DNA of 36,954 bases from a virus. Shown here piece by piece: positions 1-36,954 of the stretch; positions within the stretch are counted from its first letter, which is position 1, and each line of letters begins with the position of its first letter. The notes below the pieces were generated by a model. It ran no database searches. It was not told where the DNA came from and worked only from the letters and a program-made list of their open reading frames with translations. The DNA lies in IMG/VR virus record IMGVR_UViG_3300008107_000488, positions 1 to 36,954 of that record; one strand, given 5' to 3'. The position numbers and the translations under genes were made by a program.

Positions 1-1
1 A

Positions 2-1126
2 GCAGGAAGCCCGATCACTTTTACTCAGGCGATGACGCTGGATGCGAGTGGGAATTTGGGGGTGGGGACTACGAGTCCCGCAGGTTTTAGCAGGCTATCT
101 GTTGTCGGAAATATTGCGACTGTATCACCAGACGCAACAATCCAAGGCATATATTCGGCGGCAAATACTGGTGAAATTAGGCTTGGCGGCTTTAAATCTG
201 GCGGCAACACTTTCCTTGTATTTACCACTGGCGCAGACACCGAACGCGCCCGTATTGACTCCAGTGGTACATTTACAACCTACAAGGACGCAATTTTCAA
301 CGAGGTTAAGATAGGTAGAGGTGGGGGTTCAGGTTTTGCTAACACTGCTGTTGGTCAGGATGCCTTATCCTATAACACAGTAGGTTACTACAACACTGCT
401 GTTGGTCAGGGTGCTTTATCCTATAACACAACAGGTTCCTACAACACAGCTTTTGGTCAGGGTGCTTCATTCTATAGCAACACAGGAACCCACAACACTG
501 CTGTTGGTTGGAATGCTTTCTATAACACAACAGGTGACGGTAACACTGCTATTGGTAGTAATGCGCTGTCTACTGGCCCAACTTATTATAACTGTAGTGC
601 TCTAGGTCAAAATGCTCAAGTTTCAGCTTCAAACCAAAATCAGATCGGTAACAGCAGTACAAGTACTTATGTATACGGTACTGTTCAAAACAGGTCTGAT
701 ATAAGGGATAAAGCCGATGTAAGGGACACACTGCTTGGTCTTGATTTTATTAACGGGTTAAGGGCTGTTGATTATAAATGGGACATGCGCGAGGACTATA
801 AACCGGCGAGACCTTCAGGTGAAGGTGGTAACCCTGCCTCTAAAGAAGAGATTAGCGAATGGCAAGAGGCTTGTAGATTCGCTAATATTAAGCGAGACGG
901 TAGTAAGAAACGCAGTAGATACCATCATGGGCTGATAGCACAAGATGTTAAAGCGTTAGTTGATAAACACGGTATAGATTTTGGGGGTTTGCAAGATCAT
1001 TCTTTAACAGGAGGTGACGATGTGTTGTCTATTGGGTATGATGAACTGATTGCACCACTGATTAAGGCTGTACAAGAGTTATCTGCACGTATTGTTGTTT
1101 TAGAATCAGGTGGCAACCGTGTATAA
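2..1126 (+). CDS. Tail fibre/spike C-terminal part with S74 chaperone (5' partial)
   Basis: Receptor-binding tail fibre or spike. The frame is open to the left edge, so the start lies outside the window. Bases 341-600 encode five copies of a 16-17 residue repeat beginning NTA(V/F/I)G (51-bp DNA period), typical of beta-roll YadA-head-like fibre shafts. The last about 140 residues match the peptidase S74 / endosialidase intramolecular chaperone, which trimerises the fibre and then cuts itself off. The SDxRxK signature is visible, with the catalytic Ser at 695-697 and the Lys at 710-712. The next gene starts inside its 3' end (17-bp overlap). Confident for the S74 domain; the receptor is unknown. 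Confidence 0.9.
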   Translation, partial: AGSPITFTQAMTLDASGNLGVGTTSPAGFSRLSVVGNIATVSPDATIQGIYSAANTGEIRLGGFKSGGNTFLVFTTGADTERARIDSSGTFTTYKDAIFNEVKIGRGGGSGFANTAVGQDALSYNTVGYYNTAVGQGALSYNTTGSYNTAFGQGASFYSNTGTHNTAVGWNAFYNTTGDGNTAIGSNALSTGPTYYNCSALGQNAQVSASNQNQIGNSSTSTYVYGTVQNRSDIRDKADVRDTLLGLDFINGLRAVDYKWDMREDYKPARPSGEGGNPASKEEISEWQEACRFANIKRDGSKKRSRYHHGLIAQDVKALVDKHGIDFGGLQDHSLTGGDDVLSIGYDELIAPLIKAVQELSARIVVLESGGNRV

Positions 1127-1508
1127 ACTAAGTACCAAACCTGATACAGTTATTCGCTTGTTTGACAATGCGTTTATTCAGTTCAACGAATTGAATCCTG
1201 ATTACGTAGCTTACTTAGATTGGGTAAGTTTAGGCAATCAACCTGCACCAGCAGACATTGTAGCACAAGATATACCATCTGCTAGGATGCTTGGTATTGA
1301 GTTTCAAGGTGTTATGTGCAGTGCTACTAAGGAAGATCAAGACGGTCTTTTAGCAGTACTGATTGCTTACCAACTTCAAGGTGATAACTTTCAACCCACT
1401 AGATACGATTTCCAAAACGGGAGTAAATTAACCATAACCAAGCAAAACATCCAGCAGTTCATAGCTGTTTGGATGCCATTTAGACAATCATTCTTTGTAC
1501 CAACATGA
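1110..1508 (+). CDS. Tail-associated protein, DUF4376-like
   Basis: 132 residues, probably a tail or tail-fibre accessory protein. The N-terminal part has the pattern NPDYVAYLDWVSLGNQPAPAD, which resembles the 'YxxWLAEGNTPEPAD' stretch common in phage tail accessory proteins. Residues 60-130 look like the DUF4376 helical domain: a short GIEFQG strand, a helix, then a NGSKLTIT...F..W motif. It overlaps the fibre gene by 17 bp, and its stop overlaps the next start. Family assignment is by eye; the function is inferred from position between the fibre and the lysis genes. Confidence 0.55.
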   Translation: MATVYKLSTKPDTVIRLFDNAFIQFNELNPDYVAYLDWVSLGNQPAPADIVAQDIPSARMLGIEFQGVMCSATKEDQDGLLAVLIAYQLQGDNFQPTRYDFQNGSKLTITKQNIQQFIAVWMPFRQSFFVPT

Positions 1509-1963
1509 CACCCCTTAATTTAAAACCTGATAAAGTTTATTTTGTATTTAAACGAGACGCAGCAAGTGACGCTACGTTGTTTCAGAGACTAGCTAATTTA
1601 GCCATCAAGTTCAGGTTAGTTAGTCAATGGGGACATGGTGGTATTGCTATCAACGGTGACTTGCTGCACAGCACAACCAGTAGAGGTTTGCATAAACTGA
1701 AACAAGGTGAATGGTCACCAGATAAATGGGACTTCTTTGAAACCGATTTAAACGCCCTAGACGTGCTTAAACGATTCGAGACTAGGGTAGGTACTACCTA
1801 TGATTGGTTTAGCCTTCTAGCCTTTGTAATCCCTACTGCTAGGGATTCTACGCGACTATACTGCTTTGAATGGATGTGGCTTGCTGCTACAGGCTGGAAT
1901 CCTAACCTCAAGGTAGCCCCCGAAACACTACTAGCACTTATTGCAAGGAAAGTACAATTATGA
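1505..1963 (+). CDS. Permuted NlpC/P60-like cysteine hydrolase
   Basis: 152 residues with the pattern of circularly permuted NlpC/P60 (papain-like) enzymes such as YiiX. A histidine comes first in WGHGGIAI (His44), followed by GDLLHST, and the presumed nucleophile comes late in RLYCFEW (Cys120), preceded by the GTTYDW segment. No signal peptide. Such enzymes cleave amide bonds in cell-wall peptides or lipids. Its place between tail and holin genes suggests a role in cell-wall attack at entry or lysis. The start overlaps the preceding stop by 4 bp (ATGA). The substrate cannot be told from sequence. Confidence 0.6.
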   Translation: MTPLNLKPDKVYFVFKRDAASDATLFQRLANLAIKFRLVSQWGHGGIAINGDLLHSTTSRGLHKLKQGEWSPDKWDFFETDLNALDVLKRFETRVGTTYDWFSLLAFVIPTARDSTRLYCFEWMWLAATGWNPNLKVAPETLLALIARKVQL

Positions 1964-2187
1964 ACTGCGTGTCAAAGAAGTACCATCAGAACCCACAGAT
2001 TCTGACTACATCTCAAGTATTTTGTCTTACGTTGATAATCACAATGGTGCTGTACTTTACAGGATTGTTTACTGTTAGTGCAGTCAATGCTATGGAACCT
2101 TGGGTACAGAATGTTGTTTATGCTGTGTCAAGAGTACCTATTTTGTTTGTAGTGCTTTACTTTGCACTACGAAAGGTAGATAAATGA
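1960..2187 (+). CDS. Small two-TM membrane protein, holin candidate
   Basis: 75 residues with two hydrophobic segments (about residues 19-42 and 50-70) and a charged C-terminal end (RKVDK). No family recognised. It overlaps both neighbours by 4 bp (ATGA), so it is translationally coupled in the lysis cassette. Size, topology and place just upstream of another small membrane protein and an endolysin fit a class II holin or an antiholin. Confidence 0.55.
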   Translation: MNCVSKKYHQNPQILTTSQVFCLTLIITMVLYFTGLFTVSAVNAMEPWVQNVVYAVSRVPILFVVLYFALRKVDK

Positions 2188-2543
2188 TTACAGAAACCAC
2201 TATAAGTGCATGGTTACTTAGTAAAGTTGTACCTACAGTGTCTGCATTGTTTGCAGGGTTGACTTTGGTAATGTTTTGGACACCGCAAAAGCTACTTGAA
2301 AAAGGTAGAATTGCTAGTGTATTTATTGCCGGTGCAATATCAGCAACTTTTGGTTTTGCATTTACTAGCTTGTTCCTGCACTACTTAGGACTTCCCACTG
2401 ACAGCCTTGACTATGTAATCGGTGCGGGTTGGCTACTGGGTTTCTTTTCTGTTGCTATTATGAACTGGTTGGCTAACGCAATCAGTAATCGTGCAACAAA
2501 AGATATTACAGAAATTATTAACGAAGTGAAAGGCAAGACATGA
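2184..2543 (+). CDS. Three-TM membrane protein, probable holin
   Basis: 119 residues with three predicted membrane segments (about 12-31, 43-68 and 80-99), followed by a charged helix ending in NEVKGKT. This is the topology of class I phage holins, which open the inner membrane so that endolysin reaches the cell wall. It overlaps the previous gene (ATGA). It sits in the lysis cassette upstream of the M15 endolysin. Which of the three membrane proteins here is the true holin cannot be decided from sequence. Confidence 0.6.
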   Translation: MITETTISAWLLSKVVPTVSALFAGLTLVMFWTPQKLLEKGRIASVFIAGAISATFGFAFTSLFLHYLGLPTDSLDYVIGAGWLLGFFSVAIMNWLANAISNRATKDITEIINEVKGKT

Positions 2544-2574
2544 AAGTCTTTGCATTAAAGAAGGGGAATAACCA

Positions 2575-3069
2575 ATGGCTCCGCTAATCATGGGTATTAT
2601 TTCAAGTCTTATCAGCAGCAAACTTCCACAAGTAGCGCAAGCTGTCGCAGACAAGGGTGTTGACTACGTGAGTGATAAACTCGGTATCAAACTAGAACCG
2701 GATATGTCTGCTGAAAAGATTGCAGAGATCCAAGTTGCTGCACAGAAGCACGAAGAATTCAAGATTGAACAAGACAATAAGAATACTGACAGTGCTAGGA
2801 TAATGCAGGGTACAGCCTTGCAGCAAGATGACTTGTTTAGTAAACGCTTTGTCTACTACTTGGCTACGTTCTGGTCTTTTGCTACAGCAGTCTACATTGC
2901 TTGCATCACGTTCATGGTTATTCCAGAAGGTAATACAAGGTTTGCAGACACGGTGCTAGGCTTCTTGTTGGGTACAGCAATCGCCACAATCTTGAACTTC
3001 TTCTTCGGTTCAAGCCAAAGCAGTAAGGACAAAACAGAAGCGATTAGTACATTAGTGAAGAAAGCATGA
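2575..3069 (+). CDS. Membrane protein resembling 3TM gene-transfer-agent-type holins
   Basis: 164 residues: an amphipathic N-terminus (MAPLIMGIISSLISSKLP), a soluble segment rich in Glu, Lys and Gln (residues 50-85), then two strong membrane segments (about 93-114 and 124-145) and a Ser/Lys-rich tail. The layout resembles the 'holin of 3TMs, for gene-transfer release' family. A GAAGGGGA ribosome-binding site sits 7 nt before the ATG. It lies one base upstream of the endolysin gene. Alternative: a minor structural protein. Confidence 0.55.
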   Translation: MAPLIMGIISSLISSKLPQVAQAVADKGVDYVSDKLGIKLEPDMSAEKIAEIQVAAQKHEEFKIEQDNKNTDSARIMQGTALQQDDLFSKRFVYYLATFWSFATAVYIACITFMVIPEGNTRFADTVLGFLLGTAIATILNFFFGSSQSSKDKTEAISTLVKKA

Positions 3070-3070
3070 C

Positions 3071-3517
3071 ATGCAGCTATCAAAGAACTTCACCTTGACC
3101 GAACTAACTAAAACCCAAGTTAGGCAGTTTGACAACATTCCAAATGAATCAGAGATCGCTAACCTAAAGCTGTTAAGTGAAAGGGTATTGCAACCTATCA
3201 GAGATTTGTTTGGTGCTGTGACAGTTAATTCAGGGTATAGGTCAGTTGCTGTTAATTCAGCGGTAGGTGGTTCACCTACAAGTGACCACACTAAGGGCCA
3301 AGCTGCTGATATTGAAGTTATCGGAAAACCTAATCGTGAACTTGCTGAATGGATTAAAGCTAACTTAAGATTTACTCAAATAATTCTTGAATTCCCCGGC
3401 ATAGAACCAAATGAAGGGTGGGTTCATGTATCTTATAACCCAAAGGAATTGAAACAACAAGTACTTACTGCTAAGAGAGTACAAGGGAAGACAAAGTACT
3501 TCAACGGTTTAGTTTAA
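3071..3517 (+). CDS. Endolysin, peptidase M15 (L-Ala-D-Glu or D-Ala peptidase type)
   Basis: 148 residues. Zinc peptidase of the M15 family that cuts peptidoglycan peptides. The motifs NSGYRS (residues 53-58), GGSPTSDHTKGQAAD (His73 and Asp80 as zinc ligands) and WVHVSY (His119) are in the expected order and spacing. The length is that of single-domain endolysins without a cell-wall-binding domain. No signal peptide, so release depends on a holin. It is the last gene of the rightward late operon, followed by a strong terminator. Confidence 0.88.
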   Translation: MQLSKNFTLTELTKTQVRQFDNIPNESEIANLKLLSERVLQPIRDLFGAVTVNSGYRSVAVNSAVGGSPTSDHTKGQAADIEVIGKPNRELAEWIKANLRFTQIILEFPGIEPNEGWVHVSYNPKELKQQVLTAKRVQGKTKYFNGLV

Positions 3518-3533
3518 CAACTTACAAACAAAG

Positions 3534-3566
3534 AAACCCCCTAGGTCGCAAGACCTAGGGGGTTTT
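3534..3566. terminator. Bidirectional intrinsic terminator between convergent operons
   Basis: A perfect 14-bp stem (3534-3547 with 3552-3565) with a GCAA tetraloop, flanked by A-runs on the left and T-runs on the right, so it can end transcripts on both strands. It separates the rightward lysis operon from the leftward nucleotide-metabolism and replication operon. Confidence 0.92.
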
Positions 3567-3693
3567 ATAATTTGTGGGAGATGTTTAAAGCTAGTTTATA
3601 AGCTTTTTCTAACCCCGATAGTACATGAGTAGCCAGAACATGCAGTAACCGCATGTAGATCGTTTAAACCAAGCTGTAATTCACTGCTTCGGT

Positions 3694-4710
3694 TTAGAAG
3701 TCATCCCATCCCTTCACAGCAGAACTTTGTGAATACTCTGTTACTGTTGTTTCAAAGAAGTTCTCTCGTTTCCCGTCTTGCTTATCTAAATAGTTGTAAG
3801 GGTTTGTGTTGAATCCATTGTATAGTACCCCGACCCCAACAGCCTTTGCACGTTGGTTAGCTAGGTATTTAACATACTCCTCAGTGCTTCGTTTAGAGAT
3901 ACCTAGGATTCTATCACCATATATTTCATACCCCCATTCAATTTCTGATTCAGCAGATTCCATGAGTGTGTCACGGATAATATTTCGATCTTCTTCATTG
4001 TTTTTTAAGTTGAAGAGTTCTTTGACAAGCTGGCTCATAAAACTGACATGCGTAGCCTCATCAGTGTCAATATACTGAATCATCTTAGCGACACCTGTTA
4101 ACTTACCTCTGGAATCCAGTAAATAGAAGAACTCAAACCCATTGTAAAAGTAAATACCTTCTAGTGCAAAGTCAGCGGCAATTGCTTTCTTAAAATTCAA
4201 CTCTGTCCTATTGTCAATGAATTGTTGATACTTTGCTGCAATCTTCTTATTGCGCTCAAGCAGTAACGGGTTATGCCGCCAGTAGTTGTAGATTTCCTCT
4301 CGTTCCAAGTTGGGGAACAACTCTTGCAAGATGTACTGATAAGATTGTGAATGAATCTGTTCTTGAAATTCCTGCAATGTGAACAATGCATTAATCTCTG
4401 GTGCTGACACAACAGCAGACAGATTAGGGATATTTGCAGTCTGCATACTGTCAAGAGCAATTAAGAAACTTAATGTATTCTTTAATGCTTGCAGTTCATC
4501 AGTAGTTAATTCCTTGATGGTAGTCCGATCATCCACTAACGACACCTTTTGTGGAATCCAGTGATTATTCAGCATGATTGAGTACAATTTACTTGCCCAA
4601 CTGTATTTAACAGAGTTGAGATTGGCAATCCCTGTACTGTTTCCACCAACCAACATACGACTACCTAGGCTGTCGTCACCTTCTGGATTGAATACTAATC
4701 GTTGCTTCAT
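3694..4710 (-). CDS. nrdB: Ribonucleotide reductase class I, small (radical) subunit
   Basis: 338 residues. Houses the di-iron centre and tyrosyl radical that drive reduction of ribonucleotides. The expected ligands are visible: Asp87 in ALDSMQ, Glu117 and His120 in QEQIHSQSY, the radical Tyr124, Glu184 in ALEGIYFY, and Glu218/His221 in DEATH. Since the radical tyrosine is present, a standard class Ia-like enzyme is likely. The gene follows nrdA across a small hairpin. It is the last gene of the leftward operon before the bidirectional terminator. Confidence 0.95.
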   Translation of the reverse strand: MKQRLVFNPEGDDSLGSRMLVGGNSTGIANLNSVKYSWASKLYSIMLNNHWIPQKVSLVDDRTTIKELTTDELQALKNTLSFLIALDSMQTANIPNLSAVVSAPEINALFTLQEFQEQIHSQSYQYILQELFPNLEREEIYNYWRHNPLLLERNKKIAAKYQQFIDNRTELNFKKAIAADFALEGIYFYNGFEFFYLLDSRGKLTGVAKMIQYIDTDEATHVSFMSQLVKELFNLKNNEEDRNIIRDTLMESAESEIEWGYEIYGDRILGISKRSTEEYVKYLANQRAKAVGVGVLYNGFNTNPYNYLDKQDGKRENFFETTVTEYSQSSAVKGWDDF

Positions 4711-4728
4711 GAGAACCTTTCTAAAATC

Positions 4729-4744
4729 CCCCGCCGAAACGGGG
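4729..4744 (-). terminator. Hairpin between nrdA and nrdB
   Basis: CCCCG/CGGGG stem with a six-base loop in the 43-bp gap between nrdA and nrdB; on the minus strand it is followed by GGATTTT. The T-tract is short, so it may act as a partial terminator or as an mRNA-stabilising hairpin that sets the NrdA:NrdB ratio. Confidence 0.5.
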
Positions 4745-4753
4745 TTTGTTTAA

Positions 4754-6931
4754 TTAACCAGCACAAGCTACGCAGTCTTCACCAGCTTGTTCTTTTTGTT
4801 TTACACTGCGAATATAGTAGATAGCTTTCAAACCTTGTTTGTGAGCGTAGTGAATTGCATCATACAAGTCTTTTGCTTTGAAGTCAGGTTTGTTTTGGTC
4901 AAAGATCAATTCCATTGAAATACCTGTATCAGTGAACTTCTGCATTGCTGCACAAGCGTCAATAATCTCCTTGGCGCTAAACTTAACCTGAGTCTTACCG
5001 TACCCAATTGGGTTATCCTTCAAATACTTTGCAGCAACCTTAACACTCCCTGTCTTGTTATCTTCCGAGAAGAAAGCACTGTAGATTGGTAGTACGCTGG
5101 CGCTCGCATCTTGACTGATACTAGTACTGGTTGTAGGTGCGGGGCTAGTCAATTGACTATTCCTCATACCGTGGATATCAATCTGAGACTGCAAATAACC
5201 CCATTCGTATTTACCACAACCAATCTCTTTGAAGCGTTTGGTCATAGAACCATCCTTCCAAGCACTGTATTTAAAAGCGCCAAAAGCACCCTTTTCCTTA
5301 GCAAGTTCAACTGATTGCAAAGCGGCATTGTATTCAATGCACTCAAAGATTTCAGAAATCAGTTTCGTATTAGCATAGGAATACCGTTCTCTAGCAAAGT
5401 AGTCATGCAACCCCATAACACCAATGCCGATAGTTCGGTAGCGTTCATTGTGAGCCTTCGTGATCGAATCAGGGTGATTAGTCATTTCAATACCTGTGTT
5501 AAGAATCTTGCAAGCAATCTTAGACACTGCTGCGAGATGTTCCATGTCACGGATATTCCCCATGTTGATTGAACCGAGATTACAAACATGCCCGTACTTA
5601 TCTGGAACTACGTTACTAAAGGATTCGGTGCAAAGATTTACACAAGGAATACCAATACTTTCAGGGTCATTCTTATTGGGGTTAAACTCATTGATCTGAT
5701 CAACAAAGGCTAGATACGGAAGACCAGTTTCAAACTGAACACGCATTATTTGTTTGGTCAAGTCCTTAGCCTTGATACGGCGACTCACTTTCAGTTTCTT
5801 TTGGTCATAAGCCTGTTCAATCTTGGAGTATGCTTCTTCAAAATCCTTACCGTACTTTCCACGAATGTCAATACCAAGTTTTTGCTTTACCTCAAACGGG
5901 CAGAAAGTAGTCCATTCCAAGTTCATTTCATCCCGATGCATGAAAATATCAGGTGTTGTAACTTGAGGAAACACGTCGTATGCCTTCAGACGAACATCAC
6001 CGTGCTCAGTCTGCATGTCCAAGAAATCGAGAATATCATTGTGCCAGATAGGGAGCGCCACTGTTCCAGCACCAGCTCGTTTACCACCTTGATTTACAGC
6101 TACTAAAGTATCATTGATAATCTTGACCCATTGGACGATTGTGTTACTTGCGTTTTCAGCTTTACCAACAGAACTTCCTTTGGCACGGAGATTACCAAGA
6201 TAGATGCCCAATCCACCACCGTTCTTACTGATCTTTGCAATGCGGTGGATGTTATTGAAAATGCTGTCAATATCATCTTCAATGCTGATAATAAAGCACG
6301 ATGCTGTATTACCACCAGAACGCAGGTTAGACATGAAAGGTGTAGCAAGACTGAACTCACGTTTGCTCAAAACATTGTAGACTTCTTTAACAAATTCTGT
6401 GCGCTGTTCCGGTGAAACATTTAACCCAAACCGCAACGCATTAACCATGTGCATTTGCTGATTGGTTTCGTACTTGTTCTGATACTTGGTGCTGTTTGTA
6501 ATCAATGCTGCATAGCTACAATCAAGGTCGCGGTCATGCTTAATATAGTTGCCAAATTCGTTCAATTCTTCGCTGCTATACGATAGTAACGACTTATCAT
6601 AGAATCCCTTACCTACAACATAGTTAATAAATTCTGCAAAAGGTTTATCTAAGAATTGACTACTGTGTTGCTGATGCATAGCAAACGCATGACCTGCAAC
6701 CATCAACCATTCAGGCTCCTGTGCATTGGCAAGCTGTTTAGCGTGTCCAACAATATTCAATTGAATATCAGAAGTCCTAATACCCTGCTTCAGGAAATAG
6801 TCGATTCTGGATTCGAGTTTTAACGGATTGACTTCCGTACCAGCACAGGCATGTGCGATACTTTGCTTAACTTTTGCAATATCAAAATCTTCTTTTGTCC
6901 CATCTCGTTTCGTAACCTTAATAATATCCAT
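4754..6931 (-). CDS. nrdA: Ribonucleotide reductase class I, large (catalytic) subunit
   Basis: 725 residues. Reduces ribonucleoside diphosphates to deoxyribonucleotides together with NrdB. An N-terminal ATP-cone-like segment (VTKRDGTKEDFD...) is followed by the ten-stranded barrel: TASCF (redox cysteine), KNGGGLG, the active-site N-x-C-x-E in CVNLCTES, the PAPTTSTS loop, and a C-terminal redox pair CVAC four residues from the end. Its ATG shares one base with the stop of the upstream gene (TAATG), so they are coupled. Confidence 0.96.
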   Translation of the reverse strand: MDIIKVTKRDGTKEDFDIAKVKQSIAHACAGTEVNPLKLESRIDYFLKQGIRTSDIQLNIVGHAKQLANAQEPEWLMVAGHAFAMHQQHSSQFLDKPFAEFINYVVGKGFYDKSLLSYSSEELNEFGNYIKHDRDLDCSYAALITNSTKYQNKYETNQQMHMVNALRFGLNVSPEQRTEFVKEVYNVLSKREFSLATPFMSNLRSGGNTASCFIISIEDDIDSIFNNIHRIAKISKNGGGLGIYLGNLRAKGSSVGKAENASNTIVQWVKIINDTLVAVNQGGKRAGAGTVALPIWHNDILDFLDMQTEHGDVRLKAYDVFPQVTTPDIFMHRDEMNLEWTTFCPFEVKQKLGIDIRGKYGKDFEEAYSKIEQAYDQKKLKVSRRIKAKDLTKQIMRVQFETGLPYLAFVDQINEFNPNKNDPESIGIPCVNLCTESFSNVVPDKYGHVCNLGSINMGNIRDMEHLAAVSKIACKILNTGIEMTNHPDSITKAHNERYRTIGIGVMGLHDYFARERYSYANTKLISEIFECIEYNAALQSVELAKEKGAFGAFKYSAWKDGSMTKRFKEIGCGKYEWGYLQSQIDIHGMRNSQLTSPAPTTSTSISQDASASVLPIYSAFFSEDNKTGSVKVAAKYLKDNPIGYGKTQVKFSAKEIIDACAAMQKFTDTGISMELIFDQNKPDFKAKDLYDAIHYAHKQGLKAIYYIRSVKQKEQAGEDCVACAG

Positions 6932-7326
6932 TATTTACATTCCTCATTTTCTTTTGTTTCTTCATCCTCGTCCTCCCAAACTCCACCCAACCTATCAGTA
7001 GTCAACCCCTTGCTTCGGTACAGGTCAATAAGCAACATACTACCAGATGCCTTGTCTTTAGCTTCACGACTGGCTAGGTTAGATTCAATCCAATCAACAT
7101 CAATACGCTCTAACCCAACCCAACGGCTCCCGTCATAAACTTCATTAAAGTTATTCCTGTGCTGATTTACTTGATGTTCATAATTTTGATTTGTGTCAAT
7201 CCCTGCTTGGTGCAGAATCTGTTTCAACTCTGCTTCGTTTTTCATTGCGTACATTTCTGTGAATTTTGGGTCAGCTTTGTACAATTCTGACAAGCTGATT
7301 ACACGAATAGCTGCAATATCTGCCAT
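6931..7326 (-). CDS. Hypothetical protein in the RNR operon
   Basis: 131 residues, not recognised. Soluble and mostly charged; the C-terminus is strongly acidic (WEDEDEETKENEEC). It is coupled to nrdA by a TAATG overlap. A promoter lies just upstream (7371-7379), so it probably heads a short nrd transcript. Its ribosome-binding site is AAGGAGAATAAAC before the ATG. Confidence 0.75.
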   Translation of the reverse strand: MADIAAIRVISLSELYKADPKFTEMYAMKNEAELKQILHQAGIDTNQNYEHQVNQHRNNFNEVYDGSRWVGLERIDVDWIESNLASREAKDKASGSMLLIDLYRSKGLTTDRLGGVWEDEDEETKENEECK

Positions 7327-7370
7327 GTTTATTCTCCTTATTTTATCCTAATAAAAGCAAAAGGATATGT

Positions 7371-7379
7371 ATTTTACCA
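7371..7379 (-). promoter_or_regulatory. Extended -10 promoter for the nrd genes
   Basis: On the minus strand TGG-TAAAAT (hexamer 7371-7376) is an extended -10 box in the 119-bp gap between thyA and the gene upstream of nrdA. No good -35 is seen, as is common for extended -10 promoters. Confidence 0.45.
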
Positions 7380-7409
7380 CGGATTCCCTGCAAAATACAG
7401 TGAAAGTAA

Positions 7410-7431
7410 ATGGCTGCCGCCATTTACGCAT
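7410..7431 (-). terminator. Hairpin after thyA
   Basis: A perfect 9-bp stem (GTAAATGGC / GCCATTTAC) with a four-base loop directly downstream of the thyA stop on the minus strand. The following bases are TTTCACTGT, so the U-tract is poor. It is a weak or factor-assisted terminator, or an RNA-protecting hairpin. Confidence 0.5.
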
Positions 7432-7445
7432 GAAGTTTATAACTA

Positions 7446-8225
7446 TTAAATAGCTACATCAGCTTTGATTGCTGAATGAGAATTATACCCTAAAAGCTCA
7501 AAGTCTGCAAGCTGGTAGTCAAAGATTGAATCAGGCTTACGCAACAGAATCAACTTAGGTAGTGCCAAAGGTTTCCGTTGCAAGCAAAGATTGACTTGTT
7601 CAATGTGATTGCTGTAAATGTGGCAATCACCACCAGTCCAAATGAACTCGCCTACGTCCAAGTTGCATTGTTGTGCAAGCATATGAGTCAGTGCTGAATA
7701 GGAAGCAATGTTAAACGGTACACCCAAAAACGCATCTGCACTGCGTTGGTACAACTGACATGACAGTTTGCCGTTGGCTACATAAAACTGAAAGAAAGCG
7801 TGGCACGGTGGTAAAGCCATATCTGGAATTTCTGGAGGGTTCCACGCACTGACAATGTGCCTACGGCTATCAGGGTTTGTTTTTAGACTACTAATTAGGT
7901 CAGCAATCTGGTCAATACCGCCGAAATCACGCCACTGTTTGCTGTAGATAGGCCCGAGTTCACCGTTGGGTGCTTTCCACGCATCCCAAATGTGGCAGTC
8001 TTGTGCAATCAACGTATTTGCATTGGTATCACCATCCAAAAACCACAGTAGTTCTTTCAGCATAGTCTTGAAAGCAAGTTTCTTAACCGTAGTAGCTGGA
8101 AATCCTTTTTGCAAATCAAACCGCATCTGATAGCCAAAGGCGCTGATTGTACCAGTACCAGTTCGGTCTTCTTTGTGAACACCGTTATCAAGAATGTGTT
8201 TAAGGAAGTCTTTGTATTGTTGCAT
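7446..8225 (-). CDS. thyA: Thymidylate synthase
   Basis: 259 residues (E. coli ThyA has 264). Methylates dUMP to dTMP using methylene-tetrahydrofolate. Visible are KEDRTGTGT (phosphate-binding Arg), the catalytic cysteine in [12 protein letters not shown] (Cys141), the QRSAD and FNIASYS dUMP-binding motifs, the HIYSNH segment and a C-terminal KADVAI ending like the usual A-V-A-I. Everything needed for a working dTMP synthase is present, so there is no hint of a dUMP or dCMP hydroxymethylase variant. It works with the dCMP deaminase of the right arm. Confidence 0.96.
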
Positions 8226-8237
8226 TAAATTCCTTTC

Positions 8238-8462
8238 TTATTTGCAATCAACTAGATTAAGATTGTACCACACATCTGGGTATTTACTCCACGGATTCTC
8301 ACGTCCACCACCACTATTTAATAACCATTGACAGAACTCGGCGTCATAGCCAGTTCCCTGCATAAGTTGTTTGACAGTAGGTGTGTTGGAATAAACTTCA
8401 AGGAAATATTCACCGTGTTGGTCATAGTCATTATATTCACTTGTCAGAATCCAAACTCTCAT
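8238..8462 (-). CDS. Hypothetical protein
   Basis: 74 residues starting MRVWILTSEYNDYDQHGEYF. Not recognised. Resembles small phage proteins of one mixed alpha/beta domain; Trp- and Tyr-rich. A GTG codon 9 nt upstream is in frame, but AAGAAAGG is spaced correctly for the ATG at 8462, and the upstream stop (TAAGATG) suggests coupling, so the ATG is preferred. Confidence 0.7.
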   Translation of the reverse strand: MRVWILTSEYNDYDQHGEYFLEVYSNTPTVKQLMQGTGYDAEFCQWLLNSGGGRENPWSKYPDVWYNLNLVDCK

Positions 8463-8463
8463 C

Positions 8464-8640
8464 TTATACACCTTTCTTAATCTTCATTGATTTAACATAC
8501 AGATTGTTCTTCATCAGAATCTTGTGGCTTTGCAGCATCTTTTCACTTGATTTGAACTGCTGCATATTACCTTGCTGGTCAATCCAAGTAATTGTATGCG
8601 TAGCTGATTCTGACAGTGCTTTAATTCGGGTAGATTTCAT
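8464..8640 (-). CDS. Small basic hypothetical protein (58 aa)
   Basis: MKSTRIKALSESATHTITWI..., 58 residues, strongly basic at the C-terminus (VKSMKIKKGV). Found by reading the gap between two larger genes. Its ATG overlaps the previous stop (ATGA) and its stop lies one base before the next start. No family recognised; it could be a small nucleic-acid-binding protein. Confidence 0.65.
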   Translation of the reverse strand: MKSTRIKALSESATHTITWIDQQGNMQQFKSSEKMLQSHKILMKNNLYVKSMKIKKGV

Positions 8641-8948
8641 TTCAACTCTTGTGCTGCGATCATTGCGTCTGCCGTCGCAAGCGAGGCGTCTACGATGTTA
8701 TTGTACCAGTCTTGGGCAGTTTCAGCTTCTCCAACCAATGCTTGATCCATCGCAAACGCTTGCATCGCCCGTGCAGCGATTTCATTGCGCTGAGACTTTC
8801 GGATCATGTCATTCAGCCAGTCGGTTCCGCTATCCGGTACTCTCAGTTTGATTGCGGCGTATTCGCGTAGTGTCATGCCGGGCTGACCGCTGTTGCAACC
8901 ATGTTCCTCTAGTGTTGGGAATGCTAATGCATATTCTTTGTCTGTCAT
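8637..8948 (-). CDS. Hypothetical phage protein with MTLREYAAIKL motif
   Basis: 103 residues. The segments GMTLREYAAIKL (residues 24-35), AARAMQAFAM and IVDASLATADAMIAA match a common layout in phage and prophage hypothetical proteins ('GMSLRDYFAAKAMQG...YxxADAMLxAR'). The function is unknown. It overlaps both neighbours by 4 bp (ATGA) within the operon. The N-terminus contains FPTLEEHGCN, also typical of that family. Confidence 0.7.
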   Translation of the reverse strand: MTDKEYALAFPTLEEHGCNSGQPGMTLREYAAIKLRVPDSGTDWLNDMIRKSQRNEIAARAMQAFAMDQALVGEAETAQDWYNNIVDASLATADAMIAAQELK

Positions 8949-9520
8949 ACTTTCTCCTTTTCAAGTCTAAGTTGCAAATAAGCCAATGCTCTCCATGCAA
9001 GTTTAACATCATGTTGAACACCATCTGTATCCAAGCTATTGCGGTCAATCAAGTGCCGACCAATGCAATCAATGTGGTCAGTTGACTTGGTACGATCCCA
9101 ACGCAAGTCAGAACCGTGGTTGTGTTGCTCATTTGCAATTTTACTGCATTTTGCCACCTCTGCAAGTGCAAGCGGAAAGTAATCAACCAACCCGGTCACA
9201 ATAGGGATTTGCTTGCGTTCAGCAGCGTTTTGCGTGAGCATCATGTTAGGTTTACCACCATCATCCTTGAAACCTTTGTTTTCAGCTAACGGTTCAGCTT
9301 TAGTTTGACTATCGGCAAAACCTACAATATCATCATCAGTTTCTATACCATCATGTTGTAACCCAAGTTTGGTTACCGTAATTTTACGGTCGTTGTTGTT
9401 GCCAACAAAGTAGGGGTAATATTCTTCATCGACCCAACCATGTCCATCTAGTAGTGTAGCAATTTTACCACCACGGGTAAGCAATTTGTCACCGATCTTA
9501 GTCTTAGCCATGTCAAACAT
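8945..9520 (-). CDS. dATP/dGTP pyrophosphohydrolase-like protein (DUF5664 type)
   Basis: 191 residues. The second half (residues 90-190) fits the DUF5664 all-alpha family, some members of which (MazZ) hydrolyse dATP and dGTP to monophosphates: DDGGKPNMML, then a helix LVDYFPLALAEVAKCSKIAN, the W..DRTKSTDHIDCIGRHL core, and DGVQHDVKLAWRALAYLQL. The N-terminal 80 residues are a separate beta-rich segment (KIGDKLLTRGGKIATLLDG). GAAAGGA lies 7 nt before the ATG. It overlaps the MazG-like gene by 8 bp, so the two pyrophosphohydrolases are made together. Which nucleotide is cleaved is not visible. Confidence 0.65.
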   Translation of the reverse strand: MFDMAKTKIGDKLLTRGGKIATLLDGHGWVDEEYYPYFVGNNNDRKITVTKLGLQHDGIETDDDIVGFADSQTKAEPLAENKGFKDDGGKPNMMLTQNAAERKQIPIVTGLVDYFPLALAEVAKCSKIANEQHNHGSDLRWDRTKSTDHIDCIGRHLIDRNSLDTDGVQHDVKLAWRALAYLQLRLEKEKV

Positions 9521-10001
9521 TCTTAGTTCCTTTCAGAAAGTTATTACTATCAACTTTAACGTAACCCGAAGGCTTACGAACCTTACCATTTGTGCAATCA
9601 CGGATTACGTAGCAGTCATGCACTGGATTATAGCTGACATATGCATTAACCCCTTGGACTGCAAGGTCTTTAAGGCTTTGCATAGCTTCCTCATGTGTCT
9701 TAGGGTACTTGGACAGGTTGTTCAAACCTACTTCGTTAGCAGCAGCTTCAATATCGTAACCACGGTTCTGCATCTTTTGCAAGACACCTACAACCGTTAC
9801 CAGTACATCTAAGGCTTCTTTGACAATCTCACCTTCATCTTCACCTGTTTCAAAGTATACCACCTCAGCATCACTCAACTCACGGGCTTCGTCAGCTACA
9901 AATTTGATCTGATTACAAAGTGCATTGTTATCAATCTCTTTATCTGCACCACTGATTTCATTGAATTTCATTGACAGGTCAATCAGTTTTTGTAGGTTCA
10001 T
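9513..10001 (-). CDS. MazG/PRA-PH-like nucleotide pyrophosphohydrolase
   Basis: 162 residues. All-alpha NTP pyrophosphohydrolase fold: DEARELSDAEV (first E-x3-E-like metal site, about residues 37-47), then GEIVKEALDVLVTVVGVLQKM (second acidic site), DIEAAANEVGLNNLSKYP, and a C-terminal extension ending in KVRKPSGYVKVD that is common in phage members of this family. It removes pyrophosphate from nucleotides, either housecleaning odd (d)NTPs or lowering alarmone levels. It overlaps its upstream neighbour by 4 bp. Confidence 0.72.
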   Translation of the reverse strand: MNLQKLIDLSMKFNEISGADKEIDNNALCNQIKFVADEARELSDAEVVYFETGEDEGEIVKEALDVLVTVVGVLQKMQNRGYDIEAAANEVGLNNLSKYPKTHEEAMQSLKDLAVQGVNAYVSYNPVHDCYVIRDCTNGKVRKPSGYVKVDSNNFLKGTKNV

Positions 10002-10474
10002 TCTTCAACCCCTGCTGTAGTATCTGCAATCAAAATCAAAAGCCGTTCAACATCGGCACGTTCACAACGACCTACATCATCTTGAACAGGGTGAACTTCC
10101 CAATACGGTTCACCAAAGCAACCCAAACTATCCCTGCTATCAAGATAGATTGACTTCTCAGCACCGCACGGTAGTTGTACACGGAAACGAACTACTGCGT
10201 CACCAAACGGTGGGATTACTTGAATCTTCCATTCAGCAGGGAACTGGATAAATGGGATGTGTTCTATTTCCTGTCCCCATTTCTGGTTACGTTCTACGTT
10301 AAAACGTTGATCACGCTCTGAATGACTACTGATAGCTCTCAGGTCTTGGTTCTCTACTGTAAGACTTTTCACCTTTTCTTGTAGGTCTTCGATTTCATCT
10401 ACTACTTCCAAGAACGCACCACTGAGTTTACCTTCTTGGATATAGTTCTTCAATAGCTCTGCGATCATACTCAT
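9998..10474 (-). CDS. Hypothetical phage protein with N-terminal coiled coil
   Basis: 158 residues. A helical, coiled-coil-like N-terminus (residues 1-55, EVVDEIEDLQEKVKSL) is followed by a beta-rich domain with IPFIQFPAEWKIQVIPPFGDAVVRFRV and SLGCFGEPYWEVHP. I associate that domain with conserved phage proteins of unknown role. Both ends overlap neighbouring genes by 4 bp. No catalytic motif is evident. Confidence 0.72.
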   Translation of the reverse strand: MSMIAELLKNYIQEGKLSGAFLEVVDEIEDLQEKVKSLTVENQDLRAISSHSERDQRFNVERNQKWGQEIEHIPFIQFPAEWKIQVIPPFGDAVVRFRVQLPCGAEKSIYLDSRDSLGCFGEPYWEVHPVQDDVGRCERADVERLLILIADTTAGVEE

Positions 10475-10755
10475 TCTTCAACTCCGAAATGTTCTTTAAT
10501 ATCTTCATCCGACAATTCACAGGCTTCCATTTCAAGAAACATAGCAACATCGTTGCCGGTAAATCGGTCTTCACAGACTGCCGCATACTTTTTAGCAGAA
10601 TATAGCATACCTGCACGAAACGCTTCTGCCACAATCAACTCGGCGAACTGGTTGGCAAACGCATCTAACATAACCGCACTACTATGTTCAACTGTGAAGG
10701 GAATCTTCTGTTTCATGCAGACTTGTGTATACAGTTGTTTAATTCGTTCGTTCAT
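10471..10755 (-). CDS. Hypothetical protein
   Basis: 94 residues from MNERIKQLYTQ, mainly helical. Contains ELIVAEAFRAGMLYSAKKYA, resembling small phage proteins of unknown function. The frame is open 18 codons further upstream, but that would run through the coding region of the 55-residue gene before it. The ATG at 10755 has a purine-rich AGAAGTAAAAGA before it and is preferred. It ends in an acidic tail. Confidence 0.7.
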   Translation of the reverse strand: MNERIKQLYTQVCMKQKIPFTVEHSSAVMLDAFANQFAELIVAEAFRAGMLYSAKKYAAVCEDRFTGNDVAMFLEMEACELSDEDIKEHFGVEE

Positions 10756-10759
10756 TCTT

Positions 10760-10927
10760 TTACTTCTTAGTCCACAAGATTGCAGAGATAACAAACCACA
10801 ACAAAGCACCCGTATACATATCCTGAGTGAGTTGCTGTTGTATGATATTGGTTGTTGGAATAGTCAGTGCGTTAAGACAACTGATAACCCCAATTACTAA
10901 AGACACGTATGACAAGATTTTTAACAT
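10760..10927 (-). CDS. Small two-TM membrane protein (55 aa)
   Basis: MLKILSYVSLVIGVISC..., 55 residues with membrane segments at about 3-20 and 39-52 and a positively charged end (WTKK). An AAAGGAGA ribosome-binding site lies just before the ATG. Unknown function. The leftward operon has several such small membrane proteins. Confidence 0.7.
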   Translation of the reverse strand: MLKILSYVSLVIGVISCLNALTIPTTNIIQQQLTQDMYTGALLWFVISAILWTKK

Positions 10928-10958
10928 TTTAATTCTCCTTTACTAAAACAAAAAGACC

Positions 10959-11144
10959 TTACCACATTCCACCATAATCATCACTGTCGGATGGGCTGTA
11001 ATAACTACGTTCACGTTTTCTCTGCGCTTCATACGCCCTTGCTTTTCTTTCTTGTTCAGTCCAACTTTCTAGGTCTTGCCGTGACTTACGTTGTGCTTCA
11101 CCCCACGACTGTCCAAAATAAGTATCATCATCTTCAGTGTTCAT
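10959..11144 (-). CDS. Small charged hypothetical protein
   Basis: 61 residues, highly charged: acidic start (MNTEDDDTYF), an Arg/Glu/Lys-rich helix in the middle (QRKSRQDLESWTEQERKARAYEAQRKRERS) and an acidic, Gly-rich end. AAAGGA 5-6 nt before the ATG. It follows a promoter and hairpin at 11174-11209. No family recognised. Confidence 0.7.
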   Translation of the reverse strand: MNTEDDDTYFGQSWGEAQRKSRQDLESWTEQERKARAYEAQRKRERSYYSPSDSDDYGGMW

Positions 11145-11173
11145 TTAAGTTCCTTTCATTACAAACAATAAAA

Positions 11174-11197
11174 CCCTACGCCGTTTCCAGCATAGGG
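11174..11197 (-). terminator. Hairpin with U-tract between operon segments
   Basis: An 8-bp stem with one G-U pair (CCCTATGC / GCGTAGGG on the minus strand), followed by TTTTATTGTTT. It would end transcripts from the metallophosphoesterase gene. It also lies just after a promoter, so transcripts starting there would carry it as a 5' hairpin or attenuator. Confidence 0.65.
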
Positions 11198-11200
11198 CTT

Positions 11201-11209
11201 ATTATAGCA
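11201..11209 (-). promoter_or_regulatory. Extended -10 promoter
   Basis: On the minus strand TGC-TATAAT (hexamer 11201-11206) is a perfect extended -10 box. TTTACT 19 nt upstream is a possible weak -35. It restarts transcription right before the hairpin at 11174-11197. Confidence 0.6.
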
Positions 11210-11253
11210 CGAATTTTATGTCAGTAGTAAAGCCTGATCTGCTGGCGTGGTCT

Positions 11254-12198
11254 TTACAAGTACTTCTTATTCAAATAGTTCAACGAAACAGGCATTAAGT
11301 CAAAAGCACCATCTTTAACTTCGTGCAACATGAGGACACCTCGCCAATGCTTGTTACCTTGTGGACTCATATAGTCTTCATTGTGTGCATAGAAAGAACC
11401 AGCTATGATCGACGTAATTGGTTGACCATCTGCACGGTAAGCTGTGGCAATCTGTAAACCTTGTTGATGACCAGCAATACAGCTCATGTGCTTCTTGTTA
11501 AGCTGCGCCGCTGCTGTACTTGCAGGTCGCCCAGCAAGACCTGTTGTAAAGTAGTGACTGAAGGCAACGCCTTCTTCTACATGGACTTCAAGGAAAGGAA
11601 CAGTAGTCCAACCGAACTTTTCGTATTCCAAGTCATCAAGCGACAGCACGCCGTCCAGTTTCGGATCATCATTCACTGCACGGTTAATACGATGTTCATG
11701 ATTCCCATAGAGCATAATCATTTTGGGGTTGTAAGTTGTACCCTTTGACTTACAACTGTTTAACGGTGCAAGCAGGGTTTGCATCGCTGTCTTAGCTGCT
11801 GTAATGTCTGACTTATATCTACGTCCTTCAAAACTTTTCTTACCTACATCGTATGAACTTAAACTAGGCATGTCGGCAAAGTCACCAAGGCAAATAATTG
11901 TATCTGGCTTCTTTTCAACAATGTACTGCCCGAGTTTACGTAGATAGTCGAAATCGTGTCCGGGTTTGGCTTGCACATCTGGAATTACAAGAATCTTTTT
12001 TCCTTGGATTGAAGTATTTTTTGACTTCGGTTCAACCTTCGCTGTTTTAGGTGCAGTGTATCCTTCTACTTCAATGCTACCCAAGTAGTAATTAATTCCA
12101 GACTTAGACAAGCTAAGTTCTTGTGCAATCTGACGACCGGACAAACCTGCGTTATGCAAGGATTCGATTTGTTGTTTCTGTTGTGCTGTATATGCCAT
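11254..12198 (-). CDS. Metallophosphoesterase with N-terminal HTH
   Basis: 314 residues. Residues 4-40 form a resolvase-type helix-turn-helix (AGLSGRQIAQELSLSKSGINYYL). Residues 66-314 are a calcineurin-like metallophosphoesterase with the ordered motifs PDVQ (Asp74), GDFAD (Asp106), GNHEHR (Asn166, His167) and AGHQQG. Calcineurin-like enzymes cleave phosphomonoesters or diesters, including nucleic-acid ends. The HTH suggests it is targeted to DNA. It sits downstream of exonuclease and endonuclease VII-like genes, which fits DNA processing, though the substrate is unknown. AAAGGA precedes the ATG. Confidence 0.85.
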   Translation of the reverse strand: MAYTAQQKQQIESLHNAGLSGRQIAQELSLSKSGINYYLGSIEVEGYTAPKTAKVEPKSKNTSIQGKKILVIPDVQAKPGHDFDYLRKLGQYIVEKKPDTIICLGDFADMPSLSSYDVGKKSFEGRRYKSDITAAKTAMQTLLAPLNSCKSKGTTYNPKMIMLYGNHEHRINRAVNDDPKLDGVLSLDDLEYEKFGWTTVPFLEVHVEEGVAFSHYFTTGLAGRPASTAAAQLNKKHMSCIAGHQQGLQIATAYRADGQPITSIIAGSFYAHNEDYMSPQGNKHWRGVLMLHEVKDGAFDLMPVSLNYLNKKYL

Positions 12199-12207
12199 TG
12201 TGTTCCT

Positions 12208-12519
12208 TTATTCGTTAGAACCAAATTTAAAATACTTTAGTGCAATTGCATAGCTATCACTGTCCATAACATCATCCAGCGTTTGTTCTGAATCTTCATA
12301 GTAGTCTTTAAAACTATCTACATACTGTGTTAAAGGATGCTTAGTCCTATTAATCGCAACGGTATCAGTGTTAACACCAAAACCACTACCTCGCAAAAAG
12401 TTAACGAAGTTATGCAAGGCTTCAAGCCACGTATCAGCTTCAAATCGAATGATGAATTCTACACCTTCGCAGTCAGTATGTTTAAATTCCCATTTGTTGC
12501 GTTGTAAGTTAGGTATCAT
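12208..12519 (-). CDS. Hypothetical protein
   Basis: 103 residues. An N-terminal half of beta character (WEFKHTDCEGVEFIIRFEADTWLEALHNFVNFLRGSGF) is followed by an acidic C-terminal half. No family recognised. An AAAAGGAGA ribosome-binding site lies inside the end of the upstream nuclease gene (11-bp overlap). Confidence 0.68.
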   Translation of the reverse strand: MIPNLQRNKWEFKHTDCEGVEFIIRFEADTWLEALHNFVNFLRGSGFGVNTDTVAINRTKHPLTQYVDSFKDYYEDSEQTLDDVMDSDSYAIALKYFKFGSNE

Positions 12520-13015
12520 CTTGGTTCTCCTTTTCTATGATTAATCTGATTTTGTCGTAACCGTGATTACGAGTTAGGATTGCTTTACGAAACAGTTCTT
12601 TACGCTGTTTACCATTAGAACCTTTTGGTTGACCTAGTTGAACAAGTACATTGTCTTTGCTAGGCTCTTTGAGTTTGTTATACAGCGTAGTGCAACGTTT
12701 AACCCAACCATTATGATACGGATTATCAGAGTAGTCTTGTTCCAGATACTCAGCAAGATTACGTAGTAGTTCTGGCAGAGGCTTGTCTGTTATCCACTCC
12801 AAGCATCGCTTATAGGCATTAAACACCAACCCTTCAAAAGCATTTGATTGCCTATGAAGTGCAGCACGGGTATGCTGTGTTACATGACTATGGTCACAAA
12901 CTGAATCTCTGTCTTGGATAACTTCCTTCAAGATGGGGTCAATACCTTGTTGCTGATTAAGCAACCTCAGCTTTTCCTTCTTGATTTCCACTGCTGTATA
13001 CAAGTCCTTTACCAC
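12509..13015 (-). CDS. Endonuclease VII-like HNH nuclease
   Basis: 168 residues. Residues 35-60 carry the recombination endonuclease VII pattern: CDHSHVTQHTRAALHRQSNAFEG, i.e. D-H-x-H, the R-x-x-L-H stretch and the catalytic N followed by EG. The C-terminal part (LRNLAEYLEQDY) resembles the helical dimer region. Such enzymes resolve Holliday junctions and branched DNA before packaging. The zinc-binding cysteine pairs of T4 endonuclease VII are not seen. The start is GTG at 13015 with GAGGG 7 nt before it. It lies beside the exonuclease, a common pairing. Confidence 0.68.
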   Translation of the reverse strand: MVKDLYTAVEIKKEKLRLLNQQQGIDPILKEVIQDRDSVCDHSHVTQHTRAALHRQSNAFEGLVFNAYKRCLEWITDKPLPELLRNLAEYLEQDYSDNPYHNGWVKRCTTLYNKLKEPSKDNVLVQLGQPKGSNGKQRKELFRKAILTRNHGYDKIRLIIEKENQDDT

Positions 13016-13055
13016 GATGATTCCCTCGTGATATAAGCTGTTTTCAGAATCAGTG

Positions 13056-14042
13056 TCATAGTTTTACACCGTATCTTAATGCAAATTCAATAAAATCCAA
13101 CTTGTCAAAACTTGTTTCCATCATCCTCACGCATTTGTGAAGCAACTTAAGCATACCAACATAGTCTGTGACTATCTCAGAGCCATCCCAAGCCGTGTAT
13201 ATGACCTCACCGGGGTAAATCCTTTGGTACTCAGAGATAACCGCTTCTAGGGCTTCCTGCCTAGTCTTGCACTCCTTCAATACTTTGTAGGCCGTCTTCT
13301 CACCGTACTTAATTCCAGCTACTTCAAATGGTCTGTAAAAATCGGTAGTGTCACCAATCAGCATTTGTTGACAATACCACAAAAATCCGCTACCTTTGAC
13401 TTCATCTTTTGCATTTAGGTGCAGTTCACCAAGATCAGAAATCAGTAACGGCTCTGCATCTTCTTTGGTGAAGTCATAGACTTTCAATCCAGAGTAAGCT
13501 AAAGCATCCTTGTCTTGACTACAAATAATTACATCGTAACCCTTTTCCAAGTAGTCATAGCCGTAATACACAACAGCATCATCTGCTTCCCAAAAGTCAA
13601 CAACTTCTGCATCTTGTACTTTTCTGACATATTCTCTGACTTCTTTCAAATGCACTGGACGGATAAAGTCTTTGCGATTTGACTTGTACTGCTTTTGAAG
13701 CGGTAGATTGTCCCTGAAGTTGTTCTTACCACCAAGAATCAACTTAATGACCTCTGGTTTGAACTTATCCTTCAATCGTTTGATTTGGTTCTTGACAATA
13801 TAGGTAGCGTGAGAAACATCTTGTGGTGTTTGAATGTCAGTGAACTCATAGTCCTCTGCATTGTACACAAAATCCTTAGCTTTCAGAAAGTCCTTGAATT
13901 GCGTTCTGGTGTCAAATACCTTGACTCTGCCTGACTTGATGTGTTTGACTTCTACCGTGCGGGCTTCAATTGTAGCTGCTGCACGGTAACAAACAATGTC
14001 TGCATCAATCAGCAAGGCTACAGGTTTCTTTTTCTTACCCAT
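13056..14042 (-). CDS. 5'-3' exonuclease, T7 gp6/FEN-like
   Basis: 328 residues. PIN/FEN-type nuclease that removes RNA primers and degrades DNA from 5' ends. Acidic metal-binding motifs appear in order: ALLIDADIVCYRAA (residues 9-22), VDFWEADDAVVYYG (about 147-160) and VIICSQDKDAL (about 170-180), followed by a helix-hairpin-helix-like stretch with GDTTDFY and VAGIKYGEKTAYKVL. It belongs to the T7-type replisome together with the polymerase and helicase found upstream in the same operon. Confidence 0.87.
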   Translation of the reverse strand: MGKKKKPVALLIDADIVCYRAAATIEARTVEVKHIKSGRVKVFDTRTQFKDFLKAKDFVYNAEDYEFTDIQTPQDVSHATYIVKNQIKRLKDKFKPEVIKLILGGKNNFRDNLPLQKQYKSNRKDFIRPVHLKEVREYVRKVQDAEVVDFWEADDAVVYYGYDYLEKGYDVIICSQDKDALAYSGLKVYDFTKEDAEPLLISDLGELHLNAKDEVKGSGFLWYCQQMLIGDTTDFYRPFEVAGIKYGEKTAYKVLKECKTRQEALEAVISEYQRIYPGEVIYTAWDGSEIVTDYVGMLKLLHKCVRMMETSFDKLDFIEFALRYGVKL

Positions 14043-14054
14043 AACCCTGTTCGA

Positions 14055-14303
14055 TTAGCTACGTGCGATTTCGATATAGTGATCTGTTGTACTAGAAACT
14101 TCTTCGAGTTCCGATACCTTAGAATCAACAATTGCTTTGGCTACCTTAGCTGCTACATTTGGTTTACCACCCCCCGTTTTGATCATAGTCTTAACTTCCT
14201 TGATTTGTTCAGTCAATGATTGTTGTTCCATAAGCAATCGTACCAAAGCGGCAATACCATCCTTAACTGCATTGGTGTTTGTGAGTTCATTACTGGTTGT
14301 CAT
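14055..14303 (-). CDS. Small helical hypothetical protein
   Basis: 82 residues, mostly helical (DGIAALVRLLMEQQSLTEQIKEVKTMIK) with a Gly-Lys hinge (TGGGKPNVAAKVAKAI). Unknown function. AGGGGAGTAAT precedes the ATG, which is separated by one base from the previous stop (TAATATG). Its position before the exonuclease suggests a DNA-metabolism accessory role, but nothing in the sequence proves it. Confidence 0.68.
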   Translation of the reverse strand: MTTSNELTNTNAVKDGIAALVRLLMEQQSLTEQIKEVKTMIKTGGGKPNVAAKVAKAIVDSKVSELEEVSSTTDHYIEIARS

Positions 14304-14304
14304 A

Positions 14305-14448
14305 TTACTCCCCTTCTGTTGTTTGATTCTGTTCTTGAGCTTGTTGCAACAACTTCTGGTGCAACGGATAAGCCCCCGATTCTGTTGGCATTTGACCGAT
14401 TACTCGGACAATAAATGCTGCTTCGTTTTCTTCTAGTTCAAATTTCAT
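14305..14448 (-). CDS. Small hypothetical protein (47 aa)
   Basis: MKFELEENEAAFIVRVIGQM..., 47 residues: a short strand then helices ending in LLQQAQEQNQTTEGE. It resembles the many small phage proteins with a 'L..nea..i...lg.lP...' pattern. AAAGGA lies before the ATG and it is coupled to the next gene. Confidence 0.68.
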   Translation of the reverse strand: MKFELEENEAAFIVRVIGQMPTESGAYPLHQKLLQQAQEQNQTTEGE

Positions 14449-14464
14449 ATGATTCCTTTAAATT

Positions 14465-14593
14465 TTATTTAGTATTTCTAAGAAAGTAACAGAATCCTAG
14501 AACTATTGAAGCAAATGGCGCAATAAAAATAAGGGCAAACAGAGCTACACATAGTACTAGCAATTTCGGGATTACTTTCAATAAAGTTAACAT
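14465..14593 (-). CDS. Small membrane protein (42 aa)
   Basis: MLTLLKVIPKLLVLCVALFAL..., 42 residues with one long or two short membrane segments and a positive tail (FLRNTK). It starts 7 nt after the SPFH gene's stop with only a weak ribosome-binding site, so translation is probably coupled to that gene. May function with the SPFH lipoprotein. Confidence 0.5.
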   Translation of the reverse strand: MLTLLKVIPKLLVLCVALFALIFIAPFASIVLGFCYFLRNTK

Positions 14594-14600
14594 GGTTGGC

Positions 14601-15395
14601 TTACTTATTCAGCATCAATGCATTAAATGTAGAGGGAACCACAATAGTCTGCACCTTGCCGTTCTTGATACCTTCACTAATGTTTAGTGCAGCTTGTGCT
14701 TGCATAAACGCAATACTACTACCTGAATTGTTAGCCAACGCTGCCATACGACGGGACTCAGCCTCTGCTGTTTTGACTTCGACTTCTTTCTGCTTGAGTT
14801 CGTTCTTTGCACGAACCAAGTCATTCGCAGATGCAACAACAGTATCAGCAGGAAGTACGTTACGAATCAGGACTTGACTGATTGTAATATCACCGTCCAG
14901 CTTTTCTTCTGCAAGATTGCGAACAATTTCATCCTTGATAAAATTTTCCATTTCACTACGATTGTCTGCCATGTCCAAGGCTTCGTACTTACGTGCAGCT
15001 TTGTATACAGCATTACGCGCATTTTGCACAATGTAGTTATACATCAAGTAAGTGTCACCCTTATCTGCTGCATGGAACGCTTTGTTCTTTGTAGCAAACA
15101 ACTCAGACACTCTTTGAGGGTTGATGTTGTAGACGATAACGGCATCAAGGTCTTTCATGGTGCTGTTGTCTTTTGCAACAGGTGTCATGTTTTCCAGAAC
15201 CACGTTTACATCCTTTACAGGGAATGTAAGAACATCACCGACCAGCACCTGATTGAATGAACCCGGCAACAACTCACCCTGTTGGACTTGTTTATCAAAA
15301 CCAATACGTACACCGACTTCACCAGTCTCAACACGGGCACAACCCGTGAAGATCAAAGACAAACCAAGCATCAAACTCAAAAACAACTTCTTCAT
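14601..15395 (-). CDS. SPFH/Band 7 (prohibitin-like) lipoprotein
   Basis: 264 residues. Residues 1-19 are a lipoprotein signal peptide with a lipobox-like IFTGC. The mature part is an SPFH domain (residues 23-190: RVETGEVGVRIGFDKQ, ELLPGSFNQVLVGDVLTFPV, MKDLDAVIVYNINP, NAVYKAARKYEALDM) followed by the coiled-coil tail VRAKNELKQKEVEVKTAEAESRRMAAL typical of stomatin and prohibitin proteins. These form large membrane-bound rings. An in-frame start 9 codons upstream exists, but AAGGAGA fits the ATG at 15395. It is flanked by small membrane protein genes (15406-15582 and 14465-14593). Confidence 0.85.
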   Translation of the reverse strand: MKKLFLSLMLGLSLIFTGCARVETGEVGVRIGFDKQVQQGELLPGSFNQVLVGDVLTFPVKDVNVVLENMTPVAKDNSTMKDLDAVIVYNINPQRVSELFATKNKAFHAADKGDTYLMYNYIVQNARNAVYKAARKYEALDMADNRSEMENFIKDEIVRNLAEEKLDGDITISQVLIRNVLPADTVVASANDLVRAKNELKQKEVEVKTAEAESRRMAALANNSGSSIAFMQAQAALNISEGIKNGKVQTIVVPSTFNALMLNK

Positions 15396-15405
15396 AAAAT
15401 CTCCT

Positions 15406-15582
15406 TCAAAACAAAACAACAATTGTGGTAATCACGGCAAATGCTACAAAAGCAGACAACAGTGATTTACCAAGAATCTTGATTGTACTGTACTTTTCTT
15501 TGTTTGTCAATTGCTGCCAAGAAAGATAGCATCCAGCAACAAACAACCAAACCAATACAAACATTAGAATAGCTTTTACCAT
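15406..15582 (-). CDS. Small two-TM membrane protein (58 aa) upstream of the SPFH gene
   Basis: MVKAILMFVLVWLFVAGCYL..., 58 residues with membrane segments at about 4-20 and 39-58 and a charged loop between them (TNKEKYSTIKILGK). AAAGGA precedes the ATG. Its TGA lies within the SPFH gene's ribosome-binding region, so the two are coupled and probably act together at the membrane. Confidence 0.7.
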   Translation of the reverse strand: MVKAILMFVLVWLFVAGCYLSWQQLTNKEKYSTIKILGKSLLSAFVAFAVITTIVVLF

Positions 15583-15633
15583 AATTCCTTTTTAATCAAT
15601 TTAAACGATCTACAAGCCAGAAATAAGGTGCTA

Positions 15634-15664
15634 GGCTATGTGGGTACTAACCTAGCACAAAATC
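15634..15664. other. Hairpin in the gap between ssb and the SPFH cassette
   Basis: An 8-bp perfect inverted repeat (GTGCTAGG / CCTAGCAC) with a 15-base loop in the 119-bp gap. No T-tract on either side. On the minus strand the left arm reads TTGTGCTAGGTT, similar to but not matching the TTGTGCTAGAAT promoter core of the control region. Could be an operator or an RNA processing site. Confidence 0.45.
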
Positions 15665-15701
15665 AGCTATAAACCGTGTTTAAATGTATTTTAGAAGTGC
15701 A

Positions 15702-16319
15702 TCAAAAAGGGATCATGTCGTCGTCCAAGTCTTCAGCTACGGCTTTAGGCTTTGCAACTGCTTTAGCAGCAGGTTTAGCAGGGGTACTGGTAGGTGCAGC
15801 TTTAGGTGCATCCCCAAACTCAGAGCCGGGTTCACTTGCTGTTGATGGTGCTTTCACGTATTCAATCAGTTCAGTAACCAACACGTTTTTCAATCGAGCG
15901 AATGTACCAATCTTACCATCGTAATTATCTATACTGATCGCACCGATAGAACCATTTGCAACCAACTTGGTAGTGGTAATATTCACACGACTACCGTCTT
16001 CAAGTTGTTCAAACACTCGAGGTTGATAAATTTCAGGGACAGGTCTACCATCCCCCAACTTGGTATTCTTACGCAGTGTCACGATGTACTGCTTGCGCTG
16101 ACCCTGATAAGGTGCTGGAATCTTGTAGATTTCCTCAAAGTCAGTAGTCTTAACTTGTTTTGCAGGTTGCTTAGGATAAGCAGCATCCCATTCATCTGCG
16201 AAGTCCTCTGTGACTAAAATGCTTGCTTTCCACTCGCTGCCCTTTTCTTCAAGGAAGCACTTGCGGGGTGTATCGACTTGGATAAAAACCAAAGTACCTT
16301 CAATTTTGTTAATAGACAT
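15702..16319 (-). CDS. ssb: Single-stranded DNA-binding protein
   Basis: 205 residues. An OB-fold-like core (GTLVFIQVDTPRKCFLEEKGSEWKASILVTEDFADEW ... RVNITTTKLVANGSIGAISID) is followed by an Ala/Pro/Lys-rich linker (KAAPTSTPAKPAAKAVAKPK) and an acidic tail ending EDLDDDMIPF. That tail mimics the DDDIPF tip of bacterial SSB, so it may recruit host SSB-binding proteins. AAAGGGAA fits the ATG at 16319 better than the one six codons upstream. It coats ssDNA during T7-type replication. Confidence 0.82.
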   Translation of the reverse strand: MSINKIEGTLVFIQVDTPRKCFLEEKGSEWKASILVTEDFADEWDAAYPKQPAKQVKTTDFEEIYKIPAPYQGQRKQYIVTLRKNTKLGDGRPVPEIYQPRVFEQLEDGSRVNITTTKLVANGSIGAISIDNYDGKIGTFARLKNVLVTELIEYVKAPSTASEPGSEFGDAPKAAPTSTPAKPAAKAVAKPKAVAEDLDDDMIPF

Positions 16320-16435
16320 TTTTATATTCCCTTTCATGTGTTAAGGATGTGTTAATTGTGTTTGATAGCTTACCTATCAGCAAACCGTTAAAGCGGTAAC
16401 GGTCAACCGAGTACTTACTGAATTAGTAGGTTGAA

Positions 16436-16789
16436 TTATGTTGTTTTGAAGTATTGTGTAACTACGACTTCTTTTAGTTCAACAAAGAACCACTCTGTAT
16501 ATTCAGCACCGTTGTAGCTCTGATACCAACCATCAAATTGCACAAAGACTTTCTCATCACCTTTGGTAAAGCTGTAGACAGTCCAGAAGTCATCGCCTTC
16601 ACCTTCACCACCGTGTCGTGCTTCGTGATTAAAATTAACACCTAGCTTGTTTAATTCAGCTTTGAACTCTGTCACGCAATCTTCATCCCATTGAGTAACA
16701 TTTGTAAACTCAGAATAGAAAAATTGTCGTTCAACCTCTTTATTATCCTGCGCATCAAACAGTGCTTTAATTTCTTCCTTCAAACTCAT
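16436..16789 (-). CDS. Hypothetical protein
   Basis: 117 residues from MSLKEEIKALFDAQ. Helical start, then a beta-rich and aromatic domain with FNHEARHGGEGEGDDFWTVYSFTKGDEKVFVQFDGWYQSYNGAEYTEWFFVELKEV. That layout is typical of phage proteins of unknown function. AAAGGGA 6 nt before this ATG decides the start. It is coupled to the upstream nucleotidyltransferase-like gene. Confidence 0.72.
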   Translation of the reverse strand: MSLKEEIKALFDAQDNKEVERQFFYSEFTNVTQWDEDCVTEFKAELNKLGVNFNHEARHGGEGEGDDFWTVYSFTKGDEKVFVQFDGWYQSYNGAEYTEWFFVELKEVVVTQYFKTT

Positions 16790-16790
16790 A

Positions 16791-17564
16791 TCAATCCCTT
16801 TCAAGAATATGTTTAACTTTTACAAACTGTTCGGGGTTGTATTCCGCTAGGACTTCAGGGTAGTTGTCAATAGCAAAATCCCTAAACCAACCACTACACA
16901 AAGTAGTGCAGACTTTCTCAAGGCTTTTCATATAAGCCAGTTTACTGCTGCAAGTCCAGTTACTAGGCACTAAGAACCTTTCAACTGAAATCACTTTAGT
17001 TTCTTCAGCTACACAGCGCACTTTGTCTTGGTAACTGAGATTATACCACAAATCTTTGTCGCACCAAACCTTGCTTGTATCCTTCTGTAACTTTATGTAC
17101 AACGGTTTATCATAATACGCCAAAAGCTCATGTAAGTAGTCATGATCGTAAACCTTAGTTACTGCATCGTCAAAGAAGTCAACAACAGATTGTTTCAGGT
17201 TAGGATGACCCTTTGAGAACTCAATGTATGACAGCCTCACCCTGTTTTCATAGTCCTTGTTACAAACCAAGTACTTTGACAAACCATATTTGTGATAGTG
17301 CGTAATGTGCTTACCAAAACTAAGACTGCGCCACAAGTGACTTCGTTTGATAATAGCTAGACCTTCTTCGCACATGACATGAAACCCGTCAAGCAAATGA
17401 CCAGTAGCGTATTTACGCATGTCCCTATTATTCAGGAAATCAGGGTCGTGCCATTCAGTACCAACAATAGCTTCGTCAGAAATAACATCCCAATCCGTAT
17501 CAGGCTTGAGGGTCAAATCTTTTCGCCAGTAAGCCAACGCACGAGAACCGATTAGAACTTTCAT
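16791..17564 (-). CDS. Nucleotidyltransferase-like protein (GSR...DxDxD)
   Basis: 257 residues. The N-terminus has the signature of the DNA polymerase beta / minimal nucleotidyltransferase superfamily: LIGSRALAYW (residues 4-13), then KPDTDWDVIS (residues 20-29) with the D-x-D pair. The rest is helical with many Tyr, His and Lys. Members of this family transfer nucleotides to RNA, proteins or drugs. It lies downstream of two tRNA genes on the same strand and probably the same transcript, which makes RNA a natural but unproven substrate. Confidence 0.6.
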   Translation of the reverse strand: MKVLIGSRALAYWRKDLTLKPDTDWDVISDEAIVGTEWHDPDFLNNRDMRKYATGHLLDGFHVMCEEGLAIIKRSHLWRSLSFGKHITHYHKYGLSKYLVCNKDYENRVRLSYIEFSKGHPNLKQSVVDFFDDAVTKVYDHDYLHELLAYYDKPLYIKLQKDTSKVWCDKDLWYNLSYQDKVRCVAEETKVISVERFLVPSNWTCSSKLAYMKSLEKVCTTLCSGWFRDFAIDNYPEVLAEYNPEQFVKVKHILERD

Positions 17565-17573
17565 ACCACAGCC

Positions 17574-17873
17574 TTAGCATTCTTCGCAGTGCTTCAAAAT
17601 CTGTGTCACACATATGCTGAACAACATTTTCCCAATTCGTGCTGGTTTAAAATCACGTAGACCATACCCGTCAATACACTGATCCCCGATACAAAGAGTC
17701 CAATCTTTATCTCCGATCACAATCATAACATCTTCAGTAAGTTCTGTGCTAACACCTGTTATGGCTTGTTCAGCGTTAGCTGCACCAACCCACAGATCAA
17801 ATCTAATGGCAGTTCCTCTAAGGATTCTAACTTTAGAACCGTCTGATTTTGTGAAGCGCAAATATTTTGACAT
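17574..17873 (-). CDS. Hypothetical protein
   Basis: 99 residues. Beta-rich (SKYLRFTKSDGSKVRILRGTAIRFDLW), with a C-terminal CEEC. No family recognised. It is the first protein gene after the two tRNA genes, with AAAGG before its ATG. Confidence 0.65.
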   Translation of the reverse strand: MSKYLRFTKSDGSKVRILRGTAIRFDLWVGAANAEQAITGVSTELTEDVMIVIGDKDWTLCIGDQCIDGYGLRDFKPARIGKMLFSICVTQILKHCEEC

Positions 17874-17891
17874 AATAACCTTTCTGTTGTT

Positions 17892-17967
17892 TGGTAGGTA
17901 CGCCGGGACTCGAACCCAGAACTGCCCGATTATGAGTCGAGTGTTATAACCATTTAACTAAATACCT
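17892..17967 (-). tRNA. tRNA-Met(CAU), or tRNA-Ile2(CAU) if modified
   Basis: 76 nt including an encoded CCA. Cloverleaf: acceptor AGGTATT / CGTACCT (one mismatch at the inner pair and one G-U), D-stem GTTA/TAAC, anticodon stem CTCGA/TCGGG with loop CTCATAA (anticodon CAU), variable CAGTT, T-arm CTGGG-TTCGAGT-CCCGG, discriminator A. A CAU anticodon means elongator Met unless C34 is changed to lysidine, in which case it reads AUA. Four bases separate it from the Arg tRNA. Confidence 0.88.
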
Positions 17968-17971
17968 GTAT

Positions 17972-18046
17972 TGGTAGGCGGTGGCAGGATCGAACTGCCA
18001 TTGGAATTTTAGAAGAATTCTTTCTTATCCATTAGAAGAACCGCCT
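17972..18046 (-). tRNA. tRNA-Arg(UCU)
   Basis: 75 nt including an encoded CCA. Acceptor AGGCGGT / ACCGCCT is perfect; D-stem TTCT/AGAA; anticodon stem GAATT/AATTC with loop CTTCTAA (anticodon UCU, reads AGA and AGG); variable CAAT; T-arm GGCAG-TTCGATC-CTGCC; discriminator A. AGA/AGG are often rare host codons. Transcribed from the promoter at 18058-18086. Confidence 0.92.
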
Positions 18047-18057
18047 ATGATTTCGCT

Positions 18058-18086
18058 ATTGTATCACTGATTGCTCAGGTTGTCAA
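18058..18086 (-). promoter_or_regulatory. Consensus sigma70 promoter for the tRNA genes
   Basis: Minus strand: TTGACA (18081-18086), 17-nt spacer, TACAAT (18058-18063), with TG one base before the -10. The -35 lies within the 3' end of the NAMPT-like gene. Predicted start about 18050, four bases before the first tRNA. Confidence 0.85.
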
Positions 18087-19580
18087 GTTCTTTGCAACGG
18101 TATCGCGGATTTCAACCAATGAAGTTTCGGTTACGAGATTACCATCAATAAATACCGTTTGCAAACATCCAAACTTCTCTTGTTCCGGTGTTTGTTGGTC
18201 GTGTAATACATACGTATCGTTTTCAAGCTCAACACGCAACAAACCTTTCGCTGACTTTTTAACACCACTATCAGTGATAGGGTCTTTGAACAACTCAACA
18301 CCTTTGCCGTCACATACACTATATGTTGCTTTCATTGCAAACCCGAATGTGTCACGGGTAACGTATTGGTACGTATAGCTACCCACACCAAACACCACGT
18401 TGCAGCTTGCAAAACCCTTTTGCATCAATCGTTGCATGATATCGTTTGCGCGGTCAAGTGTAATGCTGTCGCCATAGATAAGACCAACACGTTCGTTCAA
18501 GACTTTAAAACCTTTGTCAGTGATTGTACCACCGAATGTGTCCCACAGTAACTCTACAGCACCTTTTTGCTCAGGGGTGTTACCACCAAGTTCATGTGAT
18601 GTACCACACAGAATATCAGCAGGGTCACCAGAGTCAGGTCGAAACACTACTTTAGCGAGTCCCAACTCATTAGGTTTACGATCAAGAATCTCTTGTTTCA
18701 ATGATGGTGCTGTTTCAGTCATCACCTTCCAAAAGTCCCAAGTGTCAGAAACGATGCTGACAAGACCTGTTGGTACAACTTCCGTAATCAATCGCTTGAA
18801 AGTTTCACGCTCATTGACTTTACCACCCGCGCACATAACACTGTGCTCAGTAGCAGGGACAGAGCCACCAATGAACGTATCTTCAGCACCATAGTACGCC
18901 TCCAAGAAGTCATAAGAAGGGATTGTGTCACTACCGAGGAAACTAACCAAGTGCCCTGCACAACTTGCTGCATCATGCAGGTTACTCTGACCACGAAGAC
19001 TGAAGTCATGCGCTTGCCACAACACGAAGTCAATAGGTGAACCTGTTTTAACTGCGTAACCAGTCAACATCTTGCGGTACTCAAAAGCAGTAGTTGCCGT
19101 AGTAATTGGCTTCCAGAGCTCATCACTCAACACTGTTTCCAGATAGTTTGTCAACCAAAAGAATTCAGGCTTTGTGTTCTTGATTGTCAGCACAGGAACT
19201 TTAACGGGAACCAAGCTGCCTTCTGGGAGTGCTTTGATTTCAATAGGGAGATAGCCAAGGTCGTGCAAGTCAGCAATGTGCTGAACATCAACAACACCAT
19301 TACCAAGGGACACATCACAACGCTTTTTGTATTTTGCAAGCACCTGATCTTTTGGTTTGTTGAAGAAACCCTCGTTAAAACTGTCAATCAAGAAGTCCTT
19401 GATGAAGCCTTGCAATCCGAAGAAAACTACCTTATCGATTGTTTTACCACCGACAGTAGGCGCAAGTTTGTTACTGCGAGGTGTGAAGTTGCTATAGATC
19501 ATTTCTGTACCTACAGGGTACATAGCTTTGTGACCTACTTTATAGAAGTCGCAAGCGAAGATTGGGTCAATATATGTCAT
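18075..19580 (-). CDS. Nicotinamide phosphoribosyltransferase-like (NadV / Namat type)
   Basis: 501 residues. Homolog of NAMPT, which joins nicotinamide to a ribose pyrophosphate. Visible are the N-terminal CDFYKVGHKAMYP and YSNFTPR, the active-site segments LWQAHDFSLRGQSN and SVPATEHSVM, SDTWDFW, and VFRPDSGDP. In the phage NAD+ reconstitution pathway NARP1 the NAMPT-like enzyme (Namat) uses ADP-ribose pyrophosphate and makes NAD+ directly. The adjacent PRPP-synthetase-like gene fits that pathway. The ATG at 19580 follows AAAGGA; the longer frame start is rejected. Confidence 0.9.
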   Translation of the reverse strand: MTYIDPIFACDFYKVGHKAMYPVGTEMIYSNFTPRSNKLAPTVGGKTIDKVVFFGLQGFIKDFLIDSFNEGFFNKPKDQVLAKYKKRCDVSLGNGVVDVQHIADLHDLGYLPIEIKALPEGSLVPVKVPVLTIKNTKPEFFWLTNYLETVLSDELWKPITTATTAFEYRKMLTGYAVKTGSPIDFVLWQAHDFSLRGQSNLHDAASCAGHLVSFLGSDTIPSYDFLEAYYGAEDTFIGGSVPATEHSVMCAGGKVNERETFKRLITEVVPTGLVSIVSDTWDFWKVMTETAPSLKQEILDRKPNELGLAKVVFRPDSGDPADILCGTSHELGGNTPEQKGAVELLWDTFGGTITDKGFKVLNERVGLIYGDSITLDRANDIMQRLMQKGFASCNVVFGVGSYTYQYVTRDTFGFAMKATYSVCDGKGVELFKDPITDSGVKKSAKGLLRVELENDTYVLHDQQTPEQEKFGCLQTVFIDGNLVTETSLVEIRDTVAKNLTT

Positions 19581-19593
19581 GATGTTTCCTTTC

Positions 19594-20382
19594 TTAAATA
19601 ACTGTAACTTTGTCAGCAACTTCATTGTTCATCAAGTTGCTTGTATAGATTGTACCATAGTATTTCAAAAGTTCGTCTACTCCCTTGCTGAAAATACCAT
19701 GCGTCACGTAAAGGTCGATAGTCGTATCTGGTTGCGCTACTTTGATGACCTGAGCAAGTGCTATGAATGTAGCTCCACCGTCACAAATGTCATCCACAAC
19801 CACAGCAGTACAACCCAAACTATCGTTTAATTCTTGCGTGTATACAACCTTACCATCTTCGCGTGTTTTCTCAAAGCAAACCAACTTTGTATTATAACAA
19901 TCCGCAACCTCTTTAGCCTTCGCTTTTGCACCCTTATCAGGAGCAACGATTGAAGCGTAATCCCCCGCCAACTGAAAATCCTGCTTTCTTTCAATAAAAT
20001 TGATACCAGACTCAGTTAGTAGGGTTTTTGATACATTACTATGCAAGTCTCTAACAACCAATGTCCCAAAGTATGCTGTTGAAAGTAGTTTTACGAACAC
20101 CTCCAACGCGAAGGACTCGCCAGTAGAACAGACACGATCTTGTCGTGCATAAGGTAAGTACGGTAAGTGCAAGGTAACGCCTTCTTTGTAGAACCCTTGG
20201 TGCTTCAGTGCGTTAAGAATGTTTAGCATGTGCATTATGTTGCTTGCATCTACAATTCCAGTTACAAAAACATCTGCGGAAGTACCCTTACGTTCTGACA
20301 GTTTTACACCAACCTCCCCACCGGGGAAAGTCCAAGTTTTGACTTCTACACTAAAGTTGTCGTCAATCACTACTTCGATCAT
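19594..20382 (-). CDS. Ribose-phosphate pyrophosphokinase-like (Prs / Adps type)
   Basis: 262 residues (bacterial Prs about 315). Transfers pyrophosphate from ATP to ribose 5-phosphate or, in Adps of NARP1, to ADP-ribose. Motifs in order: LPYLPYARQDR (73-83), DLHS (112-115), VAPDKGAKAKA (146-156, the catalytic-loop region) and the PRPP-binding VVVDDICDGGATF (194-206), then YVTHGIFSKG. It is immediately upstream of the NAMPT-like gene. Bases 19905-19941 are copied exactly (37 nt) into the RNA ligase gene at 28643-28679. AAAGGA precedes the ATG. Confidence 0.9.
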   Translation of the reverse strand: MIEVVIDDNFSVEVKTWTFPGGEVGVKLSERKGTSADVFVTGIVDASNIMHMLNILNALKHQGFYKEGVTLHLPYLPYARQDRVCSTGESFALEVFVKLLSTAYFGTLVVRDLHSNVSKTLLTESGINFIERKQDFQLAGDYASIVAPDKGAKAKAKEVADCYNTKLVCFEKTREDGKVVYTQELNDSLGCTAVVVDDICDGGATFIALAQVIKVAQPDTTIDLYVTHGIFSKGVDELLKYYGTIYTSNLMNNEVADKVTVI

Positions 20383-20554
20383 ACAGTCCTTTCGTTTCTA
20401 AATTGTCAAACAAATTATGCTTTTCGCACAAAGTAACCCACAAACAATGATACAGCTTTTCTAACTCGGATTCTGGAACTGCTACGTTTTGTTGCATACC
20501 GCTATCTCGGTGAAATTCTAGAACCTGACTGTTCCGATTATACACGAAGTTCAT
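20363..20554 (-). CDS. Small hypothetical protein
   Basis: 63 residues, MNFVYNRNSQVLEFHRDSG.... Not recognised. The 3' end overlaps the start of the PRPP-synthetase-like gene by 20 bp and covers that gene's ribosome-binding site; the 5' end overlaps the upstream gene by 4 bp. Confidence 0.62.
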   Translation of the reverse strand: MNFVYNRNSQVLEFHRDSGMQQNVAVPESELEKLYHCLWVTLCEKHNLFDNLETKGLYDRSSD

Positions 20555-20778
20555 GTCTTCGTTTTCTTAAAGTTGGGGTAGCACCAATCCTTGACGTAAC
20601 CTCCGTCTTGTATACCTTCTGCTGTGCAAAGTACATTCCGGATATTAAGGGGCCAGAAGCGTTTAGCAGAAAGACCAAACGGTGTTTGCTTTGCAAATGT
20701 CTTTGTTACCTCGCCATCGAAATCCAACAGATATACGACTTCTTGTCGTGTAATAAAAGCCCATATGTTATAGAACAT
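20551..20778 (-). CDS. Small hypothetical protein
   Basis: 75 residues, MFYNIWAFITRQEVVYLLDFDGEVTKTF.... Beta-rich N-terminal half and an aromatic C-terminal half (WCYPNFKKTKT). AAGGAGAAATA precedes the ATG. No family recognised. Confidence 0.65.
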   Translation of the reverse strand: MFYNIWAFITRQEVVYLLDFDGEVTKTFAKQTPFGLSAKRFWPLNIRNVLCTAEGIQDGGYVKDWCYPNFKKTKT

Positions 20779-20821
20779 TATTTCTCCTTATTTATCGCTC
20801 AGGGTTTTAAATATCTTGATT

Positions 20822-21306
20822 TTATTTAATCAAGTGAATAATTGCTAGGTAAATCTGACTCATGCATGGGTAGTCGTACCAACGCTTGTTGTCTTTTAAC
20901 GTACTTCGGACATAATTAGGCACTTCGCTCTTCATCATCGTAACCTTTGACTTGGACTTAGCCAATTGCACACCAACTTTCTTGTTGTATTGGTCATCGG
21001 GGTGACAAACAGAGTATTGCACATCAACGTACTTCTGACCCTTGTCCGATTCAGTGAGTACCCAAGTAGTAGAACACCTTGGTAGACTTTATCATTGTAC
21101 TTAAACTCTACTTTTGATTCAGGTTGATTGACCTCTGGCTTGACCAGTTCAAATCGAGAATAGTGCCAAAATTCATCTGGGTGTTCGACAAGCACCACAA
21201 GGTCATCATCGATGCTGCTCACTTTATGAATATGCCCTTCGACTAGGTAGTCAATGCGTCCTTTAATAACTTTCACTTTGTCACCCGCTTTGAATTTGTT
21301 TTCCAT
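20822..21306 (-). pseudogene. Frameshifted KOW/SH3-like phage protein
   Basis: The gene starts MENKFKAGDKVKVIKGRIDYL (KOW/SH3-like, residues 1-55). Near 21061-21085 the coding potential jumps to the -1 frame: the first frame goes on as non-phage-like sequence to 20935, while the other frame continues TTWVLTESDKGQKYVDVQYSVCHPDDQYNKK... to a stop at 20822. Joined by a -1 shift it gives about 161 residues. No classical slippery heptamer is seen at the junction, so a one-base deletion or sequencing error is likelier than programmed shifting. AGGAGAAACACAA precedes the ATG. Confidence 0.65.
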
Positions 21307-21358
21307 TTGTGTTTCTCCTTTATCTAAGAACTTGAAGCAAGGTTGTTTACTTGCTTGT

Positions 21359-21398
21359 TGATGCGTGTATTATACATCGCATTACTAGCGTTGTACAA
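21359..21398 (-). promoter_or_regulatory. Promoter with CATC initiator element (minus-strand copy)
   Basis: Minus strand: TTGTAC (21393-21398), 18-nt spacer, TATAAT (21369-21374), 5 nt, then CATCAACAAGC starting at 21363. Same architecture as the right-arm promoters at 27066, 31466, 33359 and 34133. It drives the segment from the KOW-like gene onward and lies just after the DNA polymerase gene. Confidence 0.75.
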
Positions 21399-21430
21399 TG
21401 GTTGAGTAGGTTGTGTGGTTAATGGCAAAA

Positions 21431-23539
21431 TTAGTGGACTTCCTTCCATGACTTCCCTATCTTACCTTCACCAGTAAGCGGGACTCTGACCTTCAAGAAT
21501 TCGCCAGCTTTAGTGATTGCTTTTTCAATCATGTGGGATACTTCCTCAGCAACCTCTTCTTGGCACTCATATTCCAGTTCATCGTGAAAGTAGCCAATCC
21601 TGCGAACAACAAACCCCTTGTACAAATAATATGGTCTGCGCTTCCCGTCAAAGAGTAACCCACCAAGCCAAGCATCCATGAAGCAACTTGCGTAATCCAT
21701 CGCAATACCACCGCAACTCTGAAAGATGGTGTTCAACAGTGCTGACTTCTTGCGTGTCAATAGAATTCTACCATCAATTGCAGGAAGGTACTTGGACTTA
21801 CCCGCAGATTGCCAGTAATTCTCAAGACTATCCTTCAACTTTGCTGTGCCTGGGTTAGCTTCCCAGAAAGCGTCAGAAGCTATTTTACCGTGTTTTTCTG
21901 GCAAGCCAAGGGTAGAGGCCACCTTCGGTGCTCCAGCGCCGTACATCAATGCGTAGTACCCATTCTTGGATTTACTACGATATGGCTTCCACTTTGGGCT
22001 TTCCTTGTCAAAGTCTGGACTATTGAAATACTCTGGAATCCATGAATGAACATCACCATAGAAAGCTACACAGTTCTTTGAATGCACATCCCCATCCAGT
22101 AGTTCCCTCGCTGTCTCACCACCATCATAGCGATAACAGTAATGCCCCTGCACGCGACCCTCAAGCGCGGCAGCGTCACCTGCTGCAATTAGAAACCCAT
22201 CTTCTGAAGTCCACAAGTCCCTGAACTCGTAGCCCAATAGTACTTTGGGATCGGCTTTTGGCACGTTCACAACGACCTTGTGCTTCTGCCTATGCGTGCT
22301 TGCAATACCCGTCCTACCAGCACCAATTCGACCGTCATACTGCAATCTTGGGTTGTTAATCCAACTGTTCAATACAGATTGACGATTCCGCAATGATAAC
22401 CACTTAACAATTTGACGGATCAAATCACCTTCCATAGCTTCAAGATTTGGGCACAATTTGCCAGTCTCTTGTAGTTTAGGTGTAGTATGAATCAATTTGC
22501 CACGGGCATCACGTTCAGGCTTGCCACTAGCATCACGTTTGAAGTTGAATAATGTAGGCTTCCAACCAGATTCCAGTAACCAATCTTTAAGTTGGTCTTG
22601 GTTAGCCATTTGCATAGGTAACTTAACGTCAAGCAACAGCCCCGCAGTAGGTTCATATTCCTTACCGTAAAACAACCAAGCATCGCCTTGCTGAACTGCA
22701 TTGTGCTTCTCAGCGAACTTAATCCAGCTTGCTGCAAGGCTACCATCTTTTTTAAATGGCTTTGTAGGCATTGTATAGAACTGTTGCTCAGTCTTCTTCA
22801 AGTCCCTTGGTGGCAACTTAGGCTCAACGTCAGCACGAATTCCCTCCATCATACCTTCAATGCGGATAGCTAAGGCTTTGGCTTTATCAACGTCAAACTT
22901 CCAACCAGATAACTCTTGGCAGGACATGAGGTAGAATGACTTCTGGCCTGATTTGAAGTGCTGTGGACGCTCTGTAACATCCCAATCTTTGTAGATTGAA
23001 ACCCACTCTGAAATCAAATACAAATAGGTTTTCTTACCCACAAGCGTGTCGCGCTGACAGTAAGTATCCATTAATGGGTGATGCTTCTGGAACTCAGCGC
23101 CTTCTGGTGCATCAGCAGTAAGCCCACCTACTTTAATCAATTCTTCTCGGAAATCAATCTTATGCAATCCGACTCGTTCCCCAAAGTCAGCAAGACTGCT
23201 ACCCTGTCGATCAGGATTGAGATACATTGATAGGTAAAAGGTATCAACAAAGTTGACTTCCTTGCCGAACATTGTATCTGGGCCTACAGTAAATTCAACA
23301 CCTAGAATGAAGTGCAATACGAAAATATCATACCCAAGACCATTGTGGAAAGTAATATTGGGTTTGTCGTACTTATCTACCCATTTCTTTAACTTGGAGT
23401 GCGCCTGTGAGTCATTGAAAGGATTAATGGTTTCCTTTTCATCGCTATCCAAATCTTCTAGGCAAATTGTCCAAATATTATTAGCCTCAAATACAAAACC
23501 ATCTGCTTCAATGTCAATTGAAAAGCCATTGTGAACCAT
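21431..23539 (-). CDS. DNA polymerase, family A, T7 gp5-like
   Basis: 702 residues (T7 gp5 has 704). The 3'-5' exonuclease domain has all three motifs: DIEADG (Asp9, Glu11), HNGLGYDIFVL and CQRDTLVG. The polymerase domain has motif A AAGDAAALEGRVQGHY, motif B RSKSKNGYYALMYGAG and motif C GYFHDELEYEC, with metal-binding Asp in motifs A and C. Motif A reads LEGR where LELR is usual. AAAGGA sits before the ATG. It replicates the phage genome with the primase-helicase encoded just upstream; T7 gp5 uses host thioredoxin, and whether this one does cannot be seen. Confidence 0.95.
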   Translation of the reverse strand: MVHNGFSIDIEADGFVFEANNIWTICLEDLDSDEKETINPFNDSQAHSKLKKWVDKYDKPNITFHNGLGYDIFVLHFILGVEFTVGPDTMFGKEVNFVDTFYLSMYLNPDRQGSSLADFGERVGLHKIDFREELIKVGGLTADAPEGAEFQKHHPLMDTYCQRDTLVGKKTYLYLISEWVSIYKDWDVTERPQHFKSGQKSFYLMSCQELSGWKFDVDKAKALAIRIEGMMEGIRADVEPKLPPRDLKKTEQQFYTMPTKPFKKDGSLAASWIKFAEKHNAVQQGDAWLFYGKEYEPTAGLLLDVKLPMQMANQDQLKDWLLESGWKPTLFNFKRDASGKPERDARGKLIHTTPKLQETGKLCPNLEAMEGDLIRQIVKWLSLRNRQSVLNSWINNPRLQYDGRIGAGRTGIASTHRQKHKVVVNVPKADPKVLLGYEFRDLWTSEDGFLIAAGDAAALEGRVQGHYCYRYDGGETARELLDGDVHSKNCVAFYGDVHSWIPEYFNSPDFDKESPKWKPYRSKSKNGYYALMYGAGAPKVASTLGLPEKHGKIASDAFWEANPGTAKLKDSLENYWQSAGKSKYLPAIDGRILLTRKKSALLNTIFQSCGGIAMDYASCFMDAWLGGLLFDGKRRPYYLYKGFVVRRIGYFHDELEYECQEEVAEEVSHMIEKAITKAGEFLKVRVPLTGEGKIGKSWKEVH

Positions 23540-23565
23540 AAAATCCTTTCTTTTAAATTTAGCCC

Positions 23566-23799
23566 TTATTGTAGCACACTTTTAGAACTATCTACTTGAA
23601 CTCCGACAGACTGATTACTAATCGGATAGATGGTTTCGAGCACATAGTTAGACAACTTGTTATAAGATTCAGGTGACAAGCCATCTTTATACTTCTCAGC
23701 AAGTTTCCTACCGTATGCTTCTTTAACTTCCTTGTATCTGTAGTATGCCGACATGGGGTCATCAAAGTACCCAAACAAAGGTGTCAAGTTTACAAACAA
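23566..23799 (-). CDS. Small hypothetical protein between helicase and polymerase
   Basis: 77 residues: FGYFDDPMSAYYRYKEVKEAYGRKLAEKYKDGLSPESYNKLSNYV..., helical and charged. Not recognised. Its position between the two core replisome genes suggests an accessory role. Only a weak ribosome-binding site is present and it starts 6 bp after the helicase stop, so translation is probably coupled. Confidence 0.62.
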   Translation of the reverse strand: MFVNLTPLFGYFDDPMSAYYRYKEVKEAYGRKLAEKYKDGLSPESYNKLSNYVLETIYPISNQSVGVQVDSSKSVLQ

Positions 23800-23805
23800 A
23801 CATAG

Positions 23806-25470
23806 TTAAAACCCACCTGGCCCGTCTGCTGAAGTATCTAAGATAACTTCCCAAGTATCGGGGTCTAACGTGAATACGTCTGCTACACCTAAAGAGTCCC
23901 CGAAACGAGTCTTACCTACTTTAAAACGCACACGACCTCTAGAAAAGTCAGGGAGGATTTCAGGCTCCAGCAGGATAATGTTCCAAGACAGTTGCTCAAG
24001 TGAAGCACTACCTCGCGCACTCTCTTTACGAACATTAACCCAAAATGGTTCACCTTCCTTACCCTTAGGTGGTAGGAACTGGTGTGAATCCGTTCGGTTA
24101 ATGTGACATACAATTACCAAATGACAATCATTGGCTGAACAGAAACTTGCAAGGCTAGTCATAGCCATGTCAATATCCTTCCGTTCGTTTTCACTCTCTA
24201 ATCCACTAATGACAAGTGAAATATGATCCAACAAAATATACTTACAACCTTCTACCAAAACCATGTGTTTTACTTTAGCCATTAGGGTATCAATAGGCAT
24301 ACTGCCAAAATGGTCAAGCATTACTAGACTATTACTCTTAGTAATCTTGTCATATGATTCCTGAATCTGTTCCTTCGTAGCAACTGACAGTGGATCACGT
24401 TTAAACTTTAAGTAGTTTACTTTAAGGTCTGATGCTAATAAACGTTGAAATGTTTCTTTGGTTCCTTCTTCAAGGAAAATCATTCCAATCTTGTGTCCTG
24501 CATCCATGAATTTTCTAGCGAAGATTGAAGTAACCGTACTCTTACCACAATTCGATGGGGCCAGCAATAATGTTAACTCTTTCATCCGAAATCCATTAAT
24601 CTTCTGCATTAATTTAGGAAAGCAATCAATTACTACACCTTTTGGTTGTGGTTCAGTGATAGTCTCGAAACTAATTTCAGATGCTCGGATAACCTTCTCA
24701 GTGGAAAACACTCGCTTACCGAACTGCACAAGTTTAGCCAACTCACTGGAGCGACCTGCTTGGAGGTAATCACTAGCATCTTTGAAGACATGTTCGGCGT
24801 TCACTGAGTAAATTGACATACCAGCATGAATGAAGGCACTGGCTACAGCTTCACGGGCTTCGTGCCCCTTAACCACACCCTTCTTCAATTCAGCAGGTGT
24901 GCAATAATCATCATCAAAGAACATTGTCAGGTCTTGGAATGACTCAACGAATTCCTTGTTATGCAAGATGCTTTCAACTGCGTTAGCTGTGCCAAGGGGA
25001 ATGCTAACCACGAAGGGTTCCATACCCTCGTACTTAGTCCCACGTACATTGTCAACCAAGGATTGATAGACGCTCACTGCATCCCATTGACCTTCGGTAA
25101 TCACCACGTTGTTGCGCTTTCGCCCAACCTGTTCAGCAACTTCTTGACCGAACAACTTGTTACCAATGTTCACTGAACCAACAGCAGACCAGTGACCTTT
25201 TTCTTCCTTTGACTTAGTAATATCTTGCTTGGTAAAACCTACAATTTTACCCTTCTGACTGTAAGAAGGGAAGTAGTAAGCCTCGACAGTCTTACCGTCA
25301 GTTTGTGACAAAGCAGCACGAATACCGAACTTCTCACAGATTTCTTTACGAATACCACGATCTGTTGCATCCACAAATGGATACTTCAAAATGTCATCAA
25401 CTTTTTCTTTATTCTCTGTTTGCATATCACCCTTCTTGTTAAATGTCTTCTCACCGTTCCAATAGCCCAT
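23806..25470 (-). CDS. Primase-helicase, T7 gp4-like
   Basis: 554 residues. A TOPRIM primase core (residues about 110-240: VVITEGQWDAVSVYQ and MFFDDDYCTPAELKKG) is followed by a RecA/DnaB-type helicase: Walker A LLAPSNCGKST, Walker B YILLDHISLVI, and the sensor VIVCHINRTDSH. The N-terminal zinc finger of T7 gp4A is absent, so it may resemble the short 4B form. The C-terminus ends in phenylalanine (DGPGGF), as T7 gp4 does for contact with the polymerase. The start at 25470 (ATG after GGGGAGG) is preferred to an in-frame TTG at 25476. Confidence 0.92.
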   Translation of the reverse strand: MGYWNGEKTFNKKGDMQTENKEKVDDILKYPFVDATDRGIRKEICEKFGIRAALSQTDGKTVEAYYFPSYSQKGKIVGFTKQDITKSKEEKGHWSAVGSVNIGNKLFGQEVAEQVGRKRNNVVITEGQWDAVSVYQSLVDNVRGTKYEGMEPFVVSIPLGTANAVESILHNKEFVESFQDLTMFFDDDYCTPAELKKGVVKGHEAREAVASAFIHAGMSIYSVNAEHVFKDASDYLQAGRSSELAKLVQFGKRVFSTEKVIRASEISFETITEPQPKGVVIDCFPKLMQKINGFRMKELTLLLAPSNCGKSTVTSIFARKFMDAGHKIGMIFLEEGTKETFQRLLASDLKVNYLKFKRDPLSVATKEQIQESYDKITKSNSLVMLDHFGSMPIDTLMAKVKHMVLVEGCKYILLDHISLVISGLESENERKDIDMAMTSLASFCSANDCHLVIVCHINRTDSHQFLPPKGKEGEPFWVNVRKESARGSASLEQLSWNIILLEPEILPDFSRGRVRFKVGKTRFGDSLGVADVFTLDPDTWEVILDTSADGPGGF

Positions 25471-25472
25471 GT

Positions 25473-25586
25473 TCAATCATCCTCCCCGATAATATGTGCG
25501 TTGATCTTACTGGTATCGTCTTCACTAACAATAAACGGAACATTCAATGCTGAAAGCATTTCATAGACTTTTTGGTAGTCCGTCAT
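25473..25586 (-). CDS. Very small hypothetical protein (37 aa)
   Basis: MTDYQKVYEMLSALNVPFIV..., 37 residues, acidic C-terminus (IIGEDD). AAAGG 6-7 nt before the ATG; its end contains the helicase's ribosome-binding site, so it may act as a coupling leader for helicase translation. Not recognised. Confidence 0.5.
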   Translation of the reverse strand: MTDYQKVYEMLSALNVPFIVSEDDTSKINAHIIGEDD

Positions 25587-25598
25587 ATTCAACCTTTA

Positions 25599-25931
25599 TT
25601 AGTATTCTTCATAGTACAAACAACCAAGTTTAACCCAAATTTCTTCAACTTTGTTTTCAATGCACTCAATTGTTGAATTGTTGTCTAGCAGCAACTGGAA
25701 GTTCATATGCAAACCACACGGTAGTTTGAAATGCAAGTCAGGTTCAAAGCTCATTGGTCTGGTTGTGTATATACCTTGATACTTTGACCAGTCATATACC
25801 CAAACAGTGATGTAGTACTTTTTGCCACGGTCATCACGGATGCACTTTTGCAAACCAAAATCAGACTGATTCAAGTTAGGTTGCTTGAGTCGCCCATAAC
25901 CTGCTGCAATAAAGTCTTGTTCAACAAGCAT
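25599..25931 (-). CDS. Hypothetical protein
   Basis: 110 residues. A beta-rich domain with DFGLQKCIRDDRGKKYYITVWVYDWSKYQ and a LHFKLPCGLHMNFQLLLDN segment. I know similar small phage proteins only as unknowns. AAGGAG precedes the ATG. Confidence 0.68.
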   Translation of the reverse strand: MLVEQDFIAAGYGRLKQPNLNQSDFGLQKCIRDDRGKKYYITVWVYDWSKYQGIYTTRPMSFEPDLHFKLPCGLHMNFQLLLDNNSTIECIENKVEEIWVKLGCLYYEEY

Positions 25932-25950
25932 TTCAATACACTCCTTCTTT

Positions 25951-26334
25951 TTATGTGTTCAATAAGTAGTTGGCGTACTCGTATTCGGTTTTTGTCACCG
26001 TATAATCACCAATCGAATACTCAGTTTTTGTACCAGCAGCTTTTTGCTTTGCTTTGTGACTATCTTGCTCACGTTGGCACATCCGGTTGAATTGACTTCG
26101 TGTTTTGTCTTTTATCTTGTTTACTTGCGTAGTTGAAGGTTTTAAGTCAGATGCTAAGGCCCTCTCTACAAAAGTTAGACGTAGCATAACTCCACCAAAC
26201 TCTTCATAATTCATCTTTGTTTTAAGCACTTCACGTACCTTACCAGCATCACGAGATGAACATCCAGCAAAATCGGTGAACGCTTTGATCTTTGTGTTGA
26301 TTAACTCCTCTGTGAGTGACAAGCCTTGTGACAT
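25951..26334 (-). CDS. Hypothetical protein, first gene of the leftward operon
   Basis: 127 residues, mainly helical and basic (PSTTQVNKIKDKTRSQFNRMCQREQDSHKAKQKAAG). No family recognised. It is the gene nearest to the leftward promoter at 26366-26395, so it is expressed first from this side; a regulatory or DNA-binding role is a guess from position and charge. AAGGATTGTAA precedes the ATG. Confidence 0.68.
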   Translation of the reverse strand: MSQGLSLTEELINTKIKAFTDFAGCSSRDAGKVREVLKTKMNYEEFGGVMLRLTFVERALASDLKPSTTQVNKIKDKTRSQFNRMCQREQDSHKAKQKAAGTKTEYSIGDYTVTKTEYEYANYLLNT

Positions 26335-26347
26335 TTACAATCCTTAT

Positions 26348-26395
26348 GTTTGTTTCGATGTACAAATTCTAGCACAATCTCAAGCACTGCGTAAA
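26348..26395 (-). promoter_or_regulatory. Leftward early promoter with 30-bp conserved core
   Basis: Minus strand: TTTACG (26390-26395), 18-nt spacer, TGC-TAGAAT (-10 hexamer 26366-26371), 5 nt, CATCGAAACAAAC. Bases 26348-26377 are an exact inverted copy of 27085-27114. Contains TTTGT-N8-ACAAA, a possible operator. Confidence 0.8.
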
Positions 26396-26499
26396 GACCA
26401 TACAAATAGGTATGTTATTTATATCTTCCTTGGTTAACAATTCTAAGTTAAACTAAGGTTATAACTACTATTAGTTATATAGTATTATAAGATATTCCT

Positions 26500-26836
26500 T
26501 TGTTTGGAGACAGCATACCCTTTACCCAAGTAACACCAAAGTTACTTAGGCTTAGGTAGTGCTGTATCTATTCCCCCATCTCGGACGACTTAGCTGGTCT
26601 GTAACTACAGCACAGGGTATTCCTACTACCGAACTGTAATCCCTTTCGTGCAAACCAGACAGGCGCAAAGCACCCGCATACACACGGTCGTAATAGCTAA
26701 ATGGGCACAAAGCTAAGGTATCCCGATTGACGCACAGGGTAGAGAAGATTTGGTGAATCTCATGTGTAAGCGCAACTACATGCGCCCCTAACCCAAAGGA
26801 TACTTGTCCGACTTGACTAAGGTTTTCTTAGTCAGA
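26500..26836 (-). ncRNA. Candidate structured non-coding RNA
   Basis: No open frame, but many self-complementary segments: hairpin 26814-26821/26827-26834; hairpin 26525-26534/26541-26550 (10 bp; one pair is G-U on the minus strand but C-A on the plus strand, which points to the minus strand as the RNA); long-range pairs 26559-26566/26606-26613, 26589-26595/26711-26717 and 26581-26586/26806-26811. A consensus promoter (26842-26869) would start transcription right at the first hairpin. The 3' end is not defined. I recognise no known RNA family. Confidence 0.45.
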
Positions 26837-26841
26837 ACGTA

Positions 26842-26869
26842 ATTGTAGCATGAATTCCAAACATGTCAA
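26842..26869 (-). promoter_or_regulatory. Consensus sigma70 promoter reading into the structured region
   Basis: Minus strand TTGACA (26864-26869), 16-nt spacer, TGC-TACAAT (-10 hexamer 26842-26847). Predicted start about 26835, at the base of the first hairpin of the candidate RNA. It does not read a protein gene for about 500 bp. Confidence 0.7.
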
Positions 26870-26873
26870 GGTC

Positions 26874-26887
26874 TTTGTGCTAGAATA
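26874..26887 (+). promoter_or_regulatory. Second rightward TTGTGCTAGAAT box
   Basis: Extended -10 TGC-TAGAAT identical over 12 bp to the cores of the 26348 and 27085 promoters, but without the CATC initiator downstream. Probably a weak or differently regulated rightward promoter. Confidence 0.45.
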
Positions 26888-27065
26888 TTTCAAGATTGAT
26901 TTAAACAAGCTACAACAGCTTAAAGCACCACGAAGCACCTAGTAGTTGTCCAAGCTAGAATAACGGCTTCTAGATAGGTTTAAACCATTCCTAGCGGTAT
27001 TGCCTGAAGTGACTGATTGATGTTAGCACAAGAATTGATAAAAGACCTTACAATCTGCTATGGTA

Positions 27066-27114
27066 TTGCACCACTGGTTTAAAGTTGTGCTAGAATTTGT
27101 ACATCGAAACAAAC
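27066..27114 (+). promoter_or_regulatory. Rightward early promoter with 30-bp conserved core
   Basis: TTGCAC (27066-27071), 19-nt spacer, TGC-TAGAAT (hexamer 27091-27096), 5 nt, CATCGAAACAAAC. Bases 27085-27114 are an exact inverted copy of 26348-26377, so both arms share the promoter and first transcribed bases. Confidence 0.82.
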
Positions 27115-27127
27115 TGAAGGAGAAATC

Positions 27128-27652
27128 ATGACAACAGCAAAAACGGAATTGGAAGAGGCTAAGTTGAAGTACCCATTGGGGTCACGGGTTCGATTCCTTG
27201 GTGATTTATCACATCTACCAGATGAGGGAATTGTAATTCACCACACTGGTAGTGGGTTTGTGAGGGTTACATGGGATTCAGATGAAGAGAATCTGAACTT
27301 TCATTACAAAGACGAGTACTTTCAACCAATCCCTCTTTTTGTTAAAACACAAGATAGCCAGCATCGACATAAACATGCTGATTTAATCATAGCTTGGGCG
27401 AATGGTGCTGAGATTGAATACAAACAACCAGAATCAGACGTGTGGTATCGCGTACAACAACCCTATTGGACTTCTGACTTAGAATTCCGTGTCAAAGCAA
27501 CAAAACCTGCTGATATAGTTGTCGAGAAGTTCATTGAGTTTGCACCTAGCTTGGACAATGCTTACAACAAGCCTAACGTGCGTTACACTTTTGATGGTGA
27601 AACAAAGGCATTGAAGGCCGTTGAGTTGCTTGACAACAGCACAGAGTCATGA
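27128..27652 (+). CDS. KOW-like phage protein, first gene of the right arm
   Basis: 174 residues. Residues 14-68 form a KOW/SH3-like beta domain (YPLGSRVRFLGDLSHLPDEGIVIHHTGSGFVRVTWD). Residues 78-122 match a domain common in phage unknowns: HADLIIAWANGAEIEYKQPESDVWYRVQQPYWTSDLEFRVK. The function is unknown. It is expressed first from the rightward promoter and preceded by GAAGGAGAAATC. Confidence 0.75.
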   Translation: MTTAKTELEEAKLKYPLGSRVRFLGDLSHLPDEGIVIHHTGSGFVRVTWDSDEENLNFHYKDEYFQPIPLFVKTQDSQHRHKHADLIIAWANGAEIEYKQPESDVWYRVQQPYWTSDLEFRVKATKPADIVVEKFIEFAPSLDNAYNKPNVRYTFDGETKALKAVELLDNSTES

Positions 27653-27690
27653 TAGACTTGTTGATTAATTACTAGAAAAGGAGTTTGAGA

Positions 27691-27834
27691 ATGTCAGATG
27701 TAGAACAATTTTGGCAAGCAGTCGCTGCTAAGTTCGGTGACAATCGAAAGTGGAGTGAGTTAAACCTACAACAGCAGCAAGTTGTTATGCAAGGTATTAA
27801 CAACTTGCTTGCAGTGCTTCATCGGATGGTGTGA
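27691..27834 (+). CDS. Small hypothetical protein (47 aa)
   Basis: MSDVEQFWQAVAAKFGDNRK..., 47 residues, helical, Gln-rich. AAAAGGAG lies 7 nt before the ATG. The stop codon overlaps a TGATACAAT promoter box at 27832-27840. Confidence 0.65.
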   Translation: MSDVEQFWQAVAAKFGDNRKWSELNLQQQQVVMQGINNLLAVLHRMV

Positions 27835-27840
27835 TACAAT
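27832..27840 (+). promoter_or_regulatory. Extended -10 promoter box
   Basis: TGA-TACAAT just before the gene at 27868, overlapping the previous stop. The same box precedes the gene at 35618 and the tRNAs. No clear -35; no CATC element. Confidence 0.45.
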
Positions 27841-27867
27841 CTAAGTTTTAAGTAAAGTGGGGAAATA

Positions 27868-28077
27868 ATGTCAACTAAAGAACTCGTGCAGAAACGTATT
27901 GCAACAAAAGGTGTGCGCTCAGAGGATATTAAACACAAGGACAGACTGACAGAGGATCAAATAATTGACATACCCTTGTTGAACGTATTTGCTTGGGTAC
28001 GTGATGGAAAATGGAACTACAAAGATTTTCAAAAATGGTGGGAAACCACTACAGTTGAAGACACTGTTAATTTGTAA
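27868..28077 (+). CDS. Small hypothetical protein
   Basis: 69 residues, charged and helical at first (STKELVQKRIATKGVRSEDIKHKDR), aromatic later (FAWVRDGKWNYKDFQKWW). Unknown. GGGGAAATA lies before the ATG. It precedes the RNA ligase gene by 23 bp. Confidence 0.65.
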   Translation: MSTKELVQKRIATKGVRSEDIKHKDRLTEDQIIDIPLLNVFAWVRDGKWNYKDFQKWWETTTVEDTVNL

Positions 28078-28100
28078 TTTGTAAATTGAAAGGAGAAGAT

Positions 28101-29236
28101 ATGTCTGAACGAAAAATGGCTACAATTCGTCGTATTGCAGAAGTAAAAGCAATCGAAGGCGCTGACCGCATTGTTGCTTATCGGGTTGATGGTTGGTATG
28201 TTGTTGACAGCAAGGATAAATATCAAATAGGTGACTTGGTAGTGTATTGTGAACCTGATTCGTGGGTTCCGCATAGCATTGCACCGTTCTTGACCAAACC
28301 AGATCAGTTCCCAAAGGTTTACAAGTCCGTAGAAGGTCAGAAGCTACGAACGATTAAACTTAAGGGTCAGTTGTCTCAAGGCTTGTTGTTACCTTTGTCC
28401 CAAAGTGATCACGACAAAAATCAGGCACTGATTGACTGGTTTGTTGTAGAGCACGGTGGTAATGATGGGTGCCCTCGTGTCAGTGAAGGTGATGACGTTT
28501 CTGAAATCCTTGGTATCCAGAGATGGGAAGCTGATATTCCTGCACAACTTCAAGGTCAAATGAAGGGTTCATTCCCTAGCTTTATCCGCAAAACAGACCA
28601 AGAACGGGTTCAGAATATCCGTGACTTAGGCCAGTACAAATACCTGATAAGGGTGCAAAAGCGAAGGCTAAAGAGGTTGTTCAGAATATCCGTGACTTAG
28701 GCCAGTACAAAGACACTATGTTTGAAGTTACTGAGAAGCTCGAAGGCTCGAGTCAATCCGTGTTCTTTTACAACGGTGATTTCGGTGTATGCAGTCGTAA
28801 TGTAGAACTGAAAGATGATGGGGTTAACACGTTCTGGCAGGTAGCAAAGCAATACAACTTGGAATATAAGTTGCGTGGCTTCGGGAAGAACATTGCAATT
28901 CAGGGTGAACTTATTGGCCCTAATATTCAGGGCAACATCTATAAACTGCAAGCACCAGATTTCTATGTGTTTGACATTTTTGACATTGATAAACAGCAGT
29001 ACTTTGTATCAAGAGATCGTCGTATTCTTTGCCAACTACTTGGATTAAAGCATGCCCCATTGATCGATAAAATTTATGGTTTTGCAACAAACAATGAGTA
29101 TCTTTTATTTGCAGAAGGTAAGTCAGTTCTCAATCCGAGTCAAGAGCGCGAAGGATTGGTATTCAAAGCATTAGGTGGTGGTTTTAGCTTTAAAGCCGTC
29201 AGCAACCACTACCTTGTTAAACAGAAAGGAAATTAA
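28101..29236 (+). pseudogene. RNA ligase (DRB0094/Rnl5-like), interrupted by a 71-bp insertion
   Basis: Without the insertion this is a 354-residue RNA ligase: an N-terminal OB-like domain (KMATIRRIAEVKAIEGADRIVAYRVDGWYVV, GDLVVYCEPDSWVP, RTIKLKGQLSQGLLLPL) and a nucleotidyltransferase domain with motif I EKLEGSS (catalytic Lys), GELIGPNIQGN and REGLVFKA. As sequenced, 71 bp after base 28640 shift the frame: the first part stops at 28700 and the catalytic part could restart at the ATG at 28718. The insertion is 28641-28711, made of a prs-derived segment and a repeat of 28608-28640. Motif I lies in the downstream piece, separated from the N-terminal domain. Confidence 0.85.
28608..28711 (+). 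repeat. 33-bp direct repeat flanking a 37-nt copy of the prs-like gene
   Basis: 28608-28640 and 28679-28711 are identical (33 bp, period 71). Between them, 28643-28679 is identical to the reverse complement of 19905-19941 in the PRPP-synthetase-like gene. Two bases (TA, 28641-28642) have no visible source. Removing 71 bp restores the RNA ligase frame. Confidence 0.95.
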
Positions 29237-29237
29237 T

Positions 29238-29666
29238 ATGTCAGATTTAGAAGGAATTATCAACAAGACCGATCAGATTTTTCAACTGTCAGCACCATAC
29301 AACAACCCTTACCAAGGTAAGGCATCTCGGATTTTGTTTGTATGCTCTGCGGGATTGCTACGCAGCCCTACAGGGGCTGCTGTAGGTGTCAAGAGAGGGT
29401 ATAACACACGTTCATGCGGCTCAGATGCAAGTTATGCACTAATCCCTTTGTCTGTCAACTTGATTGAATGGGCTAACCATATCGTCTTTGTGAACCAAAA
29501 GAATTACGAACAAGCTATTAAAGACTTTAAAAAAGTAAGGTACGATGAGATTATTAAATCAAAATCTATTGTCCTTGACATCCCTGACAAATATGACGCT
29601 TTCCATCCCTCGCTTGTTCGTAAATTCAAGGATTGGTTTGATAAATGGGAAAAGAATGAAAACTAA
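29238..29666 (+). CDS. Low-molecular-weight protein tyrosine phosphatase-like
   Basis: 142 residues. The P-loop RILFVCSAGLLRSPTGAAV carries the C-x5-R-S signature of tyrosine phosphatases (Cys36, Arg42), and LDIPDKYD near residue 116 supplies a candidate general-acid Asp. It could dephosphorylate host or phage proteins or another phosphomonoester. AAAGGAAATTAAT precedes the ATG at 29238, chosen over an earlier in-frame start inside the ligase gene. The stop overlaps the dCMP deaminase start. Confidence 0.78.
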   Translation: MSDLEGIINKTDQIFQLSAPYNNPYQGKASRILFVCSAGLLRSPTGAAVGVKRGYNTRSCGSDASYALIPLSVNLIEWANHIVFVNQKNYEQAIKDFKKVRYDEIIKSKSIVLDIPDKYDAFHPSLVRKFKDWFDKWEKNEN

Positions 29667-30072
29667 GCATGTTGATGCTTACATGGAGTCAGCAGAGGCC
29701 TTCGCAAAGTGCAGCAACGCAACAAGATTAAAGGTTGGTGCTGTTATTGTCAAAGATAACAGAATTATCAGTTGTGGTTATAACGCAATGCCTGAGCACA
29801 TCAACGACCCGTGTGAACTACCAGACGGAACAACCGACCCAAGGGTGCGACATGCTGAGAAGTCAGCTTTAATGGGGCTTGTACGAAGTAATCAAAGTGC
29901 TGTCGGTTCAGTGCTATTCTGCACACACGCTTGTTGCAAGTTCTGTTCGATTGATATTGTAGATGCTGGTATCGCAAAGGTTTATTATCGACACAGCTAC
30001 CGTGACTTGTCTGGTATTGAGTACCTGAAATCCAATGGTGTTGACGTGCAGCAGTTAGTAATACCTGACTGA
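29656..30072 (+). CDS. dCMP deaminase
   Basis: 138 residues. Converts dCMP to dUMP, the substrate of ThyA, balancing the dNTP pool. The zinc-dependent deaminase motifs are present: RHAEKSAL (His66 ligand, Glu68 proton shuttle) and ACCKFC (Cys94 and Cys97 ligands), plus VGAVIVKDNRIISCGYNAMP at the N-terminus. The ATG at 29656 (after GGGAAAAG) overlaps the phosphatase gene; an earlier in-frame start lacks a suitable context. Confidence 0.92.
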   Translation: MKTKHVDAYMESAEAFAKCSNATRLKVGAVIVKDNRIISCGYNAMPEHINDPCELPDGTTDPRVRHAEKSALMGLVRSNQSAVGSVLFCTHACCKFCSIDIVDAGIAKVYYRHSYRDLSGIEYLKSNGVDVQQLVIPD

Positions 30073-30085
30073 AACAGAAGGTTTT

Positions 30086-30160
30086 TTGCGTTTGGATTGG
30101 AATTTGGTGTATACTTCGTGCAAGGCGGTTAGTTGTCTAACTAACCTTTCATCGTAACAA
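30086..30160 (+). promoter_or_regulatory. Promoter with hairpin before the CATC element
   Basis: TTGCGT (30086-30091), 18-nt spacer, TATACT (30110-30115). Unlike the other copies, CATCGTAACAA lies 34 nt downstream (30150), separated by an 8-bp hairpin (30127-30134/30139-30146, GGTTAGTT/AACTAACC). Confidence 0.6.
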
Positions 30161-30176
30161 TTTGAAGGGGATTTAT

Positions 30177-30311
30177 ATGACAACAAACTTCACTTGGCCG
30201 TTTCCAGAAATCAACGGTAAGCGAACACCTGAATCTCAGGCTTTACTTGACCAAAAGAAACATCACAAAACTCCTGTAGATTTGTCGGATGTTCCAGACG
30301 CTTTGTTTTAA
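30177..30311 (+). CDS. Small hypothetical protein (44 aa)
   Basis: MTTNFTWPFPEINGKRTPES..., 44 residues, proline-containing and probably disordered. GAAGGGG lies before the ATG. No family recognised. Confidence 0.62.
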   Translation: MTTNFTWPFPEINGKRTPESQALLDQKKHHKTPVDLSDVPDALF

Positions 30312-30327
30312 CTTAAAGGGGGAGTTT

Positions 30328-30495
30328 ATGAAGAATATTAGTATTGCAATCATCGTTGTTTACCTAATCTGTGCGATTGGGTGGGTGTTAAATCTTATTG
30401 CAATTGCTGATGCAACTGCATTTTCTGGTATGGTTGTGCTTCGTGCAGTCGGTATTTTTATTGCACCGCTTGGTGCAGTGCTTGGTTTTATTTAA
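30328..30495 (+). CDS. Small two-TM membrane protein (55 aa)
   Basis: MKNISIAIIVVYLICAIGWV..., 55 residues with two hydrophobic segments (about 4-27 and 31-54) and almost no soluble part. AAAGGGGGAG precedes the ATG at 30328, preferred to the longer frame. Unknown; possibly an early inner-membrane protein that modifies the host envelope. Confidence 0.65.
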   Translation: MKNISIAIIVVYLICAIGWVLNLIAIADATAFSGMVVLRAVGIFIAPLGAVLGFI

Positions 30496-30507
30496 AGGAG
30501 GATAATG

Positions 30508-30729
30508 ATGTTATCTGAGATTGACCTGAAGGATTGGGTGCATAGTGCAACCCCTGAGAAACTGTATAATGTCAAGCGTGGCAGCTTGGTTAGTTCTGTT
30601 GAACAACCTGACGTTGTTTTTAATTTCCATCACATTGACGGTATGTACAGCCTATGCCAACTATTAGACGGTACGTACTGGAATCTGGCAGCTTGGTCAG
30701 ATGTTTATACGTGGAAAAAGAAGGTGTAA
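30508..30729 (+). CDS. Conserved small phage protein
   Basis: 73 residues. DLKDWVHSATPEKLYNVKRGSLV and FHHIDGMYSLCQLLDGTYWNLAAWSDVYTWKKK follow the pattern of a widespread small phage protein with an 'HIDGMYS' core, function unknown. Two ATGs stand in tandem (30505, 30508); AAGGAGG spacing favours the second. Confidence 0.7.
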   Translation: MLSEIDLKDWVHSATPEKLYNVKRGSLVSSVEQPDVVFNFHHIDGMYSLCQLLDGTYWNLAAWSDVYTWKKKV

Positions 30730-30731
30730 AA

Positions 30732-30905
30732 ATGAACAAACTACAATCTGAAATGAAACGTATCAAGGACTTGTTGCCTACTGAGTTGTTTGAAGGCAGC
30801 AAAGATTGGCGAGAAGGTAGCACAGTAGAACGAATCGAATGGTTGTTGTCAATGTACGAAAGTTGTAAGTGCGAGGTAGAACGATTGGAAAATCTTGTTG
30901 ATTAA
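30732..30905 (+). CDS. Small helical hypothetical protein (57 aa)
   Basis: MNKLQSEMKRIKDLLPTELF..., 57 residues with heptad-like leucines (VERIEWLLSMYESCKCEVERLENLV), a likely short coiled coil. AAGGTG precedes the ATG; 2 bp after the previous stop. Confidence 0.62.
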   Translation: MNKLQSEMKRIKDLLPTELFEGSKDWREGSTVERIEWLLSMYESCKCEVERLENLVD

Positions 30906-30939
30906 AATATTTACTTGTAAATCAAGGTAGGAAGAACTT

Positions 30940-31482
30940 ATGAAAACAATCGAATACTCTCCTGAAGAATTTTATCAGGATTTCATCAAAGATTCTGAAA
31001 ATCCTGATAAACCATCTAAACAACTAACACAGCGAGTAGGTAAGCAAGAAATGATTGCAATGGTAGCTAAGGCTTGTCGTTATCCAAAGCATGAGGTGGA
31101 AGATGTGTTGCAGGGTTTATGGTGCGCAATCAACTATCATCTTGAGCAAGGCAGGGAATTTGACTTTGGAGGTATGTTTACAGCTAGACTTTACAAACCA
31201 TTTGCCCGACGGCTTTGGGATAACAACATCCAAGGGTTTAAAATCAGTTCTGCACGCCCAAGGTTGAAGCTCGTAGCCACAGAAGCATACTCAAGATACT
31301 TACACAAAGGTATACATTGTCCAGTGAACTACTTCCCCGCCGAGAAGCTACGTGGTCAAGACAAGCCAAAAGAAGTTTTTACTATGCAATGGAAGCAGGC
31401 TTATGGTTTGTGGGAAATAGAAGATCATCGAAGAAAGTCTAAAGACCTTGCAGTTCATTCAGGTATTGAACAGCAGTCTTAA
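30940..31482 (+). CDS. HU/IHF-like DNA-binding protein
   Basis: 180 residues. Residues 32-120 resemble the HU/IHF fold: RVGKQEMIAMVAKACRYPKHEVEDVLQGLWCAINYHLEQGREFDFGGMFTARLYKPFARR..., i.e. two helices, the 'v..pg.Gtf' turn (here FDFGGMFTARL) and a basic arm (KPFARRLWDNNIQGFKISSARPRLKLV). It would bend or coat DNA. The last 60 residues are an extra region of unknown role. Family assignment by pattern only. Confidence 0.6.
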   Translation: MKTIEYSPEEFYQDFIKDSENPDKPSKQLTQRVGKQEMIAMVAKACRYPKHEVEDVLQGLWCAINYHLEQGREFDFGGMFTARLYKPFARRLWDNNIQGFKISSARPRLKLVATEAYSRYLHKGIHCPVNYFPAEKLRGQDKPKEVFTMQWKQAYGLWEIEDHRRKSKDLAVHSGIEQQS

Positions 31483-31511
31483 AATGTTGTATACTCTAAC
31501 CATCGTAACAA
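31466..31511 (+). promoter_or_regulatory. Promoter with CATC initiator element
   Basis: TTGAAC (31466-31471), 18-nt spacer, TATACT (31490-31495), 5 nt, CATCGTAACAA from 31501. The -35 lies in the end of the HU-like gene. Confidence 0.78.
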
Positions 31512-31527
31512 CTTAAAGGAAATAATA

Positions 31528-31626
31528 ATGATTGCAAAAATCAAGTCTTTTACAGTATCACTCGTTTTCATCACTGCTGTTGCAGTTGTCTACCTTGATT
31601 TATTTGTGTGGAGGGTTGTGGTATGA
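31528..31626 (+). CDS. Small membrane peptide (32 aa)
   Basis: MIAKIKSFTVSLVFITAVAV..., 32 residues with a single membrane segment (about 8-30). AAAGGAAATAATA precedes the ATG. The stop overlaps the next start (ATGA). Confidence 0.58.
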   Translation: MIAKIKSFTVSLVFITAVAVVYLDLFVWRVVV

Positions 31627-31790
31627 CAGTTATCTATGACTTTGATGAAAATGAGTCCGACTACACAGAGTTGCAGGAACAAGCCCTATCTGATAAACGC
31701 CGATTTTGGCAAAATATTAAACACCCAGATTGTCGTGACCCAGATCATGCTGGTTGCGAAAACTGTGAAGAAACTGAGGAGAACTTATGA
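31623..31790 (+). CDS. Small acidic Cys-containing protein (55 aa)
   Basis: MTVIYDFDENESDYTELQEQ..., 55 residues, acidic. Ends with HPDCRDPDHAGCENCEE, where Cys and His could bind a metal ion. GGAGGG lies 7 nt before this ATG. Overlaps both neighbours by 4 bp. Confidence 0.65.
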   Translation: MTVIYDFDENESDYTELQEQALSDKRRFWQNIKHPDCRDPDHAGCENCEETEENL

Positions 31791-31933
31791 AAATTTGGAT
31801 TATTACGATGATTGCAGGACTGACAATCCTTTGTTTGGGGGCTGTACTTGATGGTGATAGCGGCTATGCGTCTGCACCGCCTGAGTTTGTTTTGCAGTCT
31901 TGTAAGATAACAAATTGCGGAGATGTGAAATGA
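31787..31933 (+). CDS. Small exported or membrane-anchored protein (48 aa)
   Basis: MKIWIITMIAGLTILCLGAV..., 48 residues: one signal-peptide-like segment (2-21), then a short probably periplasmic part with two cysteines (SCKITNC). Overlaps both neighbours (ATGA). Unknown. Confidence 0.6.
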   Translation: MKIWIITMIAGLTILCLGAVLDGDSGYASAPPEFVLQSCKITNCGDVK

Positions 31934-32865
31934 CTAAAGACGACGCAATTAAGCTGGCGCTGGAGGCGTTGGAAGAAATACACGTTGGCAACATGACACC
32001 AATGGCTGAAATTAACTGGAATAGAGCCATCACCGCCATCCGAGAAGCCTTGGCACAGCCAGAGCCTGCGTCGAACGAGCAAGATGCGTTTGAGCAAAAA
32101 TTCCCTATGCCCAGATACTGCTCGCGCTTTACTGGAGGGTATGCAGCAACAGATCACAATGCGTGGGACGCGCATTCGCATTGTCTACGCTGGGAGGGCT
32201 GGAAAGCGCGAGCAAACACCACCCCACCACAGCAGGAGCCTGTGGCGTGGGAAATATCTGGAAAACTAACAGCGCTTCGAGAGGTGCAAGCATTTGTAGA
32301 TAAACATGTGCGCGAGGTTGAAGACAGCCTGCGACAACTTTCAAACACCACCCCGGCAGCACAGCGCACAGTTGTTGCCCCATTGAAAGAGGATGGCACC
32401 GATCAAACCGCTGTGTTGCAAGCAGCGATTGATCAAACTTCACCGCAGCCAGAGCAGGAGCCTCCTTTTTCTGTGCAGCAAGCGCGCGCAATGGCGCAAG
32501 TTTGCTTAGACCTACATGAAGCACTTGGCTGCAAGTGGGGTGACAACCCTTATCTAGCCATCGCCAATCTGCGAAAAACACAGCCGCAGCCAGCACATCA
32601 GCTCGACGACATCAATGTCGTCGACTTAGCCCCAGCACAGCAAAACCCGGTGGCGACAAAAGTCTATGACGCTACTACAGGCAATACTTACGTCAAGTTT
32701 TTAATAGATGAGTGCCTGTTGCCGATAGGCACAGTGTTCTACGCCACATCGCAAGCCGCAAGGGATGCCGCATCGGATGCACAAGGGATGCACAAGGGCA
32801 ACAACTTAGACGTGTATGTACTTTCTGAGATCGAAGCCGCTAACAACAGCAAAGAGAACGCATGA
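31930..32865 (+). CDS. Modular Ea22-like phage protein
   Basis: 311 residues of mosaic type: MTKDDAIKLALEALEEI ... AITAIREALAQPEPAS, then EQKFPMPRYCSRFTGGYAAT...WEGWKARA, EPVAWEISG, ALREVQAFVDKHVREVEDSLRQL, and LPIGTVFYATSQAARDAA. These blocks recur in shuffled order in prophage proteins of Proteobacteria, notably Burkholderiales. GC content is clearly higher than in its neighbours, which suggests recent acquisition. ATGA overlap at both ends shows it still fits the operon. Function unknown. Confidence 0.72.
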   Translation: MTKDDAIKLALEALEEIHVGNMTPMAEINWNRAITAIREALAQPEPASNEQDAFEQKFPMPRYCSRFTGGYAATDHNAWDAHSHCLRWEGWKARANTTPPQQEPVAWEISGKLTALREVQAFVDKHVREVEDSLRQLSNTTPAAQRTVVAPLKEDGTDQTAVLQAAIDQTSPQPEQEPPFSVQQARAMAQVCLDLHEALGCKWGDNPYLAIANLRKTQPQPAHQLDDINVVDLAPAQQNPVATKVYDATTGNTYVKFLIDECLLPIGTVFYATSQAARDAASDAQGMHKGNNLDVYVLSEIEAANNSKENA

Positions 32866-33089
32866 AACGCATTGATTATTTTTGGCCGCGAGCCGCCGTG
32901 CAGATCACGGGCATCGTCTTTTTCACACAAGTTATTTTGGAGATTTCTGGGATTGCTCAAAGAAAAGCCGGACTTGAGTGGGTGCTTCCTGTTTGTGCAG
33001 GGCTTTTTGCAGCAAGTGTTGCATGGACACTTTACGCAATTATTAAAAACGCTGTTGAAAAGGTGCTTTGCATCAAGGAAAACACATGA
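32862..33089 (+). CDS. Two-TM membrane protein
   Basis: 75 residues, membrane segments at about 12-32 and 40-62, basic start (MKRIDYFWPR) and a cytoplasmic tail (KNAVEKVLCIKENT). GC-rich like the preceding gene and probably acquired with it. Unknown. Confidence 0.68.
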   Translation: MKRIDYFWPRAAVQITGIVFFTQVILEISGIAQRKAGLEWVLPVCAGLFAASVAWTLYAIIKNAVEKVLCIKENT

Positions 33090-33175
33090 AGACCGTAATT
33101 GAAATGGCGCGTGAGGCGTTGGAGTGGGCAGTGGCTTTACATGGCTTGGCAAATTCACAGCGCATAAAAATTTAA
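33086..33175 (+). pseudogene. Remnant or micro-ORF, MKTVIEMAREA start
   Basis: 29 codons, MKTVIEMAREALEWAVALHG.... The first residues match the start 'M.TVIEMAREAG' I associate with larger Burkholderiales prophage proteins, but the frame stops early. Most likely the leftover 5' end of a gene that came with the two GC-rich genes before it. Overlaps the previous stop (ATGA). Confidence 0.45.
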
Positions 33176-33184
33176 GGAGTAAAA

Positions 33185-33331
33185 ATGAGCAGGACTAAAA
33201 ACTACTATTACTTTGAGGAAGATTTCTTTCTTGCACCTGAATCAGATGAAGAACTGATAATGTTACTTGAAGAATCTGGTCTAAAAAATTCTATACGATT
33301 TTCAAATATGGATTCAGATTCTGATCAATAA
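33185..33331 (+). CDS. Small acidic protein (48 aa)
   Basis: MSRTKNYYYFEEDFFLAPES..., 48 residues, very acidic (DEELIMLLEESG, MDSDSDQ). AAGGAG lies before the ATG. Back to the AT-rich composition of the phage. Size and charge are those of DNA-mimic anti-defence proteins, but that is only a suggestion. Confidence 0.62.
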   Translation: MSRTKNYYYFEEDFFLAPESDEELIMLLEESGLKNSIRFSNMDSDSDQ

Positions 33332-33358
33332 TAAAAGACCTCTTTAATTGCTCAGGTA

Positions 33359-33404
33359 TTGTTGTGCATTGAAATGCTGTGATATACTTGCAGCATCAAA
33401 ACAA
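33359..33404 (+). promoter_or_regulatory. Promoter with CATC initiator element
   Basis: TTGTTG (33359-33364), 18-nt spacer, TGA-TATACT (hexamer 33383-33388), 5 nt, CATCAAAACAA from 33394. Confidence 0.8.
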
Positions 33405-33414
33405 AGGAGTTAAC

Positions 33415-33606
33415 ATGACTAAATCCGAGATTGTTGCAGCTAAGTTGAACAAGCTGTTAGAAAGCAATGAGTTGTTGTTATGCAACTACTCTAAGCAGTT
33501 TGTAATCAGAAAAAGGTCTGTGCTTGCAGTAGACGGGAATTGCCTTCGTGTGAATGGTAAAGGTAATTCCTTCATTGTTGGTACTTTTAAAGCATATGTT
33601 AACTAG
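33415..33606 (+). CDS. Small hypothetical protein (63 aa)
   Basis: MTKSEIVAAKLNKLLESNEL..., 63 residues: N-terminal helix, then a beta-rich half (QFVIRKRSVLAVDGNCLRVNGKGNSFIVGTF). AAAGGAG before the ATG at 33415; a longer frame upstream would cover the promoter. Unknown. Confidence 0.68.
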   Translation: MTKSEIVAAKLNKLLESNELLLCNYSKQFVIRKRSVLAVDGNCLRVNGKGNSFIVGTFKAYVN

Positions 33607-34084
33607 TAAGCTATTAGCGTCTTGTTTGATGCTGGTAAGTGAAGTTTTGTCTAACAAAGGGGTTGACTTCTATGAACAGGACTTGCTTTGCTTAACTGCT
33701 AATGTTTACTTTGAAGCAGGTGCTGAGTCAGAGAAAGGACAAGAAGCAGTAGCCAAAGTGACAGTGAACAGATCAAAGCACAAGCGGTACAAACAAGGAA
33801 TCTGTGGTGTAGTCTTTGCTAAGAAGCAATTCAGTTGGGTAATGCAAAAACCTTGGTCTATTATTGAAAAGGTTTTAAACGGTCATGCACAATCAGACAA
33901 TGCCTTGGAGCACAAGGCATATCAACGATGTAAGATTGTAGCTTCTAGGGTACTTTCAAGCGGGTCTAGAGTACTACCTGACAATACCATTGCTTACCAC
34001 GCTACTTATGTGCAACCGGGGTGGTCTAAGAGCTACAAACAAGTAGCAAAGATAGGTGGACACATCTTCTACGGTGAGAAGTAA
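33596..34084 (+). CDS. SleB-like cell wall hydrolase
   Basis: 162 residues. A hydrophobic N-terminus (MLTSKLLASCLMLVSEVLS) could be a signal or anchor. The rest matches the Hydrolase_2/SleB family, lytic transglycosylase-like: LLCLTANVYFEAGAESEKGQEAVAKVTVNR (candidate catalytic Glu40), QFSWV, and AYHATYVQPGW...HIFY. It would cut peptidoglycan glycan strands. Remarkably it is in the right arm, far from the holin-endolysin cassette. The start lies inside the end of the previous gene. Confidence 0.82.
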   Translation: MLTSKLLASCLMLVSEVLSNKGVDFYEQDLLCLTANVYFEAGAESEKGQEAVAKVTVNRSKHKRYKQGICGVVFAKKQFSWVMQKPWSIIEKVLNGHAQSDNALEHKAYQRCKIVASRVLSSGSRVLPDNTIAYHATYVQPGWSKSYKQVAKIGGHIFYGEK

Positions 34085-34132
34085 TACCCGAGTATTTTGC
34101 AAGGGTTTCAAATGCAATTTTGAAATTTTGAG

Positions 34133-34155
34133 TATACTACAGGCATCTCAACAAA
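34133..34155 (+). promoter_or_regulatory. Promoter with CATC initiator element
   Basis: TATACT (34133-34138), 5 nt, CATCTCAACAAAC from 34144. No good -35 at 18 nt. Same architecture as the promoters at 31466 and 33359. Confidence 0.7.
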
Positions 34156-34170
34156 CAAAGGAACACAATC

Positions 34171-34227
34171 ATGGGAAATTTCAACGGTAAAATTTTGACA
34201 AAAGAGCAAGAAATTTTTATTGAATAG
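34171..34227 (+). CDS. Leader peptide (18 aa)
   Basis: MGNFNGKILTKEQEIFIE then TAG. AAAGGAACACAATC precedes the ATG. It ends one base before the ATG of the next gene, which has no ribosome-binding site of its own, so it probably serves translational coupling. Confidence 0.45.
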   Translation: MGNFNGKILTKEQEIFIE

Positions 34228-34228
34228 C

Positions 34229-34369
34229 ATGAAAAACAAATTACTAATAATTCTATCGATTTTCTGTTTGTTCTACGGAATTTTCGTAGGTGCTTACTTT
34301 AATAAGCTAAACCTTAATTTTGTTATTGATTTCTTAGTCAATAGCATTTTAACGCACACAATGGGTTAA
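34229..34369 (+). CDS. Small membrane protein (46 aa)
   Basis: MKNKLLIILSIFCLFYGIFV..., 46 residues with one clear membrane segment (4-23) and a second hydrophobic stretch (28-41). Translation likely depends on the leader just upstream (TAGCATG). Unknown. Confidence 0.55.
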   Translation: MKNKLLIILSIFCLFYGIFVGAYFNKLNLNFVIDFLVNSILTHTMG

Positions 34370-34401
34370 TGTACATAAATAATTTTGGAGAAATTTCTAC
34401 T

Positions 34402-34530
34402 ATGTTTTCACTTTTGTTCAAGGTTTCTGTGAGAATCCTGCTACTTTTTGTAGCATTTGTTGCAATTCCTGCAATTTTTGGTACGGTTGCTAGTTGTTCA
34501 CCAGAACCTGTACTTAGTCATTTGATTTAA
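34402..34530 (+). CDS. Small membrane protein or short lipoprotein (42 aa)
   Basis: MFSLLFKVSVRILLLFVAFV..., 42 residues. A basic start and hydrophobic run lead to TVASC (Cys32), a possible lipobox; the mature peptide would then be only 11 residues. GGAGAAA lies 9 nt before the ATG. Unknown. Confidence 0.55.
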   Translation: MFSLLFKVSVRILLLFVAFVAIPAIFGTVASCSPEPVLSHLI

Positions 34531-34544
34531 TAAGGGGGGGTAAT

Positions 34545-34790
34545 ATGAGTTTATCGCAGTATGTATACGAAGAGATTTTAGCTAAACAAATTGCAAGTCA
34601 AGCAATCCAAAAGGTAAAACAAAATACAAAGCTGTATCGAATTGTACAAGGTAAGATTAAAGATGTAGAAAGCGAAGTACAACAACTCATTGCTGAGGGG
34701 TGGAATTGCCAAGGTGGAATTGCTTTGTATCAGGACTGGTTTGGACAAGCTATGATGCTTGAAGTCAACGAAGATAATCATTTGCACTAA
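34545..34790 (+). CDS. DUF1737-like protein
   Basis: 81 residues. The C-terminal half matches the DUF1737 pattern: YRIVQGKIKDVESEVQQLIAEGWNCQGGIALYQDWFGQAMML (strand, helix, E-GW, GG, QAM). N-terminal helix SLSQYVYEEILAKQIASQAIQKV is extra. Function unknown. AGGGGGGG lies before the ATG; the stop overlaps the next start (TAATG). Confidence 0.72.
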   Translation: MSLSQYVYEEILAKQIASQAIQKVKQNTKLYRIVQGKIKDVESEVQQLIAEGWNCQGGIALYQDWFGQAMMLEVNEDNHLH

Positions 34791-35065
34791 TGTACACCAA
34801 AGACCCGACAAATAGAATTCAGCAACTGCTGAAGTTTCTTAAAAAACCCTTGCAGTGCTATTCCGTTGACGACGTAGCTGAGATAATCGAAAAAAGGTTT
34901 AGATTCGGTGTGTTTGTGCAATACGGTAGATTAATCGGGCAAGTGCATAGCTTAGAAATCTATCAAATGTCAAACAAGTACAGAGATAAGCCAAGGGAAA
35001 TGCAGAAGCACGTATGCACAATTGAAGTACCGGTGGAGGCTTTCAGATTGGAATTAGCTGACTAA
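34790..35065 (+). CDS. Hypothetical protein
   Basis: 91 residues, helical start (RIQQLLKFLKKPLQCYSVDDVAEIIEKRF) then a beta-rich end (FGVFVQYGRLIGQVHSLEIY). No family recognised. Coupled to the DUF1737-like gene. Confidence 0.65.
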   Translation: MYTKDPTNRIQQLLKFLKKPLQCYSVDDVAEIIEKRFRFGVFVQYGRLIGQVHSLEIYQMSNKYRDKPREMQKHVCTIEVPVEAFRLELAD

Positions 35066-35071
35066 GAATTT

Positions 35072-35179
35072 AAAAACCCACGGCATGTTATCTAAACCAA
35101 AAAGCCGCGCGTTTACTTCAATCTAAAAAACCCATGCAGCGTATTTTTATTCAAAAACCCATGCACTACAATATGAATT
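35072..35179 (+). repeat. Four 27-bp-period degenerate direct repeats (iteron-like)
   Basis: AAAAACCCA, AAAAAGCCG, AAAAACCCA and AAAAACCCA begin at 35072, 35099, 35126 and 35153, each exactly 27 bp apart. Units 3 and 4 share AAAAACCCATGCA. The rest of each unit is AT-rich and diverged. Confidence 0.6.
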
Positions 35180-35253
35180 GAAACTAAACAGGATGAATAC
35201 CAGATCAGTCATTGGTAGGATTAGGGACTAAGCGGCTAGGAGTGAAAATCAGC

Positions 35254-35279
35254 GGGGGAGGGGGAGAGGAGGGGAGGGG
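35254..35279 (+). other. G-quadruplex-like tract
   Basis: Four runs of four or five G separated by A, AGAGGA and A within 26 bases, all on the plus strand. Fits a four-layer intramolecular G-quadruplex in ssDNA or in rightward RNA. Very unusual in this AT-rich genome. Confidence 0.6.
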
Positions 35280-35373
35280 CGAGAATAACCACGCTGGTTT
35301 GTCGGGTATGTCCAGGTGTTGGTTTTATGGTGCATAATGGAGACATCAAAAACTCAAGCCAGTAGGTGAAAAC

Positions 35374-35544
35374 ATGCATGACCCGATTTACATCTACATC
35401 AAAATCCCCGCGAAGAACTGGAGGGGTTACGCTTGGGTGTACTATGAGGCAACGCGCATGTCTAAGACACTCACCGCAGCTAAAAAGCGATTTTGCGAGG
35501 CGACGCAGTGGCACCCTGACAGCGTGCAGGCACGTTACAATTAA
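35374..35544 (+). CDS. Small basic protein (56 aa)
   Basis: MHDPIYIYIKIPAKNWRGYA..., 56 residues, basic, aromatic (WVYYEATRMSKTLTAAKKRFCEATQW). More GC-rich than its neighbours. TAGGTGAAAAC precedes the ATG; weak ribosome-binding site. Unknown; may be recently acquired. Confidence 0.58.
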   Translation: MHDPIYIYIKIPAKNWRGYAWVYYEATRMSKTLTAAKKRFCEATQWHPDSVQARYN

Positions 35545-35572
35545 TCCTTAAACCTTTGGGGTCTTACAAACC

Positions 35573-35582
35573 CTGATACAAT
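35573..35582 (+). promoter_or_regulatory. Extended -10 promoter
   Basis: TGA-TACAAT (hexamer 35577-35582) before the gene at 35618. No clear -35; the following CAAACCCTCAATAATCAACC only loosely resembles the CATC element. Confidence 0.5.
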
Positions 35583-35617
35583 CAAACCCTCAATAATCAA
35601 CCTTATAAGGTAACATC

Positions 35618-36055
35618 ATGAAATTAGACGAGCTGCAACAAATGAGTATCAAGCAATTGATCGAGTTAGAGTCACGCCTTTTTATGTCTGAAGACCATCA
35701 TTATTCTGATCTAGTCGCTTATGTGATTGGATTAAGAAATGAGGTCGAGGCACTGGAGGAGCAGATCGAGGATATCGAGACACTCGAAGCATGGGAGAAA
35801 AAGAACGGGGCAGCATCCGCTTATTATGAATTTTTCAATGAATGCTTTGAGCGACTACCTACGCAATACCCGTGCCCAAGTGTCACAAATGAGTATGACA
35901 AGTCAGTAATTTTTGACGCTATCGAGGGCGAACCTCTTAAAGAGGCATTATATAAGGCTTTGCCCTTTGTAGAAGATGCTGAGGACTCGCAGGACTTCAA
36001 ACCCGGCGCAGTTGCGAAGATCATTAAAGAAATTAAACAAGTATTGGGTGAATAA
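35618..36055 (+). CDS. Hypothetical acidic protein with coiled coil
   Basis: 145 residues. Residues 40-65 (GLRNEVEALEEQIEDIETLEAWEKK) look like a coiled coil. The remainder is helical and acidic, with a lysine-rich end (KIIKEIKQVLGE). ATAAGGTAACATC precedes the ATG. No family recognised. Confidence 0.72.
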   Translation: MKLDELQQMSIKQLIELESRLFMSEDHHYSDLVAYVIGLRNEVEALEEQIEDIETLEAWEKKNGAASAYYEFFNECFERLPTQYPCPSVTNEYDKSVIFDAIEGEPLKEALYKALPFVEDAEDSQDFKPGAVAKIIKEIKQVLGE

Positions 36056-36092
36056 CCCTACAATTTATAAGGATAATTCAAAGCCTGAAAAT

Positions 36093-36122
36093 CTATGCTA
36101 GAATTTAGGCTTATCAAACGAA
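36093..36122 (+). promoter_or_regulatory. Promoter of the TGCTAGAAT type
   Basis: TGC-TAGAAT (hexamer 36099-36104) followed by TTAGGCTTATCAAACGAAAACC, a looser version of the CATC element, before the gene at 36141. Confidence 0.6.
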
Positions 36123-36140
36123 AACCAAAGAGGTTAAAAC

Positions 36141-36626
36141 ATGCGAATTATTAAAACTGAAGTTTTTACATTTAGTGAATTGTCAGAGCAGGCAAAGCAA
36201 CTGGCTATTGAGTGGGGGAATACTTCATTTACCCATCATTTTTGGGGCGCTGAGTCAATACACAGTATCAAAGCATTTTGCGGAAAATTTGGGGTAAATT
36301 TGAAAGAATGGAGTTATGGCCCTTACTCCCGCCCGACTTTCCGCCATGATGCAACAAATAAAAACTTTAGAGGTCTAAAGTTAAAAAGTCTTAATCGTAA
36401 TGAAATGTTGACTGGCTATTGTCTTGATCTAGATTTAATGAATAAATTTCACGATCATTTTAAAAAATCGGGGGACGCATTAGAATCATTTAGTGAAGCA
36501 CTGACAGCGGGCATCAAAGCTGCGACCGAGGACTGGGAGAATCAATATACGGATGAAAACATGGGGGATTTTCTAGAAAGTAACAATTTTGAGTTTACAA
36601 TTACAGGCCATTTATTTAAGGGTTAA
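36141..36626 (+). CDS. Conserved hypothetical protein (FSELSEQAKQLAI type)
   Basis: 161 residues. The start RIIKTEVFTFSELSEQAKQLAIEWGN, the FWGAESIHSIKAFCGKFGVNLKEWSYGPYSRP stretch and a C-terminal DNNFEFTITG-like end match a family I know from phages, plasmids and genomic islands of Proteobacteria ('y.f.ELs..AKekA..w'), with no known role. AAAGAGG lies before the ATG. Confidence 0.72.
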   Translation: MRIIKTEVFTFSELSEQAKQLAIEWGNTSFTHHFWGAESIHSIKAFCGKFGVNLKEWSYGPYSRPTFRHDATNKNFRGLKLKSLNRNEMLTGYCLDLDLMNKFHDHFKKSGDALESFSEALTAGIKAATEDWENQYTDENMGDFLESNNFEFTITGHLFKG

Positions 36627-36631
36627 ATATC

Positions 36632-36754
36632 ATGCATCAAAATATCGTAAAAATGAAAAACACGCGCGGGAACAAAGAACCCCGCGAAGATAAAAAGCGG
36701 GTAAAAGCGGGTTATGATAGGGGAGCTATCCGCAACAAAAAACGCGAAGCATAG
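36632..36754 (+). CDS. Small very basic protein (40 aa)
   Basis: MHQNIVKMKNTRGNKEPRED..., 40 residues, about 40% Lys and Arg. Likely nucleic-acid binding. AAGGG precedes the ATG by 9-10 nt. No family recognised. Confidence 0.55.
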   Translation: MHQNIVKMKNTRGNKEPREDKKRVKAGYDRGAIRNKKREA

Positions 36755-36802
36755 TCAATAACCCGACTTAATAACCCTTAGCCAATAGGGGTTATTTGGG
36801 CG

Positions 36803-36832
36803 TGTTATAATTAACCGTCAACATCAAACAAC
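36803..36832 (+). promoter_or_regulatory. Perfect extended -10 promoter with CATC element
   Basis: TGT-TATAAT (hexamer 36806-36811), then CATCAAACAAC from 36822 (10 nt instead of 5). Confidence 0.68.
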
Positions 36833-36848
36833 TTTTAAGGTGCATTAA

Positions 36849-36954
36849 ATGGTAAATTTTACATATCTTGAGAATTTAAAAATTTCTTGGAGCGTGTCCC
36901 GTAGCCGCGACACTTACGGGTATAATATCTGCCGTGCTTTTTCTCCAAGTTTAA
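36849..36954 (+). CDS. Hypothetical protein (3' partial)
   Basis: Starts MVNFTYLENLKISWSVSRSR and stays open to the right edge (35 residues visible). TTAAGGTGCATTAA precedes the ATG. The SWSVSRSRDTYGYNICR stretch looks like the edge of a small beta-rich domain. Not recognised. Confidence 0.6.
   Translation, partial: MVNFTYLENLKISWSVSRSRDTYGYNICRAFSPSL

Follow-up and report, generated by a model that had tools for sequence, protein, structure and literature searches.

In the NARP1 pathway, NAD+ is rebuilt in two steps by the enzymes Adps and Namat (PMC12774641, PMC13232231), and a mycobacteriophage NARP1 operon was found to be partnered with a cADPR-cleaving enzyme (PMC13232231). From the crystal structure of Namat of Bacillus phage SPbetaL1, the NAD+-contacting residues were listed and tied to the use of ADPR-PP (PMC12774641). 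Adenine is held by a helix with the consensus GSX(phi)X(phi)X(phi)TRD and by a clamp loop, the variable element of the clamp, in which either an Arg or the residue after a Lys or Tyr stacks on adenine (PMC12774641). SPbetaL1 Namat still turns PRPP into NMN in vitro (PMC12774641). Expressed in E. coli, the NAMPT-fold protein NadV of Haemophilus ducreyi produces NMN (PMC6095924).

Here we analysed an entire IMG/VR virus record (36,954 bp, linear, CheckV completeness not given; hereafter the window), which is probably a fragment. It carries a pair of Prs-like and NAMPT-like genes that we regard as very probably a phage NARP1 system for NAD+ reconstitution, based on the clamp-helix motif, the Adps-type partner and the family placement of both predicted proteins.

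Gene layout of the locus

The initial annotation had described a Prs-like and a NAMPT-like gene standing side by side in that order. Both ORFs were indeed found adjacent on the minus strand, where the Adps-like gene comes first, the Namat-like gene follows 13 nt later and AAAGGA precedes each of them (Table 1). The ORF list starts the NAMPT-like gene at 19625. However, the ATG at 19580 has AAAGGA 6 nt before it, just past the stop codon of the Prs-like gene, and since this Shine-Dalgarno sequence stands just before 19580, the gene most likely starts there, internal to the listed ORF. The Adps-like gene overlaps a short ORF that in turn overlaps a second one, so that the two genes seem to form the end of a compact operon. 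No near-identical DNA was detected among named phages, and PADLOC returned nothing useful for the window.

Table 1 Features of the Adps-Namat-like locus (positions within the window)
Feature	Position	Strand	Description
Namat-like gene	18075..19580	-	NAMPT homologue; predicted nicotinamide ADP-ribose transferase; 501 aa
Namat selectivity-clamp helix motif GSYTYQYVTRD	18351..18383	-	Residues 400-410; fits the published consensus (PMC12774641)
Shine-Dalgarno AAAGGA of the Namat gene	19587..19592	-	Within the 13-nt intergenic gap; read directly
Adps-like gene	19594..20382	-	Prs homologue; predicted kinase converting ADP-ribose to ADPR-pyrophosphate; 262 aa
Adps-type ribose-phosphate loop DDICDGGATF	19765..19794	-	Residues 197-206; from alignment
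63-aa ORF	20363..20554	-	Upstream, overlaps the Adps start, same direction; from ORF list; no Pfam match
Shine-Dalgarno AAAGGA of the Adps gene	20387..20392	-	Read directly
75-aa ORF	20551..20778	-	4-nt overlap with the 63-aa ORF, same direction; from ORF list; no Pfam match

Just downstream of the Namat gene are two tRNA genes (Arg and Met). A strong sigma-70-like site (18058-18086; TTGACA-17-TACAAT, 11/12, extended -10) extends into the end of the Namat gene directly ahead of tRNA-Arg; it may drive the two tRNAs, with promoter counts overall near chance. Downstream of the tRNAs, a 257-aa DUF7275/DUF7277 protein is encoded (16791-17564) that matches phage families of unknown function.

The NAMPT-like protein resembles Namat

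The NAMPT-like ORF matched the Pfam families NAPRTase (1.4e-37) and NAMPT_N (1e-8) as well as PHROG 448 (1.1e-194). Its best PDB matches were the SPbetaL1 Namat entries 9w5w and 9w5x (533 bits, 52% identity), compared to 464 bits for H. ducreyi NadV (9ke8, 9keo) and about 246 bits for mammalian NAMPT. A model computed with AlphaFold2 from window and contig sequences (pLDDT 86.5) gave the same order: in a Foldseek search, ranks 1-7 were SPbetaL1 Namat chains (TM 0.90-0.91 by query), followed by H. ducreyi NadV and then by mammalian NAMPT.

We then read the Namat contact positions from an alignment of 40 proteins. The catalytic core is intact in the window protein (F189, R192, D215, R306, D308 and the catalytic His; SPbetaL1 numbering), and the clamp helix has both aromatics (Tyr at 392 and 396) plus the TRD, as does SPbetaL1 Namat. 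The contact positions are occupied by the SPbetaL1 residues or by usual family variants; for the clamp loop the picture is less clear, a Lys standing at the position of Arg40 and being followed by Leu, where the residue after Lys would be expected to stack. A further difference from SPbetaL1 is Ser for Ala at 362. In contrast, all six canonical phage NAMPTs of the comparison (from KVP40-like ValKK3, a T4-like Klebsiella phage, BcepSaruman, pEa_SNUABM_49, Aes508 and Caulobacter phage S2L) show GG-type motifs at the clamp-helix site.

In a careful phylogenetic tree, the Namat side was separated from canonical NAMPT with 100/100 support and the window protein fell on the Namat side, while deep support in the Namat trees was moderate. 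The protein of locus L166, considered as a canonical NAMPT, was rejected as such because another tree grouped it with the Namat side; the careful tree left it out.

H. ducreyi NadV serves as a natural control for this placement. It shares 48% identity with the window protein and groups on the Namat side, yet both clamp aromatics are lost from its helix, GAQTYQRNTRD. Among the eight annotated genes of its plasmid pNAD1 (5.6 kb), we found no Prs gene. Since this NMN-making enzyme sits on the Namat side, tree position alone is insufficient proof of ADPR-PP use, and overall similarity to Namat was likewise rejected as proof.

The Prs-like partner is of the Adps type

The partner ORF matched Pribosyltran_N (1.5e-8) and Pribosyltran in Pfam, as well as PHROG 619, ribose-phosphate pyrophosphokinase (3.1e-64). 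An AlphaFold2 model (pLDDT 87) has the PRPP-synthetase fold, and the alignment shows that the RQDR, DLHS and KxR pair motifs are kept. The protein is nevertheless distant from every housekeeping Prs, with a best PDB match of only 3.7e-13. Adps and housekeeping Prs were separated with 100/100 support in the careful tree and with 98 SH-aLRT in a larger set. The window protein stands among the Adps proteins together with SPbetaL1 Adps and a Felix-like member, its precise position within them not being fixed. It is divergent (39% identity at best; about 24% to SPbetaL1 Adps). The trees called for when the locus was annotated group the two proteins with NARP1 enzymes, apart from canonical PRPP synthetase and canonical NAMPT.

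Two other properties were discarded as evidence. The TIGR01251 score of the Prs-like protein (108-110 bits) is below the 113-bit cut-off, as are those of SPbetaL1 Adps (106 bits) and of the Acinetobacter partner, but Felix-like Adps is above it (137 bits), so the score does not discriminate Adps from Prs. The protein had also been described as short; the length of 262 residues is correct, yet it is not unusual, since the Adps homologues collected span 250-313 aa with a median of 284. A scan of viral contigs with the Prs protein alone yielded 14 stretches that fit a pattern, none of which was a relative by tblastn.

A distinctive feature of the partner is a loop which, in PRPP synthetases, grips the 5'-phosphate of ribose 5-phosphate. 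In ten housekeeping Prs proteins from ten bacterial genomes, this loop reads DDM(V/I)DT(A/G)GTL or a close variant, and the window loop DDICDGGATF differs from all ten. Most Adps-like proteins have DDICDGGxTF, and the Acinetobacter Adps-like proteins are identical to the window at this site. The signature is thus common but not universal, as the validated SPbetaL1 Adps reads DDLSSFGGTF. Gly in place of the phosphate-gripping Thr would be in keeping with a substrate that carries AMP on its 5'-phosphate, and DDICDGGxTF may mark ADPR use at the residue level, SPbetaL1 being among the exceptions. Since the structure of Adps is still unsolved (PMC12774641), the loop difference amounts to a concrete residue-level prediction.

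Pairing and comparison with other phage loci

A Prs-like neighbour was present in 37 of the 39 phage loci with the Namat motif (the two exceptions include one truncated contig) and in none of the canonical-NAMPT loci (0/6 in phages; 0/6 in bacteria, where flanks were only about 1.5 kb long), although these counts are non-independent owing to shared ancestry. The phage loci were fetched mainly by the NAMPT-like protein.

The two-gene arrangement of SPbetaL1 is identical in order, with Adps upstream of Namat and abutting it. Escherichia phage JH2, our proxy for the tested Felixounavirus Bas63, has adjacent Adps and Namat genes as well, and its helix motif is GSYTYQYMTRD. However, JH2 Namat is only 36% identical to the window protein, and the JH2 pair adjoins rIIA/rIIB, whereas the window pair lies between DNA polymerase and exonuclease. 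Canonical NAMPTs of KVP40-like and T4-like phages share the fold and the core active site but are only about 31% identical, carry a GGGLLQ..RD-type motif and have no Prs neighbour.

In Rheinheimera phage Barba19A (locus L048), a macro-domain gene (2184-2687) stands directly upstream of the Adps-Namat pair and is a possible supplier of free ADP-ribose. No macro domain was found in the window. Neither was an RyR (RyDEP) domain, for which the control genomes gave no match either.

Bacterial relatives and NrtR-type neighbours

Among the matches listed, the closest relatives of the window Namat are bacterial chromosomal proteins (63-64% identity). A scan of bacterial genomes yielded at least 80 Namat-type loci (L050-L129). 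An Adps-like gene is near most of the best 80, located upstream in the operons of Acinetobacter, Marinomonas and others. A further locus, L003 (CAKLQF020000015.1), is labelled Acinetobacter phage MD-2021a, but the surroundings of its locus look like bacterial chromosome (ABC transporters, regulators and efflux genes).

The chromosomal operons differ from the window pair in that a regulator of the NrtR type is near most of them, while none adjoins the window pair. In 61 of the 80 loci, among the matches listed, a homologue of an Acinetobacter Nudix protein was found nearby. The annotation of this Acinetobacter neighbour as an NMN adenylyltransferase (NMNAT)/ADP-ribose pyrophosphatase was rejected, since its domains are NUDIX and an NrtR winged helix; this combination was present in all four Nudix neighbours tested with Pfam. 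NrtR-type regulators sense ADP-ribose (PMC9503650, PMC12735969), which fits ADPR as the substrate. For the NARP1 of the bacterium Paenibacillus foliorum, activity has been shown in vitro as well as in vivo (PMC12774641), so the association is consistent with a NAD+ repair operon induced by ADPR, and the frequent NrtR neighbour suggests a role in such induced repair for bacterial NARP1. Our search, which did not extend to the founding NARP1 and NrtR papers, found no publication linking NrtR with NARP1, and the link may already be known.

Affinity of the phage and origin of the pair

The DNA polymerase and the helicase of the window phage are 64% identical to those of Pseudomonas phage vB_PsaM_M1 (Ounavirinae), and both phages share the gene order ribonucleotide reductase, thymidylate synthase, exonuclease, polymerase, helicase. 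The window phage thus looks Ounavirinae-like, as Felixounavirus does. Where the window has the Adps-Namat pair, M1 has a homing endonuclease and small ORFs after the polymerase. No match to the window Namat was found in M1, and none to the window Adps in a search that had no positive control.

Two further genes of the window were recorded. An RNA ligase is seemingly split over two ORFs in different frames (28086-29236), with a PHA02142 OB-fold part at 28086-28700 and an RNA ligase C-terminal part at 28718-29236. An SPFH/Band 7 domain protein is encoded at 14601-15422; an SPFH protein also occurs in Pseudaeromonas phage KLEP7, where a related primase-helicase is encoded as well.

The window Namat being closest to bacterial proteins, and only distantly similar to that of JH2, suggests an acquisition separate from that of Felixounavirus. 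Tentatively, and with somewhat less than even confidence, we propose that NARP1 entered this phage from a bacterial chromosomal, NrtR-linked operon for ADP-ribose recycling, independently of the Felixounavirus NARP1.

Discussion

How the pair would work can be outlined from the described pathway. Adps would transfer pyrophosphate from ATP onto ADP-ribose, yielding ADPR-PP, and Namat would join ADPR-PP and nicotinamide to give NAD+ and pyrophosphate, a route for which no NMN adenylyltransferase would be needed. Host NADase defences (TIR, SIR2 and SEFIR effectors) yield ADP-ribose and nicotinamide, so that the pair, if expressed in the course of infection, would replenish NAD+ and allow the phage to replicate. 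Substrates, activity and anti-defence role, including any protection against Thoeris or DSR, are deduced here from the sequences of the two proteins. Some observations weigh against the NARP1 reading: the clamp loop with its Lys-Leu is unclear, SPbetaL1 Namat itself retains the use of PRPP, the window Adps is divergent and the loop signature has exceptions.

The same two genes could instead serve canonical nicotinamide salvage, in which the Prs-like protein would convert ribose 5-phosphate to PRPP, the NAMPT-like protein would make NMN and the NMN adenylyltransferase of the host would complete NAD+. In favour of salvage, neither protein has departed from the ancestral fold or lost its catalytic residues, PRPP is still accepted by Namat enzymes in vitro, and the NMN maker H. 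ducreyi NadV groups on the Namat side. Yet it is the adenine-clamp aromatics, lost in NadV, that are present in the window protein. Its partner is not a housekeeping-type Prs, either by tree or by its ribose 5-phosphate loop, and the canonical phage NAMPTs examined have no Prs neighbour. We therefore consider salvage improbable. Still less probable is a general aid to nucleotide metabolism, with the Prs-like protein providing PRPP for DNA precursors and the NAMPT-like protein unrelated to defence. The phage does encode a large nucleotide-synthesis set (including ribonucleotide reductase, thymidylate synthase and dCMP deaminase), but the close spacing of the two genes, a Prs-like family almost always paired with Namat and a loop unlike that of PRPP-making enzymes all argue against this explanation.

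NARP2, which combines NAMPTs of the KVP40-like/T4-like type with an adenylyltransferase, had been disfavoured in the initial annotation because no NMNAT gene appeared in the window. The absence itself held: we found no NMNAT/CTP_transf_like nucleotidyltransferase fold in the window, while all control genomes gave matches. As an argument for NARP1 over NARP2 it is weak, since the record is probably a fragment, and an adenylyltransferase encoded elsewhere in the genome would have gone unseen for the same reason. The KVP40-like/T4-like NAMPTs, our non-NARP1 comparison, differ from the window protein in their clamp motif and have no Prs neighbour, and a NARP2-type route is in our view extremely improbable. 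Stronger grounds for NARP1 than the missing NMNAT come from the clamp motif and from the Adps-type partner.

The NARP1 reading of the pair makes it a new example of a known and widespread phage system whose pathway was described recently. With Nampt/Namat homologues present in 1,920 phage records of INPHARED, a further case is of an ordinary kind; its assignment to the pathway, as far as sequence can make it, is strong. A well-supported NARP1 is thereby added for an Ounavirinae-like phage, while none was detectable in the closest sequenced relative. The locus also provides sequence controls that help to tell NARP1 from ordinary nicotinamide salvage: a Prs-like neighbour, the loop signature of Adps, and the aromatic clamp residues, which H. 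ducreyi NadV has naturally lost. If the proposed bacterial origin is true, one and the same host pathway for NAD+ repair would have been taken up repeatedly by related phages.

Follow-up and report, generated by a model that had tools for sequence, protein, structure and literature searches.

A phage RNA ligase gene split by a 71-bp insertion that includes an inverted copy of part of the phage's own prs-like gene

How does the RNA ligase gene of a phage come to be interrupted by a short piece of another gene of the same phage? The question is raised by IMGVR_UViG_3300008107_000488, a linear IMG/VR metagenome record that is known here as an assembled consensus and whose whole length of 36,954 bp was analysed (hereafter, the window). 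Its DNA polymerase is nearest to that of Pseudomonas phage vB_PsaM_M1 (64% identity), the closest isolate, whose record is classed in Ounavirinae and which has no RNA ligase annotation in the portion of its genome examined; the searches brought up no close relative. The conserved genes of the contig besides the ligase appear to be full length, which indicates that the contig is not scrambled generally. The features on which the argument turns are the following.

28086..28700, plus strand: ORF of the N-terminal ligase fragment, with the OB-fold module PF21189 and a match to positions 2-153 of TIGR02306
28608..28640, plus strand: first copy of a 33-bp direct repeat, encoding VQNIRDLGQYK; 36 bp (to 28643) if one mismatch is allowed
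28641..28642, plus strand: two bases, TA, without an exact-copy origin in ligase or prs
28643..28679, plus strand: copied prs stretch, a 37-nt exact copy of the prs coding strand
28679..28711, plus strand: second copy of the 33-bp direct repeat, identical to 28608-28640
28718..29236, plus strand: C-terminal ligase fragment, with the nucleotidyltransferase (RNA_ligase) domain PF09414 and the motif EKLEG
19594..20382, minus strand: intact prs-like gene of the ribose-phosphate pyrophosphokinase family
19905..19941, minus strand: origin of the copied bases, within the prs-like gene, an inverted exact match to 28643-28679

The window holds no continuous ligase reading frame; it is broken at 28641-28678, and the upstream ORF terminates after the insert with an out-of-frame tail and then a stop. 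The two fragments cover consecutive parts of both DraRnl-type family profiles, positions 2-153 and then 158-341 of TIGR02306 and positions 5-177 and then 182-393 of phrog_968, and across both of them the DraRnl-type architecture is present, with an N-terminal OB-fold module followed by the RNA_ligase nucleotidyltransferase domain. All other copies of this family that were seen are uninterrupted at the site at which the ligase described here is split, and either fragment taken singly scores under the TIGR02306 cut-off. The sequence-only reading, an earlier inspection made without database searches, had claimed that removal of 71 bp rejoins the ligase in one frame, and this held: joining the flanks by script yields a single open frame of 359 codons (KTDQERVQNIRDLGQYKDTMFEVTEKLEG) that matches the family and aligns with its homologues through KTDQERVQN...EKLEG. 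The earliest ATG of the C-terminal fragment, at 28718, is located 17 nt beyond the upstream stop and is preceded by a weak AGG, so re-initiation at this position is possible, if unproven. No second RNA ligase domain was found in the window, and, judging from the sequence, the split ligase probably lacks activity as a single protein. Translated in the frame of the C-terminal part, the insert happens to give the prs peptide PDKGAKAKAKEV, but a stop precedes that peptide.

Direct comparison verified that the two repeats are identical over exactly 33 bp and that 28643-28679 is the exact reverse complement of 19905-19941 over all 37 nt, the two stretches lying 8,701 nt apart. The earlier statement that the 37-nt match is beyond chance was likewise borne out, the computed expectation being 1e-13 for exact inverted 37-mers and 5e-13 for direct 33-mers within 400 bp. 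The account of the insert given at that time, in contrast, was correct for the repeats and the prs copy but incomplete, having missed that the TA at 28641-28642 comes from neither copy. These are either two untemplated bases, or 28641 is a G-to-T substitution within a duplication of 36 bp. The total extra length of 71 bp can accordingly be parsed as an exact 33-bp duplication with a 38-bp insert, 2 nt of which are unmatched to prs, or as a 36-bp duplication carrying one mismatch (28641 T versus 28712 G) with a 35-bp insert, and the two parses fit the junctions equally well. The ends of the copied stretch, 28643 C and 28679 G, match the ligase repeats too, and G28679, the last inserted base, is common to the insert and the second repeat. 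Under either parse the overlap is at most 1 nt at both junctions; by computation, an overlap of 0-1 nt is expected at 83% of random junctions. Some assemblers use k=33, and the coincidence of this value with the length of the repeat says little, since that length is fixed by where the jumps fall.

The prs-like gene and genes for nicotinamide/nicotinate phosphoribosyltransferase overlap on the minus strand at 18075-20382, a pairing that recurs in several of the fetched viral loci and that we take to resemble the NAD+ salvage operons with which phages counter NAD-depleting defences. A single-protein scan of viral_contigs found no relatives of the prs protein, and distant ones turned up in other fetched loci. 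Genes for tRNA Met-CAT and tRNA Arg-TCT (17892-18046, minus strand) adjoin these NAD salvage genes; the tRNA pair is relevant because RNA ligases of the DraRnl kind may repair tRNAs.

The sequence-only reading had called for a search of related phages for the same insertion and of other phages for self-copied inserts flanked by duplications, and both searches came back empty. At the site, the seven isolate ligases with annotation and the further homologues in the alignment have neither duplication nor insert, each having one copy of the repeated stretch. A scan of the fetched viral loci for the motif KTDQERVQN gave 126 matches, including the window itself and one locus (L001) that is a copy of it; a duplication or prs insert was seen in none of the other 124, and the ligases among them that remained flagged are either normal in frame length or cut off where their fragment ends. 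One of these loci (L253) has a lone in-frame stop (KYS*HGFS) in a ligase, starting at 5360, whose frame is otherwise intact; it is unrelated to the insert and may represent a pseudogene, a sequencing error or a recoded stop. The exact 37-mer and 33-mer have no match in viral_contigs, and no second contig with the allele was found there; the exact 24-nt core of the insert is absent from the bacterial and archaeal genome collection.

For similar events elsewhere, we surveyed viral sequences for direct repeats within 400 bp of each other whose intervening stretch is copied from another place in the same sequence. The survey covered 2.58 + 1.09 + 2.80 Mb, or about 6.5 Mb with some overlap, mostly metagenome contigs with about 0.34 Mb of isolate phages. 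It revealed no second dispersed self-copied insert, the other matches being repeat arrays or multi-copy repeats. Exact inverted pairs of at least 24 nt were encountered elsewhere in the first 3.68 Mb only in a repeat-rich stretch of one locus (L017), in the short repeats of three others (L146, L157 and L165) and, within the window, at the leader pair (see below). With no further event in the sample, the rate can be at most roughly 0.5 per Mb, and there is no indication in the surveyed set that a biological switch recurs or that such an assembly error is frequent.

As the origin of the split gene, we tentatively prefer a single, recent templated insertion within the phage lineage, a reading drawn from the sequence to which we give somewhat less than an even chance and which we place ahead of a chimera. 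It would begin where the ligase gene has a staggered break or a gap that is being replicated or repaired; synthesis would take in 35-37 nt of prs sequence and resume about 33-36 nt upstream, so that this stretch is duplicated and 71 bp are added. This could come about by a polymerase double switch, in which the polymerase exits the ligase after 28640, copies prs and re-enters at 28608, or by capture at a staggered gap, in which a fragment is captured in a gap of 33-36 nt and the gap is filled in to either side of it. The two routes predict an identical product, and the near-absence of homology slightly favours capture. The polymerase jump with a return 33 nt upstream, as originally proposed, is possible, and the broken gene, the prs copy and the duplication on which it was based are all present, but the 1-nt junctions give no sign of homology-primed switching. 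That the event took place in the phage rather than during library making, and that its enzymatic steps were a double switch or capture with gap filling, we infer.

As in a template switch, the insert was copied from another template, of which it is an exact inverted copy over 37 nt; the microhomology or inverted repeat that would prime such a switch is not seen, the overlap being 1 nt only. The quasipalindrome template-switch mutations known from phage T4 and E. coli (Ripley 1982; Schultz and Drake 2008; described or cited in PMC7202029 and PMC8604942) are alike in that a stretch is copied from an alternative template and inverted relative to the contig. They differ in acting between nearby imperfect repeats, whereas the source here is 8.7 kb away with an overlap of 1 nt, and a target duplication of 33-36 bp is added here, unlike in those mutations as known. 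Several points stand against templated insertion. The allele is known from one metagenome consensus, with no second contig found to carry it. There is little or no microhomology, hence no positive signature of a homology-primed switch, and to enter the consensus an allele that destroys function would have had to be frequent among the phages sampled. Because deletion between direct repeats is expected at some rate, the ligase allele should, on this reading, be unstable.

The strongest competitor to templated insertion, less probable in our view but still to be taken seriously, is a chimeric ligase-prs molecule that was formed during amplification or library making and retained in the consensus of a low-coverage contig. 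The record is indeed a linear metagenome contig available as a consensus only, and its allele is shared by no relative, either in the exact searches or among the 124 other motif-bearing ligases. More than 85% of MDA rearrangements are inverted (Lasken and Stockwell 2007, PMC1855051), and the ligase insert resembles such chimeras in joining, in inverted orientation, segments within 10 kb of each other (8.7 kb). However, 93.5% of inverted MDA chimeras of less than 10 kb have complementarity of at least 2 bp (PMC1855051), as opposed to an overlap of 1 nt at both junctions here, which makes an amplification chimera, by MDA or PCR, less likely than it appears at first sight. Most MDA chimeras have one junction, primed by 2-21 nt of complementarity, whereas the insert has two junctions of 1 nt each and would require two jumps in one molecule, with a return within 33 nt of the exit. 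In addition, no other such case was seen in the approximately 6.5 Mb surveyed, most of it metagenome-assembled viral sequence.

A more unusual explanation, which we consider improbable, is that Cas1-Cas2 of the host took a 35-bp prespacer from the phage prs gene and integrated it in the ligase gene, a 36-bp target being duplicated in the way that a CRISPR repeat normally is. Ordinary transposases produce much shorter duplications, of about 2-14 bp. The 36-bp duplication and 35-bp insert together make up a 71-bp unit that is similar to a repeat-spacer unit, and junction homology is not required for such integration. Both strand ends of the 36-bp target start with G (GTTC... and GTCT...), which places G at the integration positions under that parse with a chance probability of about 4%, and off-target Cas1-Cas2 sites show a preference for this base in vitro (PMC6895254). 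Cas1-Cas2, when overexpressed, has been reported to integrate outside arrays in vivo (Nivala et al. 2018, as cited by PMC11788318). The sizes expected of spacer integration, a fragment of 30-40 bp with an exact target duplication of 24-37 bp, compare here with 33 bp exact plus 38 bp, or with 36 bp plus 35 bp at the cost of one mismatch between the duplicates. Under the 36-bp parse the insert shares with the reported off-target events a captured fragment, here of 35 bp, between the copies of a 36-bp duplication, and the G at both ends, but differs in the mismatch, in lacking a leader and in having no known PAM. The source is flanked by CTC on its 5' side and GCG on its 3' side, with no clear PAM; the target contains no hairpin or palindrome; the 24-nt core finds no matching spacer in the bacterial and archaeal genome collection; the survey of about 6.5 Mb offers no second example; and the hypothesis was formed after the lengths had been seen. 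Virus-borne mini-CRISPR arrays (PMC6858448) likewise place a repeat-spacer-repeat unit within a virus genome, but those are intergenic, have genuine CRISPR repeats and leaders, and carry spacers against other viruses, not self.

The least credible explanation by a wide measure is that the 71 bp are gained and lost precisely as part of a programme that turns the ligase on and off, as the sequence-only reading had suggested. The 33-bp direct repeats could delete, and the flanks join in frame, but no recurrence is seen in relatives (none of the 124 other motif-bearing ligases has the duplication or the insert), and no process is known that could put that prs fragment back.

If the templated insertion is real, short self-copied inserts flanked by long target duplications can inactivate phage genes, in a class of mutation that gene callers report as a pair of unrelated ORFs. 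Were it instead the work of Cas1-Cas2, CRISPR adaptation would mutate phage genomes directly, with off-target adaptation acting as a mutagen. Should it be an artefact, it would serve as a clean reference case when metagenome contigs are screened for double-jump chimeras.

Two further repeat structures were observed in the window. The leader pair mentioned above (26341-26377 and 27085-27121) consists of 37-nt inverted arms, 95% complementary, upstream of two divergent gene blocks; both arms end in AAGGA right before the start codons at 26334 and 27128, and the pair is probably a shared early promoter/leader. The tail-fibre gene at 330-556 carries a unit of about 51 nt (NTAxG-type) four times in tandem, followed by a conserved C-terminal part.
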